Program-made: the position numbers and the translations under genes
The notes under the pieces: generated by a model
What the model saw: only the letters and a program-made list of their open reading frames with translations
Told to the model about the DNA's origin: nothing
Databases searched by the model: none
Part shown: positions 1 to 64,000 of the stretch, in pieces
Layout: the number at the start of each line of letters is the position of its first letter
Position numbering within the stretch: position 1 is the stretch's first letter
NCBI RefSeq assembly: GCF_013839425.1
Contig: NZ_JACDNP010000005.1
Location: 62,001-126,000 of the forward strand
DNA from: Halorhabdus salina
GTDB lineage: Archaea; Halobacteriota; Halobacteria; Halobacteriales; Haloarculaceae
Length of the DNA: 64,000 nt
Direction of reading: 5' to 3'

Positions 1-1169
1 CCGGCTCGACTGGACACCATGGGGCCGACCCGATCGGGGACGGCTATCCGGGACCCCACGACCAGCCTGGCGCTGACGGCCACCCCGGTGGGCAAGATAG
101 TTCCCATCCAGGCGGTCACCCAGGTAGCAGGGACTACGACAAGCAGCCGCTGATCGTCACCTGGGAAGTCACGCAGGCCTGCGAACTGGAGTGTGACCAC
201 TGTCGGGCCGAGGCCCAACCCGAGCGTGATCCAGCCGAACTGTCGACAGTGGACGGACGAGCCTTCATCGATTCTATCGCGGACTTTGGCCGTCCCCGGC
301 CGATTCTCGTGTTCTCCGGTGGGGACCCACTGGAACGGCCGGACTTGTTGGAACTGCTCGATCACGCCCGACAACAGGGCATCACGACGGCCGTGACGCC
401 GGCGCCGACGGCCAACCTGACTGAAGACGTAATCCACCGACTGGCAGACGCGGGCGTCAAGCGGATTGCGCTCTCGCTGGACGGTGCGACGCCCGAAGCT
501 CACGACGACTTTCGCGGGGAAGACGGATCCTTTGCCCGCGTCGAGCAGGCTGCCCGGCAGGCCCGTGAGGCCGGCATGGAAATCCAGATCAACACGACTG
601 TCACCGCCAACACGGTCGACGATCTCCCCGAAATCGCCGACATGGTCGAGGACTTCGGCGCGGCCATGTGGGAGGTGTTCTTCCTCGTACCGATCGGCCG
701 CGGTGAGGACCTCCAGCAACTCGACGCCGATCGGACCGTCGATGTCATGGAGTGGCTCTACCGCCGCCAGCGGGAATCACCGTATCGCGTCATCACCGTC
801 GAGGCACCCCATTACCGCCGGGTCGCCGACGAGCTTGAACGCCGGGAGTCCGACGAGGGAGTTCGCGTTGGCTCGACTCGGGCCGGGAAGGGCTTCGTGT
901 TCGTCAGCTACGAGGGAGAGGTCTATCCATCGGGCTTTTTGCCCAAGAGTGGCGGGAACGTCACCGATCGGGGCCTGGTCGACATCTACCGGAACGCCGA
1001 TCTGTTCCAGCGACTCCGGGATACCGAGCAGTTCGTCGGTTCGTGTGGCTCCTGTGAGTACCTGGATATCTGTGGCGGTTCACGATCGCGCGCCTATGCT
1101 GTGACGGACAATCCGCTGGCGAGTGATCCGCTCTGCCCGTGGGTCGACCAGGTCGAGGACGCGACGTGA
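1..1169 (+). CDS. Radical SAM/SPASM protein (5' end outside window)
   Basis: The frame is open from base 3 to the stop at 1169 with no convincing start, so the gene begins left of the window. About 55 residues rich in His, Gly, Asp and Pro precede the [4Fe-4S]-AdoMet motif C-x3-C-x2-C (tgc at 180, tgt at 192 and 201). SGGDPLERPDL follows, and the C-terminus carries a SPASM-like Cys set (codons at 1044, 1053, 1071 and 1134) for auxiliary clusters. Layout and wording resemble the TIGR04053-type radical SAM/SPASM proteins of haloarchaea, some of which accompany small candidate peptide substrates. No such peptide gene is visible here, so the substrate is unknown. The alternative is a haem-biosynthesis radical SAM enzyme of the AhbC/AhbD kind. 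Confidence 0.85.
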   Translation, partial: GSTGHHGADPIGDGYPGPHDQPGADGHPGGQDSSHPGGHPGSRDYDKQPLIVTWEVTQACELECDHCRAEAQPERDPAELSTVDGRAFIDSIADFGRPRPILVFSGGDPLERPDLLELLDHARQQGITTAVTPAPTANLTEDVIHRLADAGVKRIALSLDGATPEAHDDFRGEDGSFARVEQAARQAREAGMEIQINTTVTANTVDDLPEIADMVEDFGAAMWEVFFLVPIGRGEDLQQLDADRTVDVMEWLYRRQRESPYRVITVEAPHYRRVADELERRESDEGVRVGSTRAGKGFVFVSYEGEVYPSGFLPKSGGNVTDRGLVDIYRNADLFQRLRDTEQFVGSCGSCEYLDICGGSRSRAYAVTDNPLASDPLCPWVDQVEDAT

Positions 1170-1198
1170 GTGACGCGAAATAGTCAGTAGGCCGAGGG

Positions 1199-2179
1199 TT
1201 ACTCGTCGGTTTCAGACCCTGATCCAGATTCAGCACGGGGATCAGGCAAGTCATAGGAGATGCCAGTGAGAGTGACTGAAACGTCCCACAGCTCCCTAGC
1301 GAGAGTTTCGTCGTACGATCGATCACTGGAGCGCTGGATCTCGGGGGCTCCGCGCATGTTCAACAAGCCGCCAGGACCGACGTAGTCTCCCCCAGTCACC
1401 TCCGAATCGGTTGCAGCCCGCACCATCGGCAATGCGCCTTTGGCCGCAGATTGTGCAAAGACCACGTTCGCTACTTTCATGAGCCAGAGGCGGACTCGTG
1501 AGCCGGATTGTTCAGGCCCGCGTCGCTGGAGGTTGGTCGCAGCGTATCCCGGATGACAGGCAACGCTCGTGATCTCGGCGTCGGCCGCCTGCAAACGACG
1601 GTCGAGTTCGTAGGCGAACAGCACGTTCGCGAGTTTCGACTGGGCGTAGGCGTCGAACCGATCGTAGGACTGCTCGCCCTGGAGGTCGTCGAAGTCGATC
1701 TCCCCGCGTTCGTGCAGGCCGCTACTCTGGGTGACGACCCGACTCTGTCCGGGCGTTTCCTCGAGTTTGTCGAGCAGCAGGCCAGTGAGGACGAAGTGGC
1801 CGAGGTGATTGACACCGAACTGCATCTCGAATCCGTCGACGGTTTCGCTCCGCGGGATTGCCATCACGCCGGCGTTGTTGCAGAGAACGTGGAGTTCCGA
1901 ATAGTCTGCTTGCACCGTCTCAGCGAACGCGCGGACGCTGTTGAGGTCGGCAAGGTCCAGTTTCTCGATCGAAAGTGTGGGCTCTTCGACCGTGTTGCGT
2001 ATCTCTTCACGGGCCGAACGAGCGCGATCGAGATCGCGACAGGCCATGATAACGTGGGCACCGTGGGCCCCAAAGGCCTTCGTCACCTCGAAGCCGATCC
2101 CGCTGTTGGCCCCCGTGACGAGGACTGTCCGACCGGATTGATCGCCCATCGCGCCAGGGTCCCAGGAATCCGAACTCAT
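1199..2179 (-). CDS. Short-chain dehydrogenase/reductase
   Basis: A 326-aa Rossmann-fold oxidoreductase of the classical/extended SDR family, close in layout to retinol-dehydrogenase-like proteins. The NAD(P)-binding motif TGANSGIG is at about residues 22-29, NNAG at 101-104, catalytic Ser at about 152 and the YxxxK pair at Tyr178/Lys182, so the active site is complete. The reaction is reversible oxidation of an alcohol to a ketone or aldehyde; the substrate cannot be told. The ATG at 2179 is chosen over one nine codons upstream because it leaves a short ordinary N-terminus. It runs convergent with the radical SAM gene, 29 bp away, and is probably monocistronic. Confidence 0.85.
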   Translation of the reverse strand: MSSDSWDPGAMGDQSGRTVLVTGANSGIGFEVTKAFGAHGAHVIMACRDLDRARSAREEIRNTVEEPTLSIEKLDLADLNSVRAFAETVQADYSELHVLCNNAGVMAIPRSETVDGFEMQFGVNHLGHFVLTGLLLDKLEETPGQSRVVTQSSGLHERGEIDFDDLQGEQSYDRFDAYAQSKLANVLFAYELDRRLQAADAEITSVACHPGYAATNLQRRGPEQSGSRVRLWLMKVANVVFAQSAAKGALPMVRAATDSEVTGGDYVGPGGLLNMRGAPEIQRSSDRSYDETLARELWDVSVTLTGISYDLPDPRAESGSGSETDE

Positions 2180-2253
2180 CACCAGAAAATGGAGCGTGTC
2201 GGGCATAAATCTCTGCTCTCGCCGCGTTCACACTGGCTGCTGAAGTGATTCAG

Positions 2254-2466
2254 TTACGTATTCCAGCGGACGGTCTCGATTTCTGTCCGGTCGTCACTCG
2301 CGACGACGGTTCCAACCTGGTCGCCGTCAGCGTAGTCGTCGACGCGGATCCGGTTGTACCCCTCGGTGACGATTTCACGGACGTCGGCCGCGAGGTCGTC
2401 GGCCTCCTCGACTCCCAGCCGGTTCTTTCCACCGATCTCGCGGACGACGATCGGATATTCAGGCAT
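2254..2466 (-). CDS. Small conserved haloarchaeal protein, function unknown
   Basis: A 70-aa acidic protein beginning MPEYPIVVREIGG, with no Cys cluster, membrane segment or signal peptide. It has the Asp/Glu-rich composition and codon use of its neighbours and alternating hydrophobic/charged stretches (IRVDDYADGDQVGTVV) that suggest a small alpha/beta fold. It sits between the SDR (stop-to-start gap of about 75 bp) and the divergent Mqo-like gene. I do not recognise a family; the reading frame is convincing from composition alone. Confidence 0.6.
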   Translation of the reverse strand: MPEYPIVVREIGGKNRLGVEEADDLAADVREIVTEGYNRIRVDDYADGDQVGTVVASDDRTEIETVRWNT

Positions 2467-2589
2467 CTATCTGGGCCTACGAGAGTGCTATTCAAGGGTC
2501 TGTCGTGATGCTGGCGACCCCACTGGCGTCTTGAGGCATTCCGTTCCGGTGACCGGCGACTCAAGTGTGGCACTCACCTCCACCGGGGC

Positions 2590-3933
2590 ATGGACGGCGA
2601 ATACGATCTCGTGATCGTCGGCGGCGGTATCAGCGGGGCTGCACTCCTGTACACAGTCGCGAAATTCACGGACATCGAGTCAGTCGCTCTCTTCGAGAAG
2701 GAGCCGGAGATCGCGGCGATCAACTCCCACCACACGAACAACTCCCAGACGCTGCACTTCGGGGACATCGAGACCAACTACTCCCTCGAAAAGGCCGAGG
2801 AGGTCAAGGCAGGCGCCGAGATGGTCGCCGGCTATCTGGAGACCAATGATCCTGACCGCGAGATGCACGCCAAGCGCTCGAAGATGGCGCTGGCCGTTGG
2901 CAAGGAAGAAGTCGACCGACTCGAAGATCGTTACCACGAGCAGGGTTTTGGCGACCTCTTTCCGAAACTCGATGCCATCGACCGCGAGGAGATCGCGGCG
3001 ATCGAACCGAAGGTCGTCGACGGCCGCGAGCCGGACACCGAAATGCTCGCCCTGCAGACGCCCGATGGCTACACGGTCGACTACGGCGAACTCGCGACGG
3101 ACTTCGTCCGTCGTGTCGAAGATGAAGATGGCGTCGACGTTTTCACGGGGACGAAAGTCGAAAAAATCCACGAGACTGGCGATGAATTCCTGATCGAGAC
3201 CGAGCGCGGATGGTACGAAAGCGAGGCGACGGTCGTCGCCGCTGGCTCTCACAGCCTCCAGATCGCCAAAGCGATGGGCTACGGCGAGGATATGTCGCTG
3301 CTCCCGGTTGCGGGGAGTTTCTTCGTCGCCGAGGACGGGATGCTCAACGGCAAAGTGTACACGCTCCAGATGGCCAAACTCCCCTTCGCGGCAGTCCACG
3401 GTGACGCCGAGGTCCACGATCAGGGACTTACCAGGTTCGGCCCGACGGCGAAGGTCGTCCCGGCCTTAGAGCGCGGGCGACTCTCGACAGTTCGGGACTT
3501 TTTCGACGTGTTCAAACTCTCGCCGGATTCGGTCCTGAGCTACGCGAATATCCTCGCCGACCGTGTGCTGTTGCCCTACGTCCTCGAAAATCTCGTCTAC
3601 GACCTGCCAGTAGTCGGGAAGCGCGCCTTCCTGCCCCACGTCCGGAAGGTCGTCCCGACAGTCCAGGCCGACGACATCGAGCGCGCGAAAGGCTACGGTG
3701 GCGTCCGCCCACAGATCGTCGACACCGACGCCAAGTCACTGGACATGGGCGAGGCCAAAATCACCGGCGACGGGATTGTGTTCAATATCACCCCCTCCCC
3801 TGGTGCCTCGACGTGTCTGCAGAATGCGATGCGGGACGCCGAGCAACTGACCGAGTGGCTCGATGTCGAGTTCGACGACGCGGCGTTCCGGGCGGCGACG
3901 ATCGACCACTTCCCGCGCGGATCGGATACGTAG
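2590..3933 (+). CDS. FAD-dependent oxidoreductase, malate:quinone oxidoreductase-like
   Basis: A 447-aa flavoprotein. The FAD-binding Rossmann motif GGGISG is at residues 11-16, followed by a FEKEP stretch that matches the ribose-binding end of the fold. The segment HTNNSQTLHFG and the following NYSLEKA resemble the conserved N-terminal half of Mqo, which oxidises malate to oxaloacetate and passes electrons to the quinone pool at the membrane. There is no signal or transmembrane segment, as expected for a peripheral enzyme. The resemblance is clear in the N-terminal 80 residues but weaker later, so another 2-hydroxyacid could be the substrate. It is transcribed alone. Confidence 0.75.
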   Translation: MDGEYDLVIVGGGISGAALLYTVAKFTDIESVALFEKEPEIAAINSHHTNNSQTLHFGDIETNYSLEKAEEVKAGAEMVAGYLETNDPDREMHAKRSKMALAVGKEEVDRLEDRYHEQGFGDLFPKLDAIDREEIAAIEPKVVDGREPDTEMLALQTPDGYTVDYGELATDFVRRVEDEDGVDVFTGTKVEKIHETGDEFLIETERGWYESEATVVAAGSHSLQIAKAMGYGEDMSLLPVAGSFFVAEDGMLNGKVYTLQMAKLPFAAVHGDAEVHDQGLTRFGPTAKVVPALERGRLSTVRDFFDVFKLSPDSVLSYANILADRVLLPYVLENLVYDLPVVGKRAFLPHVRKVVPTVQADDIERAKGYGGVRPQIVDTDAKSLDMGEAKITGDGIVFNITPSPGASTCLQNAMRDAEQLTEWLDVEFDDAAFRAATIDHFPRGSDT

Positions 3934-3984
3934 TCCTCCCCAGAGCGCGCCTGGAAACACATCATTCCCCGACCGGCGTCACTG

Positions 3985-3990
3985 ATTTAT
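3985..3990 (+). promoter_or_regulatory. TATA-like box of rhomboid gene
   Basis: The short AT-rich hexamer TTTATC lies 24-29 bases before the ATG at 4014 in otherwise G+C-rich DNA. This spacing fits an archaeal TATA element driving a leaderless mRNA, and it supports 4014 as the start rather than any codon upstream. Confidence 0.5.
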
Positions 3991-4013
3991 CGGCCTGGCC
4001 CGTTGGCTCGCCC

Positions 4014-5738
4014 ATGTCCGCGTCGCTGGCCGTCGTCGTTCCCGCCGCACTCGACGTACGAGGGCTGGCAGAGAGTATCCCGTTGCAGATGTGGCAAGCG
4101 TTCCTGATCGCCAGCGTGCTGTTTTCAGTCGGCGTGCTCTATCGGGTCGTCCAGCCCGGTGGCCGCTGGGGACAGCGACTCCGCTCGCGGTTCGTCCTCG
4201 GCGTCCCGTGGGGAACCGTGTTGGGTTTGAGCGTCGTCCTGGGCGTCTACTTTTTCGTCCAGGGTGGACTCGCCCATCGGTTCGATCCCGTCAATCTCCC
4301 CTTCCGTGCTACCTCCTACGCCTACCCGCTGGGCGTGGTGCTGGCTGGGTTTTCCCACTTCGGGTGGGGGCACTTGCTCGGGAACCTCCTTTCGGGACTC
4401 GTCTTTGGCTCGATCGCCGAGTACGGCTGGAGTCACTACCCGACAGATCGAGGGGGCCACTCGTTCGGTTCGTGGCTGACCAATCCCTTCGTCAGGATCG
4501 GTCTCTTCTTCGTCGGGATCATCGTCGCCGGTCTCGCGACGGCGGCCCTGTCCTGGGGACCACTCATCGGCTTTTCCGGTGTCGTCTACCTGCTGGCTGG
4601 CGTCGCACTCGTCTTCTATCCCATCACCACGATCGTCGGCATCGTCGCCTGGCCTCGCCTGTGGCACCTCTTCAGCGCGTTCAACGACCCGCTGCAGATC
4701 GCCGAACCGAGCGTGGGCTATTCGGGCGTCGGGTTCGCGGGCACCGCCGTTCAGGGCCACGCCTTTGGCTTTCTCATCGGTGTGTTGATCGGGGCCGCGA
4801 TCCTCCATCGGCGTCGCCGAGCGGCGAGTCCGGGCCGCATCTGGTTTGCGGCAATGATCTACACCGTGGCAAACGAGCTCTGGAGCATCTTCTGGTACCT
4901 CGGTAATAGCCAGTATATCCGCTTTCGGACGCTCGGCACGATGCTTCTGTTCGCGCTTGCGGGATTGATTGTACTCGTCGTGGCCGGGTCGGACCGATCG
5001 CTTTCGGATCGCGTTCCCGGAAGCGACGACCGTTCAATGCCGATCCCGTCCGGACGGCAGGTCGCGGCCGGGGTGATCCTATTTTCCCTCGTATTGATGT
5101 CGGTGGTCGGCGTCGCGATCAACCTCTCGGCGCCCTCGGGAGCGGATTTCTCTGACGATAGCATCGAGGTCCGGGACTACGAGATTGCCTACGTCCAGAA
5201 TGTGACCAACCAGCAGATCGCCGTCGTCGACCTGCCCCTGCTCGATCAGGTGACGAACGTTCGGACCAGCGGCGTCGTGGTCTATAGCGAGCAACGCCGA
5301 CTCTGGCATCAGGTCATCAGCGAGAGTAATCTGGAATCTCGGGGCAGCGGCCGCGTGTTAGTCGGCGGCGTCGGGTGGCGAGAGCCAGTTTACGCGTACC
5401 GATCCGGGTGGGAAGTCGTCGGCGGGGACGTCACCTATCAGGTGTTCCTCCGTCCCGAGAGTCGGGAGCCGAAACTGGTCCACACGGCTGATCCGGCGAT
5501 TGCCGACGTCATCCTCGCCAACCGAACCGTCGCTATCCGATCCGGAACGGACACCTTCGAGGTGGTCGTCAGGCGTGACAATCAGACGCTCGATATCGGC
5601 CGGTTTCCTTCGAACGGCAACAACGTGACCGTCGGCGGCATTACGTTCGAGCGGGCAAATCAGAACCTGTATGCGTCGGTCGACGGCACCGCACTGCGGA
5701 TTGCGCAGCGACGAATCCCGCCAACGCGACGACGATAA
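4014..5738 (+). CDS. Rhomboid-family intramembrane serine protease with C-terminal domain
   Basis: A 574-aa polytopic membrane protein. The rhomboid core shows HFGWGHLLGN (His115, His120, Asn124), the catalytic serine in GFSG (Ser188) and the catalytic His in QGH (His249), so a cleavage-competent dyad is present. Rhomboids cut transmembrane segments of other proteins within the bilayer. After further membrane helices (last about residues 345-365) there is a hydrophilic region of about 200 residues with several N-x-T sequons, presumably extracytoplasmic and beta-rich. Such an extension is unusual beside the minimal six-helix rhomboid and may bind substrates or cell-surface material. It has its own TATA-like box and appears monocistronic. 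Confidence 0.88.
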   Translation: MSASLAVVVPAALDVRGLAESIPLQMWQAFLIASVLFSVGVLYRVVQPGGRWGQRLRSRFVLGVPWGTVLGLSVVLGVYFFVQGGLAHRFDPVNLPFRATSYAYPLGVVLAGFSHFGWGHLLGNLLSGLVFGSIAEYGWSHYPTDRGGHSFGSWLTNPFVRIGLFFVGIIVAGLATAALSWGPLIGFSGVVYLLAGVALVFYPITTIVGIVAWPRLWHLFSAFNDPLQIAEPSVGYSGVGFAGTAVQGHAFGFLIGVLIGAAILHRRRRAASPGRIWFAAMIYTVANELWSIFWYLGNSQYIRFRTLGTMLLFALAGLIVLVVAGSDRSLSDRVPGSDDRSMPIPSGRQVAAGVILFSLVLMSVVGVAINLSAPSGADFSDDSIEVRDYEIAYVQNVTNQQIAVVDLPLLDQVTNVRTSGVVVYSEQRRLWHQVISESNLESRGSGRVLVGGVGWREPVYAYRSGWEVVGGDVTYQVFLRPESREPKLVHTADPAIADVILANRTVAIRSGTDTFEVVVRRDNQTLDIGRFPSNGNNVTVGGITFERANQNLYASVDGTALRIAQRRIPPTRRR

Positions 5739-5761
5739 CGCGTCCCGTGTCGAACGTCTGA

Positions 5762-6385
5762 CTACGCCCACTCGATGCGGAACAGTTCGACATCAATCTC
5801 GCGGCTGTCCGCAGTGTGGAACTCGAACTGCTGGGGGAGTGTGAACGCCGATCGATAGGCAGCAGTAACGTCGCCGCCGTGATCTGCCGCGAACGACTCG
5901 ACGAAGTCGGCACTTCCGCTGTTGTGGATCGAATACGACACCGCGGCGACGTCGGCGGCCGTTTCCAGGAACGCCCGGTCGGCGTGTTCGTTGCCGTTCT
6001 GAGCGCCAAACGGCGGGTTCATGACGACGGTCACTGGCTCGTTCGGACAGAGCGGGACTCTCGTCGCGTCGCCCTGGATCCAGGAGATGGCTGTCCTCGT
6101 CCCGACGCGTCGGCGATTCGCCGTGGCTGTCGCGAGCGCATCAAGATCGAGGTCGATGCCGACGACGTGTGTGGCGCCTCGGAGGGCACCACCCAACGCG
6201 AGCATTCCCGTCCCACAGCCGAGGTCGACGACCGTGTGGCCGTCGAGATCGCCGTTCAGGTCTGCGAGATGGATCAGGTGCGATGCCACTGCCGGTGGCG
6301 TGCGATACTGTTCGAGGTCGGCCTTCGGATCGTCGAACCCGACGACGACGCCGAGCTGGGCCGCGAGTTCGCGTTTCGTACTCAT
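5762..6385 (-). CDS. METTL5-like N6-adenine RNA methyltransferase
   Basis: A 207-aa class I methyltransferase. The AdoMet motif DLGCGTG is at residues 54-60, an acidic strand-2 end (GIDLDLDAL) follows, and NPPFG at residues 123-127 is the NPPF signature of enzymes that methylate exocyclic amino groups of adenine or glutamine. The short length, the QYRTPP segment near residue 27 and the NPPFG motif match the archaeal/eukaryal METTL5 group, whose human member makes m6A in 18S rRNA. The rRNA target is inferred from family knowledge. It is convergent with the rhomboid gene (23-bp gap). Confidence 0.82.
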   Translation of the reverse strand: MSTKRELAAQLGVVVGFDDPKADLEQYRTPPAVASHLIHLADLNGDLDGHTVVDLGCGTGMLALGGALRGATHVVGIDLDLDALATATANRRRVGTRTAISWIQGDATRVPLCPNEPVTVVMNPPFGAQNGNEHADRAFLETAADVAAVSYSIHNSGSADFVESFAADHGGDVTAAYRSAFTLPQQFEFHTADSREIDVELFRIEWA

Positions 6386-6515
6386 CGGTGTGCCGACGCA
6401 GGGATGCGTCTTTCTGGAATCTGGAGTCGGGACACGGAAAAAGCTTCGACGGGACGACGATACGGACCGACTGGTCAGCTATCATCGCCTCACCGTCGAA
6501 CCGTCCCGTCCTCGC

Positions 6516-6653
6516 TCAACTACTCCAGAGGTGCCGGTCTTCCATCGACTTCGGGGATCGATAGCCGATCACCTTGTGATCCTGCGATTCGTGCCACGAC
6601 GCCATGCGCTCGTCGATGTACTCCGAGCAGTCCATGCAGTACCAAGTTGCCAT
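6516..6653 (-). CDS. 45-aa putative zinc-finger microprotein
   Basis: A 45-codon frame beginning MATWYCMDCSEYIDE and ending in HLWSS. It has a C-x2-C pair at residues 6 and 9 and an H-x4-H pair near residues 21 and 26, spaced like a small C2H2-type zinc site. A purine-rich Shine-Dalgarno stretch (GGAGG, 6662-6667 on the minus strand) lies about nine bases before the ATG, and a TTTTATCA box sits near 6708-6716, so it probably has a short leader. Haloarchaea encode many tiny zinc-finger proteins, some affecting motility and biofilm; a regulatory role here is inference. The convergent METTL5 direction and composition support it as real. Confidence 0.6.
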   Translation of the reverse strand: MATWYCMDCSEYIDERMASWHESQDHKVIGYRSPKSMEDRHLWSS

Positions 6654-6791
6654 TGTCTTTCCTCCGGGAGAGCGGCGCCGGTCGCAACGACGCCGACTAC
6701 ATTCTGATGATAAAACGTGATACAGGATAATATTTCCGGTAGAATCGGCCGAAATTTCGTCAACCCGTCGACAGTCGGTACCGCCGAGGTT

Positions 6792-7841
6792 TCACCAGGT
6801 GCCGTGGAACGTATCGAACTCCAGGTCTTCGAGCGGCTTTTCCCCGATCGCCATCTCGTACTCGCCCGGTGTGAGCATCGGTTGATCGAACTGCGGGCCG
6901 TCGTCGGTCGTAATCCGCGGACAGCCGGTGTTGACGTAGGCGTCCAGCCCGAAGTTGGTGAGTTTGTCGGGCGTGACGTTGTTCATCGTGAGCAGGTAGG
7001 CGTCGTCGTTTTCTTCGACGATCTCGCGGGCGCGTTCGAAGCGACCTTGACCGATCTTTGTACAGTAAATGACGCCCCAGGTCTCTGCGTCCATCGCGCG
7101 GTGGACGGCTCCGTATCGCTGTTTGATGAACGCGTCGGCGTCGGCAATGTCCACGACGTTGTTGACGGGATCAGCGATGACGACGTGCTTCTCGGGTTGG
7201 TCCATCGCCAACCCCATCGGGTGGAACTTCCCACCGCCGACATAGAGGATCTGGTCGGCTTCGACGTCCGCAGAGGCGTAGTTACACCCCAGGACTTGCC
7301 CCTCGTGAGTCAGGCGTTCGTCGCCGCGGCGAGTATGCACGGTGTATCCCTCGTCTTCGAGGAATGTCCGCATCTTGTCGAACTTATTCATGTGCTGGGC
7401 AGTCGTGACGAGACCGATGTCCGAATCGTCAGTGGGATCCTCGAACTCCGCAAGCGACTCCTCCATGATCGGGAATACGTCGACGTTCGAGAACAGCGGA
7501 ACGTAGATGATCTGTTCGGACTCGTTCATCGGGCTGTGTCCGAAGTGAACGAAAACATCGCTGTGACGCATCAACTCTGTGTCGAGGTCGCAAGCCCCGT
7601 AACACGGTTCGCCCGAGAGCAGTACTGACACGTCGTCGGGTAGCGTCCGCCGGAGGTCGTCGGCGACGGCCGGTCCCCGGCGTTTGAGTCCCTCCGGGAA
7701 CTGCAATCCGACTGTGTTCGCATTCCGTTCGGCGACTGCTTCGCTGATCCGGTCAAGTTCGTAATCCCACTCGCGGTCGTGTTTGAGCGCCATCCCTGTT
7801 TCAGTCAGATCGCCCGGAGACCGCTCGCTTTCGTGACTCAT
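6792..7841 (-). CDS. dph2: Diphthamide biosynthesis enzyme Dph2
   Basis: A 349-aa archaeal Dph2, the non-canonical radical SAM enzyme that transfers the 3-amino-3-carboxypropyl group of AdoMet to a histidine of elongation factor 2, the first step of diphthamide formation. The three domains each supply a cluster cysteine: GEPCYGACD near residue 80, LGCNY near residue 180 and NTGCPR near residue 310. FHPMG, typical of the family, follows the second Cys. The ATG at 7841 is preferred because a TTTTACG box is about 27 bases upstream; a later Met17 is also possible. It is not in an operon. Confidence 0.92.
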   Translation of the reverse strand: MSHESERSPGDLTETGMALKHDREWDYELDRISEAVAERNANTVGLQFPEGLKRRGPAVADDLRRTLPDDVSVLLSGEPCYGACDLDTELMRHSDVFVHFGHSPMNESEQIIYVPLFSNVDVFPIMEESLAEFEDPTDDSDIGLVTTAQHMNKFDKMRTFLEDEGYTVHTRRGDERLTHEGQVLGCNYASADVEADQILYVGGGKFHPMGLAMDQPEKHVVIADPVNNVVDIADADAFIKQRYGAVHRAMDAETWGVIYCTKIGQGRFERAREIVEENDDAYLLTMNNVTPDKLTNFGLDAYVNTGCPRITTDDGPQFDQPMLTPGEYEMAIGEKPLEDLEFDTFHGTW

Positions 7842-7940
7842 TGGACGCAATTAACCGACCCGTGCGTAAAACGGCGGCGCTACCGGCATAGGTGCCGGTT
7901 TTCGACACGGTAGCGTCTCTCGTGGCCCCCTTCCTGACAG

Positions 7941-8087
7941 TCACTCGACGTGATCGCGCAAGTCTTCGATATGGGATTCGAGGACGCGGATCGTCGCATC
8001 CGCGTCGGTATAGCCCTGTTCGTACTGATCAAGGGCCGATTCGGATTGATCGAGGAACGCGTCGACCGCAGTGTCTATGTCGCTCAT
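7941..8087 (-). CDS. Small coiled acidic protein, function unknown
   Basis: A 48-aa frame starting MSDIDTAVDAFLDQSE. It is entirely charged and helical with hydrophobic residues spaced three or four apart, suggesting one or two amphipathic helices or a small coiled coil. There is no Cys or membrane segment. A longer upstream extension (to 8243) exists in frame but is Cys/Arg-rich and unlike haloarchaeal protein, so the start at 8087 is preferred. It is a conserved-looking hypothetical; no function is evident. Confidence 0.55.
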   Translation of the reverse strand: MSDIDTAVDAFLDQSESALDQYEQGYTDADATIRVLESHIEDLRDHVE

Positions 8088-8166
8088 GGTTCGATGTTCG
8101 AACGGCTCACTCCTGAGCGTTCCGGAACGGCAACAACAGTGATACCACAGCAACCACACCCCGGTG

Positions 8167-8931
8167 TCAGCGAACCGTGTAAGAGATGTCGCTGTCCCGG
8201 AGTGCATCAGTGACACGTCCGACAACGTCAGTCGTTGCGACAACGACCACGTTCAATCCCCTGCTGGCGGCATCGGCGGCGACTTCTCCCGCCGCAAAGT
8301 GCGTTGTCGGGCGGATTTCGGCCTCGTTAACTGCACCGACGGCCTCGACGCCAGCCGCTGTAACGAGGTCCGCATCGTCGGTTGCTGTACGCAGTCGGTC
8401 GATATCCGGCGTGTCGTCGGATCTGACGGGCGGTACCTGGATGATGTCGACCGCCCCAGGTTGCAGATCGATGACGCCCTCGAACCCGGTGACGCCGACG
8501 ACTTCCTCCGCGTCGGCGTCTGTTGTCGCGACCCCAGTCGCACCGTCCTCGCCCGGGCGGGCCCGGAGTAATCCGTTTTTCATGAACAGGGCCACGGACT
8601 GACCCTGCACGATGGGCTCAACCGCCAGGGCCGCGTCTTCCTGGACACTGCCCAGGACGTCATCAGTCACGTGATCGGTAAATCGACGCACGTCCGTCGC
8701 GGCGGAGAACAGCCAGTCGACGCCCTCGTTCGTGACTCTATATCGCGAGCGACCTTCTTTCTCGACGAACTCATCCTCGACGAGTTCGCGAATGTACTCG
8801 CTGACGGCCTGGCTCGTGACGCCGACCGCCTCGGCAATCTCCCCCTGGCTCACTGCAGGTTGGCGCTCGGCGATCTCCACCAGAATCCGAAAGCGGGTCG
8901 CCGCCCGCTTGTTGTCGAGAACGTCGATCAT
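8167..8931 (-). CDS. Winged-helix transcriptional regulator with C-terminal sensory domain
   Basis: A 254-aa protein. Residues about 8-65 form a MarR/Lrp-like winged helix-turn-helix (EIAEAVGVTSQAVSEYIREL as recognition unit, then a basic wing). The remaining 190 residues form an alpha/beta domain with repeated GV-rich strands, possibly a ligand-binding module. It probably binds DNA as a dimer and responds to an unknown signal. A TTTATC box about 27 bases upstream of the ATG indicates a leaderless transcript. It is divergent from the phosphoesterase gene at 9033, so that gene or its own promoter may be a target, though no operator repeat was seen. Confidence 0.78.
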   Translation of the reverse strand: MIDVLDNKRAATRFRILVEIAERQPAVSQGEIAEAVGVTSQAVSEYIRELVEDEFVEKEGRSRYRVTNEGVDWLFSAATDVRRFTDHVTDDVLGSVQEDAALAVEPIVQGQSVALFMKNGLLRARPGEDGATGVATTDADAEEVVGVTGFEGVIDLQPGAVDIIQVPPVRSDDTPDIDRLRTATDDADLVTAAGVEAVGAVNEAEIRPTTHFAAGEVAADAASRGLNVVVVATTDVVGRVTDALRDSDISYTVR

Positions 8932-9032
8932 GCCCGATTGCTCGGCACGCTGGGTGATAAACCCCGGGACCCGCGACGGCTACCCAATCGGCGGCGACAC
9001 GTTGATGCACGTCACTCCCGAGGGGTGCGACA

Positions 9033-9719
9033 ATGGACGTGACCTTCCGGGACCGTGGGGTGGTTATTGAGGAGACGCTCGTCATCGCCGACATCCACCT
9101 GGGTCGAGAGCAATCCTCACACGTCGAGCTGTCGGTCGGCTCGGAGCGGTCACTCCGCGATCGTCTCTCGGCGCTCATCGAAGCCCAGAATGTCTCGGAG
9201 GTCGTCGTCGCCGGTGATCTCTTGCACTCGTTTGACTCACTCCCGCCCGGCGTCGCTGACTCCTACACCCAATTCCGGGATGTCGTCACCGATCACGGCT
9301 GCCAGTTGCTCGTGACGCCGGGGAACCACGACGTCCTCCTCGATGCTGTCCGGGACGGTCCGTCGCCTGCCGAATACGAGCTTTCGGACGGTGAGACGGT
9401 CGTCTGTCACGGCCACGAACCGCCAGACACCGACGCCGACCGGTACGTGATCGGCCACGACCATCCGGCGATCGAAATCGAGGGTCAGAAGCGCCCGTGT
9501 TATCTCCGTGGCCCCGGCGCGTACCGCGGGACCGACGTCATCGTGTTGCCGTCGTTCAACGAACTTGTCGCCGGTGTCACGATCAACGACATGAGAGCCG
9601 GTGACTTTCACTCGCCGTTGCTCGAGAACGCCGACGCGTTTCGACCGATCGTCCGGGACGACACGGCCGAAGAGACCCTCACGTTTCCGCCACTCGGCTC
9701 GCTTCGCGAACTGCTCTGA
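9033..9719 (+). CDS. Metallophosphoesterase (archaeal DNA-repair-associated type)
   Basis: A 228-aa calcineurin-like phosphoesterase with all metal-binding blocks in order: ADIHLG (D-x-H), AGDLLHS (GD), GNHD, CHGHE and GHDHP. It should hydrolyse a phosphomonoester or diester with two divalent metals. Size and motif wording match the archaeal phosphoesterase family often encoded beside Lhr-type helicases, but no helicase is adjacent here. The true substrate is unknown. The short membrane protein gene at 9760 follows after 40 bp and has its own TTTTGA box. Confidence 0.85.
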   Translation: MDVTFRDRGVVIEETLVIADIHLGREQSSHVELSVGSERSLRDRLSALIEAQNVSEVVVAGDLLHSFDSLPPGVADSYTQFRDVVTDHGCQLLVTPGNHDVLLDAVRDGPSPAEYELSDGETVVCHGHEPPDTDADRYVIGHDHPAIEIEGQKRPCYLRGPGAYRGTDVIVLPSFNELVAGVTINDMRAGDFHSPLLENADAFRPIVRDDTAEETLTFPPLGSLRELL

Positions 9720-9759
9720 GGGGGCAACGGTTTTGAGCCGTGACGCGGTATTGGATTGT

Positions 9760-9882
9760 ATGGAAGCTGCCGTCCTCATCTTGCTGGGTTCACTGGTCGT
9801 CCTCGGGATTTTGGTGGTGCTGACGCGGTGGCTCGTCCCGAAAACACTCGCTGAAGAACCTGAAAGCGCTGCTGGTCAGTAG
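9760..9882 (+). CDS. 40-aa single-pass membrane protein
   Basis: A 40-residue frame MEAAVLILLGSLVVLGILVV... with one strongly hydrophobic helix (residues 4-22), a positive residue after it (RW) and an acidic tail (LAEEPESAAGQ). TTTTGA at about 9731-9736, 27 bases before the ATG, fits a leaderless promoter. The stop overlaps the end of the convergent flavoprotein gene by seven bases. Function unknown; topology suggests N-out or a small regulator of a larger membrane complex. Confidence 0.5.
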   Translation: MEAAVLILLGSLVVLGILVVLTRWLVPKTLAEEPESAAGQ

Positions 9883-11144
9883 TTCTCACGTGCGCTCTGA
9901 CTGACCAGATCGGCCGCAACCCGACCGCTCTCGAGTGCGCCCTGGATCGAACACCAGCGGGTGTAGTCGCCCGCGAGCACGACCGATCCGTCGGGTGCAG
10001 TCGGCTCCGGTGTCGATGCAAGAAAGCCCGGCGGTTGGTCGAACTGCGCGAAGGGGACGCGTTCGGTTCGACAGTGGGCCAGCCCCGACAGGGATCGCTC
10101 GGGATACCACGAGTCCAGCGTCTCACGGACTTCCCCAAACAGTTGCTCGTCGGTTTCGTCGGGCGTCCCAAGGAATGTTGCCGCAAGCAACTGTTCTCCG
10201 TCGGGCGCGTACTCCGGGGCGACGGACGATAGCTGGGCGACCTGATTGGGTCGGTCGTCGGTAGCGTTCAACAGTAGTCGAGACCCCGTATCCAGCGGTG
10301 TTTCGGAGGGAAGACTCGCATACACCGTCGCACAGCCGCGGGTGCCGGGTGGCGTCTCGACACCGGTCAGTTCCGTGGCAGTCTGTGGATCCGTTGCGAC
10401 GACGACGCTGTCGCTATCGATCGTTTCCCCATCGACCGTGACCGTTCCGTCCGCGCCGACAGCCTCGACCGTCGCCCCGGTTTCGATTCGCGCGCCGGCA
10501 TTCCGCGCCCGGTCGGCGAGTTGCTCGGGGATCGCGCCCATGCCGTCGGCTGGAATCGCCGCCGCGCCGGCCGTGAGCATCTTGAACGTGTACTCGAAGA
10601 CGCGGGCATCCGTCGACAGCGACCGATCAAGGGTGATCCCGCCGTAGAACGGCGCGGCGAATCGGTCGATGAACGCCCGCGAAAAGCCCCGCTCCGCAAG
10701 GAACGTCTTGATCGTCTGATCGGGTCGGTCCGGATCGAGAATGGTCTGGACATCTCTGTGTGCCAGTTCCCGTCGAAGGCGGAGAATCCGTAGCTTGTCC
10801 CCGAAGCGCACGTCGCGATTGAACAGCGTTTGGGTCAGGGTTCTCGGATCCCGGAGGGGATCGGCGAGCACCGATCGCTCGCCGGGTTTCGCGATCGTCG
10901 CCCCTGGCGAGAACCGCCGTAGATCGAGTGCGTCGATATCGAGTTCGCGCTTTACGGCGGGGTACCTGTCGAAGACGACCTGGAAGCCCCGGTCGAACGT
11001 GTACCCGTCTGCGTGCTCGGAGCGGACGCGGCCGCCGACGGTCTCCTCGGCTTCGAAGACGGTCACGTCCCGCCCTGCCTCGGCCAGTCGACTCGCTGCA
11101 ACCAGCCCCGCGAGGCCACCACCAGCGACGGTCACGTCGGTCAT
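9876..11144 (-). CDS. FAD-dependent amine/protoporphyrinogen oxidase-like oxidoreductase
   Basis: A 422-aa flavoprotein of the phytoene desaturase/protoporphyrinogen oxidase/amine oxidase superfamily. The dinucleotide motif GGGLAG is at residues 8-13, VFEAEETVGGR follows, and a C-terminal VVLAGDYT stretch contacts FAD. Family members oxidise or desaturate carotenoids, porphyrins or amines; the substrate here cannot be assigned. The ATG at 11144 is chosen because the FAD strand starts at once, and an AATTTTCC box lies 26-33 bases upstream. Haloarchaea need such enzymes for carotenoids and haem, but no carotenoid or haem gene is adjacent. Confidence 0.8.
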   Translation of the reverse strand: MTDVTVAGGGLAGLVAASRLAEAGRDVTVFEAEETVGGRVRSEHADGYTFDRGFQVVFDRYPAVKRELDIDALDLRRFSPGATIAKPGERSVLADPLRDPRTLTQTLFNRDVRFGDKLRILRLRRELAHRDVQTILDPDRPDQTIKTFLAERGFSRAFIDRFAAPFYGGITLDRSLSTDARVFEYTFKMLTAGAAAIPADGMGAIPEQLADRARNAGARIETGATVEAVGADGTVTVDGETIDSDSVVVATDPQTATELTGVETPPGTRGCATVYASLPSETPLDTGSRLLLNATDDRPNQVAQLSSVAPEYAPDGEQLLAATFLGTPDETDEQLFGEVRETLDSWYPERSLSGLAHCRTERVPFAQFDQPPGFLASTPEPTAPDGSVVLAGDYTRWCSIQGALESGRVAADLVSQSARENY

Positions 11145-11249
11145 GGGCCATCGTTCGACTCCCGCCGGGAAAATTCCACGGGCGCGATGACGACTCACCA
11201 CTCAGTTTCGACCGGACCACACTTGGCGGGGACGCTCTTTGCTGTGAGT

Positions 11250-12425
11250 ATGGACGCCGCGGCGACACCTGTTCAGTTCTGCTGTGTCGAGTGCGATTCG
11301 ATCGCGCCACCGGACGACGTGACACATTCGTGCCCGGACTGTGGCGGGACGGTCCGTGTTACGTTCGATTCGGAGGCGTTGCCCGACGAACCCGGCGATT
11401 TCGCCAGTTCGTCCGAGCCAGGAATCGCCCGGTACTCGAATAGCCTCGACGTTGCTATTGCTGCGGTTGCCATGGGTGCCGGTGGAACGAACCCGATCGA
11501 CTGTCCCGATATAGAGGCGACCCACGACCTCGAATCGCTCTGGATCGTCGACGAGGGGCGCAATCCGACGGGCAGCACCGTCGACCGGGAGATGGCAACT
11601 GCTGTTGGGACGGCCACGGTGCGGGGAGCTAATCGCGTCGTGCTTCCCTCGACGGGCCACGCGGCACAGTCTGTGGCAGCCTACGCTTCTCGGGCGGGCA
11701 TCGAATCGCTGGCCTACGTCCCTTCCCGGACGCCGTTTCTCAATAAGGCGATGGCCAATGTCCACGGCGGCGAGCTCTCGGTTGTCGAAGGGCGCTATAG
11801 CGATGCGCAAAATGCCTACGAAAGTAGCGACGAAGCCGGGTTCCCTGTCGATCCGGGGTCACCGTTCCGCCAGCTCGGTGCCGCGACACTCGCCTGGGAC
11901 GTGCTGGCTGGTCTCGACTGGACGACTCCCGACGTGATCGTCGTGCCCGTTGGTCACGGGCAGCGATTGGCTGGCGTTCAAGCTGGCCTGACAGCGGCCA
12001 GCGACGCTGGATACGTCGAATCAGTCCCGCGACTGTACGCCGTCCAACCCGAGGGATGTGCACCCATTGTCGAAGCGTGGCACTCAGAGACATCGATTGA
12101 CTCGGTTGCCGTGCCTGACACCGTTCTCGGGCCGCTGGAGATCCCCGAACCGGCCCTCGGATCAGTTGCACTGAGCGCTATCAGGGAATCCGGGGGCGGC
12201 GTGGCAACGGTCTCGGACGATGCTGCTCTCGCGGCGGCTGTCGACGCGAACGCTTCGGCCGGCATCGAGTGCAGTGCCACGGGTGGCGTCGCACTGGCTG
12301 GTCTCGACAAACTGGTCGAACGCGGTTCGATTGCACAAGGCGAGTCAGTCCTCCTCATCGATCCGCTGGCTGCCGCTGGAGAGAGTGATATTCTGCGAAG
12401 CCATTTGATGAGTCGCGGTGTTTGA
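11250..12425 (+). CDS. Threonine-synthase-like PLP-fold protein lacking the catalytic lysine
   Basis: A 391-aa protein. An N-terminal zinc ribbon (Cys12, Cys15, Cys28, Cys31) precedes a fold-type II PLP-enzyme domain, as in archaeal threonine synthases. The family motif NPTGSFKDR is here NPTGSTVDR (residues 105-113): the PLP-binding Lys is Val111. The cofactor-phosphate and glycine loops are also altered (STGHAAQ for SSGNAG; VPVGHGQ for VPVGNGG). The fold is kept but catalysis by Schiff base is not expected. A regulatory, scaffold or other role is possible. A more upstream start at 11187 exists; 11250 places the zinc ribbon at the N-terminus. Confidence 0.82.
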   Translation: MDAAATPVQFCCVECDSIAPPDDVTHSCPDCGGTVRVTFDSEALPDEPGDFASSSEPGIARYSNSLDVAIAAVAMGAGGTNPIDCPDIEATHDLESLWIVDEGRNPTGSTVDREMATAVGTATVRGANRVVLPSTGHAAQSVAAYASRAGIESLAYVPSRTPFLNKAMANVHGGELSVVEGRYSDAQNAYESSDEAGFPVDPGSPFRQLGAATLAWDVLAGLDWTTPDVIVVPVGHGQRLAGVQAGLTAASDAGYVESVPRLYAVQPEGCAPIVEAWHSETSIDSVAVPDTVLGPLEIPEPALGSVALSAIRESGGGVATVSDDAALAAAVDANASAGIECSATGGVALAGLDKLVERGSIAQGESVLLIDPLAAAGESDILRSHLMSRGV

Positions 12426-12464
12426 TCGGTCGGTGCGACCGTTCAGGGCGTACTCGGCGCCGGA

Positions 12465-13220
12465 TCAGCCGATGTATCGCAGGTCTTCGTCAGTTGGGGC
12501 AGACGCATTGCCCTCCATCTCCTGGATCTTTCGGACGACATCTTCCATCTCGTCGGCACGGTCTTCGAGTGACCCGTAGTCGACCTCGAAGCCCAGGACC
12601 CCCTGGAGCACTTCAAGCACTGCCTGGGCGCTTTTCGGATCGACGAGATACCCCGATGTCTCGCCCATGAGGCACGCCGCCGGCAGGTCACGGCGCTGGC
12701 CCAGGCCGAGCAACAGCCCGGAAACGCCGACGATTCCTCCCGCTGGTTCGTTCTCGCGGAACTCGACGCCGACGTCTTCGAGTTCGTCAGTCAGTCCGTC
12801 GGTCGTCGACGCGCCGATCACGTCATACTCCTCGATGAGTTCGCCGGTCGGGACGCCACCCAGCGCGAAGATTCGCTCGACATCGAATTCGTCTCCGACG
12901 TCCAGGAACGCGTCGACGAGGCCGTAGTGGCCAACGTTGTCCTGGGCCTGGTGATCACCTGAGAGGACAAGCATATCTTGGCCGTCCTCCGGCGAGATGG
13001 CGTGAAACTCGGCACTCGCGAGTTCGATACCGTCGTCGTCGACGGTCACCTGCGGGGGAAAATGCTGGGAGTAAACCCGCCGGACCGGGGTGCTATCGAG
13101 CTCTTCGAGTAAGTGTTCGACAGCGAGCTTCCCGACGTGGCCGACGCCGGGGAGCCCTTCGATCAGCACCGGCGACTCCAGCTCTACCGCTTCGAGCGTC
13201 TCGATCTCGTACTCGTCCAT
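12465..13220 (-). CDS. PAC2-family proteasome assembly chaperone-like protein
   Basis: A 251-aa PAC2-domain protein: LIEGLPGVGHVGKLAVEHL at residues 19-37 is the family hallmark, FALGGVPTG lies mid-protein, and a helical acidic C-terminal tail follows. Eukaryal PAC2 helps assemble the 20S proteasome; archaeal homologues (PbaA/PbaB group) are related but their role is less certain. It is the last gene of the rpl44e-rps27e-aIF2alpha-nop10-PAC2 unit, starting five bases after nop10 ends, so it is almost certainly co-transcribed with translation genes. Confidence 0.88.
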   Translation of the reverse strand: MDEYEIETLEAVELESPVLIEGLPGVGHVGKLAVEHLLEELDSTPVRRVYSQHFPPQVTVDDDGIELASAEFHAISPEDGQDMLVLSGDHQAQDNVGHYGLVDAFLDVGDEFDVERIFALGGVPTGELIEEYDVIGASTTDGLTDELEDVGVEFRENEPAGGIVGVSGLLLGLGQRRDLPAACLMGETSGYLVDPKSAQAVLEVLQGVLGFEVDYGSLEDRADEMEDVVRKIQEMEGNASAPTDEDLRYIG

Positions 13221-13225
13221 ACGGT

Positions 13226-13408
13226 TTATTCCCGATTGCGGCGCTTAAGTGCGCGTCGATACTCACCGTTTGGATCTTCCGGAGAGAAGGGTGCAGGCGC
13301 GGTGTTTTCGGTCGGTTCTCCACACGCGGGGCAAGAATCAGCAAGCGTGTATACCGGGCGTTCGTGGCGGTCGCGCCAGGCCGCACACACCCGGATGTCG
13401 GCTTTCAT
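13226..13408 (-). CDS. nop10: H/ACA RNP protein Nop10
   Basis: A 60-aa protein of the archaeal Nop10 family, a structural subunit of the H/ACA ribonucleoprotein that guides Cbf5 pseudouridylation of rRNA. The SCPACGE zinc-binding pair is near residue 27, and [12 protein letters not shown] matches the conserved helix that contacts Cbf5. The first zinc knuckle has only one Cys (VCAAW), a deviation I believe is usual in haloarchaea. Its start overlaps the end of the aIF2-alpha gene by four bases, implying translational coupling. Confidence 0.93.
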
Positions 13409-14205
13409 TCCTCGTCGGTGTTGCGCTCGCGATGGAAGTGGCCGGTGCCACCGAGGTCGGCGATCGCTTCGCTCGCTCGATCTGCACTGTCTTCGAGGGC
13501 CGTCTCGGCGGTCTTGTAGTCGGGGGCCTGGACCTCGAGGCGGTACTCGGGCGCACCGACGTAGGTCACGTCCAGATCAATCTCCTCGGACACCTCGCCG
13601 TTCCCTTCCGCGGCCTGCAGGGCCTCTTTGACGGCGTCGACGCCGTCACTATCGGGGCAAGTCAAGTCGACGTAGCCGGTGACTTTCACGTACGGCACCG
13701 AGACGTTCTCCCGGGCCGTCTGGACGATCGCGTCGATGTCCTCATCGTCAAGGTCGCTGTCTTCGAGCGCTTCCGTACCGTGGATGGCGGCTTGCTCGAA
13801 GCCGTCGTACATTGAGCCGAACCCAGAGAGGAGTTCCTCGGCGATGGTACCGTAGGTGTCGTCGTCGATGTCCTCGCCGAAGGCGATCGTCATCCAGTTG
13901 TCGGCCTTCTGCTCGTTTTTCCACTCCTGGATCTTCTCTTTGCGTTGATGATCGTTGACGTCCTTGATCGAGAGGTCGATCTGTTGGGCGTCTTGATCGA
14001 TGTCTAAGACCTTCGCAACGACGGTCTGGCCTTCGTTGACGTGGTCGCGAACGTTCTTGATCCACCCGGAGGCGACCTCGCTGATGTGGGCCAGCCCGCG
14101 CTTGTCGTCATACTCCTGGAGGTCGACGAAGACGCCGAAGTCTTCAATTTCGTCGACGCGACCCACGACGAGTTCGCCTGGATCGGGCCAGCCGCTGAAC
14201 TTCAT
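13405..14205 (-). CDS. Translation initiation factor aIF2 subunit alpha
   Basis: A 266-aa subunit of the aIF2 heterotrimer, which brings initiator Met-tRNA to the small ribosomal subunit. Residues 1-85 are the S1-type OB domain ([29 protein letters not shown]); a helical middle domain and an alpha/beta C-terminal domain follow. A long acidic tail ends in RERNTDEE. The ATG at 14205 is the start of the S1 fold and overlaps the rps27e stop by four bases. An upstream extension in the same frame is Arg-rich and spurious. Confidence 0.96.
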
Positions 14206-14375
14206 CGTTGCTCGACGGCTTCGATCACGTCGCCTTCGATCTCGGCTTTCCCGCCAGTCGGGCGGACCAGCGTGTGCCCGCAAACGGCACACGCGATCTC
14301 GCTTGCGGCCTTGCCGAAGACGACCTGTTCGTTCTCACAGTCCGGACAGCGCACGTTGTAGAAGCTCCCAGCCAT
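14202..14375 (-). CDS. rps27e: Ribosomal protein S27e
   Basis: A 57-aa zinc-ribbon protein of the small ribosomal subunit. [13 protein letters not shown] opens the protein, the second pair is CAVCG, and it ends in a short acidic helix (IEAVEQR). The ATG at 14375 is two bases beyond the end of rpl44e, and its stop overlaps the aIF2-alpha start, showing a tightly packed translation operon. Confidence 0.95.
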
Positions 14376-14377
14376 GG

Positions 14378-14659
14378 TTATTCCTGGAACTCCAGTCGAC
14401 CGGCGCGCCATCCCTCACGGAGGTGGGCGTTGCCACACTCCGAGCAGCGGTAGGTCAGGTTGGTCTTCTTCGTCGGCTTGTCGCCACCGGGAACCTTCGA
14501 GAACTTGCCGCTGTTCCCGATACCCGATTGGCGCTCGCGCTGCCGACCGTTGACCTTCGTCATTCCCGTGGCTCGGCCCTGTCGGACCTTCTCGACCTCG
14601 TGTTCGTGATGTTCGTTACAGTTGGGGCAATAGGTGTTAAACCGGCGTGGCATCTCCAT
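14378..14659 (-). CDS. rpl44e: Ribosomal protein L44e
   Basis: A 93-aa large-subunit ribosomal protein beginning [14 protein letters not shown], with the second zinc pair CSEC near residue 72. It binds at the E site of the archaeal ribosome. It is the first gene of the five-gene block. A TTTTAAG box about 35-42 bases upstream of the ATG suggests a short leader. The start at 14659 agrees with the usual haloarchaeal N-terminus; Met3 is an alternative. Confidence 0.95.
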
Positions 14660-14795
14660 GATATCGACCTTGCGGGTGGATTGGACAGCGCTGCTTAAAA
14701 CCCGTTTGGTTCCGAAGCGGCACAGCCCCGTGACGAGAGCCGTTCACATACCGAAACAGCCCCATCTCCCTGGCCACGTTGTGGCCTCCGAAGCG

Positions 14796-14803
14796 CTTAA
14801 TGC
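14796..14803 (+). promoter_or_regulatory. TATA-like box of HAH_0734-like gene
   Basis: GCTTAATG lies about 28-35 bases before the ATG at 14831, the usual distance for a leaderless haloarchaeal transcript. Confidence 0.45.
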
Positions 14804-14830
14804 CGTCATGGGCGAAGCCCAGCCAACTGC

Positions 14831-15082
14831 ATGAAGCGACTCATCGTCCGTGGTGAACCCGGGATGCGAAAGGGCGCAACTATCGAATACGACGGCGAAC
14901 AGTACGTCTGCTTCGGGATCACCCGGCAGGGCGACTGGCACGGGCCAGAGCGCCCACAGCTATGGTGTACGATCGGCACGGAAGACGAACAAGAGGACTT
15001 CGAACTGCGGAATTTCATCCCGATGCACTTAGAGACAGAAAGTGCCGACGCCGAGGCGATCACGGTCGTCGAAGCGGCCTGA
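14831..15082 (+). CDS. HAH_0734-like conserved haloarchaeal protein
   Basis: An 83-aa protein opening MKRLIVRGEPGMRKGA, with the conserved-looking segment RQGDWHGPERPQLW in the middle. I recall this as the HAH_0734 family of haloarchaea, of unknown function. It is acidic and soluble, with no Cys pair. It stands alone between the divergent ribosomal protein operon and the convergent DUF2298 gene. A leaderless promoter is likely. Confidence 0.72.
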   Translation: MKRLIVRGEPGMRKGATIEYDGEQYVCFGITRQGDWHGPERPQLWCTIGTEDEQEDFELRNFIPMHLETESADAEAITVVEAA

Positions 15083-15090
15083 GTCTCGTT

Positions 15091-17349
15091 CTACTGCGGA
15101 GATCCGTCCAGCGCTGACTGATCGACTCGATAGATCGTCACGTCCCCGAACGTTTCTTCGACGGTGACTGCGTCCAGGTCTTGGATTGTCATTTCGGGAT
15201 ACGCTTCGCGTTCCAGCGGCCCGACGTAGATCAACTCGACGTCGTAGGCCGCCAGAAGCGATCGCTGGCGCTCGGGCGGCCCGGTGAATATCGTTTCGAC
15301 GTCGGTGACGCGATTCCAGTAGGCGTCAGTTCCGCGATACCCGACCTCGTGGACCCACCCAGCGAGCGTCGGTATGCCAGTCAGACTCGACGGCGCGTTG
15401 ACCCACTGGTAGATGCTCGTTCCGGGCTTCGAGACCATGTTTGGCTGCCCTTCGACGGTTTCCCCCATCCATTGGATCGCGTCGTATTCGTCGGGATGGT
15501 ACGCCTCAGCGAATGCGAGTGCATCGAGTGTCGGATCGTCGGTCTGGGCGTATCCACCCTCGGCTCTGAAGTGGTCAGACATGGCCAGGCCACCGTACAT
15601 CGCCGTCGACATCAGTAAGATAGCCGCGAGCACGCCGAATGCACGCCGCCATCTCGGTCCATCGAGGCCAAGTGATGGGCGTCGATCGGCAAACAACCCG
15701 ACCAGTGTAACCCCCATCGCCGTTGCCAGGAGCACCCAGACCTGCATGTAGGTCTTGAAGACGGTGTTCATCCGACCCGGACCCGCCTGCTCTTTGACGT
15801 AGACGAACTCGACAAGCAACGCGAGTCCGGCCCCGCCGAGGACCAAGACGGTCTCGAATCCGGGTGTTGGGAGGTCTTCATACTCGCCGAGTCGACCGAG
15901 TAGCCAGCCGACGATCAACAGGGGGACGAACAGCGCGACGGCTGCAGCATCGACGACCAGCGAAAGGAAGACGATCGTGCCGACCAGGGCGACTGCCCGG
16001 AGCGGTCGCTGGAATTGCGGTCTCGCGTAGCGAGCGTAATACAGCGCAAAAACTGCCAGGAACGCCCCGTAGACGATCAAGAGGACGCCCAGTCCACTGC
16101 GCTCCGGGAGCCAGCCGATCCCGCGCTGTCCGCTTGCTGCTTGCAGCCAGAAGGGAATGGACAGCGCGCCCCCGATCGCCAGCACGCCGATGCCGGAGAT
16201 GCCGGCAAGTACGTGGCGAGTAAGTTCACGTCGTGCCCATCCGCCGGCGTCGGTCAGTCTACGTGCCCCAGCGGGGAGCAGCGACGCAGGACTGGCCGGA
16301 GCGAGCGCGACTGTCAGGACGGTCAAGCCGCCGATCGAGGGGAACGACCACGTGTTGACGACAGCAATCATCGCCGCTAACGGCCCCAGTGACGCAAGCA
16401 ATGCGAGCCGTCGACCCCATTGCTGGGCTGGCGTCCGGTAGTAGCCGTACAGGATCGTCGCCCCCAGCAACAGGAAGGGCGTACTCATCATGTGGGCGTG
16501 CATGTCGCCGTTGAGCCAGGCGAACAACGGGAACTCGTTGATCGTTCCTGGGATGATGCGACTCGACCACCAGTAGTTGAACTCGCTGATGCTGATTGCC
16601 ACTCCCCGCAGTTCGAGTTCGAGTATCCCAGCGATCGCCTCGGAGATTGCCCCTGGCAATACCAGGAAGATCATCTTCGCCGGAACAAGCAGGTTACTCG
16701 CGAACCCGACGAAAAAGGCCGACGCACCGCCGGCGAGACGTGCAGGGTAGCCTCGCTCTGCAGCGATGGACTTTGACAGACCGTAGGCTGCCGTAACTAC
16801 CATCGCGTAGAAGCCCGCGTGTGCGAGATTGTAGGCGAACCGTGCTGACGTGTTTGTCAACCGCGCCAGTAGCGACGCCACCAGATGGCCGCCATAGTAG
16901 TACTGGACCGATTCACCCGCGAACCACATGTCCTCTGGTGGGAGCGTGTTCGCCCGCAGCAACGACTGGAGCAAGCCGAAATCGAGGAACTTCTCACCGC
17001 CGCCGGGGTGGACGGCCGGATCGACTGCTCTGACCGCCACCATGAACAGAAATGCGACAGTGAATACAGCCGCTGTTTCGAGGTATATCGAGCGGTCGAT
17101 TTCGGATCCGCGCTGCCGAGCCAGGAGTGCGATTCCCCCAAGGACCCCGATCCCAGCCCAGAGTCCGATGGTGATCGACACCCGACCGAGAAAGTACGTC
17201 ACGATCCAGATGATCGCCAGTGCTGCCGGGATTGCGACGCCTGCTCCGCGATCGTCGAGACGCGAGAACACCGCACTCGTGATCGACATGCCGATAACGA
17301 GCAGTCCCAGATAGGCGACCAACCAGACGGCGACGGACCCAAATTCCAT
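15091..17349 (-). CDS. DUF2298 (YYY-motif) multi-pass membrane protein
   Basis: A 752-aa integral membrane protein with about a dozen or more hydrophobic helices and the YYYGG motif near residue 140 that names the Chlor_Arch_YYY/DUF2298 family. The fold resembles GT-C glycosyltransferases, and the gene lies divergent to a GT2 glycosyltransferase and GtrA, so a role in polyprenyl-linked sugar transfer to surface glycoproteins is plausible but unproven. The ATG at 17349 is preferred over a TTG at 17361 because CCTAAAC (17373-17379) sits about 27 bases upstream on the minus strand. The C-terminal 160 residues are soluble and probably outside the cell. Confidence 0.88.
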   Translation of the reverse strand: MEFGSVAVWLVAYLGLLVIGMSITSAVFSRLDDRGAGVAIPAALAIIWIVTYFLGRVSITIGLWAGIGVLGGIALLARQRGSEIDRSIYLETAAVFTVAFLFMVAVRAVDPAVHPGGGEKFLDFGLLQSLLRANTLPPEDMWFAGESVQYYYGGHLVASLLARLTNTSARFAYNLAHAGFYAMVVTAAYGLSKSIAAERGYPARLAGGASAFFVGFASNLLVPAKMIFLVLPGAISEAIAGILELELRGVAISISEFNYWWSSRIIPGTINEFPLFAWLNGDMHAHMMSTPFLLLGATILYGYYRTPAQQWGRRLALLASLGPLAAMIAVVNTWSFPSIGGLTVLTVALAPASPASLLPAGARRLTDAGGWARRELTRHVLAGISGIGVLAIGGALSIPFWLQAASGQRGIGWLPERSGLGVLLIVYGAFLAVFALYYARYARPQFQRPLRAVALVGTIVFLSLVVDAAAVALFVPLLIVGWLLGRLGEYEDLPTPGFETVLVLGGAGLALLVEFVYVKEQAGPGRMNTVFKTYMQVWVLLATAMGVTLVGLFADRRPSLGLDGPRWRRAFGVLAAILLMSTAMYGGLAMSDHFRAEGGYAQTDDPTLDALAFAEAYHPDEYDAIQWMGETVEGQPNMVSKPGTSIYQWVNAPSSLTGIPTLAGWVHEVGYRGTDAYWNRVTDVETIFTGPPERQRSLLAAYDVELIYVGPLEREAYPEMTIQDLDAVTVEETFGDVTIYRVDQSALDGSPQ

Positions 17350-17372
17350 CACACGCGACAACGAGTAAGTTC

Positions 17373-17379
17373 CCTAAAC
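17373..17379 (-). promoter_or_regulatory. TATA-like box deciding DUF2298 start
   Basis: GTTTAGG on the minus strand centres 27 bases upstream of the ATG at 17349. With leaderless transcription this makes 17349 the first codon and excludes the TTG at 17361. Confidence 0.45.
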
Positions 17380-17422
17380 GTCTTGTGAAGTTCCCTCTGG
17401 GTGTGGTCGGGAATTCGAACTG

Positions 17423-17430
17423 TTTTTAGT
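17423..17430 (+). promoter_or_regulatory. TATA-like box of GT2/gtrA operon
   Basis: TTTTTAGT lies 23-30 bases before the ATG at 17453. It is the divergent partner of the box at 17373-17379; the two are only about 45 bp apart, so the glycosylation genes may be co-regulated. Confidence 0.45.
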
Positions 17431-17452
17431 CGTTCCCGCGAAGGCACATCTA

Positions 17453-18223
17453 ATGAGTCGGTCCGTCGGACTCGTCGTGCCGGCCTATCGCCCTGACGTC
17501 CCTGCCCTCGAATCGTACGTGGCCGCCATTCAATCAGCGGTCGACCCCGAAACGGTGCGTATCGAACTCGACGATCCACGGGACGAGACGATTGAACAAC
17601 TCGAAACGCTTGATGTCAGTGTCAACGCCGTCCCGTACCGACGCGGGAAGGGTGCAGCGATCACGGCGGGGTTCGAAGCCCTCGAGACGGATGTCCTCGC
17701 ATTCGCCGACGCCGACGGTTCGACGCCTGCCGAGTCACTTGCGGCCGTCATCGAGCCGATAACAGCTGATCGGGCCGATCTTACAGCGGGGTCGCGTCGC
17801 CATCCCGAAGCCACGATCCAGTCACATCAGACGTTTGCCAGACGATTCATGGGTGATGGGTTCGCGTGGTTCGCTCGCCGGATGCTCGATGCCGAACTGT
17901 ACGATTACCAGTGTGGTGCCAAGGCGATTTCGGCCCCCGCGTGGTCAGAAGTGCGTGGCCATCTCTTCGAACCAGGGTTTGCCTGGGACGTCGAACTGGT
18001 GGCAATCGCTGGTGCGCTTGACCTCCGCATCGCTGAAGTGCCGATTACCTGGGAAGACAAGCCAGGGTCGACGGTCTCGCCTGTTCGGACGTCACTCGAT
18101 CTGGCTGGGGCTGTCTTTGCGGCCCGACACCGCGCGAAGCGAATCAGGGATAGTCGCCTTCACCGGATGATCGCATCCCGCCGGAGTGAATCGACCGCGC
18201 TCGTCGACCGGGAGAGTCAATGA
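17453..18223 (+). CDS. Family 2 glycosyltransferase (dolichol-phosphate sugar synthase-like)
   Basis: A 256-aa GT-A enzyme with GLVVPAYRPD near residues 6-15, a YRRGKGAAI loop (residues 62-70) and the metal-binding DADG motif (FADADGSTP), followed by QCGAKA and a WDVELV acceptor-side segment. No transmembrane helices follow, so it resembles soluble dolichyl-phosphate glucose/mannose synthases that charge a lipid carrier in the cytoplasm. The next gene, gtrA, overlaps its end by four bases; GtrA proteins may flip such carriers. Together with the divergent DUF2298 protein this looks like a surface-glycosylation unit. Confidence 0.88.
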   Translation: MSRSVGLVVPAYRPDVPALESYVAAIQSAVDPETVRIELDDPRDETIEQLETLDVSVNAVPYRRGKGAAITAGFEALETDVLAFADADGSTPAESLAAVIEPITADRADLTAGSRRHPEATIQSHQTFARRFMGDGFAWFARRMLDAELYDYQCGAKAISAPAWSEVRGHLFEPGFAWDVELVAIAGALDLRIAEVPITWEDKPGSTVSPVRTSLDLAGAVFAARHRAKRIRDSRLHRMIASRRSESTALVDRESQ

Positions 18224-18717
18224 GCGACGCTGATTCGCGATTCGGTCGGCACGTCAAATCCCTCCTTTCAGGGGTTCGATTCGGGAAGTTCGTCTCGGTC
18301 GGCGTGATCGGGGCGATCTGTGATACGACGGTCCTGATGGTCCTTTCGGAAGGGCTGGGACTCATGCCGGAGATTGCGACATTGCTGGGGATCGAAACAG
18401 CGATTCTGGTGATGTTCGTGATCAACGACAACTGGACGTTCGCCAGAGCCGGGGCAGACGGGAATCGGTCGTTGGTTCGTCGTCTCGCTCGCTCACACGC
18501 CGTCAGAGCCGGCGGGAGCCTCACGCAATTCACAATTTTCGTGATTATCTATCGACAGTTCTTCATGGAGTTCTCGCTGGTGGGGATCGATCTGTGGATT
18601 CTGGTCGCAAAGGGATCAGGGATCGCCGTTGGGATGGTCGTTAACTACGTGTTCGAGAGTCTGTTCACCTGGCGCGTCCATCGAGAGAGTGGGTCCGTAG
18701 AGCACGGGAATAACTAA
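18220..18717 (+). CDS. GtrA-family membrane protein
   Basis: A 165-aa protein with four hydrophobic helices and the GtrA pattern FGKFVSVGVIGAICDTTVL near residue 20, then INDNWTF, and VNYVFESLFTWR near the C-terminus. GtrA proteins are proposed flippases or scaffolds for polyprenyl-phosphate-linked sugars. Its ATG overlaps the GT2 stop by four bases (ATGA), implying coupled translation and a shared function. Confidence 0.88.
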   Translation: MSDADSRFGRHVKSLLSGVRFGKFVSVGVIGAICDTTVLMVLSEGLGLMPEIATLLGIETAILVMFVINDNWTFARAGADGNRSLVRRLARSHAVRAGGSLTQFTIFVIIYRQFFMEFSLVGIDLWILVAKGSGIAVGMVVNYVFESLFTWRVHRESGSVEHGNN

Positions 18718-18740
18718 CGGACGGCATCCGAATCACAACC

Positions 18741-18746
18741 CTTAAT
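18741..18746 (+). promoter_or_regulatory. TATA-like box of initiator tRNA gene
   Basis: CTTAAT lies 25-30 bases upstream of the first tRNA base at 18771, at the standard distance for an archaeal tRNA promoter. Confidence 0.5.
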
Positions 18747-18770
18747 GGCAAACCCGGATTACCAGAAAGT

Positions 18771-18845
18771 AGCGGGATGGGATAGCCAGGAGATTCCGGC
18801 GGGCTCATAACCCGCAGATCGGTAGTTCAAATCTACCTCCCGCTA
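18771..18845 (+). tRNA. Initiator tRNA-Met (CAT)
   Basis: A 75-nt cloverleaf. The acceptor strands are AGCGGGA and TCCCGCT with discriminator A at 18845. The anticodon arm is closed by GCGGG/CCCGC around loop CTCATAA (anticodon CAT), with the three G:C pairs typical of initiators, and the T arm reads GGTAG-TTCAAAT-CTACC. The A1:T72 end pair is also an initiator feature, and the T loop begins TTCAAA as in archaeal initiators. The CCA end is not encoded. Its 3' half is repeated twice just downstream (see repeats). Confidence 0.97.
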
Positions 18846-18877
18846 TGTTCTGTCGCTCACAAATTCGTGAGCGACGA
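18825..18877 (+). repeat. Direct repeat copy 1: tRNA-iMet 3' end plus hairpin
   Basis: This 53-nt stretch covers the last 21 bases of the tRNA gene and the 32 bases after it. It is repeated base for base at 19062-19114, 237 bp downstream. The downstream half is a perfect hairpin (18852-18860 pairs with 18867-18875, loop AAATTC), which may act as a processing or termination signal. Confidence 0.9.
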
Positions 18878-18888
18878 AATCGAAATGA

Positions 18889-18900
18889 GTAGATTTGAAC
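18889..18900 (-). repeat. Inverted copy of tRNA T-arm sequence (1)
   Basis: GTAGATTTGAAC is the exact reverse complement of the T-arm segment GTTCAAATCTAC. It faces the direct copy at 18932-18955, so the two could pair into a long hairpin enclosing about 35 bases, which themselves hold an AAACGC/GCGTTT stem. Confidence 0.75.
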
Positions 18901-18931
18901 GAGAGAAACGCGAGCGAAGCAAGCGTTTTGC

Positions 18932-18955
18932 GTAGTTCAAATCTACCTCCCGCTA
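18932..18955 (+). repeat. Direct repeat copy 2: tRNA-iMet 3' 24 nt
   Basis: This repeats the last 24 bases of the tRNA gene (T arm and acceptor strand to the discriminator A) without a D or anticodon arm. Unlike copies 1 and 3 it is followed by different sequence (CTTCTCAGCG). It looks like an attachment-site scar rather than a tRNA gene. Confidence 0.85.
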
Positions 18956-19019
18956 CTTCTCAGCGAAACAACGGCACAGAGGTTTATCTCTGCGCCATTC
19001 TCGCTGTGCTGTCGCTGTC

Positions 19020-19030
19020 GTAGATTTGAA
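19020..19030 (-). repeat. Inverted copy of tRNA T-arm sequence (2)
   Basis: GTAGATTTGAA is an 11-base inverted match to the T arm, facing the third direct copy at 19059. The pairing of inverted plus direct copies therefore occurs twice in the same order. Confidence 0.7.
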
Positions 19031-19058
19031 GCAGGGAGTGTAGCGGAGCGGAACGACC

Positions 19059-19114
19059 GTGGTTCAAATCTACCTCCCGCTATGTTCTGTCGCTCACAAA
19101 TTCGTGAGCGACGA
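19059..19114 (+). repeat. Direct repeat copy 3: tRNA-iMet 3' end plus hairpin
   Basis: The first 24 bases match the tRNA 3' end with one mismatch (GTGG for GTAG); from 19062 to 19114 the match to copy 1 is perfect, including the 32 bases of downstream hairpin. The original tRNA flank is thus present twice, as expected if an insertion or duplication separated it. Confidence 0.88.
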
Positions 19115-19344
19115 CGTGCTTTTGATCTACCGGTAGAGTACGCTCTACCGAGCTTTGGTACCGAAAATTGGGGCTTTTCGGGATGACGAGAGAGTGCCCG
19201 ACTCTCGAACCACCTCACTTCGCTCGTCAAGACAGCTTTTTGCCGGTCGATTGGGGCCGACGGCCCAGCTGACAATGCGAACTGACGCTCTGGGTCCGTG
19301 GGCAGAGAGGGTACCGATAGGTATCCGACGCAGTAAATCGGTGG

Positions 19345-19914
19345 TTAGTCGTCGCCGTTCTCGTCGATAACAACGACTTCCATATCCTCGACATCGACAT
19401 TGATAAGCGTCTTGACGTCGAGGTCGGAATCTGCAACCTTGTTTTTGCCCCCGACCTTTTTGATGACGGCAACGATGTCGACGATGTCGGCACCGATCTC
19501 TTCGAGGGCGCCGGTGATGCCAACGAGCGTGCCGCCGGTCGAGAGGACGTCGTCCAGGACAAGCACTTTGTCGCCCTCGTAGACATCGTTGACGTACATT
19601 TCCCCTTCGGAGTAGCCGGTGACCTGCTGGAGGGAGACTTCGCCATCCAGACCGTACTGCCGTTTGCGGATGACCACGAGGGGAATATCGGTCATCAGCG
19701 AGACGGCCGTCGAGATGTGGATGCCCATCGCCGCGGGCGTGACGATCTTATCGACATCTTCGAGTTCGGCCTTCCGGATGATCCGGATGACGATCTCCCG
19801 AAGGAGCTCGGGCCGAAGCATCGGGACCCCGTCACTAATTGGGTGAATGAAGTACTGGTACTCGCCCTTCTCGATAACTGGCGCGTCGAGCAACGACTGT
19901 TTGAGGCGATCCAT
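19345..19914 (-). CDS. hpt: Hypoxanthine/guanine phosphoribosyltransferase-like
   Basis: A 189-aa type I phosphoribosyltransferase. The PRPP-binding signature [13 protein letters not shown] is at about residues 111-123 and the loop [13 protein letters not shown] near residue 57. The family salvages purine bases to nucleotides using PRPP; the sequence matches the archaeal HPRT/APRT-like group, in which adenine versus hypoxanthine preference is uncertain. The ATG at 19914 is supported by a TTTTTAATC box near 19937-19945, 27 bases upstream. It is divergent from the Mrp operon. Confidence 0.88.
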
Positions 19915-20027
19915 GCTGGCGGTACTGTACCCGCGATTAAAAACACCTCGTAATCGAGTCGGCCCCGTCATCCAATGTGCGGAGTTGAATCTGCATGATT
20001 TCCAACTGAACCGCCCAATTTGAGAAG

Positions 20028-20035
20028 CATTAAGT
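20028..20035 (+). promoter_or_regulatory. TATA-like box of mrp operon, supports GTG start
   Basis: CATTAAGT lies 25-32 bases before the GTG at 20060. A leaderless transcript from it would begin at this GTG, which supports the unusual start codon of the first mrp gene. Confidence 0.45.
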
Positions 20036-20059
20036 CCGGCCTGACCCGACCTGACTGGT

Positions 20060-22465
20060 GTGCAACCAAGTCAGGGCGTCCTGTTGGCCGTGCTGGCGTT
20101 GCCGTTTCTAGCCGCCGCGGTCACACCGCTGCTGTACCGCGTCGTCGGGGAGCGCGTCGCGTATTTCGCGGCCGCAGTTGCGGCTGGAGCGTTCGCTCTC
20201 ATCGCCAGTCAGTTCGGCACACATGGAACCGTCTCACTCCAGTGGATTCCGGCGCTTGACGTCTCGCTCGCACTGTACGTCGACGGTCTTTCGCTCCTGT
20301 TGGGATTGATCGTCAGCGGGGTCGGTGTTCTGATCTTCACGTACTCCGGCGCGTATATGCACGACGAGCCGGGGAAAGCGAAGTATTACACCACGTTGCT
20401 GGTGTTCATGGGCGCGATGCTTGGGGTCGCCTTTGCGGCCGATCTGCTCGCGCTGTTCGTCTTCTGGGAGCTCACCAGTGTCTCGTCGTTCATTCTCATC
20501 GGCCATTACCAGGACCAAGACGACTCCCAGTACGCCGCCCGGAAGGCGATGTTCATCACCGTCGCCGGCGGCCTGTTCATGCTCGTCGGGTTCCTCCTGC
20601 TGTATACGGTTTCGGGTGACGTGTTGGGAGAGGCAACCTTCCGTCTCGTCGGAACCGAGGGTGCCCTGATCGAGAACGCTGGGGCAATGCAGGAGGGGCT
20701 CCGTTCGGCCGGCCTGTTCGTGCCAGTGGTCGTGCTGATCGGGATCGGCGCTGCGGCAAAGTCAGCCCAGGTCCCGCTGCACATCTGGCTGCCTAACGCC
20801 ATGGAGGCCCCGACGCCCGTCTCGGCGTTCCTTCACTCGGCGACAATGGTCAAGGCCGGGGTCTACCTCGTCGGTCGGTTTCGCCCACTGCTTGGCACTC
20901 CCGAGTGGGAGCTGTTCTTTGCCACACTTGGCCTCCTGACAATGACTGTGGCGGCGATCCTGGCGGTCGCGGCCGACGACATCAAGGAACTGCTGGCGTA
21001 CTCGACGGCCTCTCACTTGGGACTCATCATCGCTGGTTTTGGTCTCCAGTCCGTCTATGGGGCTGAGACCGGTGCGTTCCACATTTTGAATCACGCACTG
21101 TTCAAGGCCGCGCTGTTCCTCGTCGCGGGCATCGTCGCCCACGAGGCCGGGACGCGACTGCTTTCCGAACTCGGTGGCCTCTGGCGGGCCCTTCCGATCA
21201 CCGCTGCCGTCGCGGCGATCGCAGCCCTCGGCATGGCCGGTTTGCCGCCGTTCAACGGCTTTTACTCGAAGGAGTTGCTCTTCGAGGCGACGTATCACGC
21301 CGCCGAACACGCCGGCGGGCTCTGGTGGCTCCTACCTGCCGTCGCCGTCTTTGGATCGATTTTCACGTTCCTGTACTCGATCCGCTTCCTCTCGCTGTTT
21401 GCGGGTGAGAAGCCCGAGGCCATCGAACACGTTCACTCACCGCCGATGGCGATGCTCGCACCACCAGTGCTTCTCGCGACGCTCGCGGGGATCGTCGGTC
21501 TCGGGGGCGTTTCGGCGACTGCCGGGATTCATCTCGGACCCCTGGAACACTTCATCGAGCGTGTCGTCGAGGCTGTCGGCGCGTCTGAGCCCCACTTTGG
21601 CTATCATCTACCGACGTCACTCACTCCCGCAGCGGGGATGAGTGCGATCACCATCGTTGTCGGGGCGGTGACGTATCCCTTCTATGGTCGGATCGCGGCC
21701 GGTGTCCAGCGATTGATCGCGATCGATCCGATCAGGCCGAACTTCTACTACGACGGGCTAGTTAGCTGGCTCGACCGGACGACGATCGTCTCCGGAACGG
21801 TACACACTGGTCGATTGCGAACGTACGCGACGTGGTTCTTCCTCGCAGTTGCTGGCCTCGCGATCGCGGGCTATTCTGGGGCTGGAGTGGTCTTTCCAGC
21901 AATCTCGTCGCTGGCCGCCGAGCCGGCGATGGTAATCGTGCTGGCCGTTGCAGTCGTCGCCGCCCTTGCGGTCACGCGCGCACCGTCCCACATCGCAGGT
22001 GTGCTGACACTCTCGATTCTGGGCTTCATGGTGGCGATTTTCTACATTCTGGCGAGTGCGCCTGATCTGGCGTTGACCCAGCTGGTCATCGAGACGCTGG
22101 TCCTCGTGCTCTTTTTGCTTATCCTTGATCACCTCCCCGAGTTCTACGGGGAAGTCGATCGAATTCGCGCCCTTCGGGATGGTGCCGTCTCGGCCGTCGT
22201 CGGGATCACTGTCTTCCTGACGGTACTGGTTTCGACGGCCGCAACACCGGGAAAGCCAATCGCCCAGTATTTCATCGAACGAGCGGGTGTCCCGGCGGAG
22301 CACGGATCCACATTGCTGGACTTCGGGGGCGGCGGAAACATCGTGAATGTGATTCTCGTCGACTTCCGAGCGTTCGACACGATGGGCGAGATTTCGGTCA
22401 TTGCGATGGCTGCGCTTTCGGTTATTACGTTGATCGCGATGCGGGAACGAGGTGAAACTCAATGA
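20060..22465 (+). CDS. mrpA: Mrp-type Na+/H+ antiporter subunit A
   Basis: An 801-aa membrane protein starting with GTG. The N-terminal 500 residues are the NuoL/ND5-like proton-channel domain ([35 protein letters not shown] split over the core, [11 protein letters not shown]); the C-terminal part carries the additional MbhE-like helices found in MrpA. The complex exchanges cytoplasmic Na+ for external H+ and links to complex I evolution. It is the first of seven overlapping genes (A-G), all present. The stop overlaps mrpB by four bases. Confidence 0.93.
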
Positions 22466-22977
22466 GTGCCGATCCACGACCGACAGACAGCGATACGACG
22501 ATAATCGCGCAGACGAGTACGCGCGTGGTCGTTCCGATCATCTTGCTGGTAGCGATTGCCCTGTTGTTGCAAGGGCACAACCTGCCTGGCGGCGGCTTCA
22601 TCGCCGGTGTCCTCACCGTGACTGGCTTTGCACTGATCTACATTATTTACGGGTTGCGGTACGTCGAACAGGGACTATTACACAGGACTGTCGTCCCGCG
22701 GTCGCTCCCGGCTGGCGATGACGAATCTCAGGCAGGCCCACCGATCAGCAAGGAGTTCGGCGAGATATTCACGACCGGACTCGCGCTCGCTGCTGGCAGC
22801 GGTCTCGTGGCAATGGCATTTGATCTGCCGTTTCTGTCTCAGGGGGTACTGTTCGTCGAGGGGCTGCCGCTGTATGGCCACGTCGAGTTCGCCAGTGCGC
22901 TGGCGTTTGATCTCGGCGTGTACCTCGTCGTCGTCGGTGGCTTGCTGACGATCCTCGCGGTGGTGGGGGCAGAATGA
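22462..22977 (+). CDS. mrpB: Mrp antiporter subunit B
   Basis: A 171-aa MnhB-domain membrane protein: four helices, with the signature LLQGHNLPGGGFIAG near residue 34. It is part of the hydrophobic arm of the antiporter. GAGGTGA at 22449-22455 is a Shine-Dalgarno site seven bases before the ATG, inside mrpA. Its end overlaps mrpC by four bases. Confidence 0.93.
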   Translation: MSADPRPTDSDTTIIAQTSTRVVVPIILLVAIALLLQGHNLPGGGFIAGVLTVTGFALIYIIYGLRYVEQGLLHRTVVPRSLPAGDDESQAGPPISKEFGEIFTTGLALAAGSGLVAMAFDLPFLSQGVLFVEGLPLYGHVEFASALAFDLGVYLVVVGGLLTILAVVGAE

Positions 22978-23381
22978 GCGGGACTGTTCTCAGAACAGTC
23001 CCAAGCACGATTGCCAGCACGTCGGCTGGCGGAGAAGCCAGTGGCCAGCCACAGGTCATCCTTGCGGTCGTGCTCGGACTGTTGTTCGCCCTCGGAACCT
23101 TCCTCGTTCTGCGGAAAGACGTTGTCCGGGTCGTCTGGGGCGTGACGATCATCAGCCAGGCGGCCAACGTTTACCTGGTGACCATGGGTGGCCTGCGCGG
23201 ATCCGTCCCGATCCTCTCTCATGGCGGTGCTCATGGAGCGGTCACCGATCCGCTGGTTCAGGCACTGGTCCTAACGGCCATTGTCATCGGCTTCGGGACA
23301 ACTGCCTTTGCCCTCGTGCTTACCTATCGAGTCTATGAAGAACATGGAACGATCGACCTTTCGGAGGTGAACGAACGATGA
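22974..23381 (+). CDS. mrpC: Mrp antiporter subunit C
   Basis: A 135-aa NuoK/ND4L-like subunit with three transmembrane helices preceded by about 25 extra hydrophilic N-terminal residues. DPLVQALVLTAIVIGFGTTAF is the NuoK-type signature near the third helix (residues about 84-104). The Shine-Dalgarno site before its ATG is weaker than in the other mrp genes, so it may rely on reinitiation from mrpB (ATGA overlap). Confidence 0.92.
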   Translation: MSGTVLRTVPSTIASTSAGGEASGQPQVILAVVLGLLFALGTFLVLRKDVVRVVWGVTIISQAANVYLVTMGGLRGSVPILSHGGAHGAVTDPLVQALVLTAIVIGFGTTAFALVLTYRVYEEHGTIDLSEVNER

Positions 23382-24994
23382 GTGAACACGTCGTCGTCGC
23401 GCCGCTCGTGGTAGCGCTGGTGACGGCCATTCTGACGCTCGGGGTTCGGCGATATCCACGTACGCAACGGACCATTAGCTTGCTCGGGATCGGAGCGTAT
23501 GCCGTCGCGGTGATAACGCTGGCAAGCCGGGTCGTTCCGCTCGGCGTCCTCACTGGTGGCGGTGGCACGACCGAGACACTCACCTACCAGCTGTCGAACT
23601 GGCCGGCACCGTTCGGGATTTCGCTGGTAGCTGATGCCCTCTCCGTGTTCATGCTCGTGCTCGCAGTGCTCGTGGTCGTTCCGGCACTCGTGTTCTCGGT
23701 GTTGTACATCGAGGAGTTCGGACAGCGCATCTCCTATCACGCACTGTTCCACTTCATGCTCGCTGGCGTCTCGGGATCGTTCCTGACCGGGGACATCTTC
23801 AATCTCTTCGTGTGGTTCGAAGTGATGCTTATGCCGAGTTACGTGCTGGTCGTCTTCTACGGGCGCGCTAAGCATACCCGCGCTGCACTCCAGTACACGG
23901 TGCTCAACCTGCTCGGCAGTGCCGTAATGTTGGTCGCCATCGGTGGCATTTATGCGACAATGGGGACGCTCAACATGGCCGATCTCGCCCGTCGCCTGGC
24001 CCACGCTGGCGAGTATGGGATCAATCCAGCACCCGTCCTCGGACTGGGCGCGATCCTGTTTGCCGTCTTCGCGCTAAAAGCCGGGATCGTCCCGTTCCAG
24101 TTCTGGGTCCCGGCCGCCTATCGGGCTGCCCCGGCACCGATCGCTGCCGTGATGGCTGGCGTCACCAAGAAAGTCGGTATCTACGCGATCATCCGGCTGC
24201 TCTTTACGGTCTTCGGGGCCGCAACCCTCGAATCGGAACTCGGATTCGGCATGGCCGGAACGTCGTTCCTCGGGCTATTTGGGCCAGTCCTGTTCCTGAT
24301 GGCGATCGGGAGCATCTTCCTCGGTGGACTCGGGGCAGTCTCGCGAAACGACCTCGACAACGTGCTCGCCTACTCGTCTATCGGCCAAGTCGGGTTCATC
24401 GTTCTTGCACTCGCGTTGGCTGCCACGGGGGAAGGCACAGTCCGGACGGTCGGCTTGATCGCCGCGCTGATCTACTCGTTGAATCACGCGATCGCGAAGT
24501 CCCTACTGTTCTTGGTTAGCGGAACTGTCTACGAGGCTGTCGGGTCAATCCGGTTCGACGCGCTGGGTGGACTCTCCACGAAGCGACCGGTCATCGCCGG
24601 GTCGTTCTTCCTCGGCGGTATCGCTCTCGTCGGGATCCCGCCGCTTACCGGGTTTTTCGGCAAATTACTGGTCTTCGACACCGCCGGAAAAGCTATCGTC
24701 GCCGGCGAACCGTTCGCCGAGGTGGCACTGGCCGTCGCGCTGGCTGGGGCGATCCTGACTATCGCGTACTTCTCGCGGGCCTGGAACCGCGCGTTCTGGG
24801 GCACGCCGAGTGAGCCGGTCACGCGATCCTACCAACCGACGACGATGGTCGTGCTCGTCGGTGCGTTCGCGCTGCTCGTCGTCGTCCTCGGAATCGGGTT
24901 CGATCCGGTCTATCGAGCTGCTGACGCTGCCGCCCATGCAGCAACCGAGTGGGAGACCTACGTCGAGGCCGTTGGCCCGGAGGTGATTGAATGA
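23378..24994 (+). CDS. mrpD: Mrp antiporter subunit D
   Basis: A 538-aa NuoM/N-like antiporter subunit with about 14 membrane helices. FEVMLMPSYVLVVFYG near residue 148 holds the conserved glutamate, and KAGIVPFQFWVPAAYRAAP near residue 230 holds the lysine channel motif. GGAGGTGA at 23363-23370 is a strong ribosome-binding site seven bases before the ATG. The stop overlaps mrpE by four bases. Confidence 0.94.
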   Translation: MSEHVVVAPLVVALVTAILTLGVRRYPRTQRTISLLGIGAYAVAVITLASRVVPLGVLTGGGGTTETLTYQLSNWPAPFGISLVADALSVFMLVLAVLVVVPALVFSVLYIEEFGQRISYHALFHFMLAGVSGSFLTGDIFNLFVWFEVMLMPSYVLVVFYGRAKHTRAALQYTVLNLLGSAVMLVAIGGIYATMGTLNMADLARRLAHAGEYGINPAPVLGLGAILFAVFALKAGIVPFQFWVPAAYRAAPAPIAAVMAGVTKKVGIYAIIRLLFTVFGAATLESELGFGMAGTSFLGLFGPVLFLMAIGSIFLGGLGAVSRNDLDNVLAYSSIGQVGFIVLALALAATGEGTVRTVGLIAALIYSLNHAIAKSLLFLVSGTVYEAVGSIRFDALGGLSTKRPVIAGSFFLGGIALVGIPPLTGFFGKLLVFDTAGKAIVAGEPFAEVALAVALAGAILTIAYFSRAWNRAFWGTPSEPVTRSYQPTTMVVLVGAFALLVVVLGIGFDPVYRAADAAAHAATEWETYVEAVGPEVIE

Positions 24995-25617
24995 GACGCT
25001 GGCCACTCGTCGGGGCGGCCCTGGCCGTCCTGTGGTTGTTCATTCGAGGTGTCGAACCAGCACCGGCACCGGTCGCGGGGGCACTTGTCTCGGGACTCGC
25101 GCTGGGGCTGCCGATCGCGTACTTCTTCCGGCGCTTCTACGTCGCTGAGGGGAGTCCCGGTGGGCTGGTGCGATCGCTTCCGTTTGCCGTGATCTATCTC
25201 GTGGTCTTCCTGAAGGAAGTGATTACGGCCAACGTCGACGTGGCCTATCGTGTCCTCGCCCCGTCGATGCCGATCGAACCGGATGTGATCGAAGTCCCGC
25301 TCCGTGTCGAATCCGACGCCGCGATTACGACAATAGCAAACAGCATCACGCTTACCCCGGGCACGCTCACTATGGACTACGACGGGGAGCGAAATTCGCT
25401 GTACATCCACGCGATCGCCGCATTCGATCCGGACGCGATTGTCAAGCCAATCCGGACGTGGGAGGACTACGCACTCCGGATTTTCGACGAGGACCGGACG
25501 CCGTCCGATCCGGTCCCGGACCCTGACGCCGTGTCGGATATCGACGGCGAGAACGACAGTGAACCTGAGACAGCTTCGACTGACCAGCGGTCCGGAGGTG
25601 AGACAGATGGCGAGTGA
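24991..25617 (+). CDS. mrpE: Mrp antiporter subunit E
   Basis: A 208-aa MrpE/MnhE subunit: two N-terminal helices (residues 6-45), the SLPFAVIYLVVFLKEVITAN helix, and the cytoplasmic domain with NSITLTPGTLTMDY, a hallmark of the family. The C-terminal 40 residues are an acidic low-complexity tail (DPVPDPDAVSDIDGEND) that bacterial MrpE lacks. GGAGGTGAT (24979-24987) is its ribosome-binding site. Confidence 0.93.
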   Translation: MRRWPLVGAALAVLWLFIRGVEPAPAPVAGALVSGLALGLPIAYFFRRFYVAEGSPGGLVRSLPFAVIYLVVFLKEVITANVDVAYRVLAPSMPIEPDVIEVPLRVESDAAITTIANSITLTPGTLTMDYDGERNSLYIHAIAAFDPDAIVKPIRTWEDYALRIFDEDRTPSDPVPDPDAVSDIDGENDSEPETASTDQRSGGETDGE

Positions 25618-25897
25618 ATTCCCGGCAGTACTCATGACAGTGATCGATGCCGCGCTGGTCATTGCCAGCGCCGTCACGTTGCTTGCCGCCTATCGCGTAA
25701 TTTTGGGACCGACTGTCCCGGATCGTGTCGTCGCGCTCGATACCATTGCGACGAACGTGGTCGCGATTGCAATCCTGTTTGCACTACGGACTGGCGAGGG
25801 CCTGTTCGTCACAGTGAGCCTTGTGCTCGCGATTATCGGCTTCATCAGTACGATTGCCGCTGCGCGGTTCATCACGGAGGGTGACATCATCGAATGA
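25607..25897 (+). CDS. mrpF: Mrp antiporter subunit F
   Basis: A 96-aa MrpF/PhaF protein with three helices and the family motif GPTVPDRVVALDT near residue 34. The ATG at 25607 overlaps the end of mrpE by 11 bases; GGAGGTGA (25594-25601) lies upstream of it within mrpE. A GTG at 25599 is a poor alternative because it lies inside that site. Confidence 0.92.
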   Translation: MASEFPAVLMTVIDAALVIASAVTLLAAYRVILGPTVPDRVVALDTIATNVVAIAILFALRTGEGLFVTVSLVLAIIGFISTIAAARFITEGDIIE

Positions 25898-26253
25898 CTC
25901 TGCTCGAAACGGTACACGCTGGTGTTGTCGCGTTCTTGATTGTCCTGGGAGCGTTCTTTCTCCTTATCGGGACCTTCGGACTCATTCGGCTACCCGATGT
26001 CTACAACCGAATGCACGCTACGAGCAAGGCAACGACACTCGGTGCGGCGTCGCTGTTCCTCGCTGGCTTTGCCTATTTCGGACCACAAGGGGCAGGCCTC
26101 ACGTCACTCGTCGGGATCTTGTTTCTCTTCTTGACCGTCCCGACGGGCGCACACATGATTTCCCGGTCGGCTCAAAAGATGGGCGTCCCCTTCTTCGGCG
26201 ACGCAACCTGGCCAGGAACCGCCGAGTTTGTCGAGGAAGACGAAGACAGCTAA
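25894..26253 (+). CDS. mrpG: Mrp antiporter subunit G
   Basis: A 119-aa MrpG/MnhG protein with three helices; IGTFGLIRLPDVYNRMHA near residue 26 is the family signature. It is the last gene of the operon, overlapping mrpF by four bases, with GGAGGGTGA at 25876-25884 as ribosome-binding site. The convergent coaBC gene begins ten bases after its stop. Confidence 0.93.
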   Translation: MTLLETVHAGVVAFLIVLGAFFLLIGTFGLIRLPDVYNRMHATSKATTLGAASLFLAGFAYFGPQGAGLTSLVGILFLFLTVPTGAHMISRSAQKMGVPFFGDATWPGTAEFVEEDEDS

Positions 26254-26262
26254 TCTGCTGGC

Positions 26263-27417
26263 TCAAAGCACTGTGACGAGTTCCTCGGCCACCCGTCCTC
26301 CGAGTTCAGCTTTCGAGCCACGGAAGCTAACAACTCCCTCAGAGCTAACGAGGCGAGTCTCAGTCTCGTCGGCACCGACGACGCCAGCCTCGTTCGCGAC
26401 GACTAAGGAGAGATCGACCCGCGCTAAGAGGTCACGCGCGGACGCGACGAGTTCTGCCTCGGAAACGCCGGTTTCGAGCTTGAACCCGATCATCGGCATA
26501 TCCGGCTGTGCATCTCGGACGCGATCGAGTAGTTTCGGCGTCGGATCCAGATCGAGCGTGAGTGTCTCCTGGCCGGATTTGATTTTCTCCGGCTCGGCGT
26601 CGACAGTATAGTCACTGATGGCCGCTGCGGAGACGAGCGCGTCAGCGTCGTCGACGTTCGCCTGGACCGCATCGAGCATCTCCCCCGCGCTCTCGACGTC
26701 TTCGACGGTCGCGTACGGAACGTCCGGGCCATCGTGCACCAGACGAACGTCCGCGCCACGGACGTAGCAGGCCTTCGCGACCGCCCGGCCGGTTTTGCCC
26801 GACGCCCGGTTTGAAAGCGTCCGGATCGGATCGACGGATTCGGTCGTCGCGCCGCTGGTGAGGACGATCGTCTCGCCAGTAAGTGGTTGGTCCCCGGCTG
26901 CCTTGGCTGTCTCAAGGACGATCGCCTCCTCGCTGGCGATCTTGGCTTTCGACTCCTCGATTCGCGGGTCGGCGAAGGCGACGCCCCACGATTCGAGTCG
27001 TTCGATCGCATCGAGGACACCGGGGTGGTCGTACATGGGTTCGTGCATCGCGGGCGCGATGACGACAGGAATGCCCGCTCCGAGTGCCGTCGTCGCACAG
27101 GTCGTCACCGGTGTGTCGTCGATCGCGCTTGCGATCTTCCCGACGGTGTTGGCCGTCGAGGGGGCGATCAAGAGCACGTCACCCCACGGGTCTTCACCGA
27201 AGAAGGTGACGTGTTCGACACTCCCGCCGATTTCCGTGATTACGTCGTTATCAGTCGCCAACTCGACCGCCCAGGGGTGGACGATGTTCGTCGCCGACTC
27301 GGTCATGATCGCCCGGACCGTCGCGCCCCGACGCCGGAGTTCGTGAGCGAGTTCGACGGTCTTGACGGCCGCAATCGACCCCGTGATCCCGAGGACGACG
27401 TTCGTCTCTTCGAGCAT
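26263..27417 (-). CDS. coaBC: Bifunctional phosphopantothenoylcysteine decarboxylase/synthetase
   Basis: A 384-aa CoaBC fusion for coenzyme A synthesis. The N-terminal flavin decarboxylase (CoaC) shows GITGSIAAVK near residue 8, APSTANT and APAMHEPMYDHP (canonical PAMNxxMW has Asn where this has His). The C-terminal synthetase (CoaB) has VLTSGATTESVDPIRTL and SNRASGKTG near residue 200. Archaeal CoaB normally joins phosphopantothenate and Cys with CTP or ATP. The ATG at 27417 is preferred to one 33 bases upstream, with a TTTTGC box about 27 bases before it. Confidence 0.93.
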   Translation of the reverse strand: MLEETNVVLGITGSIAAVKTVELAHELRRRGATVRAIMTESATNIVHPWAVELATDNDVITEIGGSVEHVTFFGEDPWGDVLLIAPSTANTVGKIASAIDDTPVTTCATTALGAGIPVVIAPAMHEPMYDHPGVLDAIERLESWGVAFADPRIEESKAKIASEEAIVLETAKAAGDQPLTGETIVLTSGATTESVDPIRTLSNRASGKTGRAVAKACYVRGADVRLVHDGPDVPYATVEDVESAGEMLDAVQANVDDADALVSAAAISDYTVDAEPEKIKSGQETLTLDLDPTPKLLDRVRDAQPDMPMIGFKLETGVSEAELVASARDLLARVDLSLVVANEAGVVGADETETRLVSSEGVVSFRGSKAELGGRVAEELVTVL

Positions 27418-27474
27418 GGCGGCAGTTCGTGACCCGGTCGCAAAAGTCATTCTACCGCCAGCTGTCGGTGCCGA

Positions 27475-28629
27475 TTACGTCAGGTCGAACTGCTCGGCGG
27501 CGGTCTCCATATCCTTGTCGCCCCGCCCACTGAGGTTGACGAGGATCGTGTCGTGGTCGTCGGCGATCTGCTTCGCCAGGGCGAGCCCGTGACTCGTCTC
27601 CAGGGCCGGGATGATCCCCTCGAGCATGCTCAGCTCCTTGAACGCATCCAGGGCCTCCTCGTCGGTGATCCCCCGGTAATCACACCGGCCGACGGCCTGA
27701 AACATCGCGTGCTCGGGACCGACGCCCGGATAGTCCAGCCCGGCCGAGACCGAGTGGACATCGGTGTCGTCGTCGATGACGCGGGTCTTCATCCCGTGGA
27801 GTACGCCGTCTTCACCGTCCGCGAGTGGGGCAGCGTGCCGATCGCTGTCGGCACCCTCACCGCCCCCCTCGGCACCGTAGAAGGCCACGTCGTCCTCGCG
27901 GAACGCGTCGAACAGCCCAATCGCGTTCGACCCGCCGCCGACGCAGGCCACAGCGGCGTCTGGCAGTTCGCCGATCCGATCGCGGATCTGCTCGCGGGCT
28001 TCATCGCCGATGACCGACTGGAACGCCCGGACCATCCGCGGGAACGGATCGGGACCGACGACTGAACCCACGAGATAGTGGGTATCCTCGACGTTCTTCG
28101 CGAAGTCCTCCAGTGCCGCATCGACGGCGTCGGCGAGGCCTTCCCCACCGCGAGTCACTTCGTTGACCTCCGCGCCCATCAGTCGCATACGGAAGACGTT
28201 CATCCGCTGGCGCTTGACGTCCTTTTCTCCCATGTAGATCTCCGTGTCCAGATCCAGCATGGCACCGACCATTGCCGTCGCCGTTCCGTGTTGTCCTGCG
28301 CCGGTTTCGGCGATGAGCCGGTCCTTGCCGGCCTTTTTCGCGAGGAGTCCCTGACCGAGCGTGTTGTTGAGTTTGTGAGCCCCACCGTGTAGCAGGTCCT
28401 CGCGTTTGAGATAGATGTCCGCCCCGTATTCCACAGAGAGGCGTTTGGCGTGGTACAGCGGCGTCGGCCGTCCAGCATACTCTGCCAGTCGATCGCGAAA
28501 CTCCGTCTGAAACTCGTCACTGAGTGCGATTTCTTCGAACGCTTCGGTGAGTTGTTCGAGCGGTGCTTTGAGCGCGTCCGGAACGTGACGACCACCGTAC
28601 CCGCCGAACGTGCCTGTTTCGTCGGACAT
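27475..28629 (-). CDS. trpB: Tryptophan synthase beta subunit
   Basis: A 384-aa PLP enzyme that condenses indole (from TrpA) with serine to tryptophan. GGAHKLNN with the PLP-Lys at residue 86, AETGAGQHGTAT and the phosphate loop GGGSNAIG are intact, and the length fits the TrpB1 (TrpA-partnered) class. Unusually there is no trpA or trpC next to it: coaBC is 58 bp downstream and a pilin gene is upstream. The ATG at 28629 has a TATA-like box 26-31 bases upstream, overlapped by an inverted repeat. Confidence 0.93.
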   Translation of the reverse strand: MSDETGTFGGYGGRHVPDALKAPLEQLTEAFEEIALSDEFQTEFRDRLAEYAGRPTPLYHAKRLSVEYGADIYLKREDLLHGGAHKLNNTLGQGLLAKKAGKDRLIAETGAGQHGTATAMVGAMLDLDTEIYMGEKDVKRQRMNVFRMRLMGAEVNEVTRGGEGLADAVDAALEDFAKNVEDTHYLVGSVVGPDPFPRMVRAFQSVIGDEAREQIRDRIGELPDAAVACVGGGSNAIGLFDAFREDDVAFYGAEGGGEGADSDRHAAPLADGEDGVLHGMKTRVIDDDTDVHSVSAGLDYPGVGPEHAMFQAVGRCDYRGITDEEALDAFKELSMLEGIIPALETSHGLALAKQIADDHDTILVNLSGRGDKDMETAAEQFDLT

Positions 28630-28636
28630 TGCTACG

Positions 28637-28660
28637 TAGTGGTTTGCTGTGACCACTAAA
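28637..28660 (-). promoter_or_regulatory. trpB promoter with operator-like inverted repeat
   Basis: TAGTGGT at 28637-28643 and ACCACTA at 28652-28658 form a perfect seven-base inverted repeat with an eight-base spacer. On the minus strand the distal arm overlaps the TATA-like TTTAGT, and the other arm lies eight bases before the ATG. A dimeric repressor bound here would block the promoter. Regulation by tryptophan is a guess from the gene it serves. Confidence 0.5.
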
Positions 28661-28764
28661 GTTGTATCGGGTCAAGGGCGACTTCTGTCGACTAGCATAT
28701 TATAGCGACTCTCCGAAATGTTGAATGAAACGAACTGCTAGAAAAACTGATCTAGTGAGTCGAC

Positions 28765-29172
28765 CTAGGGCCAGGTGGCCAGCGTCGCACTCTTGTCGCC
28801 GCCCGGTTCTTTCCAGATGATCTGGATCTCATCACCGCCTCCCTGATCGACTCCCGTGATATTTATTGAGTCTCCAGCTGACATCTCTTGATCACCAAGA
28901 TCGAATGTGGCATTATCATAGTCACCAGTAACAGAGATAGTCCCATTGTCAAGTGTCTCCCCTCCGGTATGCGTTGCCGTTAGTGAATTGGCTGTATCGT
29001 TGTAATCAAACGAGAAACTCGCCTGTGGTGCCGTGCTGCTGATTTGTTCACCGAGGCCGAGCACGAACGTCGCAATGACGGCTGCGAGGATCACCGTGAT
29101 CGCAACCATCAGGATGACCCCGATGACCGGGCTCACTGCATTATCGTCTCCGAAGAGTTCGTTGAATTTCAT
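28765..29172 (-). CDS. Archaeal type IV pilin-like protein
   Basis: A 135-aa secreted pilin. The N-terminus MKFNELFGDDNAVSPVIGVIL is a class III signal peptide cut by the prepilin peptidase before the hydrophobic helix (residues 13-38), which anchors the fibre core. The mature domain is Asp/Gly/Thr-rich with N-x-T sequons and predicted beta strands. Haloarchaeal pilins of this DUF1628-like group form adhesion pili; no pilus ATPase gene is adjacent. A GTATAAAT element near 29260 may be its promoter, giving a leader of about 60 bases. Confidence 0.9.
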   Translation of the reverse strand: MKFNELFGDDNAVSPVIGVILMVAITVILAAVIATFVLGLGEQISSTAPQASFSFDYNDTANSLTATHTGGETLDNGTISVTGDYDNATFDLGDQEMSAGDSINITGVDQGGGDEIQIIWKEPGGDKSATLATWP

Positions 29173-29399
29173 GGTTAGTGTTCCGTCTATATCGCCGCCA
29201 CCTGATGAGTAGTTGCTTTCTCCATCTGAATGGCAGCTTCTATGCGCATTTTGGATTCGTTAGCGTATAAATGTTCGTGGTGGGGTATTGGGAATAATAA
29301 TTTCGGATGGACTAAGACACTCACCGTCCAGTCCAGGCATCAGCTCAGCGCTAGTGCATGGGTCGGTATTTGACCGGGCCTGAGCGGCAGGACTACGAT
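29173..29399. other. Intergenic region between pilin and halocyanin genes
   Basis: About 230 bases with no coding frame I can support. It has a lower G+C stretch (29255-29310) containing GTATAAAT, the likely pilin promoter, and ends just before the halocyanin stop. Confidence 0.55.
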
Positions 29400-30035
29400 T
29401 CAGGCTTCCTCACCATAATCGCCGCCGTACTTCATGAAGAAGTATGACAACCCGAGCACAGCCGTCATGACGAATCCACTTGAGACACCCAGAAGCTTTG
29501 CATTCTCCGGGACGACCGGTCCAGTGTTGCCGCCGGTCGAAATAGTTGGATAGTCGTCACCGACGATGACGGCGCCTTTCATGCCGACCGAGAGATGCGG
29601 ATCACAGTAGTACTTGTGAATCCCGGCCGCCTCGAAGGTCTGCTTGAAGGTGGTTCCGGCCTCGCCCGTCGACGGACCTGAGGAATAATCGTCGTTTTCA
29701 CCGACAACGTTGTGGCCGCCACCGCGGCCCGTCCACTCCCAGACGACGGTGGTGCCTGAATCGACGTGGATGGCTGGTGGGCCAAACGCCCAGTCATTCC
29801 CGTTGCCCTCGACGCCGACTTCCACCGTCACTTCCTCCTGGCCGCGGAAGTCCTCCGTCGTCGAGAAATTGCTCGTATCGGACAGCCAGCCGCCGTAATC
29901 CGGCTGGCCGCCGCCACCGTCTTCCTCTTGGGCGGCTGCGGTACTGGCTGCGCCAGCGGCCGCCGTCCCACCGGCGACCACGCCTGCTGATCGCAGAAAC
30001 GCTCGGCGGGATCGCTCTGGAGCGCCGTCAGTCAT
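29400..30035 (-). CDS. Halocyanin-domain blue copper protein (copy 1)
   Basis: A 211-aa secreted copper protein. A Tat-type signal (SRRAFLRSAGVVAGG) and an Ala-rich region precede the type 1 copper domain, whose ligands are the His of GGGHNVVG and the Cys, His and Met of YYCDPHLSVGM. A C-terminal transmembrane helix (FVMTAVLGLSYFFMKYG) anchors it outside the membrane, where it would carry electrons. Its copper domain is nearly identical to copy 2 at 36349 (four differences in 360 bases), but the tail and signal differ. It is transcribed apart from the bc operon. Confidence 0.92.
   Translation of the reverse strand: MTDGAPERSRRAFLRSAGVVAGGTAAAGAASTAAAQEEDGGGGQPDYGGWLSDTSNFSTTEDFRGQEEVTVEVGVEGNGNDWAFGPPAIHVDSGTTVVWEWTGRGGGHNVVGENDDYSSGPSTGEAGTTFKQTFEAAGIHKYYCDPHLSVGMKGAVIVGDDYPTISTGGNTGPVVPENAKLLGVSSGFVMTAVLGLSYFFMKYGGDYGEEA
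29551..29910 (-). repeat. Near-identical 360-bp halocyanin repeat (stand-alone copy)
   Basis: Partner of 36524-36883, in the same orientation, 6,973 bases away. Recombination between them would delete or invert nothing essential to either copper domain but could remove the intervening GGPP synthase and bc genes. Confidence 0.88.
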
Positions 30036-30131
30036 ATGATTGGATTCGTGACCCCGGATAGTGAATATGTTGGTCGGGACAATGGTGGCCGGTTGGAATC
30101 GTCCTTGTTTTTCGCTATCCAGGTCAGCGAT

Positions 30132-31196
30132 TCATTGCTCGCGCTCGACGACGTACGTCGTGAATTCTTTGAGGTGCTCGGCCGGTTCCGGTTTGAGCGC
30201 AACTGTATCCAACTGTTCGCGAGCTTCTTCAGCCAGAGTGAGCGCCCGTTGACGGGCGTATTCGGCGCTGCCCGTCGACTGGAGGATCTCAATGGCGTCT
30301 CTGATCTCCTCGTCAGTGTTATTCTCGGCCTGAAGGATCGCTTCGAGGCGAGCCACATCCTCGGCCGGCGCGTTTTCAGCGGCGTGGATCACCATCAAGG
30401 TCTTCTTTCCTTCTCGAATATCGTTGCCGAATTCCTTGCCGAAGTCGCCGGCTTGGTCAAGCGTGTTTTCGACGTCGAGGATGTCGTCGCCGATCTGGAA
30501 GGCGATCGACATTCGTTCGGCGTAGGTGGCGACTGCACGTTCGATATCTTCGGGCTGGTTAGTGACGATTGCCGCCAGGCGGGCAACGATCCGAGCGAGA
30601 CAGCCAGTCTTGCAGGCACACATCTCGTAGTACTGCTGTTCGTCGATCCGGATTATCGACTCGTTGTGCCAATGGATATCCATGCCTTGGCCCAGATGCG
30701 TGCGGTTAAGTTCGTCCATTAGCATCTCGTAGGCGGCCAGTCGGGTCTCAGCGTCGAGACCGGCTGGATTGCGCGCAATGATTTTCAACGGCAAGAAGTA
30801 CATCGCGTTGCCGGCGTTCAACGCCACATCAACGCCATGGCTCTGATGTAAGGCCGTCTCACCGCGACGCATCGAGGCCCCGTCCTCGACATCGTCGACG
30901 ATGATCGTGCCGTTGTGTAGCACCTCCGGAATACAGGCATACGGGAGATAGTCGTCGGGATCTTCACCGAAGCCTTCGACGAGAATGAGAAAGACGACTG
31001 CTCGCCAGCGCTTGCCGCCGCGGTCGAGTAAGTCCCAGACGGGATCGGCCAGCGCTCGTTGAATCGCTTCCGGATCATACTCGTAGGTCGGTTCGCCGAA
31101 AAAATCCTGGAGATAGTCGTCGTCAACGGTACGCGGGAGCAACGCTGCTATCGCATCGTCGACGACCGGTCGCCACTCTGCAAGTAGGTCCCGCAT
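30132..31196 (-). CDS. Geranylgeranyl/polyprenyl diphosphate synthase
   Basis: A 354-aa trans-isoprenyl diphosphate synthase that chain-extends DMAPP/GPP with IPP, supplying C20 units for archaeal ether lipids and carotenoids. GGKRWR (residues 60-65) and the first Asp-rich motif DDVED (101-105) followed by MRRG are intact, and the second motif is IGDDILD. The residue pattern before the first DDxxD and the length fit GGPP synthases; longer products cannot be excluded. TTTTTTAGG (31220-31228) lies about 28 bases upstream of the ATG at 31196, so longer upstream starts are unlikely. Confidence 0.9.
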   Translation of the reverse strand: MRDLLAEWRPVVDDAIAALLPRTVDDDYLQDFFGEPTYEYDPEAIQRALADPVWDLLDRGGKRWRAVVFLILVEGFGEDPDDYLPYACIPEVLHNGTIIVDDVEDGASMRRGETALHQSHGVDVALNAGNAMYFLPLKIIARNPAGLDAETRLAAYEMLMDELNRTHLGQGMDIHWHNESIIRIDEQQYYEMCACKTGCLARIVARLAAIVTNQPEDIERAVATYAERMSIAFQIGDDILDVENTLDQAGDFGKEFGNDIREGKKTLMVIHAAENAPAEDVARLEAILQAENNTDEEIRDAIEILQSTGSAEYARQRALTLAEEAREQLDTVALKPEPAEHLKEFTTYVVEREQ

Positions 31197-31292
31197 GACT
31201 CGCCACTCGGCGTGCTGGCCTAAAAAACTCCCTTCCCAGTCCGACGGTAGAGTGCGGAGGGTTTTTGCCCAGGAACGGCGTGGTCTCGTGTG

Positions 31293-32177
31293 ATGAGTCC
31301 AGAGCCCAGAAACGGGCCTGTTGCAGTTGTCGGTGATGCTGGTGGCGCCGTGGTAGAACTCGTCGAATCGATGGGGCTGCGAACCGTGTCGGGCAATCCA
31401 ACGGATCACGAGGGAGTCGCTGTGACTATCGCAATCGGCGAAACAGCACTTTTCGATGCTGCTCGTGAGTTCCCGTCGACACCGGTCTTGCCGGTTGACG
31501 TGGCGCGAGGGCACCAGTCCGTCCCTCCAGGGGCGCTCCAGTCAGCCCTCGGGCACCTCGCAGACGGAACGTACACGATTCAGGACCGACCAATACTTTC
31601 GCTCTCTCTCGATGGCGAGTCGATCGGCCTTGCCGTATCGGACGTAATGTTGGTGACTGCTGAGCCGGCACACATTTCGGAGTATACTGTTTCGCGGCCG
31701 GCCGAGTCGATTTCGACGTTCCGTGCGGACGGCGTCGTGGTTGCGACGCCAGCTGGCAGCGCTGGGTACGCTCGGCAAGTCGGGGGACCGATCCTCAGCC
31801 CGGATGTAGCAGCACTCTCCGTGGTTCCAATCGGGGCGTTCAAAACTGAACGTGATCACTGGGTCGTCTCCCTCCCGGCAGAGACGTGGGCACTCAGGGT
31901 ATCCGTCGAACGTGACGATGCCCCCGTGTCGCTACTCGTCGACGGTCAGGACACCGGTCGAATCGAAGTCGGCGAAACGCTCACGCTCGCGGACGGCGGT
32001 ACAGTATCGGTCCTCACAGTCCCCGAGAGTGAATCGGCCTACCGACCGCTTGGGGATCGGCCTGGTGCCACCCGCGCCGTGGACGGTCAGGATAACGACG
32101 AGTTTACATTGTCTCCGAAGACCCAGGACAGCACCCAGTCCTCGACTCTCCCGGATGCGTCGTTCCCCCGTGAGTGA
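31293..32177 (+). CDS. NAD-kinase-like protein with degenerate active site
   Basis: A 294-aa protein with the NAD kinase two-domain layout. The substrate-binding segment TPAGSAGYA (residues 152-160) followed by GGPILSP corresponds to TPTGSTAYxxSAGGP. The essential GGDGTLL motif is missing: residues 47-53 read AIGETAL, so the catalytic Asp is absent and normal kinase activity is doubtful. The 30-residue C-terminal tail is acidic and disordered. It is divergent from GGPP synthase, with GGTTTTTGC (31259-31267) as likely promoter. It could be a regulatory homologue or bind a nucleotide only. Confidence 0.7.
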   Translation: MSPEPRNGPVAVVGDAGGAVVELVESMGLRTVSGNPTDHEGVAVTIAIGETALFDAAREFPSTPVLPVDVARGHQSVPPGALQSALGHLADGTYTIQDRPILSLSLDGESIGLAVSDVMLVTAEPAHISEYTVSRPAESISTFRADGVVVATPAGSAGYARQVGGPILSPDVAALSVVPIGAFKTERDHWVVSLPAETWALRVSVERDDAPVSLLVDGQDTGRIEVGETLTLADGGTVSVLTVPESESAYRPLGDRPGATRAVDGQDNDEFTLSPKTQDSTQSSTLPDASFPRE

Positions 32178-32242
32178 TCGACTACCGCCGTGGGAGTGCC
32201 GGTTTGGAAACACTCTAATGGATACCGTCCGTGAGGTCGAAC

Positions 32243-32680
32243 ATGCCACCGGTTTCGCTCTTTGGCCCCCTCGATGCGCTGGTGGGCGACCACATCGAGT
32301 ACGTCCTGCTCGCTGTCGTCCTCGCTAATTTTGTGACGCGTGCACTCGCCCATCGACGACACGTCCGGCAAGCCGCTGAGGGAGGCGCGGACGCGATGAT
32401 GCGCTTCCTGCCACACACCATCTCGAACATCCTGCTCGTGCTGGTGTCGTTCTATTATCTCACGCTGCACCATCACGCCGGCATCGTCACCTCAGTGCTC
32501 GTGTTGGGTCTGTTCATCACCGACTTCTTCGAGTTCGAGGCTCGCAAGGTCGAAGCACGCCGTGACATCCCGATCGAACGCCCAAAGGGCGCCATTGCCG
32601 CCTCTCTCCTGACGCTCACGTACGCTGCCTACCAGAGTATCTTCTTCGTGATCGAACCAGCGTGGCAAGCGCTGGTCTAA
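32243..32680 (+). CDS. Uncharacterised membrane protein near bc operon
   Basis: A 145-aa protein with about four hydrophobic helices: residues 9-30, 60-80, 85-100 and 120-140. FLPHTISNILLVLVSFYYLTL and GLFITDFFEFEARKVE are distinctive. A GTG four codons upstream is a possible earlier start. It is convergent with the cytochrome bc operon, whose last gene ends at 32880. I do not recognise a characterised family; the neighbourhood suggests a respiratory or assembly role. Confidence 0.75.
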   Translation: MPPVSLFGPLDALVGDHIEYVLLAVVLANFVTRALAHRRHVRQAAEGGADAMMRFLPHTISNILLVLVSFYYLTLHHHAGIVTSVLVLGLFITDFFEFEARKVEARRDIPIERPKGAIAASLLTLTYAAYQSIFFVIEPAWQALV

Positions 32681-32821
32681 GCCGAGTCGGTTGGATTTTG
32701 GAGTCTGCATGTTCAGGACACATGCAGCACCATCTCAATCACAGGGCCACTGTCTTGTAGAAGTCAGATCGACTGAGCTTCGTTTCAGCGCGTCGGCGTG
32801 ACACACCACCGTTGTGAGACC

Positions 32822-32829
32822 AAAAAAAA
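32822..32829 (-). terminator. Oligo-T terminator of the bc operon
   Basis: Eight consecutive T on the minus strand about 50 bases after the stop of the last bc-operon gene (32880). Flanking GTGAGA and TCTCAC could pair across it. Runs of T are the usual archaeal termination signal. Confidence 0.5.
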
Positions 32830-32879
32830 CGACGTGACCAGACGGACCGTTGTTCTCACGAAAACGGTCGACGATCTGG

Positions 32880-33143
32880 TTACTTTCGCTCGGCGTACGC
32901 TTCGCGGGCCTCGTTGATCGCTGGCACGAGCACCCAGAAGGCAAGAGTGCCGAAAATAGCGAAGTAGAACATCCCCTCACCGGCAATGATGGCGATCTGG
33001 CTAAAGACGTCCGGACTTTCGGGATACGTCCCGAGCAACTGTGGGCCCTCGAAAGCCGGTGTCTTGTACCATCCCGCGACGACCAACCATCCCAGACTCG
33101 CGGTCACGAAGATCGCGAACCCTTTCATGAACTCGTCAGCCAT
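32880..33143 (-). CDS. Small two-helix membrane protein of bc operon
   Basis: An 87-aa protein starting MADEFMKGFAIFV, with two hydrophobic segments (residues 8-23 and 46-70) and a charged helical end (INEAREAYAERK). It is the last of seven co-directional genes; its start overlaps the preceding gene by eight bases. Haloarchaeal bc operons usually carry such small uncharacterised membrane subunits. A structural role in the complex is inferred from position only. Confidence 0.75.
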   Translation of the reverse strand: MADEFMKGFAIFVTASLGWLVVAGWYKTPAFEGPQLLGTYPESPDVFSQIAIIAGEGMFYFAIFGTLAFWVLVPAINEAREAYAERK

Positions 33144-33498
33144 CGGTCTCACCTCCATCGGGCCCCATGCCGGCTGTGCGAAATCGCGTCGAAAATGCGT
33201 AGACGGCCGCACCAAGCACCATCGCGCCGAGTCCGGCAAGCGCGACTAAGGGATCGACAGCGGCGAGGTCTGCAGTGCCGCGGTTCGTCGCAGCGTCGAG
33301 CGTGACGAATCCGATGACGATCGCGAGGATGGCAAACAGCGTCGAGAACACCGAGACGGCCTTATAGATGCGCAACGGCACGACGACGTCACGGCGGGTT
33401 GGCCTTGCCTCCGGGGTGTCCTCGCCCGTCTCGTTTTCGACGGCCGTCTCTTCGCTCGTCGATTCCGCCGCCGATTGGGAGTGGGTTGCGTAGCTCAT
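33136..33498 (-). CDS. Membrane protein of bc operon
   Basis: A 120-aa protein with an acidic disordered N-terminus (about 35 residues of Glu/Ser/Thr/Asp), a short basic segment (RPTRRDVVVPLRIYK) and two hydrophobic helices (about 45-66 and 80-105). A GTG two codons upstream of the ATG at 33498 is possible. It starts two bases after the cytochrome b C-terminal gene ends, so it is translated from the same mRNA. The family is uncharacterised to my knowledge. Confidence 0.72.
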   Translation of the reverse strand: MSYATHSQSAAESTSEETAVENETGEDTPEARPTRRDVVVPLRIYKAVSVFSTLFAILAIVIGFVTLDAATNRGTADLAAVDPLVALAGLGAMVLGAAVYAFSTRFRTAGMGPDGGETDG

Positions 33499-33500
33499 GG

Positions 33501-34268
33501 TCACTTCGGTGGACGAAGCCGGTAGTACCGGCGATTGAGTTCGAACATGTATCCCTCGCGCATCGACTTCAGCACGGCGTAGGTAATGAACGCCCCCACG
33601 AACGGGAGGAGGAAGGTGAGGTCGAACGTGAGATGTGCATCGATGGGCAAGAGGTTCTTGACTGACAGTGCAGCCAGGGTCACCGAGAGGATAACCCCGA
33701 AGACCCCGACCGACGCCCAGAAGGGCTGTTCGACCGGTCGACGAGCGCTGCCCTTGTTCAGGAATGGCACGATCGCAATCGCGCCGACGACGACAAGATT
33801 TGCCAGCACCCCGAACGTCCGGTCGGCCATCAGCTTCTGGCCGCCGAGTAACGCGAGATCGGGGTTCAGCGGTCCGAGTTTGAGCAGGCCAAACGACCAG
33901 TACAGATACCAGTCCGGCAGGATGATCGGCGGCGTCACCCCGGAATTGGCCGGGGCGCCGATGTGTGGCGGAAGCGTCGCTGCCAGGAAAATGATCATCC
34001 CGACGAAGAAACTCGTCAACGCCAGGTTGCGGATCATCTCGTGGGGCCAGGTCGGAAAGCCCAGCACGTCACGTTCGATGTAGTCCGATTGCTGGCGGAG
34101 GTCTTGGTCCTCGCGTCGGGACCGCTCGAAGTACTCGTAGGTCGTCCGTGCCAAGCCTTGTTTGCGTTCCTTCCGCTCGCTCCAGGACGGCGTCTCGTCG
34201 TCCGGCGGGACGATACCTGTCTCGCCCCCGTCGGTGCGTACCTCGGAGTTGTCTGTGGTTCCTGTCAT
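33501..34268 (-). CDS. Cytochrome b C-terminal half (PetD-like subunit)
   Basis: A 255-aa protein. About 60 hydrophilic residues precede several membrane helices; PDWYLYWSF corresponds to the PEWY quinol-oxidation loop. In split complexes cytochrome b is made as PetB-like (b6) and PetD-like (subunit IV) halves, and this is the second half. It should help form the quinol-oxidising site with the Rieske protein. It follows the PetB-like gene after three bases. Confidence 0.9.
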   Translation of the reverse strand: MTGTTDNSEVRTDGGETGIVPPDDETPSWSERKERKQGLARTTYEYFERSRREDQDLRQQSDYIERDVLGFPTWPHEMIRNLALTSFFVGMIIFLAATLPPHIGAPANSGVTPPIILPDWYLYWSFGLLKLGPLNPDLALLGGQKLMADRTFGVLANLVVVGAIAIVPFLNKGSARRPVEQPFWASVGVFGVILSVTLAALSVKNLLPIDAHLTFDLTFLLPFVGAFITYAVLKSMREGYMFELNRRYYRLRPPK

Positions 34269-34271
34269 GGG

Positions 34272-35075
34272 TTAGTGTGGTTCGGCGATGCCTTGCATCC
34301 AGACGATCGCGATGTGGATAGCGATCAACGCCGTCACGACGAACGGCAGGAAGAAGACGTGTAAAATGTACATCCGCTGGAGCGTGGCTGGGTTCGGCGT
34401 GAAGCCACCGAAGATGAGCTGGGCGACCCACTCGCCGATCAGTGGGATCGACAGCGACATCTCGACGCCGATCTGGCCAGCCCAGAAGGCCAGTTGATCC
34501 CACGGCAGGAGGTAGCCCGTGTACCCGAACAGGAGCGTGAGGCTGATCAGGACGATCCCGATGAGCCAGTTGAGTTCTCGCGGCTCCTTGTATGCGCCTG
34601 TGAAGTATACGCGGAGCATGTGCAAGAAGACCGCAGCGACCATCACCTGGGCAGACCAGCGATGAATGCTCCGAAGCATGAACCCGAAGTTCAGATCCGT
34701 CATGATCATCGTGATCGACTCGTAGGCGATCGAGGGGTCGCCTGAAGCGCCCGTGGCTGCTGGCGCGTAGTAGAACCCGAGCAATGCGCCCGAGATGGCC
34801 GCAACGATGTAGGCGATCGTCGAGAACGAGCCAAGTGCGTACAGCGGGTACCAGTACCAAAACTTGTTGTCTAGCCCGTATTGCTCGGTGTGGCTCTTGG
34901 GCATCTGCATGTTGACCTTGTAGTAGAGGTTCTCTAATATCTCCAGATAATCGACGATCCGGAGGCGCTTATCGAGCCACACCAGCACGGTCAGATAGAC
35001 CGTTTCCAGGCGCGTAAACTCCCGCTCCTCGATCCAGGCTTCGTGATCGTGATCGTCTTTGCGTTCGAGACCCAT
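34272..35075 (-). CDS. Cytochrome b N-terminal half (PetB-like subunit)
   Basis: A 267-aa four-helix cytochrome b. HRWSAQVMVAAVFLHMLR carries the paired haem-ligand histidines of one helix, and the opposite helix has LHVFFLPFVVTALIAIH. The family binds two b haems and passes electrons from quinol across the membrane while moving protons. It lies between the Rieske gene and the C-terminal half gene in one operon. The N-terminal 60 residues are hydrophilic and longer than bacterial b6. Confidence 0.93.
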   Translation of the reverse strand: MGLERKDDHDHEAWIEEREFTRLETVYLTVLVWLDKRLRIVDYLEILENLYYKVNMQMPKSHTEQYGLDNKFWYWYPLYALGSFSTIAYIVAAISGALLGFYYAPAATGASGDPSIAYESITMIMTDLNFGFMLRSIHRWSAQVMVAAVFLHMLRVYFTGAYKEPRELNWLIGIVLISLTLLFGYTGYLLPWDQLAFWAGQIGVEMSLSIPLIGEWVAQLIFGGFTPNPATLQRMYILHVFFLPFVVTALIAIHIAIVWMQGIAEPH

Positions 35076-35078
35076 CGG

Positions 35079-35948
35079 TCAGTCACCTGGGCGTGGCAGC
35101 GCCGTGAACTGTTTTTTGACAGGCTGGAACGGATCGTACACCGACTGGTGGCATTGGCAGTAGACCTCGTTTTCGGCGTTGAACCGCTCACTCCCGGGGT
35201 AGGCTTTGAATCCAGGCACGCAACAGAAGTGGGTACACTTGTTGAGCCAGGCCATCACGCCGTCCTCTGTGGCCGCGTCGAGAAACTGTCGGACGGTCCC
35301 TGAGAGGTTGCTGTACTCGCCTTCTCCGTTGACCATCTTCGGCACTTCAGGGCTCCGGAGTACCTGGACGGGAATTGTCTGGACGTTTTCCTTTTGTGAG
35401 CGCCAACTGGCCTTCGCTGGCTTGCCGAAGCCGCCCTCTCCGATGTCGTTACTCCAGGTCTCGTAATCCTCGAAATCGGCTATCGTCAGCGCGTCGCCCG
35501 CCTCCATATCCTCCTGCCAGTCGTACGTACCCGGGACGGCCCGAAACACGTTGTCCGCGTCGGCCCCGGGATCGATCCCGGCGTACGTCTGGACGCCGCA
35601 GTACTGGAACCACGAGGAACTGAAGGTCATCCCGCCGAGATTCATCTCGGCGATCGTTACGTCTTTTCCCTGAACGGTTTCAGTTTTGGTGTCGGGCCAG
35701 ACGCCCGCGATCGTGCCATCGTCCTGAATCTCGATCGGGACGAGGGGCATCGCTCGTGGGGCTGGACCGTCGGTGTTCGCGATGCCGACATACTCGGTGA
35801 TGCCGCCACCGACCCCAGTCTGGGAGGTTACCAGTCCGACAGCGGTTGCCCCACCCGTGGCAACGCTCCCGAGGGCAGCGGACCCGACAACGCCTTTCAC
35901 GAATCGGCGTCGACCTGATGCAGTCGGATATTTGTCTTCGGTAGCCAT
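35079..35948 (-). CDS. Rieske iron-sulfur protein
   Basis: A 289-aa Rieske subunit. An N-terminal twin-arginine-like stretch (GRRRFVKGVVGSAALG) and hydrophobic helix place it outside the membrane. The cluster boxes CTHFCCVPG (ligands Cys238, His240; disulfide Cys243) and CQCHQS (Cys264, His267; Cys266) are near the C-terminus. Box 1 has an extra Cys (FCC instead of LGC). The roughly 150-residue insertion before the boxes is longer than in mitochondrial proteins. It takes electrons from quinol and may pass them to halocyanin, encoded two genes upstream. Confidence 0.93.
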   Translation of the reverse strand: MATEDKYPTASGRRRFVKGVVGSAALGSVATGGATAVGLVTSQTGVGGGITEYVGIANTDGPAPRAMPLVPIEIQDDGTIAGVWPDTKTETVQGKDVTIAEMNLGGMTFSSSWFQYCGVQTYAGIDPGADADNVFRAVPGTYDWQEDMEAGDALTIADFEDYETWSNDIGEGGFGKPAKASWRSQKENVQTIPVQVLRSPEVPKMVNGEGEYSNLSGTVRQFLDAATEDGVMAWLNKCTHFCCVPGFKAYPGSERFNAENEVYCQCHQSVYDPFQPVKKQFTALPRPGD

Positions 35949-35950
35949 GG

Positions 35951-36349
35951 TTATCGTTTCATGTACGGATAGAGCGCACGTTTGAGACTCTCGCTTGCAC
36001 CATCAGTCATCGATTCGCCGTCGACGTCCTCCTCACGGATGTAGAGGTCTTCCCACTTCCGGCGGCGCTTCTTGACGATCATGACGTCTGGGAGGAACTC
36101 CTTGCGGTACAACAGCAGGATGAACGCGAGGTTGACGAACATCGCCGCCATGACTGTGCCGAGGAACATGTTCCCGAAGCCACCGTCGAGGGAGGCAATG
36201 CCCCAACCCTTGATCAGGCCGTAGGTGAATACGCCCACGAAGATGATTTCGACGACCGTGAGCAACACAATCGCGACGGCCGCCGCTGTACTTTCGCGGG
36301 GCGGTTCATAGCGGTGGATGTCGCCGTACGTACTTCCGGACGAGGACAT
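35951..36349 (-). CDS. Two-helix membrane protein of bc operon
   Basis: A 132-aa protein: a hydrophilic N-terminus, two transmembrane helices (about 22-47 and 56-80), a basic junction (IVKKRRRKWEDLY) and an acidic tail ending in YPYMKR. Start and preceding stop overlap by one base, so it is co-translated with halocyanin copy 2. The position between halocyanin and Rieske suggests a subunit or assembly factor; no characterised homologue is recognised. Confidence 0.75.
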   Translation of the reverse strand: MSSSGSTYGDIHRYEPPRESTAAAVAIVLLTVVEIIFVGVFTYGLIKGWGIASLDGGFGNMFLGTVMAAMFVNLAFILLLYRKEFLPDVMIVKKRRRKWEDLYIREEDVDGESMTDGASESLKRALYPYMKR

Positions 36350-36990
36350 CAGTTCGACCCTCCGTTGGAATGGGGTGATTCGCCGTATTTCACCAGGTAA
36401 AACGTGAACGCAAGTGACGCTGAAATACCCAGCACCGTTGCGATACCGACGTAGTGGGCCTGGATTGGGACCCCCATGTGCTCGGGATTGACCGGCGTCG
36501 AGGCTCCCGCCGATTTCGTCGGATAGTCGTCACCGACGACGACGGCGCCTTTCATGCCGACCGAGAGATGCGGATCACAGTAGTACTTGTGAATCCCGGC
36601 CGCCTCGAAGGTCTGCTTGAAGGTGGTTCCGGCCTCGCCCGTCGACGGACCTGAGGAATAATCGTCGTTTTCACCGACGACGTTGTGGCCGCCACCGCGG
36701 CCCGTCCACTCCCAGACGACGGTGGTGCCTGAATCGACGTGGATGGCTGGCGGGCCAAACGCCCAGTCATTCCCGTTGCCCTCGACGCCGACTTCCACCG
36801 TCACTTCCTCCTGGCCGCGGAAGTCCTCCGTCGTCGAGAAGTTGCTCGTATCGGACAGCCAGCCGCCGTAATCCGGCTGGCCGCCACCGCCGCTTTCACC
36901 CTCCTGGGCGGCGGCGGAGCCAGCTGCGCCGGCGGCCGCCGTCCCGCCGGCGACCGTCCCCGCCGATCGCAGAAAGTCCCGCCTGTGCAT
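36349..36990 (-). CDS. Halocyanin-domain blue copper protein (copy 2, bc operon)
   Basis: A 213-aa Tat-exported copper protein and first gene of the bc operon. The signal starts MHRRDFLRSAGTVAGG. The copper ligands (His of GGGHNVVG, Cys/His/Met of YYCDPHLSVGM) match copy 1 exactly, and a C-terminal helix (VLGISASLAFTFYLVKYG) anchors it. As the electron acceptor encoded with Rieske and cytochrome b, it probably replaces cytochrome c in this pathway. A TTGTATAAA promoter element lies 25-33 bases before the ATG. Confidence 0.93.
   Translation of the reverse strand: MHRRDFLRSAGTVAGGTAAAGAAGSAAAQEGESGGGGQPDYGGWLSDTSNFSTTEDFRGQEEVTVEVGVEGNGNDWAFGPPAIHVDSGTTVVWEWTGRGGGHNVVGENDDYSSGPSTGEAGTTFKQTFEAAGIHKYYCDPHLSVGMKGAVVVGDDYPTKSAGASTPVNPEHMGVPIQAHYVGIATVLGISASLAFTFYLVKYGESPHSNGGSN
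36524..36883 (-). repeat. Near-identical 360-bp halocyanin repeat (copy in bc operon)
   Basis: Bases 36524-36883 match 29551-29910 with four substitutions that I counted, of which one changes an amino acid (Ile to Val). Identity drops abruptly on either side, so the copper-domain core was homogenised while signal and anchor diverged. Confidence 0.88.
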
Positions 36991-37013
36991 ATGGGCTATG
37001 CTGAGAGGCGTAT

Positions 37014-37022
37014 TTGTATAAA
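37014..37022 (-). promoter_or_regulatory. bc operon promoter TATA box
   Basis: TTATACAAA on the minus strand lies about 25-32 bases before the halocyanin ATG at 36990, giving a leaderless operon transcript. Confidence 0.5.
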
Positions 37023-37109
37023 CCCACCGGAAGCCCCAATCTCGGTGCCTTTTGCCGGTTATATCGCCGGATTTCTCTTCGATTTAGCGGGCTGGTTCGA
37101 ACGGTATTC

Positions 37110-37976
37110 TCAGGCGTCATCAGCGGCCGTGTCGCCGCCTTCACCCGATGAACGGTCCGGTAGTGTCTCGCCCCTATCGGGGACGAACGCTGGCCGTTCG
37201 CCGTCGTCTGCCCTCATAGCACGAAGGCGTTCACGGTACTGTTCGGCCCGGAATGCGTCCGACAGCCGTGCGTTGGCGACGACAGCAAGCAGAAGGAGGC
37301 CGATTACGAGGAAGCCGAGACCGGCGACGAACGCGATGGCGTTGCCACCTGTCACGCCAAATCCCAACAGCGCGAGTCCGGCGAGTAACTGGGCGATCGC
37401 CAGCAGTTGCACCACGATATTCCCGAGTTCGCCGTCGCCTTCCCGGACGTCTTCCGGGGCCGGTAGCAGGTCACCTTCCGGTGGTTCTGGTACATCGTAG
37501 GACACCATCGAACACAGCGCCACGGACGGCTTGACGTCCCGGAGCACCGTCCCGTCCCCCTCGACGGTCCCATCGGGATGGACGACCGCGTAGCTCTCGT
37601 CCGAGTAGGCCACCAGCCTGGATTCCTCGCGTTCGATCCGGGCGAAAACGTCCCGATCGGCGACCCGCTGACGGAGATCGGCTTCGAGCCGATCGAGGAG
37701 TGCCTCGCCCGTGATCCAGGTATCCGGATCGAACGCGGCTTCCCACTCCTGGGCCTCCATGTCAGCCATCTCCGCCGGGCCAAAGGAGTCGAAATCGTAC
37801 TCGGCTTCGACCTGTTCGCGAAGGGCTGCGAGCGACGGATCTGCGTCGTTGCCGGCTCCCGTCGCTGTCTCGTTCCCCTCGGTGTCATCGCTGCCGGTCC
37901 CGTTCCCGGCGGCCCCCTCGCTTGCTAGCCGCTCGTCGCCGCCGCGCTCGTCATCAGCGGACTCGGCGGGGGTCAT
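37110..37976 (-). CDS. Uncharacterised membrane protein upstream of bc operon
   Basis: A 288-aa protein with a long acidic/Gly-rich disordered N-terminus (first 50 residues), a mixed alpha/beta domain (ALLDRLEADLRQRV, AVVHPDGTVEGDG), two transmembrane helices near residues 190-235 and an acidic C-terminal tail. It lies upstream of the halocyanin gene in the same direction but the bc operon has its own promoter in the 119-bp gap. Conserved-looking haloarchaeal protein of unknown function; an assembly role is a guess from context. Confidence 0.7.
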   Translation of the reverse strand: MTPAESADDERGGDERLASEGAAGNGTGSDDTEGNETATGAGNDADPSLAALREQVEAEYDFDSFGPAEMADMEAQEWEAAFDPDTWITGEALLDRLEADLRQRVADRDVFARIEREESRLVAYSDESYAVVHPDGTVEGDGTVLRDVKPSVALCSMVSYDVPEPPEGDLLPAPEDVREGDGELGNIVVQLLAIAQLLAGLALLGFGVTGGNAIAFVAGLGFLVIGLLLLAVVANARLSDAFRAEQYRERLRAMRADDGERPAFVPDRGETLPDRSSGEGGDTAADDA

Positions 37977-38131
37977 TGGGCGGGAATTAGGCCCCCGTCG
38001 GCTTACCGGTTCTGGTCGTCGTCGGCCAGTTTGGGGCCAGCTTGTGGGTCGAGCCGCCGATCGACTGTCCGGCCGCATCGACGGTCCCCGGCTTCGGCAC
38101 GTTTTAGCGACTGCCCGCCGAAAGGCCGCCG

Positions 38132-38626
38132 ATGGTCGGATCCAGCACGATCGCGGGACTGGTTGTCATTTCCGTGTCGCTCAGTCTCCCCTGCTTTCTA
38201 TACGGTGCCTGGTTGATGATCGTCAGTGAGCCGATCACCTGGCGTATCCTCAAACGACACCTCATCGTCGTCGGGATGGGTCTCCTGCTGACGACGGTCC
38301 CGCTCGTGGGCTGGATGATTCCGAAATTCTGGAGTCAGTTCACTGGTCTGGCTGTCGTCCACGCGTTCCTCGGCGTCCAGGCCTACGCGTTCTTCCTCCT
38401 GGCAGCGACCGGGATCGTCCGGATCTTGCGAGCGAAGTGGACCTCGACGGAATTTCGCCAGGCGGACGATTTCGACCTCGCAGCCCTGGATGATGCAGAG
38501 CAGGACCTCGGGCACTGGCGTGCGCGGCTGCGGATCGGTGTGGTCGGCTACACGGTGTTGTGGCTGCTGGCCTACGTCACCGGCGTCGCTCGATACGTGT
38601 TCAAATACACTGATTTCTTGGGCTAA
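38132..38626 (+). CDS. Four-helix membrane protein divergent from bc region
   Basis: A 164-aa integral membrane protein with helices at about 5-30, 42-62, 70-95 and 140-158 and a charged loop (residues 102-135). TTTTAGC starting at 38102 lies about 30 bases before the ATG, so it is probably leaderless. Histidines and Trp at helix ends (RHL, VVHAF) could bind haem, but no motif proves it. It flanks the bc cluster and may be a cytochrome-related protein. Confidence 0.7.
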   Translation: MVGSSTIAGLVVISVSLSLPCFLYGAWLMIVSEPITWRILKRHLIVVGMGLLLTTVPLVGWMIPKFWSQFTGLAVVHAFLGVQAYAFFLLAATGIVRILRAKWTSTEFRQADDFDLAALDDAEQDLGHWRARLRIGVVGYTVLWLLAYVTGVARYVFKYTDFLG

Positions 38627-38678
38627 CGATCCCAGTTCGTTGCAGAGAAGTTCGCGTCACACTGCTTGCCGAACCAAC

Positions 38679-39368
38679 TCAGGCGTCCCACTGCTCGCCA
38701 CTGGCGAGATCAATGTCGCTATCTAATTGGGAGGACGGACAGCGATCTTCGAGGCAGCAGTCCGTACAGTCGGGCGATCTGGCTGTACACACCGCCCGGC
38801 CGTGGCTGATAAACAGGTGTGTAATTTCTTGCCATGCTTCCTGAGGGACAAGCTCTTGGAGGTCTTCTTCGATGGCTTCCGGGCGTTCGTTGTCAGTCAA
38901 CCCGAGTCGCCGGGAAAGTCGCTGGACGTGCGTGTCCACGACGACACCCTCGACGACGTCGTGGCCGTGCTGGAGGACGACGTTTGCTGTTTTCCGGCCC
39001 ACGCCTGGCAGGTCCGTCAGCGCGTCCATCGTATCTGGGACCTGGCCGTCGTGGTCGTCGACGAGGATTTCCCCGATCCCTTTCAGGTATCCGGCTTTGT
39101 TGTTGTGGAACGTGATCCCGTAGATATCTTCGGCCAATTGTTCTTCGTCAGCACCAGCATAGTCCGCTGGCGTCTGGTATGTCTCAAAGAGGTCCGGCGT
39201 CGTCTCGTTGACGCGCTCGTCGGTACATTGGGCTGAGAGGACGACTGCGACGAGCAATTCGAGGCGATTCGAGAAGTTCAGTGAGATCGTCGCGTCGGGA
39301 TAGGCCTCTTGGAGCTGATCGGTCACAGTTTCGGCTTGGTCTTCACGGGAATCGAGTCGCGTGCCCAT
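38679..39368 (-). CDS. nth: Endonuclease III
   Basis: A 229-aa DNA glycosylase/AP lyase of base-excision repair that removes oxidised pyrimidines. Helix-hairpin-helix LPGVGRKTA (residues 120-128) contains the catalytic Lys126, Asp145 follows in VVDTHVQR, and the C-terminal [4Fe-4S] set is C-x6-C-x2-C-x5-C. All catalytic and cluster residues are intact. The early SAQCTDERVN corresponds to the SAQTTD loop. It is divergent from the GNAT gene. Confidence 0.95.
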   Translation of the reverse strand: MGTRLDSREDQAETVTDQLQEAYPDATISLNFSNRLELLVAVVLSAQCTDERVNETTPDLFETYQTPADYAGADEEQLAEDIYGITFHNNKAGYLKGIGEILVDDHDGQVPDTMDALTDLPGVGRKTANVVLQHGHDVVEGVVVDTHVQRLSRRLGLTDNERPEAIEEDLQELVPQEAWQEITHLFISHGRAVCTARSPDCTDCCLEDRCPSSQLDSDIDLASGEQWDA

Positions 39369-39445
39369 AGCTATCTTCAGTGGGGCCTGCCCTTTGGCGT
39401 GTCGGGTCCGGTAGATTTGTGTCGCTCCGTATTGGATGACTTCGC

Positions 39446-39979
39446 ATGCCAGGGCCGACGTTCCTTCGGGGCGACCGCGTGACGCTGCGACCGATCGAAG
39501 CCGAGGACGCATCGTTCCTCGCCGAGACGATCAACCATCCTGACGTCTGGCCGATGCTGTCGGCCTACGCTCCGAAAAACACGGACGAGGAACAGGCGTG
39601 GATCGAAACCATCGGCGACAGTGAGGACGTCCATCTGCTGATCTGCGCTGACGGCGATCCCGTCGGAACGATCGGGCTCAATCAACTCAACGACGTCTGG
39701 GGCATCGCCGAACTGGGCTACTATATCCACCCCGACGAGCAGGGTAACGGCTACGCGACTGACGCCACTGCGCGGATCGTCCGGTACAGTTTCGATGCCC
39801 GTCGCCTGGAGAAGGTGTACGCCAACGTCCTGGCCGGTAACGAGGCTTCCCGGCGGGTGCTCGAATCTGTCGGCTTCGAGCAAGAGGGGACGTTCCGCGA
39901 GCACGCCTACGCACAAGGTGAACGCGTCGACGTGGTCCGGTACGGGCTGCTGGAAAGCGAGTTCGAACCCGGCGAGTAA
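39446..39979 (+). CDS. GNAT acetyltransferase, RimJ/RimL type
   Basis: A 177-aa GCN5-related N-acetyltransferase. RGDRVTLRPIEAEDA is the RimJ/L-style opening, GYYIHPDEQGNGYATDA contains the acetyl-CoA pyrophosphate loop (Q/RxxGxG/A as QGNGYA) and the end SRRVLESVGFEQEG is typical. Members acetylate ribosomal protein N-termini, antibiotics or small amines; the acceptor here is unknown. The RIO-like kinase gene follows after about 97 bp. Confidence 0.88.
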   Translation: MPGPTFLRGDRVTLRPIEAEDASFLAETINHPDVWPMLSAYAPKNTDEEQAWIETIGDSEDVHLLICADGDPVGTIGLNQLNDVWGIAELGYYIHPDEQGNGYATDATARIVRYSFDARRLEKVYANVLAGNEASRRVLESVGFEQEGTFREHAYAQGERVDVVRYGLLESEFEPGE

Positions 39980-40076
39980 TTCGAGGAGACGCGTCGACCG
40001 ACACGGCGCTGGGGTGGCTGGCGCGTCTCGTCGGCTGACAGAAAACCTTTACCGGCCCCGTCGCCCCCTCCTGTAT

Positions 40077-40874
40077 ATGGCGCTTCGCCAGTTATTGGGC
40101 GGACAGATCGCCTGGCCGCGGCTGGAAGCCGTCGCCAGAGCCGTCCTGGAGCGCTACGACGAGCCGGCGGGTCGCGTCGAGTTTCTGGACGCGAACAACT
40201 GGCTGTCGACGCCGATGGTCATCAACGATCGGTACTTCGTGAAGGTCATCTCCGAGCAGCATTCGCTGGTCCACGCGCTGCTCACCACGGGTCGCAACAT
40301 TGGGGCCTTTACCAGCGGGACGGAGGGGTTTTTCGAGCACTTTGGGACACCGCTGCAGATGGCTGAACACGAACGTGACGCCACGAGAGAGATGCAGGCT
40401 GTCGGCCTCAACGTCCCCGAACCGCTGGAGGCGTTCGAAGTCGATGGGTTGGGTGTGCTCGTTCTCGAGTATCTACCAGAGTTTCGAACACTCGACAAAC
40501 TCGACGAATCTGCCGTCAGACCGCTGGCTCCGAGCCTTTTTTCCGCACTCGATCGTATGCACGAGGCCGAACTCGCACACGGAGACCTCCGCAGCGAGAA
40601 CGTCTTGATCTCCCGTGGCGAGTTGTACTTTATCGACGCAACCAGCGTCAGGGACGGCATCGGTGAAGCCAGAGCCTACGATCTCGCCTGCGCGCTCGGT
40701 GTTCTCGCACCGTTGATCGGCTCTCGGGACGCCGTTTCCCTGGCGACAGAGCACTTCGAGATGGAAACACTGCTTCAAGCCAGGGACTTTCTGGATTTCG
40801 TCACGATCCGTCCGGATCACGATTTCGACGCCGGCGCGGTGAAAGCCGAGATCGAGAACCGGGCGACCCGCTGA
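40077..40874 (+). CDS. RIO/Bud32-like atypical protein kinase
   Basis: A 265-aa protein. A single N-lobe lysine sits in YFVKVI, followed by an acidic helix (EHERDATREMQ). The catalytic loop HGDLRSENVLI (Asp and Asn at the kinase HxDxxxxN positions) and YFIDAT in place of DFG lie near residues 165 and 183. This resembles RIO and Bud32-type kinases rather than conventional ones. No glycine-rich loop is obvious. CTTTACC lies about 27-30 bases before the ATG at 40077, indicating a leaderless transcript and excluding an in-frame extension into the GNAT gene. The substrate is unknown. Confidence 0.75.
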   Translation: MALRQLLGGQIAWPRLEAVARAVLERYDEPAGRVEFLDANNWLSTPMVINDRYFVKVISEQHSLVHALLTTGRNIGAFTSGTEGFFEHFGTPLQMAEHERDATREMQAVGLNVPEPLEAFEVDGLGVLVLEYLPEFRTLDKLDESAVRPLAPSLFSALDRMHEAELAHGDLRSENVLISRGELYFIDATSVRDGIGEARAYDLACALGVLAPLIGSRDAVSLATEHFEMETLLQARDFLDFVTIRPDHDFDAGAVKAEIENRATR

Positions 40875-40877
40875 GCG

Positions 40878-41792
40878 TTAGCGTCCATCTCCGGAGGGGC
40901 GCGCCCTTGCCGTGAGGTAAATCCCGGCCAGGACGACGACACCGCCGACGACCGTCACGGTATCTGGAACTTCGGCCAGCAACACCAGTGCAAGGACGGT
41001 AGCACCGATCGGTTCGCCCAGCAACGAGACGCTGACGACGCTTGACTCGACGTGGGCCAGTGCCCAATTGAGGACGGTGTGCCCGAACACGCCCGGACCG
41101 ATGGCCATCGCCAGGAACAGGACCCACTCCCGGGGCGGGTACCCCCCTAGCGGTGCGCCCTGAAACCCGACCACAGCAAGTAATCCGATCGAACAGACGA
41201 CATAGACGACGAGGACGTACGGCAGCAGGGCCACCCGCTGGCGGATCGACCGGCCGGCGAGGACGTACACTGCGGCGGCGACTGCCCCCAGGAGCGCCAG
41301 TCCGTTTCCATAGGTTGGGTCCGCTCCGACAGCAGGCCCGCCGAGCAAGTCCGGGACCGACATCACAGCGATGCCAAGCATCGCCACGAGAATGCCGACG
41401 ATGATGCCGCCGGTAACGCGTTCCTCGAGGAACAGCGCCGCGCCGACAGCGACAAATAGCGGCTGTGACTGGACGATCGTCACGGAGGCGGCCACGCTCG
41501 TCCAAGCGAGACTCTCGAACCAGGCGGCAAAGTGGATCGACAGTGCCAGGCCGGCGAGCGTCGCCCCGAGCAGGTGACGCCGCTGGAGGCCGGCGAACGG
41601 GTTGCGATGGCGAACAAAGGCGAACGGAGCGAGCAGCAGCGTCGTGAAGAGGACTCGATAGAACGCCGCGACGATAGAGGGGGCCTGGCTCCAGCGGACG
41701 AGGATCGCACTGGTGCTGACGGCAACGATCGCTACTGTCAATCCCACCAGTGGGGAAACCGTCTTCGGGAGCCGATCGATCCGGGCGGCCAC
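40878..41792 (-). CDS. DMT/EamA-family transporter
   Basis: A 304-aa protein with ten hydrophobic helices in two repeated halves of five (EamA domains). SAILVRWSQAPSIVAAFYR at the start and LGEPIGATVLALVLLAE near the end are typical of drug/metabolite exporters that move amino acids or small metabolites across the membrane. The substrate is unknown. It is convergent with the kinase-like gene (four-base gap). Confidence 0.85.
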   Translation of the reverse strand: MAARIDRLPKTVSPLVGLTVAIVAVSTSAILVRWSQAPSIVAAFYRVLFTTLLLAPFAFVRHRNPFAGLQRRHLLGATLAGLALSIHFAAWFESLAWTSVAASVTIVQSQPLFVAVGAALFLEERVTGGIIVGILVAMLGIAVMSVPDLLGGPAVGADPTYGNGLALLGAVAAAVYVLAGRSIRQRVALLPYVLVVYVVCSIGLLAVVGFQGAPLGGYPPREWVLFLAMAIGPGVFGHTVLNWALAHVESSVVSVSLLGEPIGATVLALVLLAEVPDTVTVVGGVVVLAGIYLTARARPSGDGR

Positions 41793-41835
41793 GTCTCCCG
41801 ACTGGCGGCCGGACGGCTTGAGCGTTCCCCTCTCC

Positions 41836-44268
41836 TCACAGCGAGACCGACTCTTTGCCCGAAAGTGAATCCGGGACGACCAGGGTTACGGTCGTTTCAC
41901 CACCGGACTGAGTGTTGAGCTGTAGTTCGACGGCCTCGCCTGCCGCCAGTCGTCGGCCGAACGTCGTCCCAGGTTCGAAATGCAACACCGCCCGATCCTC
42001 GGGGCCGTTGAGTGTCGTCGCCTCCCGAATCGAATCGTCGTCATCCCGAAGCGCGTGGACAGTGAAGCGTCCGTCAGCACCGGCCGCGTCTTGGGAAGTG
42101 AGCTGGTACCTGCCGTCGGATTCGACCCATTCGACGACAGCGTCACGCAGGTCGACTGACTCAGAATCGGGTGCCAGTCTGACCGTCATGTTGACGGACC
42201 CGATCGTTCCGTTCCGGATATCGGATCCGACGGTGGCAACCTCGACCACCCGGTCGGTCGGTGATTGGGTCGGCGTCGGCTCAGTCACAACTGGTGGGTC
42301 GGTCCCGATGAACCCGCCGTCCCGGAGGAAGATGCTCGCAAGCGTGCCCGTCGCCGACGGCTCGGCCGTCGTCCGAATCACGACCGCCGAACCGTCGGTT
42401 CGAACACTCACACCTGTGAGCACGTCAGTTGCGTCGCTATACCGCTCCGACCCACGCAGTTCCTGCAGTAGTGACCCGATCGTTCCGTCGAGGGATGTCG
42501 CGACCGCCTCGGCCGTGTCCGTACTTCCGGCATACAGTGTCGCACGGACGGTTATCTCAGACCCCGCAGTCTCGTAGACACCGGTCAGCATCCGAGCACG
42601 GTCGATCCCTGGAACGCTACTTCCTTCGCCGGGGATGCGGGTCGCCAGGCGGATCGAGCCACCGTCGATCGCTTTGAACCGCTCGCGCAGGCGATCATTC
42701 CACGCAGAGGTATCACCGTTCCGGACGGCGAGAGCGTCCTTCACGACCGCTGGCGAACCCACCAAGACCGTCCCATTTTCGGGGGCTGCAACCCACTGTT
42801 CCTCCTGGGCTGTTCTTTCGACTCCGACACGGTACGCTGTCGTCTCCGCGTACACTGTTTGTTCGACAGTATCGGTCGCCATCGTGTCGGCGATCGATTC
42901 CGCCGAGACGGATCCTGACACTTGCAACTGGTAGGCCACTCCCTGGACAGTTTCGGCTTGCCGTCCGAACATGAGGATCTGTTCGATCCGTGATGGTTCG
43001 ATCCCCCAGGTCGACTCCAGTCGGTCGAGGCTGCCGGATACCGTGTCGAACCGGGTATCCGGGGAGTCGAGCGCGGCGTCGACGAGTGTCCGTGTCGTCT
43101 CGTCGTCTGCGAGTCTGCCGTCCACTGCAAGCACGAAGTCGACGTCTGACGGAACCGATCCCACCGCGTCGACGTCGAGGGTGCTCGCAGGTCCACTGTC
43201 ATCATCGCCACCGATCAACCCGAGTTGCCAGGCACCGGCGGCTGCCGCCCCGCCGACGACGAGTACCAAGACGACGAGTGGGAGCGCCGAGTGGCGGAGC
43301 CTGTCGAACGTCCTGCCTGGTCCGGTTTGATCGTCAGAGCCGGGTGGGCCTCGCCGCCCACTCGGCCCTGGATCTGGCGGCCCACCGCCGGCCTGTCCGC
43401 CCTGCTGTGGCTGTCCCTGTGCGACCTGGCCCGGCGGTGGCTGTTCGGGTGCTGGCTCTTTTTGCGGTGGCTGCCCACCCTGCTGTGGTTGCCCCTGTCG
43501 TGATGGTTGGCCGCCTTGTTGTGGTTGTCCTTGTCGCGGTGGCTGCCCACCTTGCTGTGGTTGTCTTCCCTGGGGCTGATAGTCCTCGCGTTGGGGCTGA
43601 TTCTGCTGTGGTGGCCGGCCTCCGTGTTTGGCCTGTCTACTCGCGCTCGGTTGCTCAGTTCGTGTTCGTTGGTCCGTCTGTGGACTGTCTGGCTGTGGCG
43701 TCTCCGCTTGCTGTTCCTGCGGGGGCTGTCTGTGCTCCTGGCTGTCGGACAATCGTCCCTCAGTCGGTGGCTGGTGTGTCGCGGGCTGCTCGTTGACATG
43801 GTTGTCTGTCCGCGGCGTATCGCTTGGTGGTGTGTCGGTCTGTTCGTCGTCGGCAGCCGCTGTAGCACCGTCGTCGGGCACGGACTCGCCGTGAGTCGCG
43901 AGCACTGTCTCGGTCAATCCCGCTGCCTCGATGGCGTTGACGATGCCGTCGAAATCGAGATACTCGACCTCGTCTGGAATATTATCGATCGGTTCACCGG
44001 TCGCGTTTGTGACGATCCCCTGGTCAGCACCAAGGTCCTCGACGAGCGCGGGGAACTTCTCGAGGCGGTCGGTCGTCGGGGCCTCCTCCGCACAAATCCA
44101 GGCGATGCCTTTCGATTCGTCGTCCCCTTTGAATAGCACGAAAACGTGCGACCCACGCGTCTGGACAGCTGCATCGTCACCGTCTGCCCGGCGTACGGCG
44201 CGAACGACCTCAGCGAGCGTCGCGTCGTCCATGTCGCCGACACACTCGCGGAGTCGCTCGCTGGCCAT
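41836..44268 (-). CDS. Large membrane-anchored protein with Mrr-like N-terminus and Gln/Pro repeats
   Basis: An 810-aa protein. Residues 1-120 resemble a restriction-endonuclase-like (Mrr) fold, with VFVLFKGDD then AIVTNATGE-like strands, but without a clear catalytic PD-(D/E)xK set. Residues 125-320 are a low-complexity linker of Gln, Pro, Gly and Thr with perfect 12-residue repeats (QGQPQQGGQPxR). One transmembrane helix (about 330-350) leads to an external 450-residue domain with DVDFVLAVDGRL and several acidic strands. Possible roles are sensing or adhesion; nothing proves either. The start at 44268 has a TTTTTGG box 20-27 bases upstream. Confidence 0.75.
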   Translation of the reverse strand: MASERLRECVGDMDDATLAEVVRAVRRADGDDAAVQTRGSHVFVLFKGDDESKGIAWICAEEAPTTDRLEKFPALVEDLGADQGIVTNATGEPIDNIPDEVEYLDFDGIVNAIEAAGLTETVLATHGESVPDDGATAAADDEQTDTPPSDTPRTDNHVNEQPATHQPPTEGRLSDSQEHRQPPQEQQAETPQPDSPQTDQRTRTEQPSASRQAKHGGRPPQQNQPQREDYQPQGRQPQQGGQPPRQGQPQQGGQPSRQGQPQQGGQPPQKEPAPEQPPPGQVAQGQPQQGGQAGGGPPDPGPSGRRGPPGSDDQTGPGRTFDRLRHSALPLVVLVLVVGGAAAAGAWQLGLIGGDDDSGPASTLDVDAVGSVPSDVDFVLAVDGRLADDETTRTLVDAALDSPDTRFDTVSGSLDRLESTWGIEPSRIEQILMFGRQAETVQGVAYQLQVSGSVSAESIADTMATDTVEQTVYAETTAYRVGVERTAQEEQWVAAPENGTVLVGSPAVVKDALAVRNGDTSAWNDRLRERFKAIDGGSIRLATRIPGEGSSVPGIDRARMLTGVYETAGSEITVRATLYAGSTDTAEAVATSLDGTIGSLLQELRGSERYSDATDVLTGVSVRTDGSAVVIRTTAEPSATGTLASIFLRDGGFIGTDPPVVTEPTPTQSPTDRVVEVATVGSDIRNGTIGSVNMTVRLAPDSESVDLRDAVVEWVESDGRYQLTSQDAAGADGRFTVHALRDDDDSIREATTLNGPEDRAVLHFEPGTTFGRRLAAGEAVELQLNTQSGGETTVTLVVPDSLSGKESVSL
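43462..43570 (-). repeat. In-frame 36-bp tandem repeats coding Gln/Pro/Gly linker
   Basis: Three 36-base units encode GRQPQQGGQPPR, QGQPQQGGQPSR and QGQPQQGGQPPQ. A further partial unit (QGQPQQGGQ) lies nearer the membrane helix. Near-identity at the DNA level suggests recent slippage expansion. Confidence 0.75.
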
Positions 44269-44328
44269 GGTTAGCTTTATCGGGAAAGTGCCAAAAATTC
44301 TGCCCCGGTTCCGGGATCCGCCAGGCGA

Positions 44329-44808
44329 TCACTCGAGCTCGGCCTTCGTTCGTCGGTGGCGGTAGCGAAACATCGGCGCGAAGCCGACGACGGCCAACGG
44401 CCCGGCGAGACGGCCGAGGGAACCGCCGGCGAGTCGATACTCGACGTAATCCGTTATTTGCGTCCCGCCCGCAACGGCATCGAACTTGTGAGTATGTCGC
44501 CAGTGGGCAAAGGGGCCGCCCGACATTTCGTCGACGAAGTAGCCAGTGTCTCCGTCGCGTTCCCGCTCGAGAATCGTCGTCGTCATTTGCTGGCGCGGTC
44601 CAACGCCGAACGGCCGGATCGAGGCGTTGGCTGTCGCGCCCGCATCCATCACGTCGGGGTCGGTCTCGCCGTCCGGCCCCCGAACTGTCTCAACACGGAG
44701 CTTGAGCCAGTCCGGCGTCAGTGCCTCAAGCCCGTCGATCGAGGAGTGAAACGCCCAGACGTCCTCGAACGGAGCGTCGATCTGGACCGATCGCTTGTAG
44801 GTAGCCAT
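44329..44808 (-). CDS. SRPBCC/START-like lipid-binding protein
   Basis: A 159-aa member of the polyketide-cyclase/START superfamily. MATYKRSVQIDAPFEDVWAF is the diagnostic first strand and helix, followed by beta strands around a ligand pocket and a C-terminal helix (FAPMFRYRHRRTKAELE). Such proteins bind hydrophobic ligands; no catalytic role can be assigned. The ATG at 44808 is chosen over one nine codons upstream. It is co-directional with the 810-aa gene but separated by about 60 bp and its end is not overlapping. Confidence 0.82.
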   Translation of the reverse strand: MATYKRSVQIDAPFEDVWAFHSSIDGLEALTPDWLKLRVETVRGPDGETDPDVMDAGATANASIRPFGVGPRQQMTTTILERERDGDTGYFVDEMSGGPFAHWRHTHKFDAVAGGTQITDYVEYRLAGGSLGRLAGPLAVVGFAPMFRYRHRRTKAELE

Positions 44809-44849
44809 ACGCCAGTCTAGGGACTCGTCCGACAAAACGACGCGGGCTC

Positions 44850-46106
44850 TCAGTGCCAGCTATCGGCCTGCTGGCGCGTCTCGATGACCCGGCGGAGGGC
44901 GACGACGTAGGCGGCAATGCGGAGCGTCGCGAGGCCCTCGTCCTCGTAGGCGGTGACGAGATCGTCGAACGCGTCGGTGATGACTGTCTCGAGTTCCTCG
45001 TTGACGCGCTGTTCGCCCCAGTAGTTCCGGGTGCGGTTCTGGACCCACTCGAAGTACGAGACGGTGACGCCGCCGGCATTGGCGAGGATGTCCGGAATAA
45101 CCAGCGTGTCGGTCTTCGCGAGGACATCGTCAGCCTCGGGCGTCAGTGGGCCGTTGGCCGCTTCGACAATCACGTCGGCACTGACGTCTTTGGCAAGGTC
45201 GCCGTCGATCGCGTTCTCGAGGGCTGCCGGGACCAGAATGTCGACGTCGAGGGTCAGCAACTCGTCGTTCGTGAGCTCGCTGTCGGCCCCGCTGTAACCG
45301 ACGACGCTGCCCGTCTCACGTTTGTGCTCTTTGACGTCGCGCGGATCGAATCCGTCCCCAGCCTCGATTGCACCCGAGGAGTCCGAGACGGCAACCACTG
45401 ACGCGCCCAAGTCATCGAGCAGGTCGGCCGTGATCCAGCCGGCGTTGCCATAGCCCTGGACTGCGACGGTCGCCTCGGAAATGTCCCGGCCGAGATACTC
45501 GAAGGCTTCGCGGGCGACGAGCATTGAGGACCGACCCGTAGCCTCGACGCGGCCCTCGCTGCCACCGCTGGCGAGTGATTTACCCGTCACGACGCCGGGT
45601 TCGGTCGTGTTCTCTAAGGTCTCGTAGGTGTCTTTGATCCAGTTCATCTCCCGCTGGCCGGTGTTTACGTCGGGAGCCGGGACGTCACGGTCCTCGCCGA
45701 TCAGCGGCCGGAGTTCGGTCGCGAACGCACGGGTGATCCGTTCGAGTTCCGACTCTGAGTACTCGGCTGGGTCGATCACGATGCCGCCCTTGCCGCCACC
45801 CAGCGGGATGCCGACGGTCGCACATTTGTAGACCATCCAGCCCGAGAGTGCCTTGACTTCGTCGCGAGAGACACCCGGGTGATACCGAATCCCTCCCTTG
45901 TATGGCCCGCGCGCATCGTCGAACTGCGAGCGGAACGCCTTGAACGTCTCGTAGGAGCCGTCGTCCATCTCGACGGTGATGTTCGTTTCAAGCACTCGCT
46001 GTGGCCGTTTCAGCGCTTCAATTACGTCATCGCTGGCCGAAATCGACGCTGATGCGTCGTCGATCTGGTCTTGCAGACTCTCGAAGGGATTGACCGAATC
46101 TGACAT
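44850..46106 (-). CDS. gdhB: Glutamate dehydrogenase
   Basis: A 418-aa hexameric-type NAD(P)-glutamate dehydrogenase that interconverts glutamate and 2-oxoglutarate plus ammonia. [13 protein letters not shown], the catalytic-lysine loop PLGGGKGGI and the dinucleotide fold [10 protein letters not shown] are all present, as is [13 protein letters not shown]. The length and acidic surface agree with haloarchaeal enzymes. The ATG at 46106 has a CTTAATAAA box 22-30 bases upstream, excluding an in-frame extension to 46163. NAD versus NADP use cannot be told by eye. Confidence 0.93.
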
Positions 46107-46127
46107 GCGTCCAGTCTCACCCTGCCC

Positions 46128-46136
46128 TTTATTAAG
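46128..46136 (-). promoter_or_regulatory. TATA-like box of gdh
   Basis: CTTAATAAA on the minus strand centres about 26 bases before the gdh ATG, the standard leaderless position, and fixes the start at 46106. Confidence 0.5.
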
Positions 46137-46232
46137 CCCATCGGGATAGATACCACATATCACGCACGCAATCGGTCACGGTTGATCGAACCGGATCCAA
46201 ATAATTTTGCGCACGGGAACCAGACCCACGCT

Positions 46233-46730
46233 ATGGCGGATGCGATCGACGACTCACGAACTGTGCGGGACGGAACCGCTACTGGCGCGCTCGCCTGGAT
46301 TCTCGGCGTGGTCATCGCGCTCGTCTTCCTGGCTCTGTTCTCGACGATCGATGGGGGCTTTCTGGACCTGTTTGCCACCAGCGTCGTGTTCTACTACACG
46401 TTTCACCTGTGGCCACTCATTCTGGTTCCTGCCGATTTGAGTGCGAGTGCCGCCGTCTTCGCCCCCGTCGCGATGCTGGTGCTGTTCTGGGCTGGCTTCC
46501 GTGCAGCGATTCGGGCTGAGACCCACTCTGGGCGTGACGGCTTTGCCCGTGGTGCCGCGATCGCTATCGGGTATCTCGGGATGGCTATCGTGTCGCTGCC
46601 AGCATTCGCGATCTCAATCGAGGGCTCGCTCCTCGCCGATCCACTCGTGACTGTCGTCATTGTCGCGACGACGGGCATCGTCTTCCCGGTCGTCTTTGGC
46701 GGCCTCGGTGGCTGGATTGCTGGTCGCTGA
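46233..46730 (+). CDS. Four-helix membrane protein, function unknown
   Basis: A 165-aa protein starting MADAIDDSRTVRDG, with four hydrophobic helices (about 17-35, 60-85, 100-125 and 135-160) and a Gly-rich end (FGGLGGWIAGR). A start at 46182 is in frame but would begin upstream of AATAATTTTGC, the probable promoter. No characterised family is recognised. The small protein gene at 46825 follows in the same direction. Confidence 0.65.
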   Translation: MADAIDDSRTVRDGTATGALAWILGVVIALVFLALFSTIDGGFLDLFATSVVFYYTFHLWPLILVPADLSASAAVFAPVAMLVLFWAGFRAAIRAETHSGRDGFARGAAIAIGYLGMAIVSLPAFAISIEGSLLADPLVTVVIVATTGIVFPVVFGGLGGWIAGR

Positions 46731-46824
46731 GACCAGTTTTTCAGGAAGGTTTTCGGGAAGGAGTGTCCGCGGGCCACCCCCAGCAACCGACAACTACGAC
46801 ACGATTGGGCCCAATGTGTCACCC

Positions 46825-47100
46825 ATGGCTGAGGAGACGCTCACCGACGGTGCGATCACCGCACGGTATTTCGAGACTGACGCTGAACGAATTCTCTCCT
46901 TCCAGGGCAATGACGGAAGCGCAGCAATCGCCCAAAACCTCGACGGGTACGCAATGGTGAAAGTGCGTCCGTCTCCTGACGGCGACGAACTCGAACGGTA
47001 CTATGGGTTCGACATGGCACTGGATCACGCCGCGGAACTGCTTGGGGTCGAGCCGTCGGCGCTCCCGATCCCGGACCCCGCCCAAGACATGGGAATGTAA
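46825..47100 (+). CDS. Small soluble conserved-looking protein
   Basis: A 91-aa acidic protein starting MAEETLTDGAITARYF and ending PDPAQDMGM. It has an alternating strand pattern (RILSFQGNDGSAAIAQ) and one helix (DMALDHAAELLG). There is no membrane segment or metal motif. It probably is a conserved haloarchaeal hypothetical; function unknown. An upstream in-frame extension is unlike protein in composition and is rejected. Confidence 0.62.
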   Translation: MAEETLTDGAITARYFETDAERILSFQGNDGSAAIAQNLDGYAMVKVRPSPDGDELERYYGFDMALDHAAELLGVEPSALPIPDPAQDMGM

Positions 47101-47131
47101 TCAGCGGCCATCGTGGCGTTCGTGACGCAAC

Positions 47132-48061
47132 TCACGCGTCGAATTCGCCCGTCACCACGTCGACGAACTTGTCGGGGTGTTCGACGTGGGGGAGCAGTTT
47201 TGCGTCGTCGAAGACGATCAGGCGCGCGTCCGCCCGCTCGGCCAGTTCCTGTCCGGTCTCGACCGGCGTCGTGTCGGTCTCCCGGCCCCAGACGAGCGTG
47301 ATCGGCACGTCGAGCGCGGCGAGATGCTCGCCGAGATCGTCCTCGGGATCGAGATACCCGCCGAGGAAGGAGGCTGGTGCGTAGCGACTGCCCGACTGAT
47401 GGGCACTTCGCCACTCGTAGGCGAGCGTTTCATCCGTGAGATTGTCCACGTCTGCGTACCCGTGATCTTCGTGGAAGTGACGCAAACTGGGTTTGCTGAC
47501 CAGCAGGTTGAACAGCCCAGTGCCAACGACCGGCGATCGCAACAGGGCCCGAACCCAGGGCCGCCGTCCCTCGCCCATCGTTTCGTCGGTCGGACTGATC
47601 AACACCACCGACTCGACCGCCGCGTCGCTCGCTCCGGCGGCCGCGTAGGCACCCGAGAGCGAGGAGGCGACGACCGTCGGCTCGTCGACGAGATCTTCGA
47701 TCACGTCAGCGATAAACGTCTCGTATAGCGACGCCGAGTACAACAGTGGCGGTCGATCCGAGCGACCGAACCCGGGAAGATCGGGTGCAACGACGTGATG
47801 GTCTTTCGAGAGGGCTTCGATTACCTCGGCAAACTCACGACTCGAGGAGGCGGCCGAAACGCCGTGCACAGCGAGAAGATCCGGATCATCGGGGTCGCCG
47901 GCTTCCGTGTAGCCAACCTCGAAGCCGCGCCAGTGGTACGTCCCGGAGACGCCTGGGAACGGCGGTTCGAGTTCGCCTGCTTCGTGGCTGAGCAATCGGT
48001 TGATCCCCGTTGCTATACCAACGGTCCCGACGGCGGCCCCCAGGGCCCTTCGAAGGTTCAT
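47132..48061 (-). CDS. Alpha/beta hydrolase
   Basis: A 309-aa alpha/beta hydrolase. VHGVSAASSSREF is the oxyanion strand region, the nucleophile elbow is SSLSGA near residue 134, the acid follows late (VWGRETDTTP) and the catalytic His is in LPHVEHPD near the C-terminus. The N-terminus has a hydrophobic stretch (GAAVGTVGIATGINRLL), perhaps a membrane association segment. It may hydrolyse an ester; the substrate is unknown. CTATAAG (48087-48094) is a leaderless promoter 26-33 bases upstream. Confidence 0.85.
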   Translation of the reverse strand: MNLRRALGAAVGTVGIATGINRLLSHEAGELEPPFPGVSGTYHWRGFEVGYTEAGDPDDPDLLAVHGVSAASSSREFAEVIEALSKDHHVVAPDLPGFGRSDRPPLLYSASLYETFIADVIEDLVDEPTVVASSLSGAYAAAGASDAAVESVVLISPTDETMGEGRRPWVRALLRSPVVGTGLFNLLVSKPSLRHFHEDHGYADVDNLTDETLAYEWRSAHQSGSRYAPASFLGGYLDPEDDLGEHLAALDVPITLVWGRETDTTPVETGQELAERADARLIVFDDAKLLPHVEHPDKFVDVVTGEFDA

Positions 48062-48106
48062 ATCCGAGTTGACGTGCGTGACCGGCTTATAGGTGATGCC
48101 GATCCG

Positions 48107-48919
48107 CTATCGGAAGACGAATCGACTACCGATCGCCAGCATACTGACCGTCCAGAGAGCCAATCCGAGCGTCGCCCATCCCGGGTGGATACCGCCGGCG
48201 ATGGGCGCCGCAGCGATCGGCGCAGCGACGAGTTCCAAAACGAGTCCCCGGAAGGCCGAGAGGGGACTGACTGCGAGGAGTGCGTCGAGAGACCCGCCGC
48301 CGATCAGATCAGTGGCGAGTCCAGCGACGATGGCGAGGTCGAGGCCGATCAGGATTGCAAGCAAGCTCACGATTGACAGTGCGATGCCACTGGCGCGCGT
48401 CCCAGCCAGCGCAGAGACGCCGATGGTGATCGCCAGGGCCGTCGAGGCGAAGACGGCCGTCAGCACAAACAAGCGGACGTAGACGATCGGCGTGTCGACG
48501 GTGTCGTGGGCGGCAATGACCGACACTGACTCCTCTCGAAAGAACACGACGATCCCCGAGGCAAGCACGAGTGGAACCAACACAGCGACCAGCAGCGCGG
48601 CCAGGCGACCGAGATACACGCCGAGGACGTACGACCGGCCCGAGAGTGGATACGTCCGCAAGACGGCGAGTTCCCCGCGGGTTCGATCGCCCAGAATCGC
48701 GTGGTAGCCGACGGCGAAGGCAACCAGCGGGACCAGTACCTCCAGGGGTGTCAGCAGATTCAGCGAGAGCGCGAGGTACCCCCCGCCGCTACTTACCCAG
48801 GCGAACCCGAGTATCGCGATGGCGTACCCCGCGGCGACGGCCAATACGGTTCGATTCCGACAGACTGACTCGAAGGCGCGCTGGGCGACCGAGAGGATCC
48901 GCCGACGCTGATCAGTCAT
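48107..48919 (-). CDS. nosY: ABC transporter permease, NosY-like
   Basis: A 270-aa ABC-2-type permease with six hydrophobic helices. GDRTRGELAVLRTYPLSGRS near residue 85 is the NosY-type motif for the first external loop. It follows the ATPase gene with an eight-base overlap. NosFY transporters carry a sulphur or copper-related species for metallation of copper enzymes such as N2O reductase. The assignment rests on this gene order. Confidence 0.83.
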   Translation of the reverse strand: MTDQRRRILSVAQRAFESVCRNRTVLAVAAGYAIAILGFAWVSSGGGYLALSLNLLTPLEVLVPLVAFAVGYHAILGDRTRGELAVLRTYPLSGRSYVLGVYLGRLAALLVAVLVPLVLASGIVVFFREESVSVIAAHDTVDTPIVYVRLFVLTAVFASTALAITIGVSALAGTRASGIALSIVSLLAILIGLDLAIVAGLATDLIGGGSLDALLAVSPLSAFRGLVLELVAAPIAAAPIAGGIHPGWATLGLALWTVSMLAIGSRFVFR

Positions 48920-49658
48920 CTACGTCACCTCCTGCACTCGCGTGAACGCCAACCAGTCCGTCTCGACCGAGGATTTCGTCGAAGGCCCCATCCAGGGAGT
49001 CCGCGTCGGCTTGCTCGCACAATTGTGCCGGACTGGCGCGCGCGACGATCGAACCGCCGTCGAGGACGAGGATCTCGTCGGCGATGCGCTCGGCCGCAGC
49101 CAGGTCGTGTGTCGCTAGCAGCACTGCCGTGCCATCAGCAGCGATATCGACGATCGCATCCGCGATGTGATGGCGGAGTTGTGGGTCGAGCCCGCTCGCG
49201 GGTTCGTCGAGTGTCAGGATCGGCGGGGAACCGATCGTCGCCTGGGCGAGGCCGAGCAAGCGGGTCATCCCGCCCGAGAGGGCTGCGACGCGGCGGTCCG
49301 CGACGGCTGTCAGTCCGACGCGATCCAGTGTCTCCTCGACATCGACGGCCCCTGGGACGAGCGTACTGTAGAATTCGATCGTCTCGGCGACAGTGAACTG
49401 TGGCCGGAACGCCGGTCGCTGAGGGACGTACCCGACCGTCCGTCCACCAGGTTGCTGGCGGGAAACGGCCCCGCTATCGGGATCGAGCAGCCCGGCAGCG
49501 ATCGACAACAGTGTCGTCTTCCCCGATCCGTTCGGCCCGAGCAAGGCGACCACTGACCCGCGCTCGACCGTCACCGAAACGCCCTCCAGGACGGAGACGT
49601 CGCCGTAGGCGTGTGTGATTTCGCGCAATTCGAGTGCCGGGTTGGTGTCTTGGCTCAT
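48912..49658 (-). CDS. nosF: ABC transporter ATPase, NosF-like
   Basis: A 248-aa ATPase with Walker A GPNGSGKTTL near residue 38, signature LSGGMTRLLGLAQ and Walker B ILTLDEPASGLDP. It pairs with the NosY-like permease (overlapping) and the NosD-like protein just upstream (four-base overlap). All three are co-transcribed. The signature reads MTR rather than the common QRQ, as in the NosF/ABC-2 group. Confidence 0.88.
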   Translation of the reverse strand: MSQDTNPALELREITHAYGDVSVLEGVSVTVERGSVVALLGPNGSGKTTLLSIAAGLLDPDSGAVSRQQPGGRTVGYVPQRPAFRPQFTVAETIEFYSTLVPGAVDVEETLDRVGLTAVADRRVAALSGGMTRLLGLAQATIGSPPILTLDEPASGLDPQLRHHIADAIVDIAADGTAVLLATHDLAAAERIADEILVLDGGSIVARASPAQLCEQADADSLDGAFDEILGRDGLVGVHASAGGDVDD

Positions 49659-51553
49659 GGGTGTCCCTCTTGTCCGGTCGTCGCATTGCTGGCGGCTGTC
49701 AGCCGCTCGGGCTGGACTGGCTGGCCGCGAGGCGCGTCGTCGACGACGTTGGCACTTCGCAACCCGCGGACCGACGCCTGGAATTGCCGGAGGACGGCCA
49801 CGGCCGGCGAACGAGCGAGTGTCCCGCCGCCGTCGCTCGATCCGACGGTTCGATCGACCACTCCACTCGGGCGGAAGGGGCGTGCTATCGTCCCGTCACC
49901 ATCTCGGTCCTGACCCGGAATCGGGCCCCAGTAGTTCCCCGACCAGACACGAACGGGGCCGCGCCCCGTCGAGACGTAGTGGTCGTTGTCGACGATATCG
50001 TTTTCAGTGACGCGATTGGTCGGCACAATCGTCCCGGTTCGCAAACCGGCCTCGTTACCGACGAGAACGTTCCGGGCGTACAGCGATCGCTGGGTACCCA
50101 TATCCAGTCCGTACTGATTGTCGATAAGGACGTTCCCGGTGGTGAGCGACGCACTTCCCGACATCGAGACGCCGATGCCGCTGTCGGTGACGTGGTTGTC
50201 GAGGACGGCATTTGATCGGGGACGAGTCATCACGACGATGCCGATATTCGTCTCGTCGACGGTATTGTTGGCAACCAGCGATCGGGATGTAAACATCTCG
50301 TGGACGCCAAAACGCAGTCCAGTCATTCGGTTGTCTCGCACGACGATCCCGTCGGCATGGTGGGTGTACACGGCGTCACGCCCGCCCTGGAAGGTGCTGT
50401 CCTGGACGACCATTCGGGACTCGATCGCCAGCACGCTCATGAAGCCCTCGCGCCACGTCTCGGTCCCGTCGACTGAGACATTCCGCACGACGACCCCGTC
50501 GCTATCCCGGGCGATGATGCCGTTGGCGGACGTCTCGATGTCGACACCAGCGACCAGCGAGCGGTTGGCTTCGTCGAAAACGACACCAGCATCGCCGTAC
50601 CCGTACGTGTTCCGGATCGTCTCGTCCCAGGAGCCGTTTGGCTCTGAGCCGGGCGGTGAGCCAGTGTTTTCGCTCCCAATCCCGGCGATTGAGAGGTTCG
50701 CCAGGGCCGTTCGCGGGGACTGCAAGCGCAGGATAGTGCCCGATCCGTTACCACGGATTCGCGTCTCCGGCCCCGCGCCGCGGATGGTGAGGGGCTTGGT
50801 AACGGTCACGTTCACTCGAAACGCACCGGACGGAAGTCGGACAGTTGTATTCGGTGGTGCCGCCTCGATCGCGGCCGAAAGCGTCGGTGTGTCCTCGCCG
50901 ACGACGATCGACGTCTCCCGATCGAGCAAGGCCCCACGACGATTGACGGTCCAATTGGCCCACTGGCCTCGATCTGCTACCTGGTCCTCGACCTCGACTG
51001 CTGGTTCGGTGACGTCTCGATCCGATAGCTCGGACCACTGGAGGATCTCCCCGCCGTATGCAGCGACGAACGAACGGGCCGCCTCACGGTCGCCGAACGG
51101 GACAATGGCCGGCCCAGCCGGCGTTCGTGCTTCGCTATCGACGACAAAAGACGCTGCCGAAGCACTCGTCCACCCCACGGCTGGATCAGAAGCCACTGTC
51201 AGATACCCCTCGTCGGTCACGGCTGGGCCAGCGCCGGCGAAATCCGTGACGAACACGCCAACGGGGCGGCCGAACTGTCGAGTCGTGTGGTCGGATGCCA
51301 ACTCGCTGAGCGCCGATTCGACGCCGTAGTACCCAAGGACGTACTGATACTCAGAGAAGAAGACTTCGACGCGGGGGATCTCGTAGCCGGTTTCCTCGGC
51401 TTGCCGGACATCGACCCCCGTCAGGCCAGTAGTGAGGGTTTCGGAGAATGCGACTGGTTCGACCGTGACATCCGTGGTGGGTTGGACGGCAAAAGCCAGA
51501 CTCGCGCCCGCAAGAATCAGCGCCAGCCCGGCGAGGACGACGACCACGCGCAT
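49655..51553 (-). CDS. nosD: NosD-like periplasmic copper-assembly beta-helix protein
   Basis: A 632-aa secreted protein. An N-terminal signal/anchor helix (VVVVLAGLALILAGASLAF) precedes a NosL-like domain and about 300 residues of parallel beta-helix rungs with repeated NTVDxTNIGIVVMTRPRSN-type turns, the NosD fold. NosD takes part in copper-site assembly of nitrous oxide reductase with NosFY and NosL. No nosZ is in this window, so it may instead serve a copper oxidase or halocyanin. Confidence 0.87.
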   Translation of the reverse strand: MRVVVVLAGLALILAGASLAFAVQPTTDVTVEPVAFSETLTTGLTGVDVRQAEETGYEIPRVEVFFSEYQYVLGYYGVESALSELASDHTTRQFGRPVGVFVTDFAGAGPAVTDEGYLTVASDPAVGWTSASAASFVVDSEARTPAGPAIVPFGDREAARSFVAAYGGEILQWSELSDRDVTEPAVEVEDQVADRGQWANWTVNRRGALLDRETSIVVGEDTPTLSAAIEAAPPNTTVRLPSGAFRVNVTVTKPLTIRGAGPETRIRGNGSGTILRLQSPRTALANLSIAGIGSENTGSPPGSEPNGSWDETIRNTYGYGDAGVVFDEANRSLVAGVDIETSANGIIARDSDGVVVRNVSVDGTETWREGFMSVLAIESRMVVQDSTFQGGRDAVYTHHADGIVVRDNRMTGLRFGVHEMFTSRSLVANNTVDETNIGIVVMTRPRSNAVLDNHVTDSGIGVSMSGSASLTTGNVLIDNQYGLDMGTQRSLYARNVLVGNEAGLRTGTIVPTNRVTENDIVDNDHYVSTGRGPVRVWSGNYWGPIPGQDRDGDGTIARPFRPSGVVDRTVGSSDGGGTLARSPAVAVLRQFQASVRGLRSANVVDDAPRGQPVQPERLTAASNATTGQEGHP

Positions 51554-51554
51554 G

Positions 51555-52229
51555 TCAACGCTGGGCCAGTCCGGCGATCATCGACCGAGTGACGTCGTCG
51601 AAGGTCGCTATTGACCCTCCGTGTTCGTCCTGGAACGCCGTCGCATCGCTCTGCTTGCTGAATCCAATCAGGTCTCGCCCCATTGCGCCCTCGACACTCG
51701 AGTCGACGACAAACGTGACGTCTGCAGCAAACGCGAACGTATCTGATTCCGTGTGCGTCGAGATAAGCGTCCGGCCGCCTTCGGTGACCAAATCGTACTC
51801 GACTGCGGAGTAGTCCGTGACGTAGAACGCCGCCCGTGTCCAGCCACGATCGAGGCGCTCGAAGTCGTACTCGAAGGCCTCCCAGGTGCTATCGAAGCGG
51901 GCCGGGTTCGCGTGTCCAGATGGCTCCTTGTTCCGGTAGAACACTTCGGCGCTCGGACCCGGATGATGCGGGATGACCATTCCACAGACGTCACAGGCAT
52001 CCTCGTCAGTCAACGCGACTGCAGCTGGCGTATCCGCGCTCAAACAGCCGGCAAGCCCCATTGCTGTCCCCGCTCCTGTGAGTGTAATCACGCGCCGCCG
52101 CGTTAGCGACGAGCGACGCTTCCCTGCCTGGGTGGTGATATTGCACTCGGCGGGCGCGTACAGATTCGTGTGGCGAAGGTCCGAGACTAGATCCCGCCCC
52201 CAGTCGATCGCAGATTTGGGGTCAGTCAT
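51555..52229 (-). CDS. nosL: NosL-like copper lipoprotein
   Basis: A 224-aa protein. A twin-arginine/lipobox region (RRRVITLTGAGTAMGLAGC) lies near residue 45, so the mature lipoprotein starts there. The copper-binding motif CDVCGMVIPHHPGPSAEVFY follows, and the C-terminal half holds the NosL repeat fold. The ATG at 52229 places 43 unusual residues before the signal; a CTTTAGTG box 20-27 bases upstream supports this start, but a start nearer the signal is possible. NosL delivers Cu(I) in NosZ maturation. Confidence 0.85.
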   Translation of the reverse strand: MTDPKSAIDWGRDLVSDLRHTNLYAPAECNITTQAGKRRSSLTRRRVITLTGAGTAMGLAGCLSADTPAAVALTDEDACDVCGMVIPHHPGPSAEVFYRNKEPSGHANPARFDSTWEAFEYDFERLDRGWTRAAFYVTDYSAVEYDLVTEGGRTLISTHTESDTFAFAADVTFVVDSSVEGAMGRDLIGFSKQSDATAFQDEHGGSIATFDDVTRSMIAGLAQR

Positions 52230-52408
52230 TGTCGATAGCTTCCCCGCCAGCACTAAAGAGGCAGTGATTCGATCATCGAACATGGCCCACACGAGATACG
52301 TCGTCGATCATGGTCACATTGGCCGAATGGAGGCTTCAGGCAGTGGATTATCATGCAAGACCCGCCCAATAGCGAACGGTTTAATACGCTCGGCTTTGAG
52401 GTGAAATC
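52230..52408. promoter_or_regulatory. Divergent promoter region of the copper-assembly genes
   Basis: This 179-bp gap separates nosL (minus) from the SCO gene (plus). CTTTAGTG near 52249-52256 serves nosL and TTTAATA (52380-52386) serves SCO, so the two directions may be co-regulated. No conserved operator was identified by eye. Confidence 0.5.
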
Positions 52409-53074
52409 GTGCATCGACGCGCGTATCTGGGCTCGCTGAGTGGCGGGGTCGCCGCGCTGACAGCAGGGTGTCTTGGCACCAGTGGAACTGCGGACACGTA
52501 TCTCGCTGCGCCGGATCGTGAGTACGACTCGTCTGCTGTCCAATATCCTGCGTACGGACAGCAACTACCCGAGGTTACGATCGAGGATCCGATCGCTGGC
52601 GAGGCGATCCAGACGACTGGTGGTGACGGCGATCAGTTGCTAACGTTCTTTTACAGCCACTGTCAGACGGTCTGTCCGCGGCTGATTTCGGCAGTCCGGG
52701 GCGTCCAGGCGAAAGCCATCGAAATGGGTTGGACCGACAATATGCGTTTCCGGGCAGTCACGTTCGATCCGGACCGCGACGACGCCGAACGGCTCCGACA
52801 ATACGCCGAGCGTATGGACGTATCGCTCTCGGAAAATTGGCGGTTCCTTCGACCGGACTCGCCTGCCGATGCCAACTCAGTCGTCGAAGATACATTCGGC
52901 GTCGGCTTCGAGCGGACTCATCCCGAAGACATGGATCGGTACATGTTCACACACTTCGCGCTGGTCCTGCTGGTTAACGCCGACGATTACGTCGAGCGAG
53001 CCTATACCGGGCAAACCCCGCAGTGGCAACCGATCTATAAGGATCTCCAGACGCTACGCAATCGGGAGGGCTGA
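52409..53074 (+). CDS. SCO1/SenC copper chaperone
   Basis: A 221-aa lipoprotein starting with GTG (read as Met). The lipobox ends at Cys21 (ALTAGC). The thioredoxin-like copper site has Cys85 and Cys89 in CQTVC and His182 in MFTHFALV, as in Sco proteins that insert copper into cytochrome oxidase CuA. TTTAATA lies 23-29 bases before the GTG, supporting a leaderless start there. The TlpA gene starts three bases after its stop. Confidence 0.92.
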   Translation: MHRRAYLGSLSGGVAALTAGCLGTSGTADTYLAAPDREYDSSAVQYPAYGQQLPEVTIEDPIAGEAIQTTGGDGDQLLTFFYSHCQTVCPRLISAVRGVQAKAIEMGWTDNMRFRAVTFDPDRDDAERLRQYAERMDVSLSENWRFLRPDSPADANSVVEDTFGVGFERTHPEDMDRYMFTHFALVLLVNADDYVERAYTGQTPQWQPIYKDLQTLRNREG

Positions 53075-53076
53075 CC

Positions 53077-53586
53077 ATGCGGCGCCGGGATCTGCTTGCC
53101 GGACTCGGCGGGGCGGCTGTCGTCGCTACCGGTAGCTACGTCGCTCTATCCGGGGCCAGTGGTGACGTCGATCCGGTTACTGTCGATCTGTTCGACACCG
53201 CCGAGAGCTCCGGGAAGACGATGCAAGCTCCGACTCCCGGTGAGCTGACTGTACTCGACCTCTTTGCGACGACCTGCCCACCCTGTGTGCCAGCGCTCGA
53301 CGCGTTGAGCAACGCACGGGCCGACGCCGGTGACGTCCAATTCCTCTCGGTAACTAGTGAATATCTCGGGGGCGGCCGGACACGCACAAACGTTACTGAT
53401 TGGTGGGCCGAACACGGCGGGCACTGGCCGGTCGGGTACGACAAAGAAGGCCGACTTATGCGACAACTCGACGTTGGGTCGCTCCCTCACACGGCAGTGA
53501 TCGATTCCCGGGGCAACGTCGCGTGGTCCCATACCGGTGTCCCGGATGCTAACCGAATCCACGAGGCCATCGAGCAGGTTCGCTGA
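53077..53586 (+). CDS. TlpA-like membrane-anchored thiol-disulfide protein
   Basis: A 169-aa protein with an N-terminal helix (LLAGLGGAAVVATGSYVAL) and a thioredoxin fold with CPPC at residues 67-70 and cis-Pro stretch VGSLPHTAVID. It can reduce or exchange disulfides outside the membrane, for CuA or cytochrome c maturation. It is in the SCO-TlpA-CcdA order; the ccdA start overlaps its stop by one base. Confidence 0.9.
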   Translation: MRRRDLLAGLGGAAVVATGSYVALSGASGDVDPVTVDLFDTAESSGKTMQAPTPGELTVLDLFATTCPPCVPALDALSNARADAGDVQFLSVTSEYLGGGRTRTNVTDWWAEHGGHWPVGYDKEGRLMRQLDVGSLPHTAVIDSRGNVAWSHTGVPDANRIHEAIEQVR

Positions 53587-54257
53587 TGGGTGCGATCGCG
53601 TTTGGCGCCACAGTTTCGTTCGCGTTCGGGGCCGGGGTTACCACGTTCTTTGCGCCGTGTGCGTATCCTCTTTTGCCGGGATACGTCGGCTATTACCTGC
53701 GGGAGCGCCCGGCTAAAGGGCAATCACCGGTCACCGGCGCACTCCTGGGTGGAGTAGCCGCAAGCGGTGGGATCGTAGCGACGTTCGCTGTGGTGGGCGC
53801 ATTGACAGTAACAATCGGCGAGGCGCTGACCAAGCACGTCTCGACGCTAGAGGTTGGTGTCGGGCTGGCGTTAGTTGTCCTCGGCATCATGACGCTAACT
53901 GGATGGTCGCCTGGGTGGCGAGTCAGGCTCCCGAAACGTCAGGCGACGATTGCTGGCTTTGCCGCCTTCGGTGGATTGTACGCGATTGCCGCTACGGGCT
54001 GTGTCGCACCGATTTTTCTGGGAATCGTCTCCCAGGCCCTTACTTTCTCCGTGCCCGGGATGGTCGCCGTGCTCGCCGCGTATGCGACCGGGATGGCTGT
54101 GATGATGGTCGCGGCGACAGTCGCGATCGCGGTCGGTGTCGACGCTGGCCGCGCTCGCCTTCCGGGTGCTGCCGAACGGGCGGCGCAGCTGGCTGGCGTC
54201 GTGCTCGTGGTGGCAGGCGTCGCCCAGATTCTTCTGGCACTGTTCGTGTACAGTTGA
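53586..54257 (+). CDS. ccdA: CcdA-family cytochrome c biogenesis protein
   Basis: A 223-aa six-helix membrane protein. APCAYPLLPG near residue 24 and ATGCVAPIFLG near residue 139 hold the two redox Cys of CcdA/DsbD, which carry reducing power from the cytoplasm outward. It would reduce the adjacent TlpA, and through it SCO or apo-cytochrome. Its stop is followed by the DUF420 gene about 110 bp on. Confidence 0.9.
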   Translation: MGAIAFGATVSFAFGAGVTTFFAPCAYPLLPGYVGYYLRERPAKGQSPVTGALLGGVAASGGIVATFAVVGALTVTIGEALTKHVSTLEVGVGLALVVLGIMTLTGWSPGWRVRLPKRQATIAGFAAFGGLYAIAATGCVAPIFLGIVSQALTFSVPGMVAVLAAYATGMAVMMVAATVAIAVGVDAGRARLPGAAERAAQLAGVVLVVAGVAQILLALFVYS

Positions 54258-54366
54258 ACGACGACCCGAAAATCGAGACCATCGTCGGGGGATACACCGA
54301 CGTGGACGGGCGTCTGCTGGGGCCGAAGGGCCAACGCACATATTTCCGGCACTCGATGGGACAGAT

Positions 54367-55026
54367 ATGCACCTCACTTCCCGTCTCAGAAGGTTGGGTC
54401 GCGAGCGCCCCGTCGCCATTACAGCCGTCGTTTCGGCGATCGGGTATGCGCTCGTCGCCGGCGCGTTCACCGGCGCGATCCCCCTGTTCCCCGATCTCAG
54501 CCGTGACACCGTGTTGCTGTTTGGCCATCTCATCGCGGCCGTCAACACGGCGGCCCTCGGGACGATCCTGCTCGGGGTCAGGTTCATCAAACGCGACGAG
54601 GTCGCCAAACACCGCGCTGCGATGCTCGTGGCCTTTGCCCTCATCCTGGTCTTTCTCGTTCTGTACCTCTGGAAAGTCGGCGGTGGATTCGAGAAGTCCA
54701 TCACCGCGAGTGGGGTGCCCAAAATCGCCTATCTCGTAATGCTCGCGATCCACATTTTCCTGTCCGTCGTCGCCGTGCCAGTCGTCCTCTATGCAGTCGT
54801 GCTTGGACTCTCTCACACGCCGGCCGAACTCCGAGACACCCACCACGCCCGAGTGGGACGGATCGCCGTCGCCGCCTGGTCGTTGAGTCTGGCGCTTGGC
54901 GTCGTCACCTACGTCTTGCTCAATCACGTCTACGGGTGGGAACCACGGCACGCAACCATGCTCGCGGTGGTTGGGTTTCGACCGTTCGCCGACCGGTTCG
55001 TGTCGATACTCGATCCGACGACGTAG
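54367..55026 (+). CDS. DUF420-family membrane protein
   Basis: A 219-aa membrane protein with five or more helices. HLIAAVNTAALGTILLGVRF is the start of the DUF420 core, and AKHRAAML, HIFLSVVAVP and the late HHARVGRIAV contain conserved His residues. DUF420 includes CtaM-like factors of haem-copper oxidase assembly in Bacillus, so an oxidase-related role fits the SCO/CcdA context. CATATTTC at about 54336 precedes the ATG by 30 bases. Confidence 0.85.
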   Translation: MHLTSRLRRLGRERPVAITAVVSAIGYALVAGAFTGAIPLFPDLSRDTVLLFGHLIAAVNTAALGTILLGVRFIKRDEVAKHRAAMLVAFALILVFLVLYLWKVGGGFEKSITASGVPKIAYLVMLAIHIFLSVVAVPVVLYAVVLGLSHTPAELRDTHHARVGRIAVAAWSLSLALGVVTYVLLNHVYGWEPRHATMLAVVGFRPFADRFVSILDPTT

Positions 55027-55287
55027 GTCCGATCGTGGTCTTTTGACTTCGGGGGTGTGGGGATCCAGATCTGGCGTGCAATTGGATCAGGTACAATACT
55101 TTTCCGTGCTGTGATTCGGGTGATGAACTGTTGAAATGGATCTGATTTCAGAAGGCACTGCAAGATATAGCGGATGCAGTCAGCATTGGTCTCTGTTTGT
55201 TTTGATTGGTGATACTGAATCAGTCGCTCACTGCGAGTGTAAGTGTCCCATCGAAAAACTTTCCAGCTCGCTGCACCTTAACTCGAT
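55027..55287. other. Intergenic region before small membrane protein
   Basis: About 260 bases with no coding frame I can support on either strand. Shorter AT-rich segments near 55085-55110 and 55195-55205 could be promoters. Confidence 0.5.
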
Positions 55288-55506
55288 ATGCCATCCTCTG
55301 AATCCAATACAGAAAAATTGGCGTCATCGCTTCATCGTGGTATTTTGGGGTTGTTCCTCGGAATGGTCGGCTTGCTCGGTGTCGAGCTGGCGAGGGAAGA
55401 ACTCCTGAAGGGTCACTACCTTCTTGGTACTGTGGGTGTGGTTCTTGCACTCGGGGCAGGTTACTGGATACTCTCGCTCTTTCTGGAAGGGCTTCGTGAG
55501 CGATGA
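55288..55506 (+). CDS. 72-aa two-helix membrane protein
   Basis: A small protein, MPSSESNTEKLASSL, then two hydrophobic helices (about 18-35 and 43-65) and a charged end (LEGLRER). It lies between the DUF420 gene and the KaiC-like gene in the same direction. Function unknown. Composition and the clean hydrophobic pattern favour a real gene. Confidence 0.55.
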   Translation: MPSSESNTEKLASSLHRGILGLFLGMVGLLGVELAREELLKGHYLLGTVGVVLALGAGYWILSLFLEGLRER

Positions 55507-55622
55507 GTGCGCGCCCTACATCTTCCACGCGATTCCTGACACGAATTATATAACTAAGCCTCTGCGGTGTCCGTCGCAGGTCCACCCTGACCATTAAACC
55601 GATCTAGCCGATATGTGAACGC

Positions 55623-56777
55623 ATGACGAATTCGGACGATGACTCGTCCGACGAAGCGGACTCAACGACAGCCGAAACTGAACCACCAGATGGGGTCCAG
55701 CGGTGTGATTACTGCCGGCTCCCGATCCCGCACGATCCGACGTGTCTCGATCACGACGGAGAGACGTACAAGTTCTGCTCGGCAGCCTGTCGTGACGCGA
55801 TCAAAGACAGCGACCGCGTGTTCACCCAGTTTCACGGGGCTCGACGGTTCGACCCCGGCGTGACTGCGTTGCAAGCCGCCCTGCCCGAGGGAATGCCCCG
55901 CAATTCCTTCGTTATGCTCAGCGACCTCGCCGGGACGCGAACCGAGTCAGTCCAGGCAGAACTGATCTGGCGCGCGCTCCAGCGTGGCGAACCGGCCGTG
56001 ATCGTCGCCTTCCTCGAACCCCCGATCTCGGTCATTCAGTCGTTCGTCTCCTTAGAGTGGAACGTCCTCCCGTATCTCGAACGCGATCAGTTGCACGTTG
56101 TCGATTGCTTCACCTATCGTCTGGACGATCCTGATCGGATGCACGATCGCATGAGCGACTGGAACCGACACCTTCGATCGATCGTTACAGACGCGACGAC
56201 GACAGTCAGAGATGCGACCGAGGTGCACGAACTCGAAAGTCGCCTCGACAACGCCCTCGAACGCCTGGGGATGCACGAGTCGGGTATCGTCGTGATCGAC
56301 TCACTGACCGAACTCGGCTCACTCATCCAGCCGATTCGTGCGTACAACTTCGTCAAAGACGTCCGGGCGGACGTCTGTAAGGGTCGCTTTGTCCCCATTT
56401 TCGCCGGCGCGACCATGTCCGGTGACGGACAGGGATTCCCCCACGATATGGGCTACATGGCCGACGGAATCGTCGAGATGCGCCTCAACGAGGAGATCGT
56501 CGATGGCGCACTTATCAAGCAGATCCGCGTCAGAAAAATGAGTGGCGTCCTCACGTATCCCGAGTGGAGCGCCTACGAGTACACCAGCGGCCGGGGAATC
56601 GTCCTGTTTGACCCGTTAGAGGAGATGGCCGACAGCCGACAGGAGAAGATTGACTCGTTCGATGGCAACAGCAGTATCGATTCCACCGAAGAAGAGACGA
56701 CTCCTCCGATCGATTACCCACACTCGGAACAAGCAGGGTCGAGCGAGCTGTCAACGGAAACCGAGAGTGACAACTGA
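55623..56777 (+). CDS. KaiC/RecA-fold protein without P-loop, with N-terminal zinc motif
   Basis: A 384-aa protein. After a 25-residue acidic lead comes a TRASH-like set (Cys28, Cys31, Cys52, Cys56). The rest follows the archaeal KaiC-like/RecA fold: GMPRNSFVMLSDLAGTR replaces the Walker A loop without Gly-Lys-Thr/Ser, while a Walker B-like strand GIVVIDSLT (Asp226), GATMSG and the end VLTYPEWSAYEYTS are kept. ATP hydrolysis is doubtful. Haloarchaeal KaiC-like proteins include signalling and circadian-like regulators; this one may be a metal-sensing adaptor. CATTAAACC (55592-55600) lies 23-31 bases upstream of the ATG. Confidence 0.78.
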   Translation: MTNSDDDSSDEADSTTAETEPPDGVQRCDYCRLPIPHDPTCLDHDGETYKFCSAACRDAIKDSDRVFTQFHGARRFDPGVTALQAALPEGMPRNSFVMLSDLAGTRTESVQAELIWRALQRGEPAVIVAFLEPPISVIQSFVSLEWNVLPYLERDQLHVVDCFTYRLDDPDRMHDRMSDWNRHLRSIVTDATTTVRDATEVHELESRLDNALERLGMHESGIVVIDSLTELGSLIQPIRAYNFVKDVRADVCKGRFVPIFAGATMSGDGQGFPHDMGYMADGIVEMRLNEEIVDGALIKQIRVRKMSGVLTYPEWSAYEYTSGRGIVLFDPLEEMADSRQEKIDSFDGNSSIDSTEEETTPPIDYPHSEQAGSSELSTETESDN

Positions 56778-56840
56778 GACTGGTGGCTCATCTCATATCG
56801 ACCGGACCGCTACTTGATTGAAAATCGATTCGACAGGCGA

Positions 56841-58946
56841 CTAGTCGCGACGCTGTCGACCGATGACACCCAGCGACAGTGCGAACAGGGCCGTTACTGT
56901 CAACACCGCCGTAAATCCTGGGCCGCTGGTTGTCGTCGTTTTTCCAGTGGTGTCCGACTGCTCGGTCGTTTCCGTTGATGTCGCGGTCGCCGTCTCCGTT
57001 TCGGTTTCCGTTTCTGTCGCCGTCGATTCGGGCTCTTCCTCATCGACTTCGATCATCGCATCTGCGTTGAGAACCGAATCTTCCCGGCCATTGCGGAGTT
57101 CGTCGATCTCGCTGTCCGCGTAGTGGCCGTAGATGTCGACAGCTTCACTCGTTGTCGAGAGCTCTTCAAGTGCTTCCGTCTCGACCGTGACCGTGAGGCT
57201 TCCATCGTCGAGTGATACGTCTTGGACGGGGACGGTCTGTGACGTTTCGTTCATCACGGTGAACGTCGAAGCCTTGATGTCGCTGACGGCAGCCGGAACA
57301 TCGTAGGTCAACGTCGTCATGTCTCCGTCAGTCGACACTGACGGGGCTTCGAGCATGCGCGTCGCTCGTCGGATGCGATCTTCCGCCGGTGGGGTGATCG
57401 TTTCGCGTTCTTCGATGTAGTTCACGACAGCAGTGCCATACAGCGTGTAATCCTCGCTGACTGTCGGCAAGGTGCTGAGGTCATCCCATCCAGCCATGTA
57501 GGAGTTGACCGTCACATTGTAGGTTGCGTCCGGATCGAGCGCTTCGCCATTGACGTAGATGTCGCTGATCATCGTCGAGGCGTTTGGCTGATCGACGAAC
57601 TCGTACGTTACGCCACCCACCTGTAGCTGTGCTTGTGCTCCGTAGTTGTCAGTCGGTGCGGTGACTTGACTCGCGAGCAGACTCTCGAGCTGTTCGCCAG
57701 TCATCTTCTTGGTAACGAGGGTATTGCCGAACGGCAGCGACGTATAGACGTCGTCGTACGTGACATCCCCCTCATCGATCATAAAGTTTCCACGAATACC
57801 GCCCGCGTTGGTGACGGCCACGTCAGCACCGGTTTGTTCGACGAACGCATCACCGACGATGCGCCCCCAGTTAGTGTCATCGGCATAGTTCTGCCCCGTC
57901 GAATCAAGTGCTTCCGTGGTTTCGCCGGCGATCTGCGAAAGGTCCTCGCTCAGTCCCGATTCGACGACGTTTTTGGCCGATTCGTTCATCGACCAGTTGC
58001 CCTCACCGAGATTGTAGAGCTTTCCATCATTGAATCCGACACCGTTGTCACTGACAGTGACGTTGACCTCGCCCAGGTATTCGGCGTTGCCCCCCGCTTC
58101 AACGACGACTGACCCGGATGTGACTTTCGGTCCGTAGGTAATCTCGTCGTCACCGGACACAATCACATCGATGTTGTCCGTATTGTTGGCGAGCTCTTTG
58201 GATTCGGGGATGCCGGTGTGAGTGAGGGCAACGACCACGTCGACATTTTCCTCTTCTCGCAGTGTTTCGGCGACCTGATTGCCGGCTTTCGAGAAGTCCG
58301 TGACTGTGTAGCCATTTTCTTCGAAGTCGATTGCCGTTTTCGACTTGACGGCGTCATCAACTAGACCGAGGAGGCCGATCTTGACGCCATCGCGCGTGAC
58401 AGTTGTGTAGTTTTTGGTCCCGGGGATGTTTTCGCCGTCCTCGTTACGAATGTTGGCAACAAGCCACGGGAATTCGGATTCCTCGCTGAAATCTGCGACT
58501 GGTTTGAACCCGTAGTCGAGGTCGTGATTCCCGATGACCTCGGCAGCCGGATCAATGACATTCAAAGCGTCAGTTGGGACACGCCATTGGGAGACGGCCG
58601 ACAGGGAACTCGGGCTAACCTCGTCACCGCCACCCACAACGAGTGTTGGATTATCGAGGGCAGCCTGTCGGTCAGTGATCGCGCCCTGGAGCGTTCCAAT
58701 CGCCTCGGGGTTGGCCATCGCTGTCTGGACGTCGTTATACTGGAGGATAGTTAGATTCGTTCCGTCACTGGGCTCGACAGATTCGTTAAGCTCAGCCGGA
58801 GTAGCGTCTGCCGACAGATCTGCGCCGACGACCGCTCCCGACAATGTTGTCAGAACAACCAGCGCCGCCAGGACTGCCGCCCCACCGAGCGCTACTGTAG
58901 CTGTGCGTCTTCCGTCCGACTCTGGACTACTTCTTTTTAAGTCCAT
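56841..58946 (-). CDS. 5'-nucleotidase-like PGF-CTERM surface protein
   Basis: A 701-aa secreted protein. Signal helix at about 17-42, then a metallophosphatase-like domain and a 5'-nucleotidase C-terminal domain (NAGGIRGNF, TYNVTVNSYMAGW). A Glu/Thr-rich linker leads to PGFTAVLTVTALFALS and RRQ, the PGF-CTERM signal cut by archaeosortase A and joined to lipid. Metal ligands are partly changed: Asp72-x-Gln74 stands for D-x-H and GDDE for the GHxH motif; GNHD (139-142) and Asp108 remain. It may bind rather than cleave nucleotides. The start at 58946 has TATATAA 27-35 bases upstream. Confidence 0.85.
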   Translation of the reverse strand: MDLKRSSPESDGRRTATVALGGAAVLAALVVLTTLSGAVVGADLSADATPAELNESVEPSDGTNLTILQYNDVQTAMANPEAIGTLQGAITDRQAALDNPTLVVGGGDEVSPSSLSAVSQWRVPTDALNVIDPAAEVIGNHDLDYGFKPVADFSEESEFPWLVANIRNEDGENIPGTKNYTTVTRDGVKIGLLGLVDDAVKSKTAIDFEENGYTVTDFSKAGNQVAETLREEENVDVVVALTHTGIPESKELANNTDNIDVIVSGDDEITYGPKVTSGSVVVEAGGNAEYLGEVNVTVSDNGVGFNDGKLYNLGEGNWSMNESAKNVVESGLSEDLSQIAGETTEALDSTGQNYADDTNWGRIVGDAFVEQTGADVAVTNAGGIRGNFMIDEGDVTYDDVYTSLPFGNTLVTKKMTGEQLESLLASQVTAPTDNYGAQAQLQVGGVTYEFVDQPNASTMISDIYVNGEALDPDATYNVTVNSYMAGWDDLSTLPTVSEDYTLYGTAVVNYIEERETITPPAEDRIRRATRMLEAPSVSTDGDMTTLTYDVPAAVSDIKASTFTVMNETSQTVPVQDVSLDDGSLTVTVETEALEELSTTSEAVDIYGHYADSEIDELRNGREDSVLNADAMIEVDEEEPESTATETETETETATATSTETTEQSDTTGKTTTTSGPGFTAVLTVTALFALSLGVIGRQRRD

Positions 58947-59386
58947 TACAATATAAGGACGGGGCCCCAACCCACATATAATTTTTTGTGTAGGAGTCTA
59001 GACTTGGCGTGTAGTTGGCCGGCGGGGGATCGATATACGCGCCAAATAATTCTACATGGCTGTGCCTATAAAATATACCATTATTGCTTGATACTTATTT
59101 ATATGATTGTATCGCTCATATTTTCACGGGTGCATCCGACGTGCAGGCTACCGTTGGCAGTTGTGAGAATATTACCCTACTGCACTCACATGCTCACAGG
59201 TGCGTTTATAATGGAGATAGGGTTAAATATTCGCACGGCAGGCGTGCTGTTTGATGGACTGCCCGGTCAACTCGTCTCAATGACGGTCGATTGGGGACTC
59301 CAGAATCTCATCGATCCCAAGCCTGAATTGTCGGCGATAGCTGTGCCGTTTCTACGAGCCAGTCAACCTCCTATTCGACGTGTTCG
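58947..59386. other. AT-rich gene-free region
   Basis: About 440 bases. From 58975 to 59270 the base composition is far more AT-rich than the rest of the window and holds several TATA-like blocks (near 58980, 59070, 59100 and 59208) facing both ways. A frame through it on the plus strand continues antisense into the next gene and is not credible as a gene. It may be a remnant, a long promoter region or an unannotated RNA. Confidence 0.6.
58975..58987 (-). promoter_or_regulatory. TATA-rich promoter of the 5'-nucleotidase-like gene
   Basis: AAAAAATTATATG on the minus strand lies about 29-41 bases before the ATG at 58946 within an AT-rich island. It is the strongest TATA-like block near this gene. 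Confidence 0.45.
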
Positions 59387-60664
59387 TTATACCGCGATGC
59401 GGATGTGCGAAACCGGCGGTACGTCCGCCTCGATATCGAAGTGGTCGGCAAGCAATCCAGTGACGAGTTCCCGCGAGAACGATTGCTCGTCGTCGGGCAG
59501 AACTTTGGAAAGTTCGATCTCGCCGGGTAGTTCCTCACGCTCGGCAAGTGCCGACGAGAGTGACGCTTCATCCGAAACCTCGTCAGCGAGTTCCTCAGCG
59601 AGCGACGCCAGTCCGAGGGACGCCTCGATCGTCGCGACTAGGTACTCTCGGGCACGAGAGACCGGATTCGACAGCGAGGTAATCGTCGAAAGATAGTCTG
59701 CGGCACTGGTTTCAGCCAGGTCGATTTCGTCATCGACCCAGGACTCGATGGCTGGACGACCCGCGCTGGGATCGAGTGCCTCCGCGGCGTCGGCACAGAT
59801 GTCGGCTTCCTCGGTGGCAATCTCGTGGAAGATATTCCCAACGACCACGGCGTCCGCACCGGCGTCCCGCATCGCCTGTGCGTTCTCCCGATCGTCGAGG
59901 CCGCCGCCATACCAGACGCGCGACCACTCGATCCCGTCAGCAACAGCGTCGAGGATCTCCGCAGCTTCATCGCCACCGAACGTCCCCGAGTACTCCAGAT
60001 AGATGATCTCGGCCTCGTGATACCGTTCGGCCGCCATCGCCCGCTGTTTGGCTGCCGTCGGATCGAGGAGGTCCTCGGGCTCCACGTTGGCCTCCCGCGC
60101 GGCCGCACTGTCCGGATTCTGGATGATGTACGCCTCGAAGATCGACTCCTCGAGCATCCAGGTCGTGGCGGCCCGACTCAGGCGATTTTCGATGCTGTCG
60201 CCGAGTGGAATCGGCAGTTTCTCCGCGAGCATCGTCGGAGCGATTTCCTCTTCGATATGCTCGACGCCACGGCCGAGTTGCCCGACCAGCGACTCCGAAT
60301 CACCGTTGAGCACTTCCGGAATGGCCAGAAATTCGGCCTGTTTCCGGGTTTCGTCGGTTACCTGGGCCGGTCCAGACGGTTCCTGGAAGGCTGGGGCGGG
60401 CCGATCGGCCACCAGTTCGAGCGTCTGCTGGGTGTTGTTCCCGGTGACGTCCTTCGAGCCACCGACTTCCAGGGCGCTCGTGTGTTGAAGATACAACGGA
60501 TAGAGCAGGGGGAGTTGTTTCTCGTCCTCGGGATCGATCTTCGTGATGTGCGTCCAGTCTGCCGGGACCGGGTTGGTATCTAGCGACAGGAGGTCCCGAC
60601 TCGCGATCGTCGCCGCGGCGGCGGCCGATTCGAGCCGTTTCGCGATCTCGACGAGCGTCGTCAT
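59387..60664 (-). CDS. Enlarged GGGP synthase/PcrB-family protein
   Basis: A 425-aa TIM-barrel protein of the geranylgeranylglyceryl phosphate synthase family. Conserved blocks are THITKIDPEDE near residue 38, TSALEVGGSKDVTGNN, IYLEYSGTFGG and the phosphate-binding YGGGLDD with GADAVVVGNIFHE. Ordinary archaeal GGGPS is about 230-250 aa; this protein has a long middle insertion and about 110 residues of C-terminal helices. Normal GGGPS joins GGPP to sn-glycerol-1-phosphate. A CTTTTATAG box (60688-60696) lies about 28 bases before the ATG at 60664. Confidence 0.78.
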   Translation of the reverse strand: MTTLVEIAKRLESAAAAATIASRDLLSLDTNPVPADWTHITKIDPEDEKQLPLLYPLYLQHTSALEVGGSKDVTGNNTQQTLELVADRPAPAFQEPSGPAQVTDETRKQAEFLAIPEVLNGDSESLVGQLGRGVEHIEEEIAPTMLAEKLPIPLGDSIENRLSRAATTWMLEESIFEAYIIQNPDSAAAREANVEPEDLLDPTAAKQRAMAAERYHEAEIIYLEYSGTFGGDEAAEILDAVADGIEWSRVWYGGGLDDRENAQAMRDAGADAVVVGNIFHEIATEEADICADAAEALDPSAGRPAIESWVDDEIDLAETSAADYLSTITSLSNPVSRAREYLVATIEASLGLASLAEELADEVSDEASLSSALAEREELPGEIELSKVLPDDEQSFSRELVTGLLADHFDIEADVPPVSHIRIAV

Positions 60665-60687
60665 TACCCTAACTGTGTAAGCCACCG

Positions 60688-60696
60688 CTATAAAAG
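60688..60696 (-). promoter_or_regulatory. TATA-like box of enlarged GGGP synthase gene
   Basis: CTTTTATAG on the minus strand lies 24-32 bases before the ATG at 60664. It supports a separate leaderless transcript, not read-through from the 60764 gene, and excludes the start seven codons upstream. Confidence 0.5.
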
Positions 60697-60763
60697 CGTG
60701 TCACAACGGTGACGCCGACAGTCCAGACCGAACATCGAGTCGGATCGGCCCGCTCGGGCACGG

Positions 60764-61993
60764 TTATTCGTGACCGGGCAACACACTCGGATCGCCCGAA
60801 CGATAGATGTATTCGGCGGCGATTCCGGTCAGGGGCGAGTCGGTTTCGGTTGCGTACTCGGCAGCGAGATCGATATATCGTTCGCTTATCTGGACGATTG
60901 CCTCGTAGGCTTCCCGATCGTCCGCAGCGAGGACGTACTCGGCAGTGGCGGGCGTCAACTGGCCGTCGACACGGTCCGCGACGAAATCATCGACGTCGTC
61001 CAGCCAGATCTGTGCCCCGATGATCGCCAGGACGATCGAGCGCTTGAAGGCGTCGTCGACCGGGAGGCCCGCTCGACGGTACATCTCGATCATCCCGTCG
61101 TAGATGACGCCGACCCGCGCATATTGGGTCTTCAAATAGGGCAGATCCTCTATTCCGGCAAAGCGGTCGACATCGACGTCGAGTTCTGTGACTGGGGCGT
61201 CACGATACGTTTCGCGAATGCGGTCGCGGGCCTGCTGGTCTCCGTTCTGGGCGTCTGCCAGCAACTCCCGGAACATCGGGTCTCGGTCCTGGTGTCGCTC
61301 GGAGACGTCGACCGCCCAGCCGTAGATCTCCTGAATTTCGTCGGGCAGTCGGTCGAACGCTGCGTCTAATTCAGACTGTAGCGTCGACTGGACGATCTCT
61401 GCGACGCGTTTGCGTTCGCCGGGTTCGAGCCTAAACGAGACGTCAAAGTCCTCGAATTCTTCGTCGTTAATCGCGTCACGCATGTCGCCGTCGATCAACG
61501 CGGCGATCACCAACCGCGTCAGATACTCTCCACGATCGACGATTTCCTGGGCACCGGTCGGGCCGACCTCCCATGCCGTCTCGGTGATCGGCCGTCGATA
61601 GCGGATCGGCCCAACAGCATCGGATTCGTCGGCTGTGCCCGTTGTCGAGTTGTCCGCCCAGACGCTCAACGCGACCGGATCGGTACCGTCGCCGGCCCGC
61701 TCGCGAGCGGCCCGGTATAGCTGCCCCAGGGTCAACTCGGCCGGGAGCGTGAGCTTGGTATCGTACTCGAAGGTGACGTCCTCAACGTCGAAGGCCGCCG
61801 CTAGTTCGTCCTCGACGGGATCGAAAGCGTCACGAATCATCGCTTCAGTCCGAGCATCGACCAGTCGCTTGAGCTGGATACTTTCCCGGTCGAACACGCC
61901 CGTATCGGCGTAATACCCGAAGACAGCTTGTCCGGCGGTTGGAACGATATCTCGATTTGCCAGCCAGCCAGCGAGTCGTCTGCGCATAGCCAT
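60764..61993 (-). CDS. Helical protein with isoprenoid-synthase-like DDxDD motif
   Basis: A 409-aa predicted mostly helical, acidic protein. Near residues 345-365 it reads WLDDVDDFVADRVDGQLTP, resembling the second Asp-rich motif of trans-isoprenyl diphosphate synthases, in a helix-rich context (SIVLAIIGAQI precedes it). The first DDxxD is not apparent, so a metal-dependent prenyl transferase activity is inference. A CTATTATC box near 62013-62020 fits a leaderless start at 61993 or 61987; Met61987 is possible. It lies between a GGGPS homologue and a geranylgeranyl reductase, which strengthens a lipid role. Confidence 0.6.
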   Translation of the reverse strand: MAMRRRLAGWLANRDIVPTAGQAVFGYYADTGVFDRESIQLKRLVDARTEAMIRDAFDPVEDELAAAFDVEDVTFEYDTKLTLPAELTLGQLYRAARERAGDGTDPVALSVWADNSTTGTADESDAVGPIRYRRPITETAWEVGPTGAQEIVDRGEYLTRLVIAALIDGDMRDAINDEEFEDFDVSFRLEPGERKRVAEIVQSTLQSELDAAFDRLPDEIQEIYGWAVDVSERHQDRDPMFRELLADAQNGDQQARDRIRETYRDAPVTELDVDVDRFAGIEDLPYLKTQYARVGVIYDGMIEMYRRAGLPVDDAFKRSIVLAIIGAQIWLDDVDDFVADRVDGQLTPATAEYVLAADDREAYEAIVQISERYIDLAAEYATETDSPLTGIAAEYIYRSGDPSVLPGHE

Positions 61994-62131
61994 TGGATCA
62001 CCGCGACGGCCGATAATAGCCATCGCTTGCTCCAGCCTGCGTTCGGCCCGACCATGACACTTTCGTCACGACCCGCCCCTCGTTATCGCTTCACGGCAGG
62101 TTTTTGTGACCCCCAAAACAACCCACAGCCA

Positions 62132-63499
62132 ATGTCTACAGAGGCCTATGACGTGGTCGTCGTCGGGGGCGGGACTGCAGGGACTTTCGCCGCGGCGACC
62201 GCGGCCCAGCAGGGGCTTGAGGTTGTTCTGCTCGAGCGCAAACCCGAAGATGAGGCCGGCCATATCGCCTGTGGCGACGCGATCAAAGGCAAGAGCACGT
62301 TCCCCGACGTTATCGACCTCGACTATCTCCGTGACGAATCATTCACCAACGAGAATATCAATCACGCATTGTTTGAGATTCCGGACGGCGACACGATCGA
62401 CTATCCGTTCGATACTGGCTCCGGTGCCATCGTCGACCGCAAACGGTATGGCGACGTGTTGCTCGAAGAGGCCGATCGCGTCGGGGCGGAGGTTCACTAC
62501 AATACCGTCGTCCGCGACGTCATCCAACACGGCCGCGTCGAGGGCGTCGAAGCGACCCGTGAAGGTGATCACTGCCGCTACGAGGCCGACGTGGTGATCG
62601 ACGCCGCCGGTGCGCTATCGATTCTCCAGGACAAAGCTGATCTCGATGCGGCCACTTTCGACACGAACGTCAATTACCAGCAGTTCTGCTCCGCCTATCG
62701 GGAGGTGATCGAGGTCGAGGAACCCGTCGACTTCGAGGACGCGATCGTCTTCAAGCCGACCGAGGAACTGGGCTATCTCTGGTATTTCCCGCGAACGCCC
62801 ACGGAGATCAATGTCGGTCTTGGTTTCCAGATGGATCGGGACCCGATGAAGCTTGTCGAAGTACTCCGGGAGGACCTCCGAAACCGCCCCGAGTTCGAGA
62901 ACGCCACCGTCAAGGACAAGCGTGGAGCCGCATTGCCGACCCGACGACCGTACGACTCCGCGACGGCGCCGGGACTGATCGCCGTCGGCGACGCTGCGGC
63001 ACATGTAAATCCGACGACCGGAGGCGGTATTCCCGGCGCGGCCAAAGCCGGCCACTGGGCGGCCGACGTTGCTGGGGATGCCATCGCCGAGGGCGACGTT
63101 AGCGAAGACGCGCTGTGGGAGTACAACCGTCGTGTCCAGACGGACTTCGGGAAGCGCTTTGCCGCCATGGATCTGTACAATATCTTCGGCGGCACGCACA
63201 CGATCGAGGAACTCACGGAGGTTCTCTCTGCGTTGCCCGCCCAGCAACTCATCGACATTTTGGGTCGGTCGGGAACGGCCTCGATGAGCCTCGGCATGAA
63301 GCTCAAGACGTTGAAAGATACCTTCGGCCACTGGCAAACGCTGTACGACGCTTACAAGGTCAACAAACGGGCGAGTGAGCTCAAAGCCATCTACGACGAT
63401 TACCCGAAACTGCCCGAGAACTTCGACGCATGGCAGGAGCGCCGCGACGCGTTCATGGAGCGCTTTTTCGCCGAGTTCGACGCTGAACCGAAGTATTGA
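62132..63499 (+). CDS. Geranylgeranyl reductase-family flavoprotein
   Basis: A 455-aa FAD enzyme. GGGTAGTFAA near residue 12 and LLERKP bind FAD; IACGDAIKG, the substrate-cavity motif YLWYFPR followed by a glycine pattern, and GDAAAHVNPTTGGGI mark the archaeal geranylgeranyl reductase family that saturates isoprenoid chains of ether lipids or quinones. The donor is unknown (ferredoxin or NADPH). The ATG at 62132 begins the Rossmann strand. It is divergent from the helical protein and the last gene follows 58 bp on. Confidence 0.88.
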   Translation: MSTEAYDVVVVGGGTAGTFAAATAAQQGLEVVLLERKPEDEAGHIACGDAIKGKSTFPDVIDLDYLRDESFTNENINHALFEIPDGDTIDYPFDTGSGAIVDRKRYGDVLLEEADRVGAEVHYNTVVRDVIQHGRVEGVEATREGDHCRYEADVVIDAAGALSILQDKADLDAATFDTNVNYQQFCSAYREVIEVEEPVDFEDAIVFKPTEELGYLWYFPRTPTEINVGLGFQMDRDPMKLVEVLREDLRNRPEFENATVKDKRGAALPTRRPYDSATAPGLIAVGDAAAHVNPTTGGGIPGAAKAGHWAADVAGDAIAEGDVSEDALWEYNRRVQTDFGKRFAAMDLYNIFGGTHTIEELTEVLSALPAQQLIDILGRSGTASMSLGMKLKTLKDTFGHWQTLYDAYKVNKRASELKAIYDDYPKLPENFDAWQERRDAFMERFFAEFDAEPKY

Positions 63500-63557
63500 G
63501 ACACGATCGATGTCGCCCTCGTAGCAATTATACGCGCCCGTACCAAACTTCCAGGAA

Positions 63558-64000
63558 ATGTCGGGCGGGAACGCGTCGGGACTCGTTGCCGGTATCAGCA
63601 TCGACCTCAAACGGCTCCACGAGACGTGGATGGCGATTGTCTATCCGCGCCAGGTTGACGCCGACGAGACCGTCCTCGGGAAGTGGACGCCAAGCTCCCA
63701 GCGCGGGTGGATCACCTATCGCCTCTGGGGTGTCGCTGGAGTGCCGGTCATTGGCTTGCTGTACCCATTCGTCCTGCTGGGGTACGCGCTCCGTGCCCAG
63801 GCCGACCGCCTGGACGGTGTCGCGGCTCGCATCGGAGCGATCGGTGTCGTCGGTGCCCTCACACTGCTCTGGGGTGGGCTGTCGATCGTCGCCTGGGATC
63901 AGTTTACCAGGGCCGGATTCATCGCTGTGCTCGCCGCGAGTCTCGTTGCCGTCGTCGCTGGCTTGCTCGCGCACCTGTTTAGCCGCGTCGGCGGGCGTTT
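63558..64000 (+). CDS. Membrane protein, 3' end outside window
   Basis: An open frame from the ATG at 63558 to the window edge, 147 codons. A soluble N-terminus (SGGNASGLVAGISIDLKRLHETW) is followed by hydrophobic helices near residues 57-76, 93-110 and 119-138. It has no stop in view, so it continues to the right. ATTATA at about 63527 fits a leaderless promoter. The family is not recognised. Its position next to the reductase suggests a membrane-lipid connection. Confidence 0.65.
   Translation, partial: MSGGNASGLVAGISIDLKRLHETWMAIVYPRQVDADETVLGKWTPSSQRGWITYRLWGVAGVPVIGLLYPFVLLGYALRAQADRLDGVAARIGAIGVVGALTLLWGGLSIVAWDQFTRAGFIAVLAASLVAVVAGLLAHLFSRVGGR

Follow-up and report, generated by a model that had tools for sequence, protein, structure and literature searches.

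In the window, by which we mean the whole 64,000-nt stretch of DNA analysed here, a tRNA-Met(CAT) gene is followed by two further copies of its own 3' end (Table 1); the gene is identified as the initiator by its A1-U72 pair and by the GGG/CCC pairs of its anticodon stem, both read from the sequence. The 24-nt tail of this gene (18822-18845) was matched at 18932-18955 (100%) and 19059-19082 (96%), with tRNA positions 54-73 repeated exactly in both, and each of the two copies was preceded by an inverted 11-mer of the T-arm. In the window, the 21-nt tail occurred three times at up to three mismatches, as compared with 0.00 expected and none in 100 shuffles, while the inverted 11-mer and its direct counterparts occupied five sites at up to one mismatch, as compared with 0.32 expected by chance. 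Both of the inverted/direct pairs, furthermore, constitute the stems of stable hairpins (DNA z = -5.4 and -6.4; 0 of 200 shuffles as good). The preliminary description of this DNA had claimed three direct tail copies and two inverted T-arm copies, the latter ahead of copies 2 and 3, and also a longer stretch with a hairpin common to copies 1 and 3. All of these are indeed present, the common stretch amounting to 56 nt, of which one is mismatched, with a 24-nt hairpin inside it and an offset of 237 bp, and together they make up two complete units of a larger repeat family in the order alphaA-betaB-alpha. The two units, of which the betaB one is also present in the genomes G143 and G075, contain no genes, and the terminal H1 is the distal, probably oldest end of the array. 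A 110-aa ORF (RFEPRSFRS...) that traverses the units on the minus strand (18943-19275) is probably spurious, and similar ORFs may be annotated behind other haloarchaeal tRNAs.

Table 1. Features of the initiator tRNA locus, in window coordinates
Feature	Position	Strand	Remarks
Initiator tRNA-Met (CAT)	18771-18845	+	tRNA positions 54-73 (18826-18845) are the first tail
Unit 1, putative cassette (110 bp)	18826-18935	+	Tail TTCAAATCTACCTCCCGCTA, H1 (alpha), inverted T-arm and H2 core (type A); based on the repeats; unit also in relatives
H1 hairpin of unit 1	18846-18888	+	GTCGCTCAC-AAATTC-GTGAGCGAC; z -5.9; H1 covariation
Inverted T-loop and T-stem 3' strand (GTAGATTTGAA)	18889-18899	+	Left arm of hairpin H2-1
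H2 core, type A	18900-18935	+	GC-GAA-GC apical loop
Unit 2, putative cassette (127 bp)	18936-19062	+	Second tail, H1 (beta), inverted T-arm and H2 core (type B)
Second tail copy, exact	18936-18955	+	Right arm of hairpin H2-1
H1 (beta) spacer of unit 2	18956-19019	+	Based on folding test
Second inverted T-arm copy	19020-19030	+	Left arm of hairpin H2-2
H2 core, type B (GCAGGGAGTGTAGCGGAGCGGAACGACCGTGG)	19031-19062	+	Also behind tRNA-Ser of the same genome (L002, C19), with the own arms of tRNA-Ser
Third tail copy, exact from T54	19063-19082	+	Right arm of hairpin H2-2
Terminal H1 (alpha)	19083-19114	+	Same type as in congener G195 at the corresponding place

In general terms, a unit consists of the tRNA tail (positions 54-73), the hairpin H1, the inverted T-loop and T-stem, the hairpin core H2 and then the next tail. 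The direct copy comprises the tRNA from position 53/54 to position 73, and the inverted copy approximately 54-63; the sequence at 49-52 goes with the unit and not with the tRNA. Segments from tail to tail had a median of 108 bp, and the length between tails was confined to a narrow range (87-133 bp for the 10-90% interval). Behind tRNA-Arg(tcg) in the genome of the window (G000), two units are separated by 2.5 kb with a Nudix-like ORF (C21:46684-49224; L111, approximately 1684-4224), possibly a gene-bearing insertion into the array; gene-carrying cassettes were nonetheless rejected, as this interval and those of 1 kb in G187 look like later insertions.

Beyond what the preliminary description had in view, about 40% of all tRNA genes are followed by units of this type, which fit the respective tRNA in each case. 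When all tRNAs of G000 and two congeners were searched, with the loci fetched singly and a tail copy defined by no more than 3 mismatches in 20 within 880 nt, copies were found behind 18 of 41, 15 of 40 and 15 of 40 genes, respectively, while the tails of other tRNAs matched the same stretches at 0-0.35%. Exact inverted arms followed 13, 4 and 8 genes in the three genomes (0.5-0.8% in the control), and no tail copies were found upstream of tRNA genes in G000, the only genome checked for them. Also, where the T-stem of tRNA-iMet reads GTGG/CCAC instead of GTAG/CTAC, the change is carried by the tail copies and by nearly all of the inverted copies.

The units extend far across the haloarchaea. 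An exact match to the pattern of inverted arm, spacer and tail followed tRNA-iMet in 30 of the 392 genomes of the order, and at least one tail copy was present at 22 of 27 haloarchaeal iMet loci, which were fetched by similarity to the window region instead of by the unit pattern and, coming from the best-scoring matches, represent a non-random sample. Named genera with units include Natrinema, Haloterrigena, Halostagnicola, Halostella, Halobellus, Halopiger, Halobacterium, Halococcus, Halosimplex, Haloferax, and Halorussus. The strict unit pattern, which in this taxonomic survey covered the H2 part of the unit only, was found in 21 of 26 haloarchaea versus 0 of 132 other Halobacteriota. At tRNA-Gly(tcc) and tRNA-Arg(cct) of the congeners (L121, L125, L160, and L165), a second kind of module was seen, in which a perfect hairpin precedes the acceptor part of the tail alone (CTCACTCCCGGCCGGCGCA), with neither the T-loop nor the inverted arm. 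Three Haloferax iMet loci (L213, L230, and L241) contain duplicated iMet genes parted by a single N, which look like artefacts of short-read assembly.

The occupancy of tRNA genes differs among close relatives. In the comparison of G000 with G195 and G075, G000 alone had units at the genes for Ile, Ala(cgc), Gly(tcc) and Tyr, G195 alone at those for Lys(ctt) and Arg(cct), and G075 alone at those for Ala(ggc) and Arg(gcg). At tRNA-Gly(tcc), where G195 and G075 have no unit, these two genomes have in common the sequence directly behind the tRNA, a recognisable part of which follows the unit in G000. The order of units is also permuted: alphaA-betaB-alpha in the window corresponds to betaB-alphaA-beta' in G143, and in Haloferax the cassette kinds T and S are arranged as T, TT, TS, ST, and TST. 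In H. gibbonsii, the strains LR2-5 and ARA6 are nearly identical in the sequences flanking a plasmid-borne iMet gene on either side and have wholly different cassettes between the same two tails. As a point against the cassette explanation given below, combinations of H1 and H2 are sometimes hybrid, indicating exchange also at the inverted arm or homologous recombination between repeats. Tail copies were exact in 64, 34, and 20% of cases at ranks 1, 2, and 3 from the tRNA, respectively; fresh copies thus adjoin the tRNA. The repeats are therefore not the old and static ones, unchanged in all relatives, that the preliminary description had considered as the opposite case. Its proposal of serial integration and loss is borne out if cassettes are what is gained and lost, given the varying occupancy among congeners and the cassettes exchanged between two conspecific strains, but fails for ordinary integrative elements, as described below.

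The exchange of short, gene-less cassettes between close relatives indicates a family of mobile cassettes not described before, which is probably moved by site-specific recombination. As the best explanation, we tentatively consider it quite possible that 18826-19114 is an array with two members of a haloarchaeal family of mobile cassettes that are short, devoid of genes and anchored to tRNAs, and that a tyrosine recombinase inserts them at the T-loop. The structure of the unit, its tRNA specificity, the covarying hairpins, the polymorphism, the exchange between strains and the decay with distance are demonstrated, and mobility with them; the crossover at the T-loop, the folded single-stranded intermediate and the identity of the recombinase are what we infer.

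The main rival to mobile cassettes is a function as RNA, which the preliminary description had raised as a tandem RNA family: the units would be elements of the tRNA 3' trailer, with H1 and H2 formed in read-through transcripts that serve in tRNA processing, in termination or as sponges, and the turnover would be a by-product of recombination between repeats. Indeed, H1 and H2 covary strongly; 94% of the cells in H1 were paired, two-sided changes occurred in 8 of its 10 pairs (8 of 19 in H2), and its covariation was 0.513 versus 0.219 +/- 0.020. The units also fold strongly as RNA, and their hairpin motifs lie downstream of tRNA genes on the tRNA-sense strand, given that the apical motif GA-NN-GNA-NN-GA was found 88 times in 158 segments (1.2 +/- 0.9 in shuffles) and 4 times on the other strand; its density was 5.2 per kb in units versus 0.03 per kb elsewhere in the window. 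Apical GNRA tetraloops are, however, depleted (43 versus 69 +/- 7 expected), and the presence of the units is erratic, with many single tRNAs unit-free in some congeners and with different units in conspecific strains. A known RNA family was rejected, since the search of Rfam gave no family match for the unit, only tRNA and sub-threshold chance matches to miRNA. Compensatory changes were searched for in decayed H2 outer stems and were absent, the decayed arms fitting the tRNA better than their partner; lasting selection on the outer stem thus has no support, which weighs against mobile cassettes as well as against RNA. On G-C stems, GNA triloops are known to give DNA minihairpins of exceptional stability (PMC4686876), and the GNA apical loops of the units hint at folding as single-stranded DNA but do not prove it. 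The frequency of G-U pairs was dropped as a discriminator between RNA and DNA, because it is only 2-4% even in the tRNA stems of the same genomes. Overall, we regard a trailer RNA as unlikely, if still deserving of attention.

Improbable as well is the idea that ordinary integrative elements (SNJ2-, pNOB8- or HF2-like) were serially integrated at the tRNA 3' end and then lost, with the units as their scars. The 3' ends of haloarchaeal tRNAs are indeed targets of such elements, and G000 itself carries one of about 28 kb (C20:51400-79700; L112 and L113) with several tyrosine recombinase genes, including the integrase at C20:51438-52469, between tRNA-Ala(ggc) and an older cassette array. This SNJ2-like element, however, has duplicated only its 14-bp att core (CCCCGCCGAGTCCA), in which the T-loop, the inverted arm and H2 are all missing, and the units are found on the far side of its attR; the repeat of a unit, in contrast, starts at T54 and adds the inverted arm. 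Since integration of the SNJ2 type leaves only the 14-bp core, simple att scars are excluded for the units, and the preliminary description was correct in arguing that they do not explain the order inverted-then-direct occurring twice. The narrow unit length and the conserved architecture are also unlike random remnants of deletion. A phage origin was similarly ruled out, with no match to the type B and AGTCGCAG-type units in 50,697 phage records.

Purely local copying appears more doubtful still. The tail would be duplicated, and the inverted copies made, by replication slippage or by template switching at the palindrome of the T-arm, with homologous recombination shuffling them, and both the inverted and the direct arms fit the local tRNA; in the window, copy 1 has an H1 sequence identical to that of copy 3 over 32 nt, as local duplication would also give. 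Such copying would not, however, lead to the insert types A, B and AGTCGCAG, which reappear at other tRNAs and in genera far apart, the arms alone being changed; type B, for example, is found behind both iMet and tRNA-Ser, in each case between the arms of the local tRNA. Non-autonomous single-strand transposons of the IS200/IS605 type, similar to the PATEs common in Haloquadratum (PMC3119063), which would account for the hairpin-rich ends and the strand polarity, were rejected as very improbable, since Y1 transposase is absent from the unit-bearing genomes G000, G143, G024 and G072 and since PATEs make no target duplication, whereas the units are flanked by repeats of about 20 nt.

Returning to mobile cassettes, we suppose that a cassette would begin with T54 of a tail copy and end with the G53 that precedes the next copy, and that a tyrosine recombinase would exchange strands at the T-loop (G^TTCAAAT). 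The incoming cassette would supply its own tail, so that the tRNA stays intact while the former tail is displaced downstream; each distal tail would then be a retired 3' end of the tRNA, which subsequently decays. Such an insertion would explain why each copy fits its own tRNA, having once been the 3' end of that tRNA, and would also account for the decay of distal copies and for the boundary at 53/54. The inverted T-arm could pair with the T-arm of the tail to form the outer stem of a folded site, in a layout comparable to that of the integron attC, and the site of a circular cassette might thereby become foldable by itself, as attC sites are; insertion would perhaps proceed through folded single strands, as in integrons. 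This mechanism leaves unexplained how a moving cassette acquires the arms of a new tRNA.

As for the recombinase, no PF00589 match was detected near the array (C21, 80.8 kb), the nearest on this contig being at 183 kb. A single-copy XerA/C-like tyrosine recombinase was found in 26 of 26 haloarchaea versus 0 of 132 other Halobacteriota (E <= 1e-20); in G000, its gene lies outside the window on the minus strand (C21:183085-184125; L259:1086-2126) and is followed by a DUF5805 gene, a neighbour seen in all six genomes compared. This core protein of haloarchaea is a candidate for the recombinase of the cassettes, for which its distribution in common with the units is weak support, because the agreement is at the level of a clade and any haloarchaeal hallmark would have such a range. 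In its widest form, which we regard as possible but rather doubtful, the system would be integron-like and run by the host: the core tyrosine recombinase would insert folded single-stranded microcassettes into the T-loops of tRNA genes, nearly every tRNA gene would be an "attI," the cassettes would resupply the 3' ends, and the arrays would be dated records of the ends replaced.

We found no earlier description of these tRNA-anchored arrays in the open-access literature; they are described neither in a review of archaeal tyrosine recombinases (PMC8371274) nor in the papers on the mobile repeats of Haloquadratum (PMC3119063), on tRNA fragments as integration scars (PMC9897764) and on a palindrome behind Methanopyrus tRNA genes (PMC5217627). 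Across a whole class of archaea, tRNA genes that are essential and single-copy appear to undergo repeated replacement of their 3' ends by cassettes. If this is true, it would represent a cassette system in archaea to which no counterpart is known from bacteria and a new way for tRNA genes to evolve in concert with mobile DNA; it would also account for a large part of the "GAGCGAAGCGAG" hairpin sequence in the intergenic DNA that follows haloarchaeal tRNAs and provide markers for strain typing. Some caution is appropriate in annotation, because tail copies and spurious ORFs behind tRNAs can pass for integration scars or genes.

Among known systems, CRISPR arrays are alike in form only, with a repeat-spacer layout and fresher copies near one end; the spacers of the units are structured and common to several loci, and the repeat is a tRNA tail. 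XerA/dif involves a host tyrosine recombinase acting on a dyad site, and our candidate protein is XerA/C-like, but there is one resolution site per chromosome and no cassettes, as opposed to the many sites per genome of the units. The small mobile repeats of Haloquadratum, MITEs and PATEs are likewise short, hairpin-rich and dispersed with no transposase gene, whereas the units are arranged in arrays downstream of tRNA genes, with direct and inverted copies specific to the tRNA. SNJ2-type elements also use tRNA 3' ends and a tyrosine recombinase and restore the tRNA after insertion, but are kilobases in size, possess their own integrase and a 14-bp core, and lack the inverted T-arm and H1/H2. 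With integron arrays, the units have in common the tandem cassettes behind a fixed anchor, the boundary at G^TT, the shuffled order, the youngest-looking copies beside the anchor, and an imperfect hairpin with a variable terminal part at the 3' end of each cassette; H2 has outer arms, a covarying inner stem and a variable tip and is thus similar to attC in layout, though not in consensus. For recombination of the units via single strands, as with attC, the indications are indirect, namely the apical motif on one strand and the GNA loops. Unlike integron arrays, however, the units carry no genes, have no adjacent integron integrase and reside in an archaeal host, and their anchor is a tRNA gene, which the arms fit and which is represented many times in a genome. 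The arrays are thus akin to cassette arrays or to small mobile repeats, and there is a real chance that they are a kind of their own.
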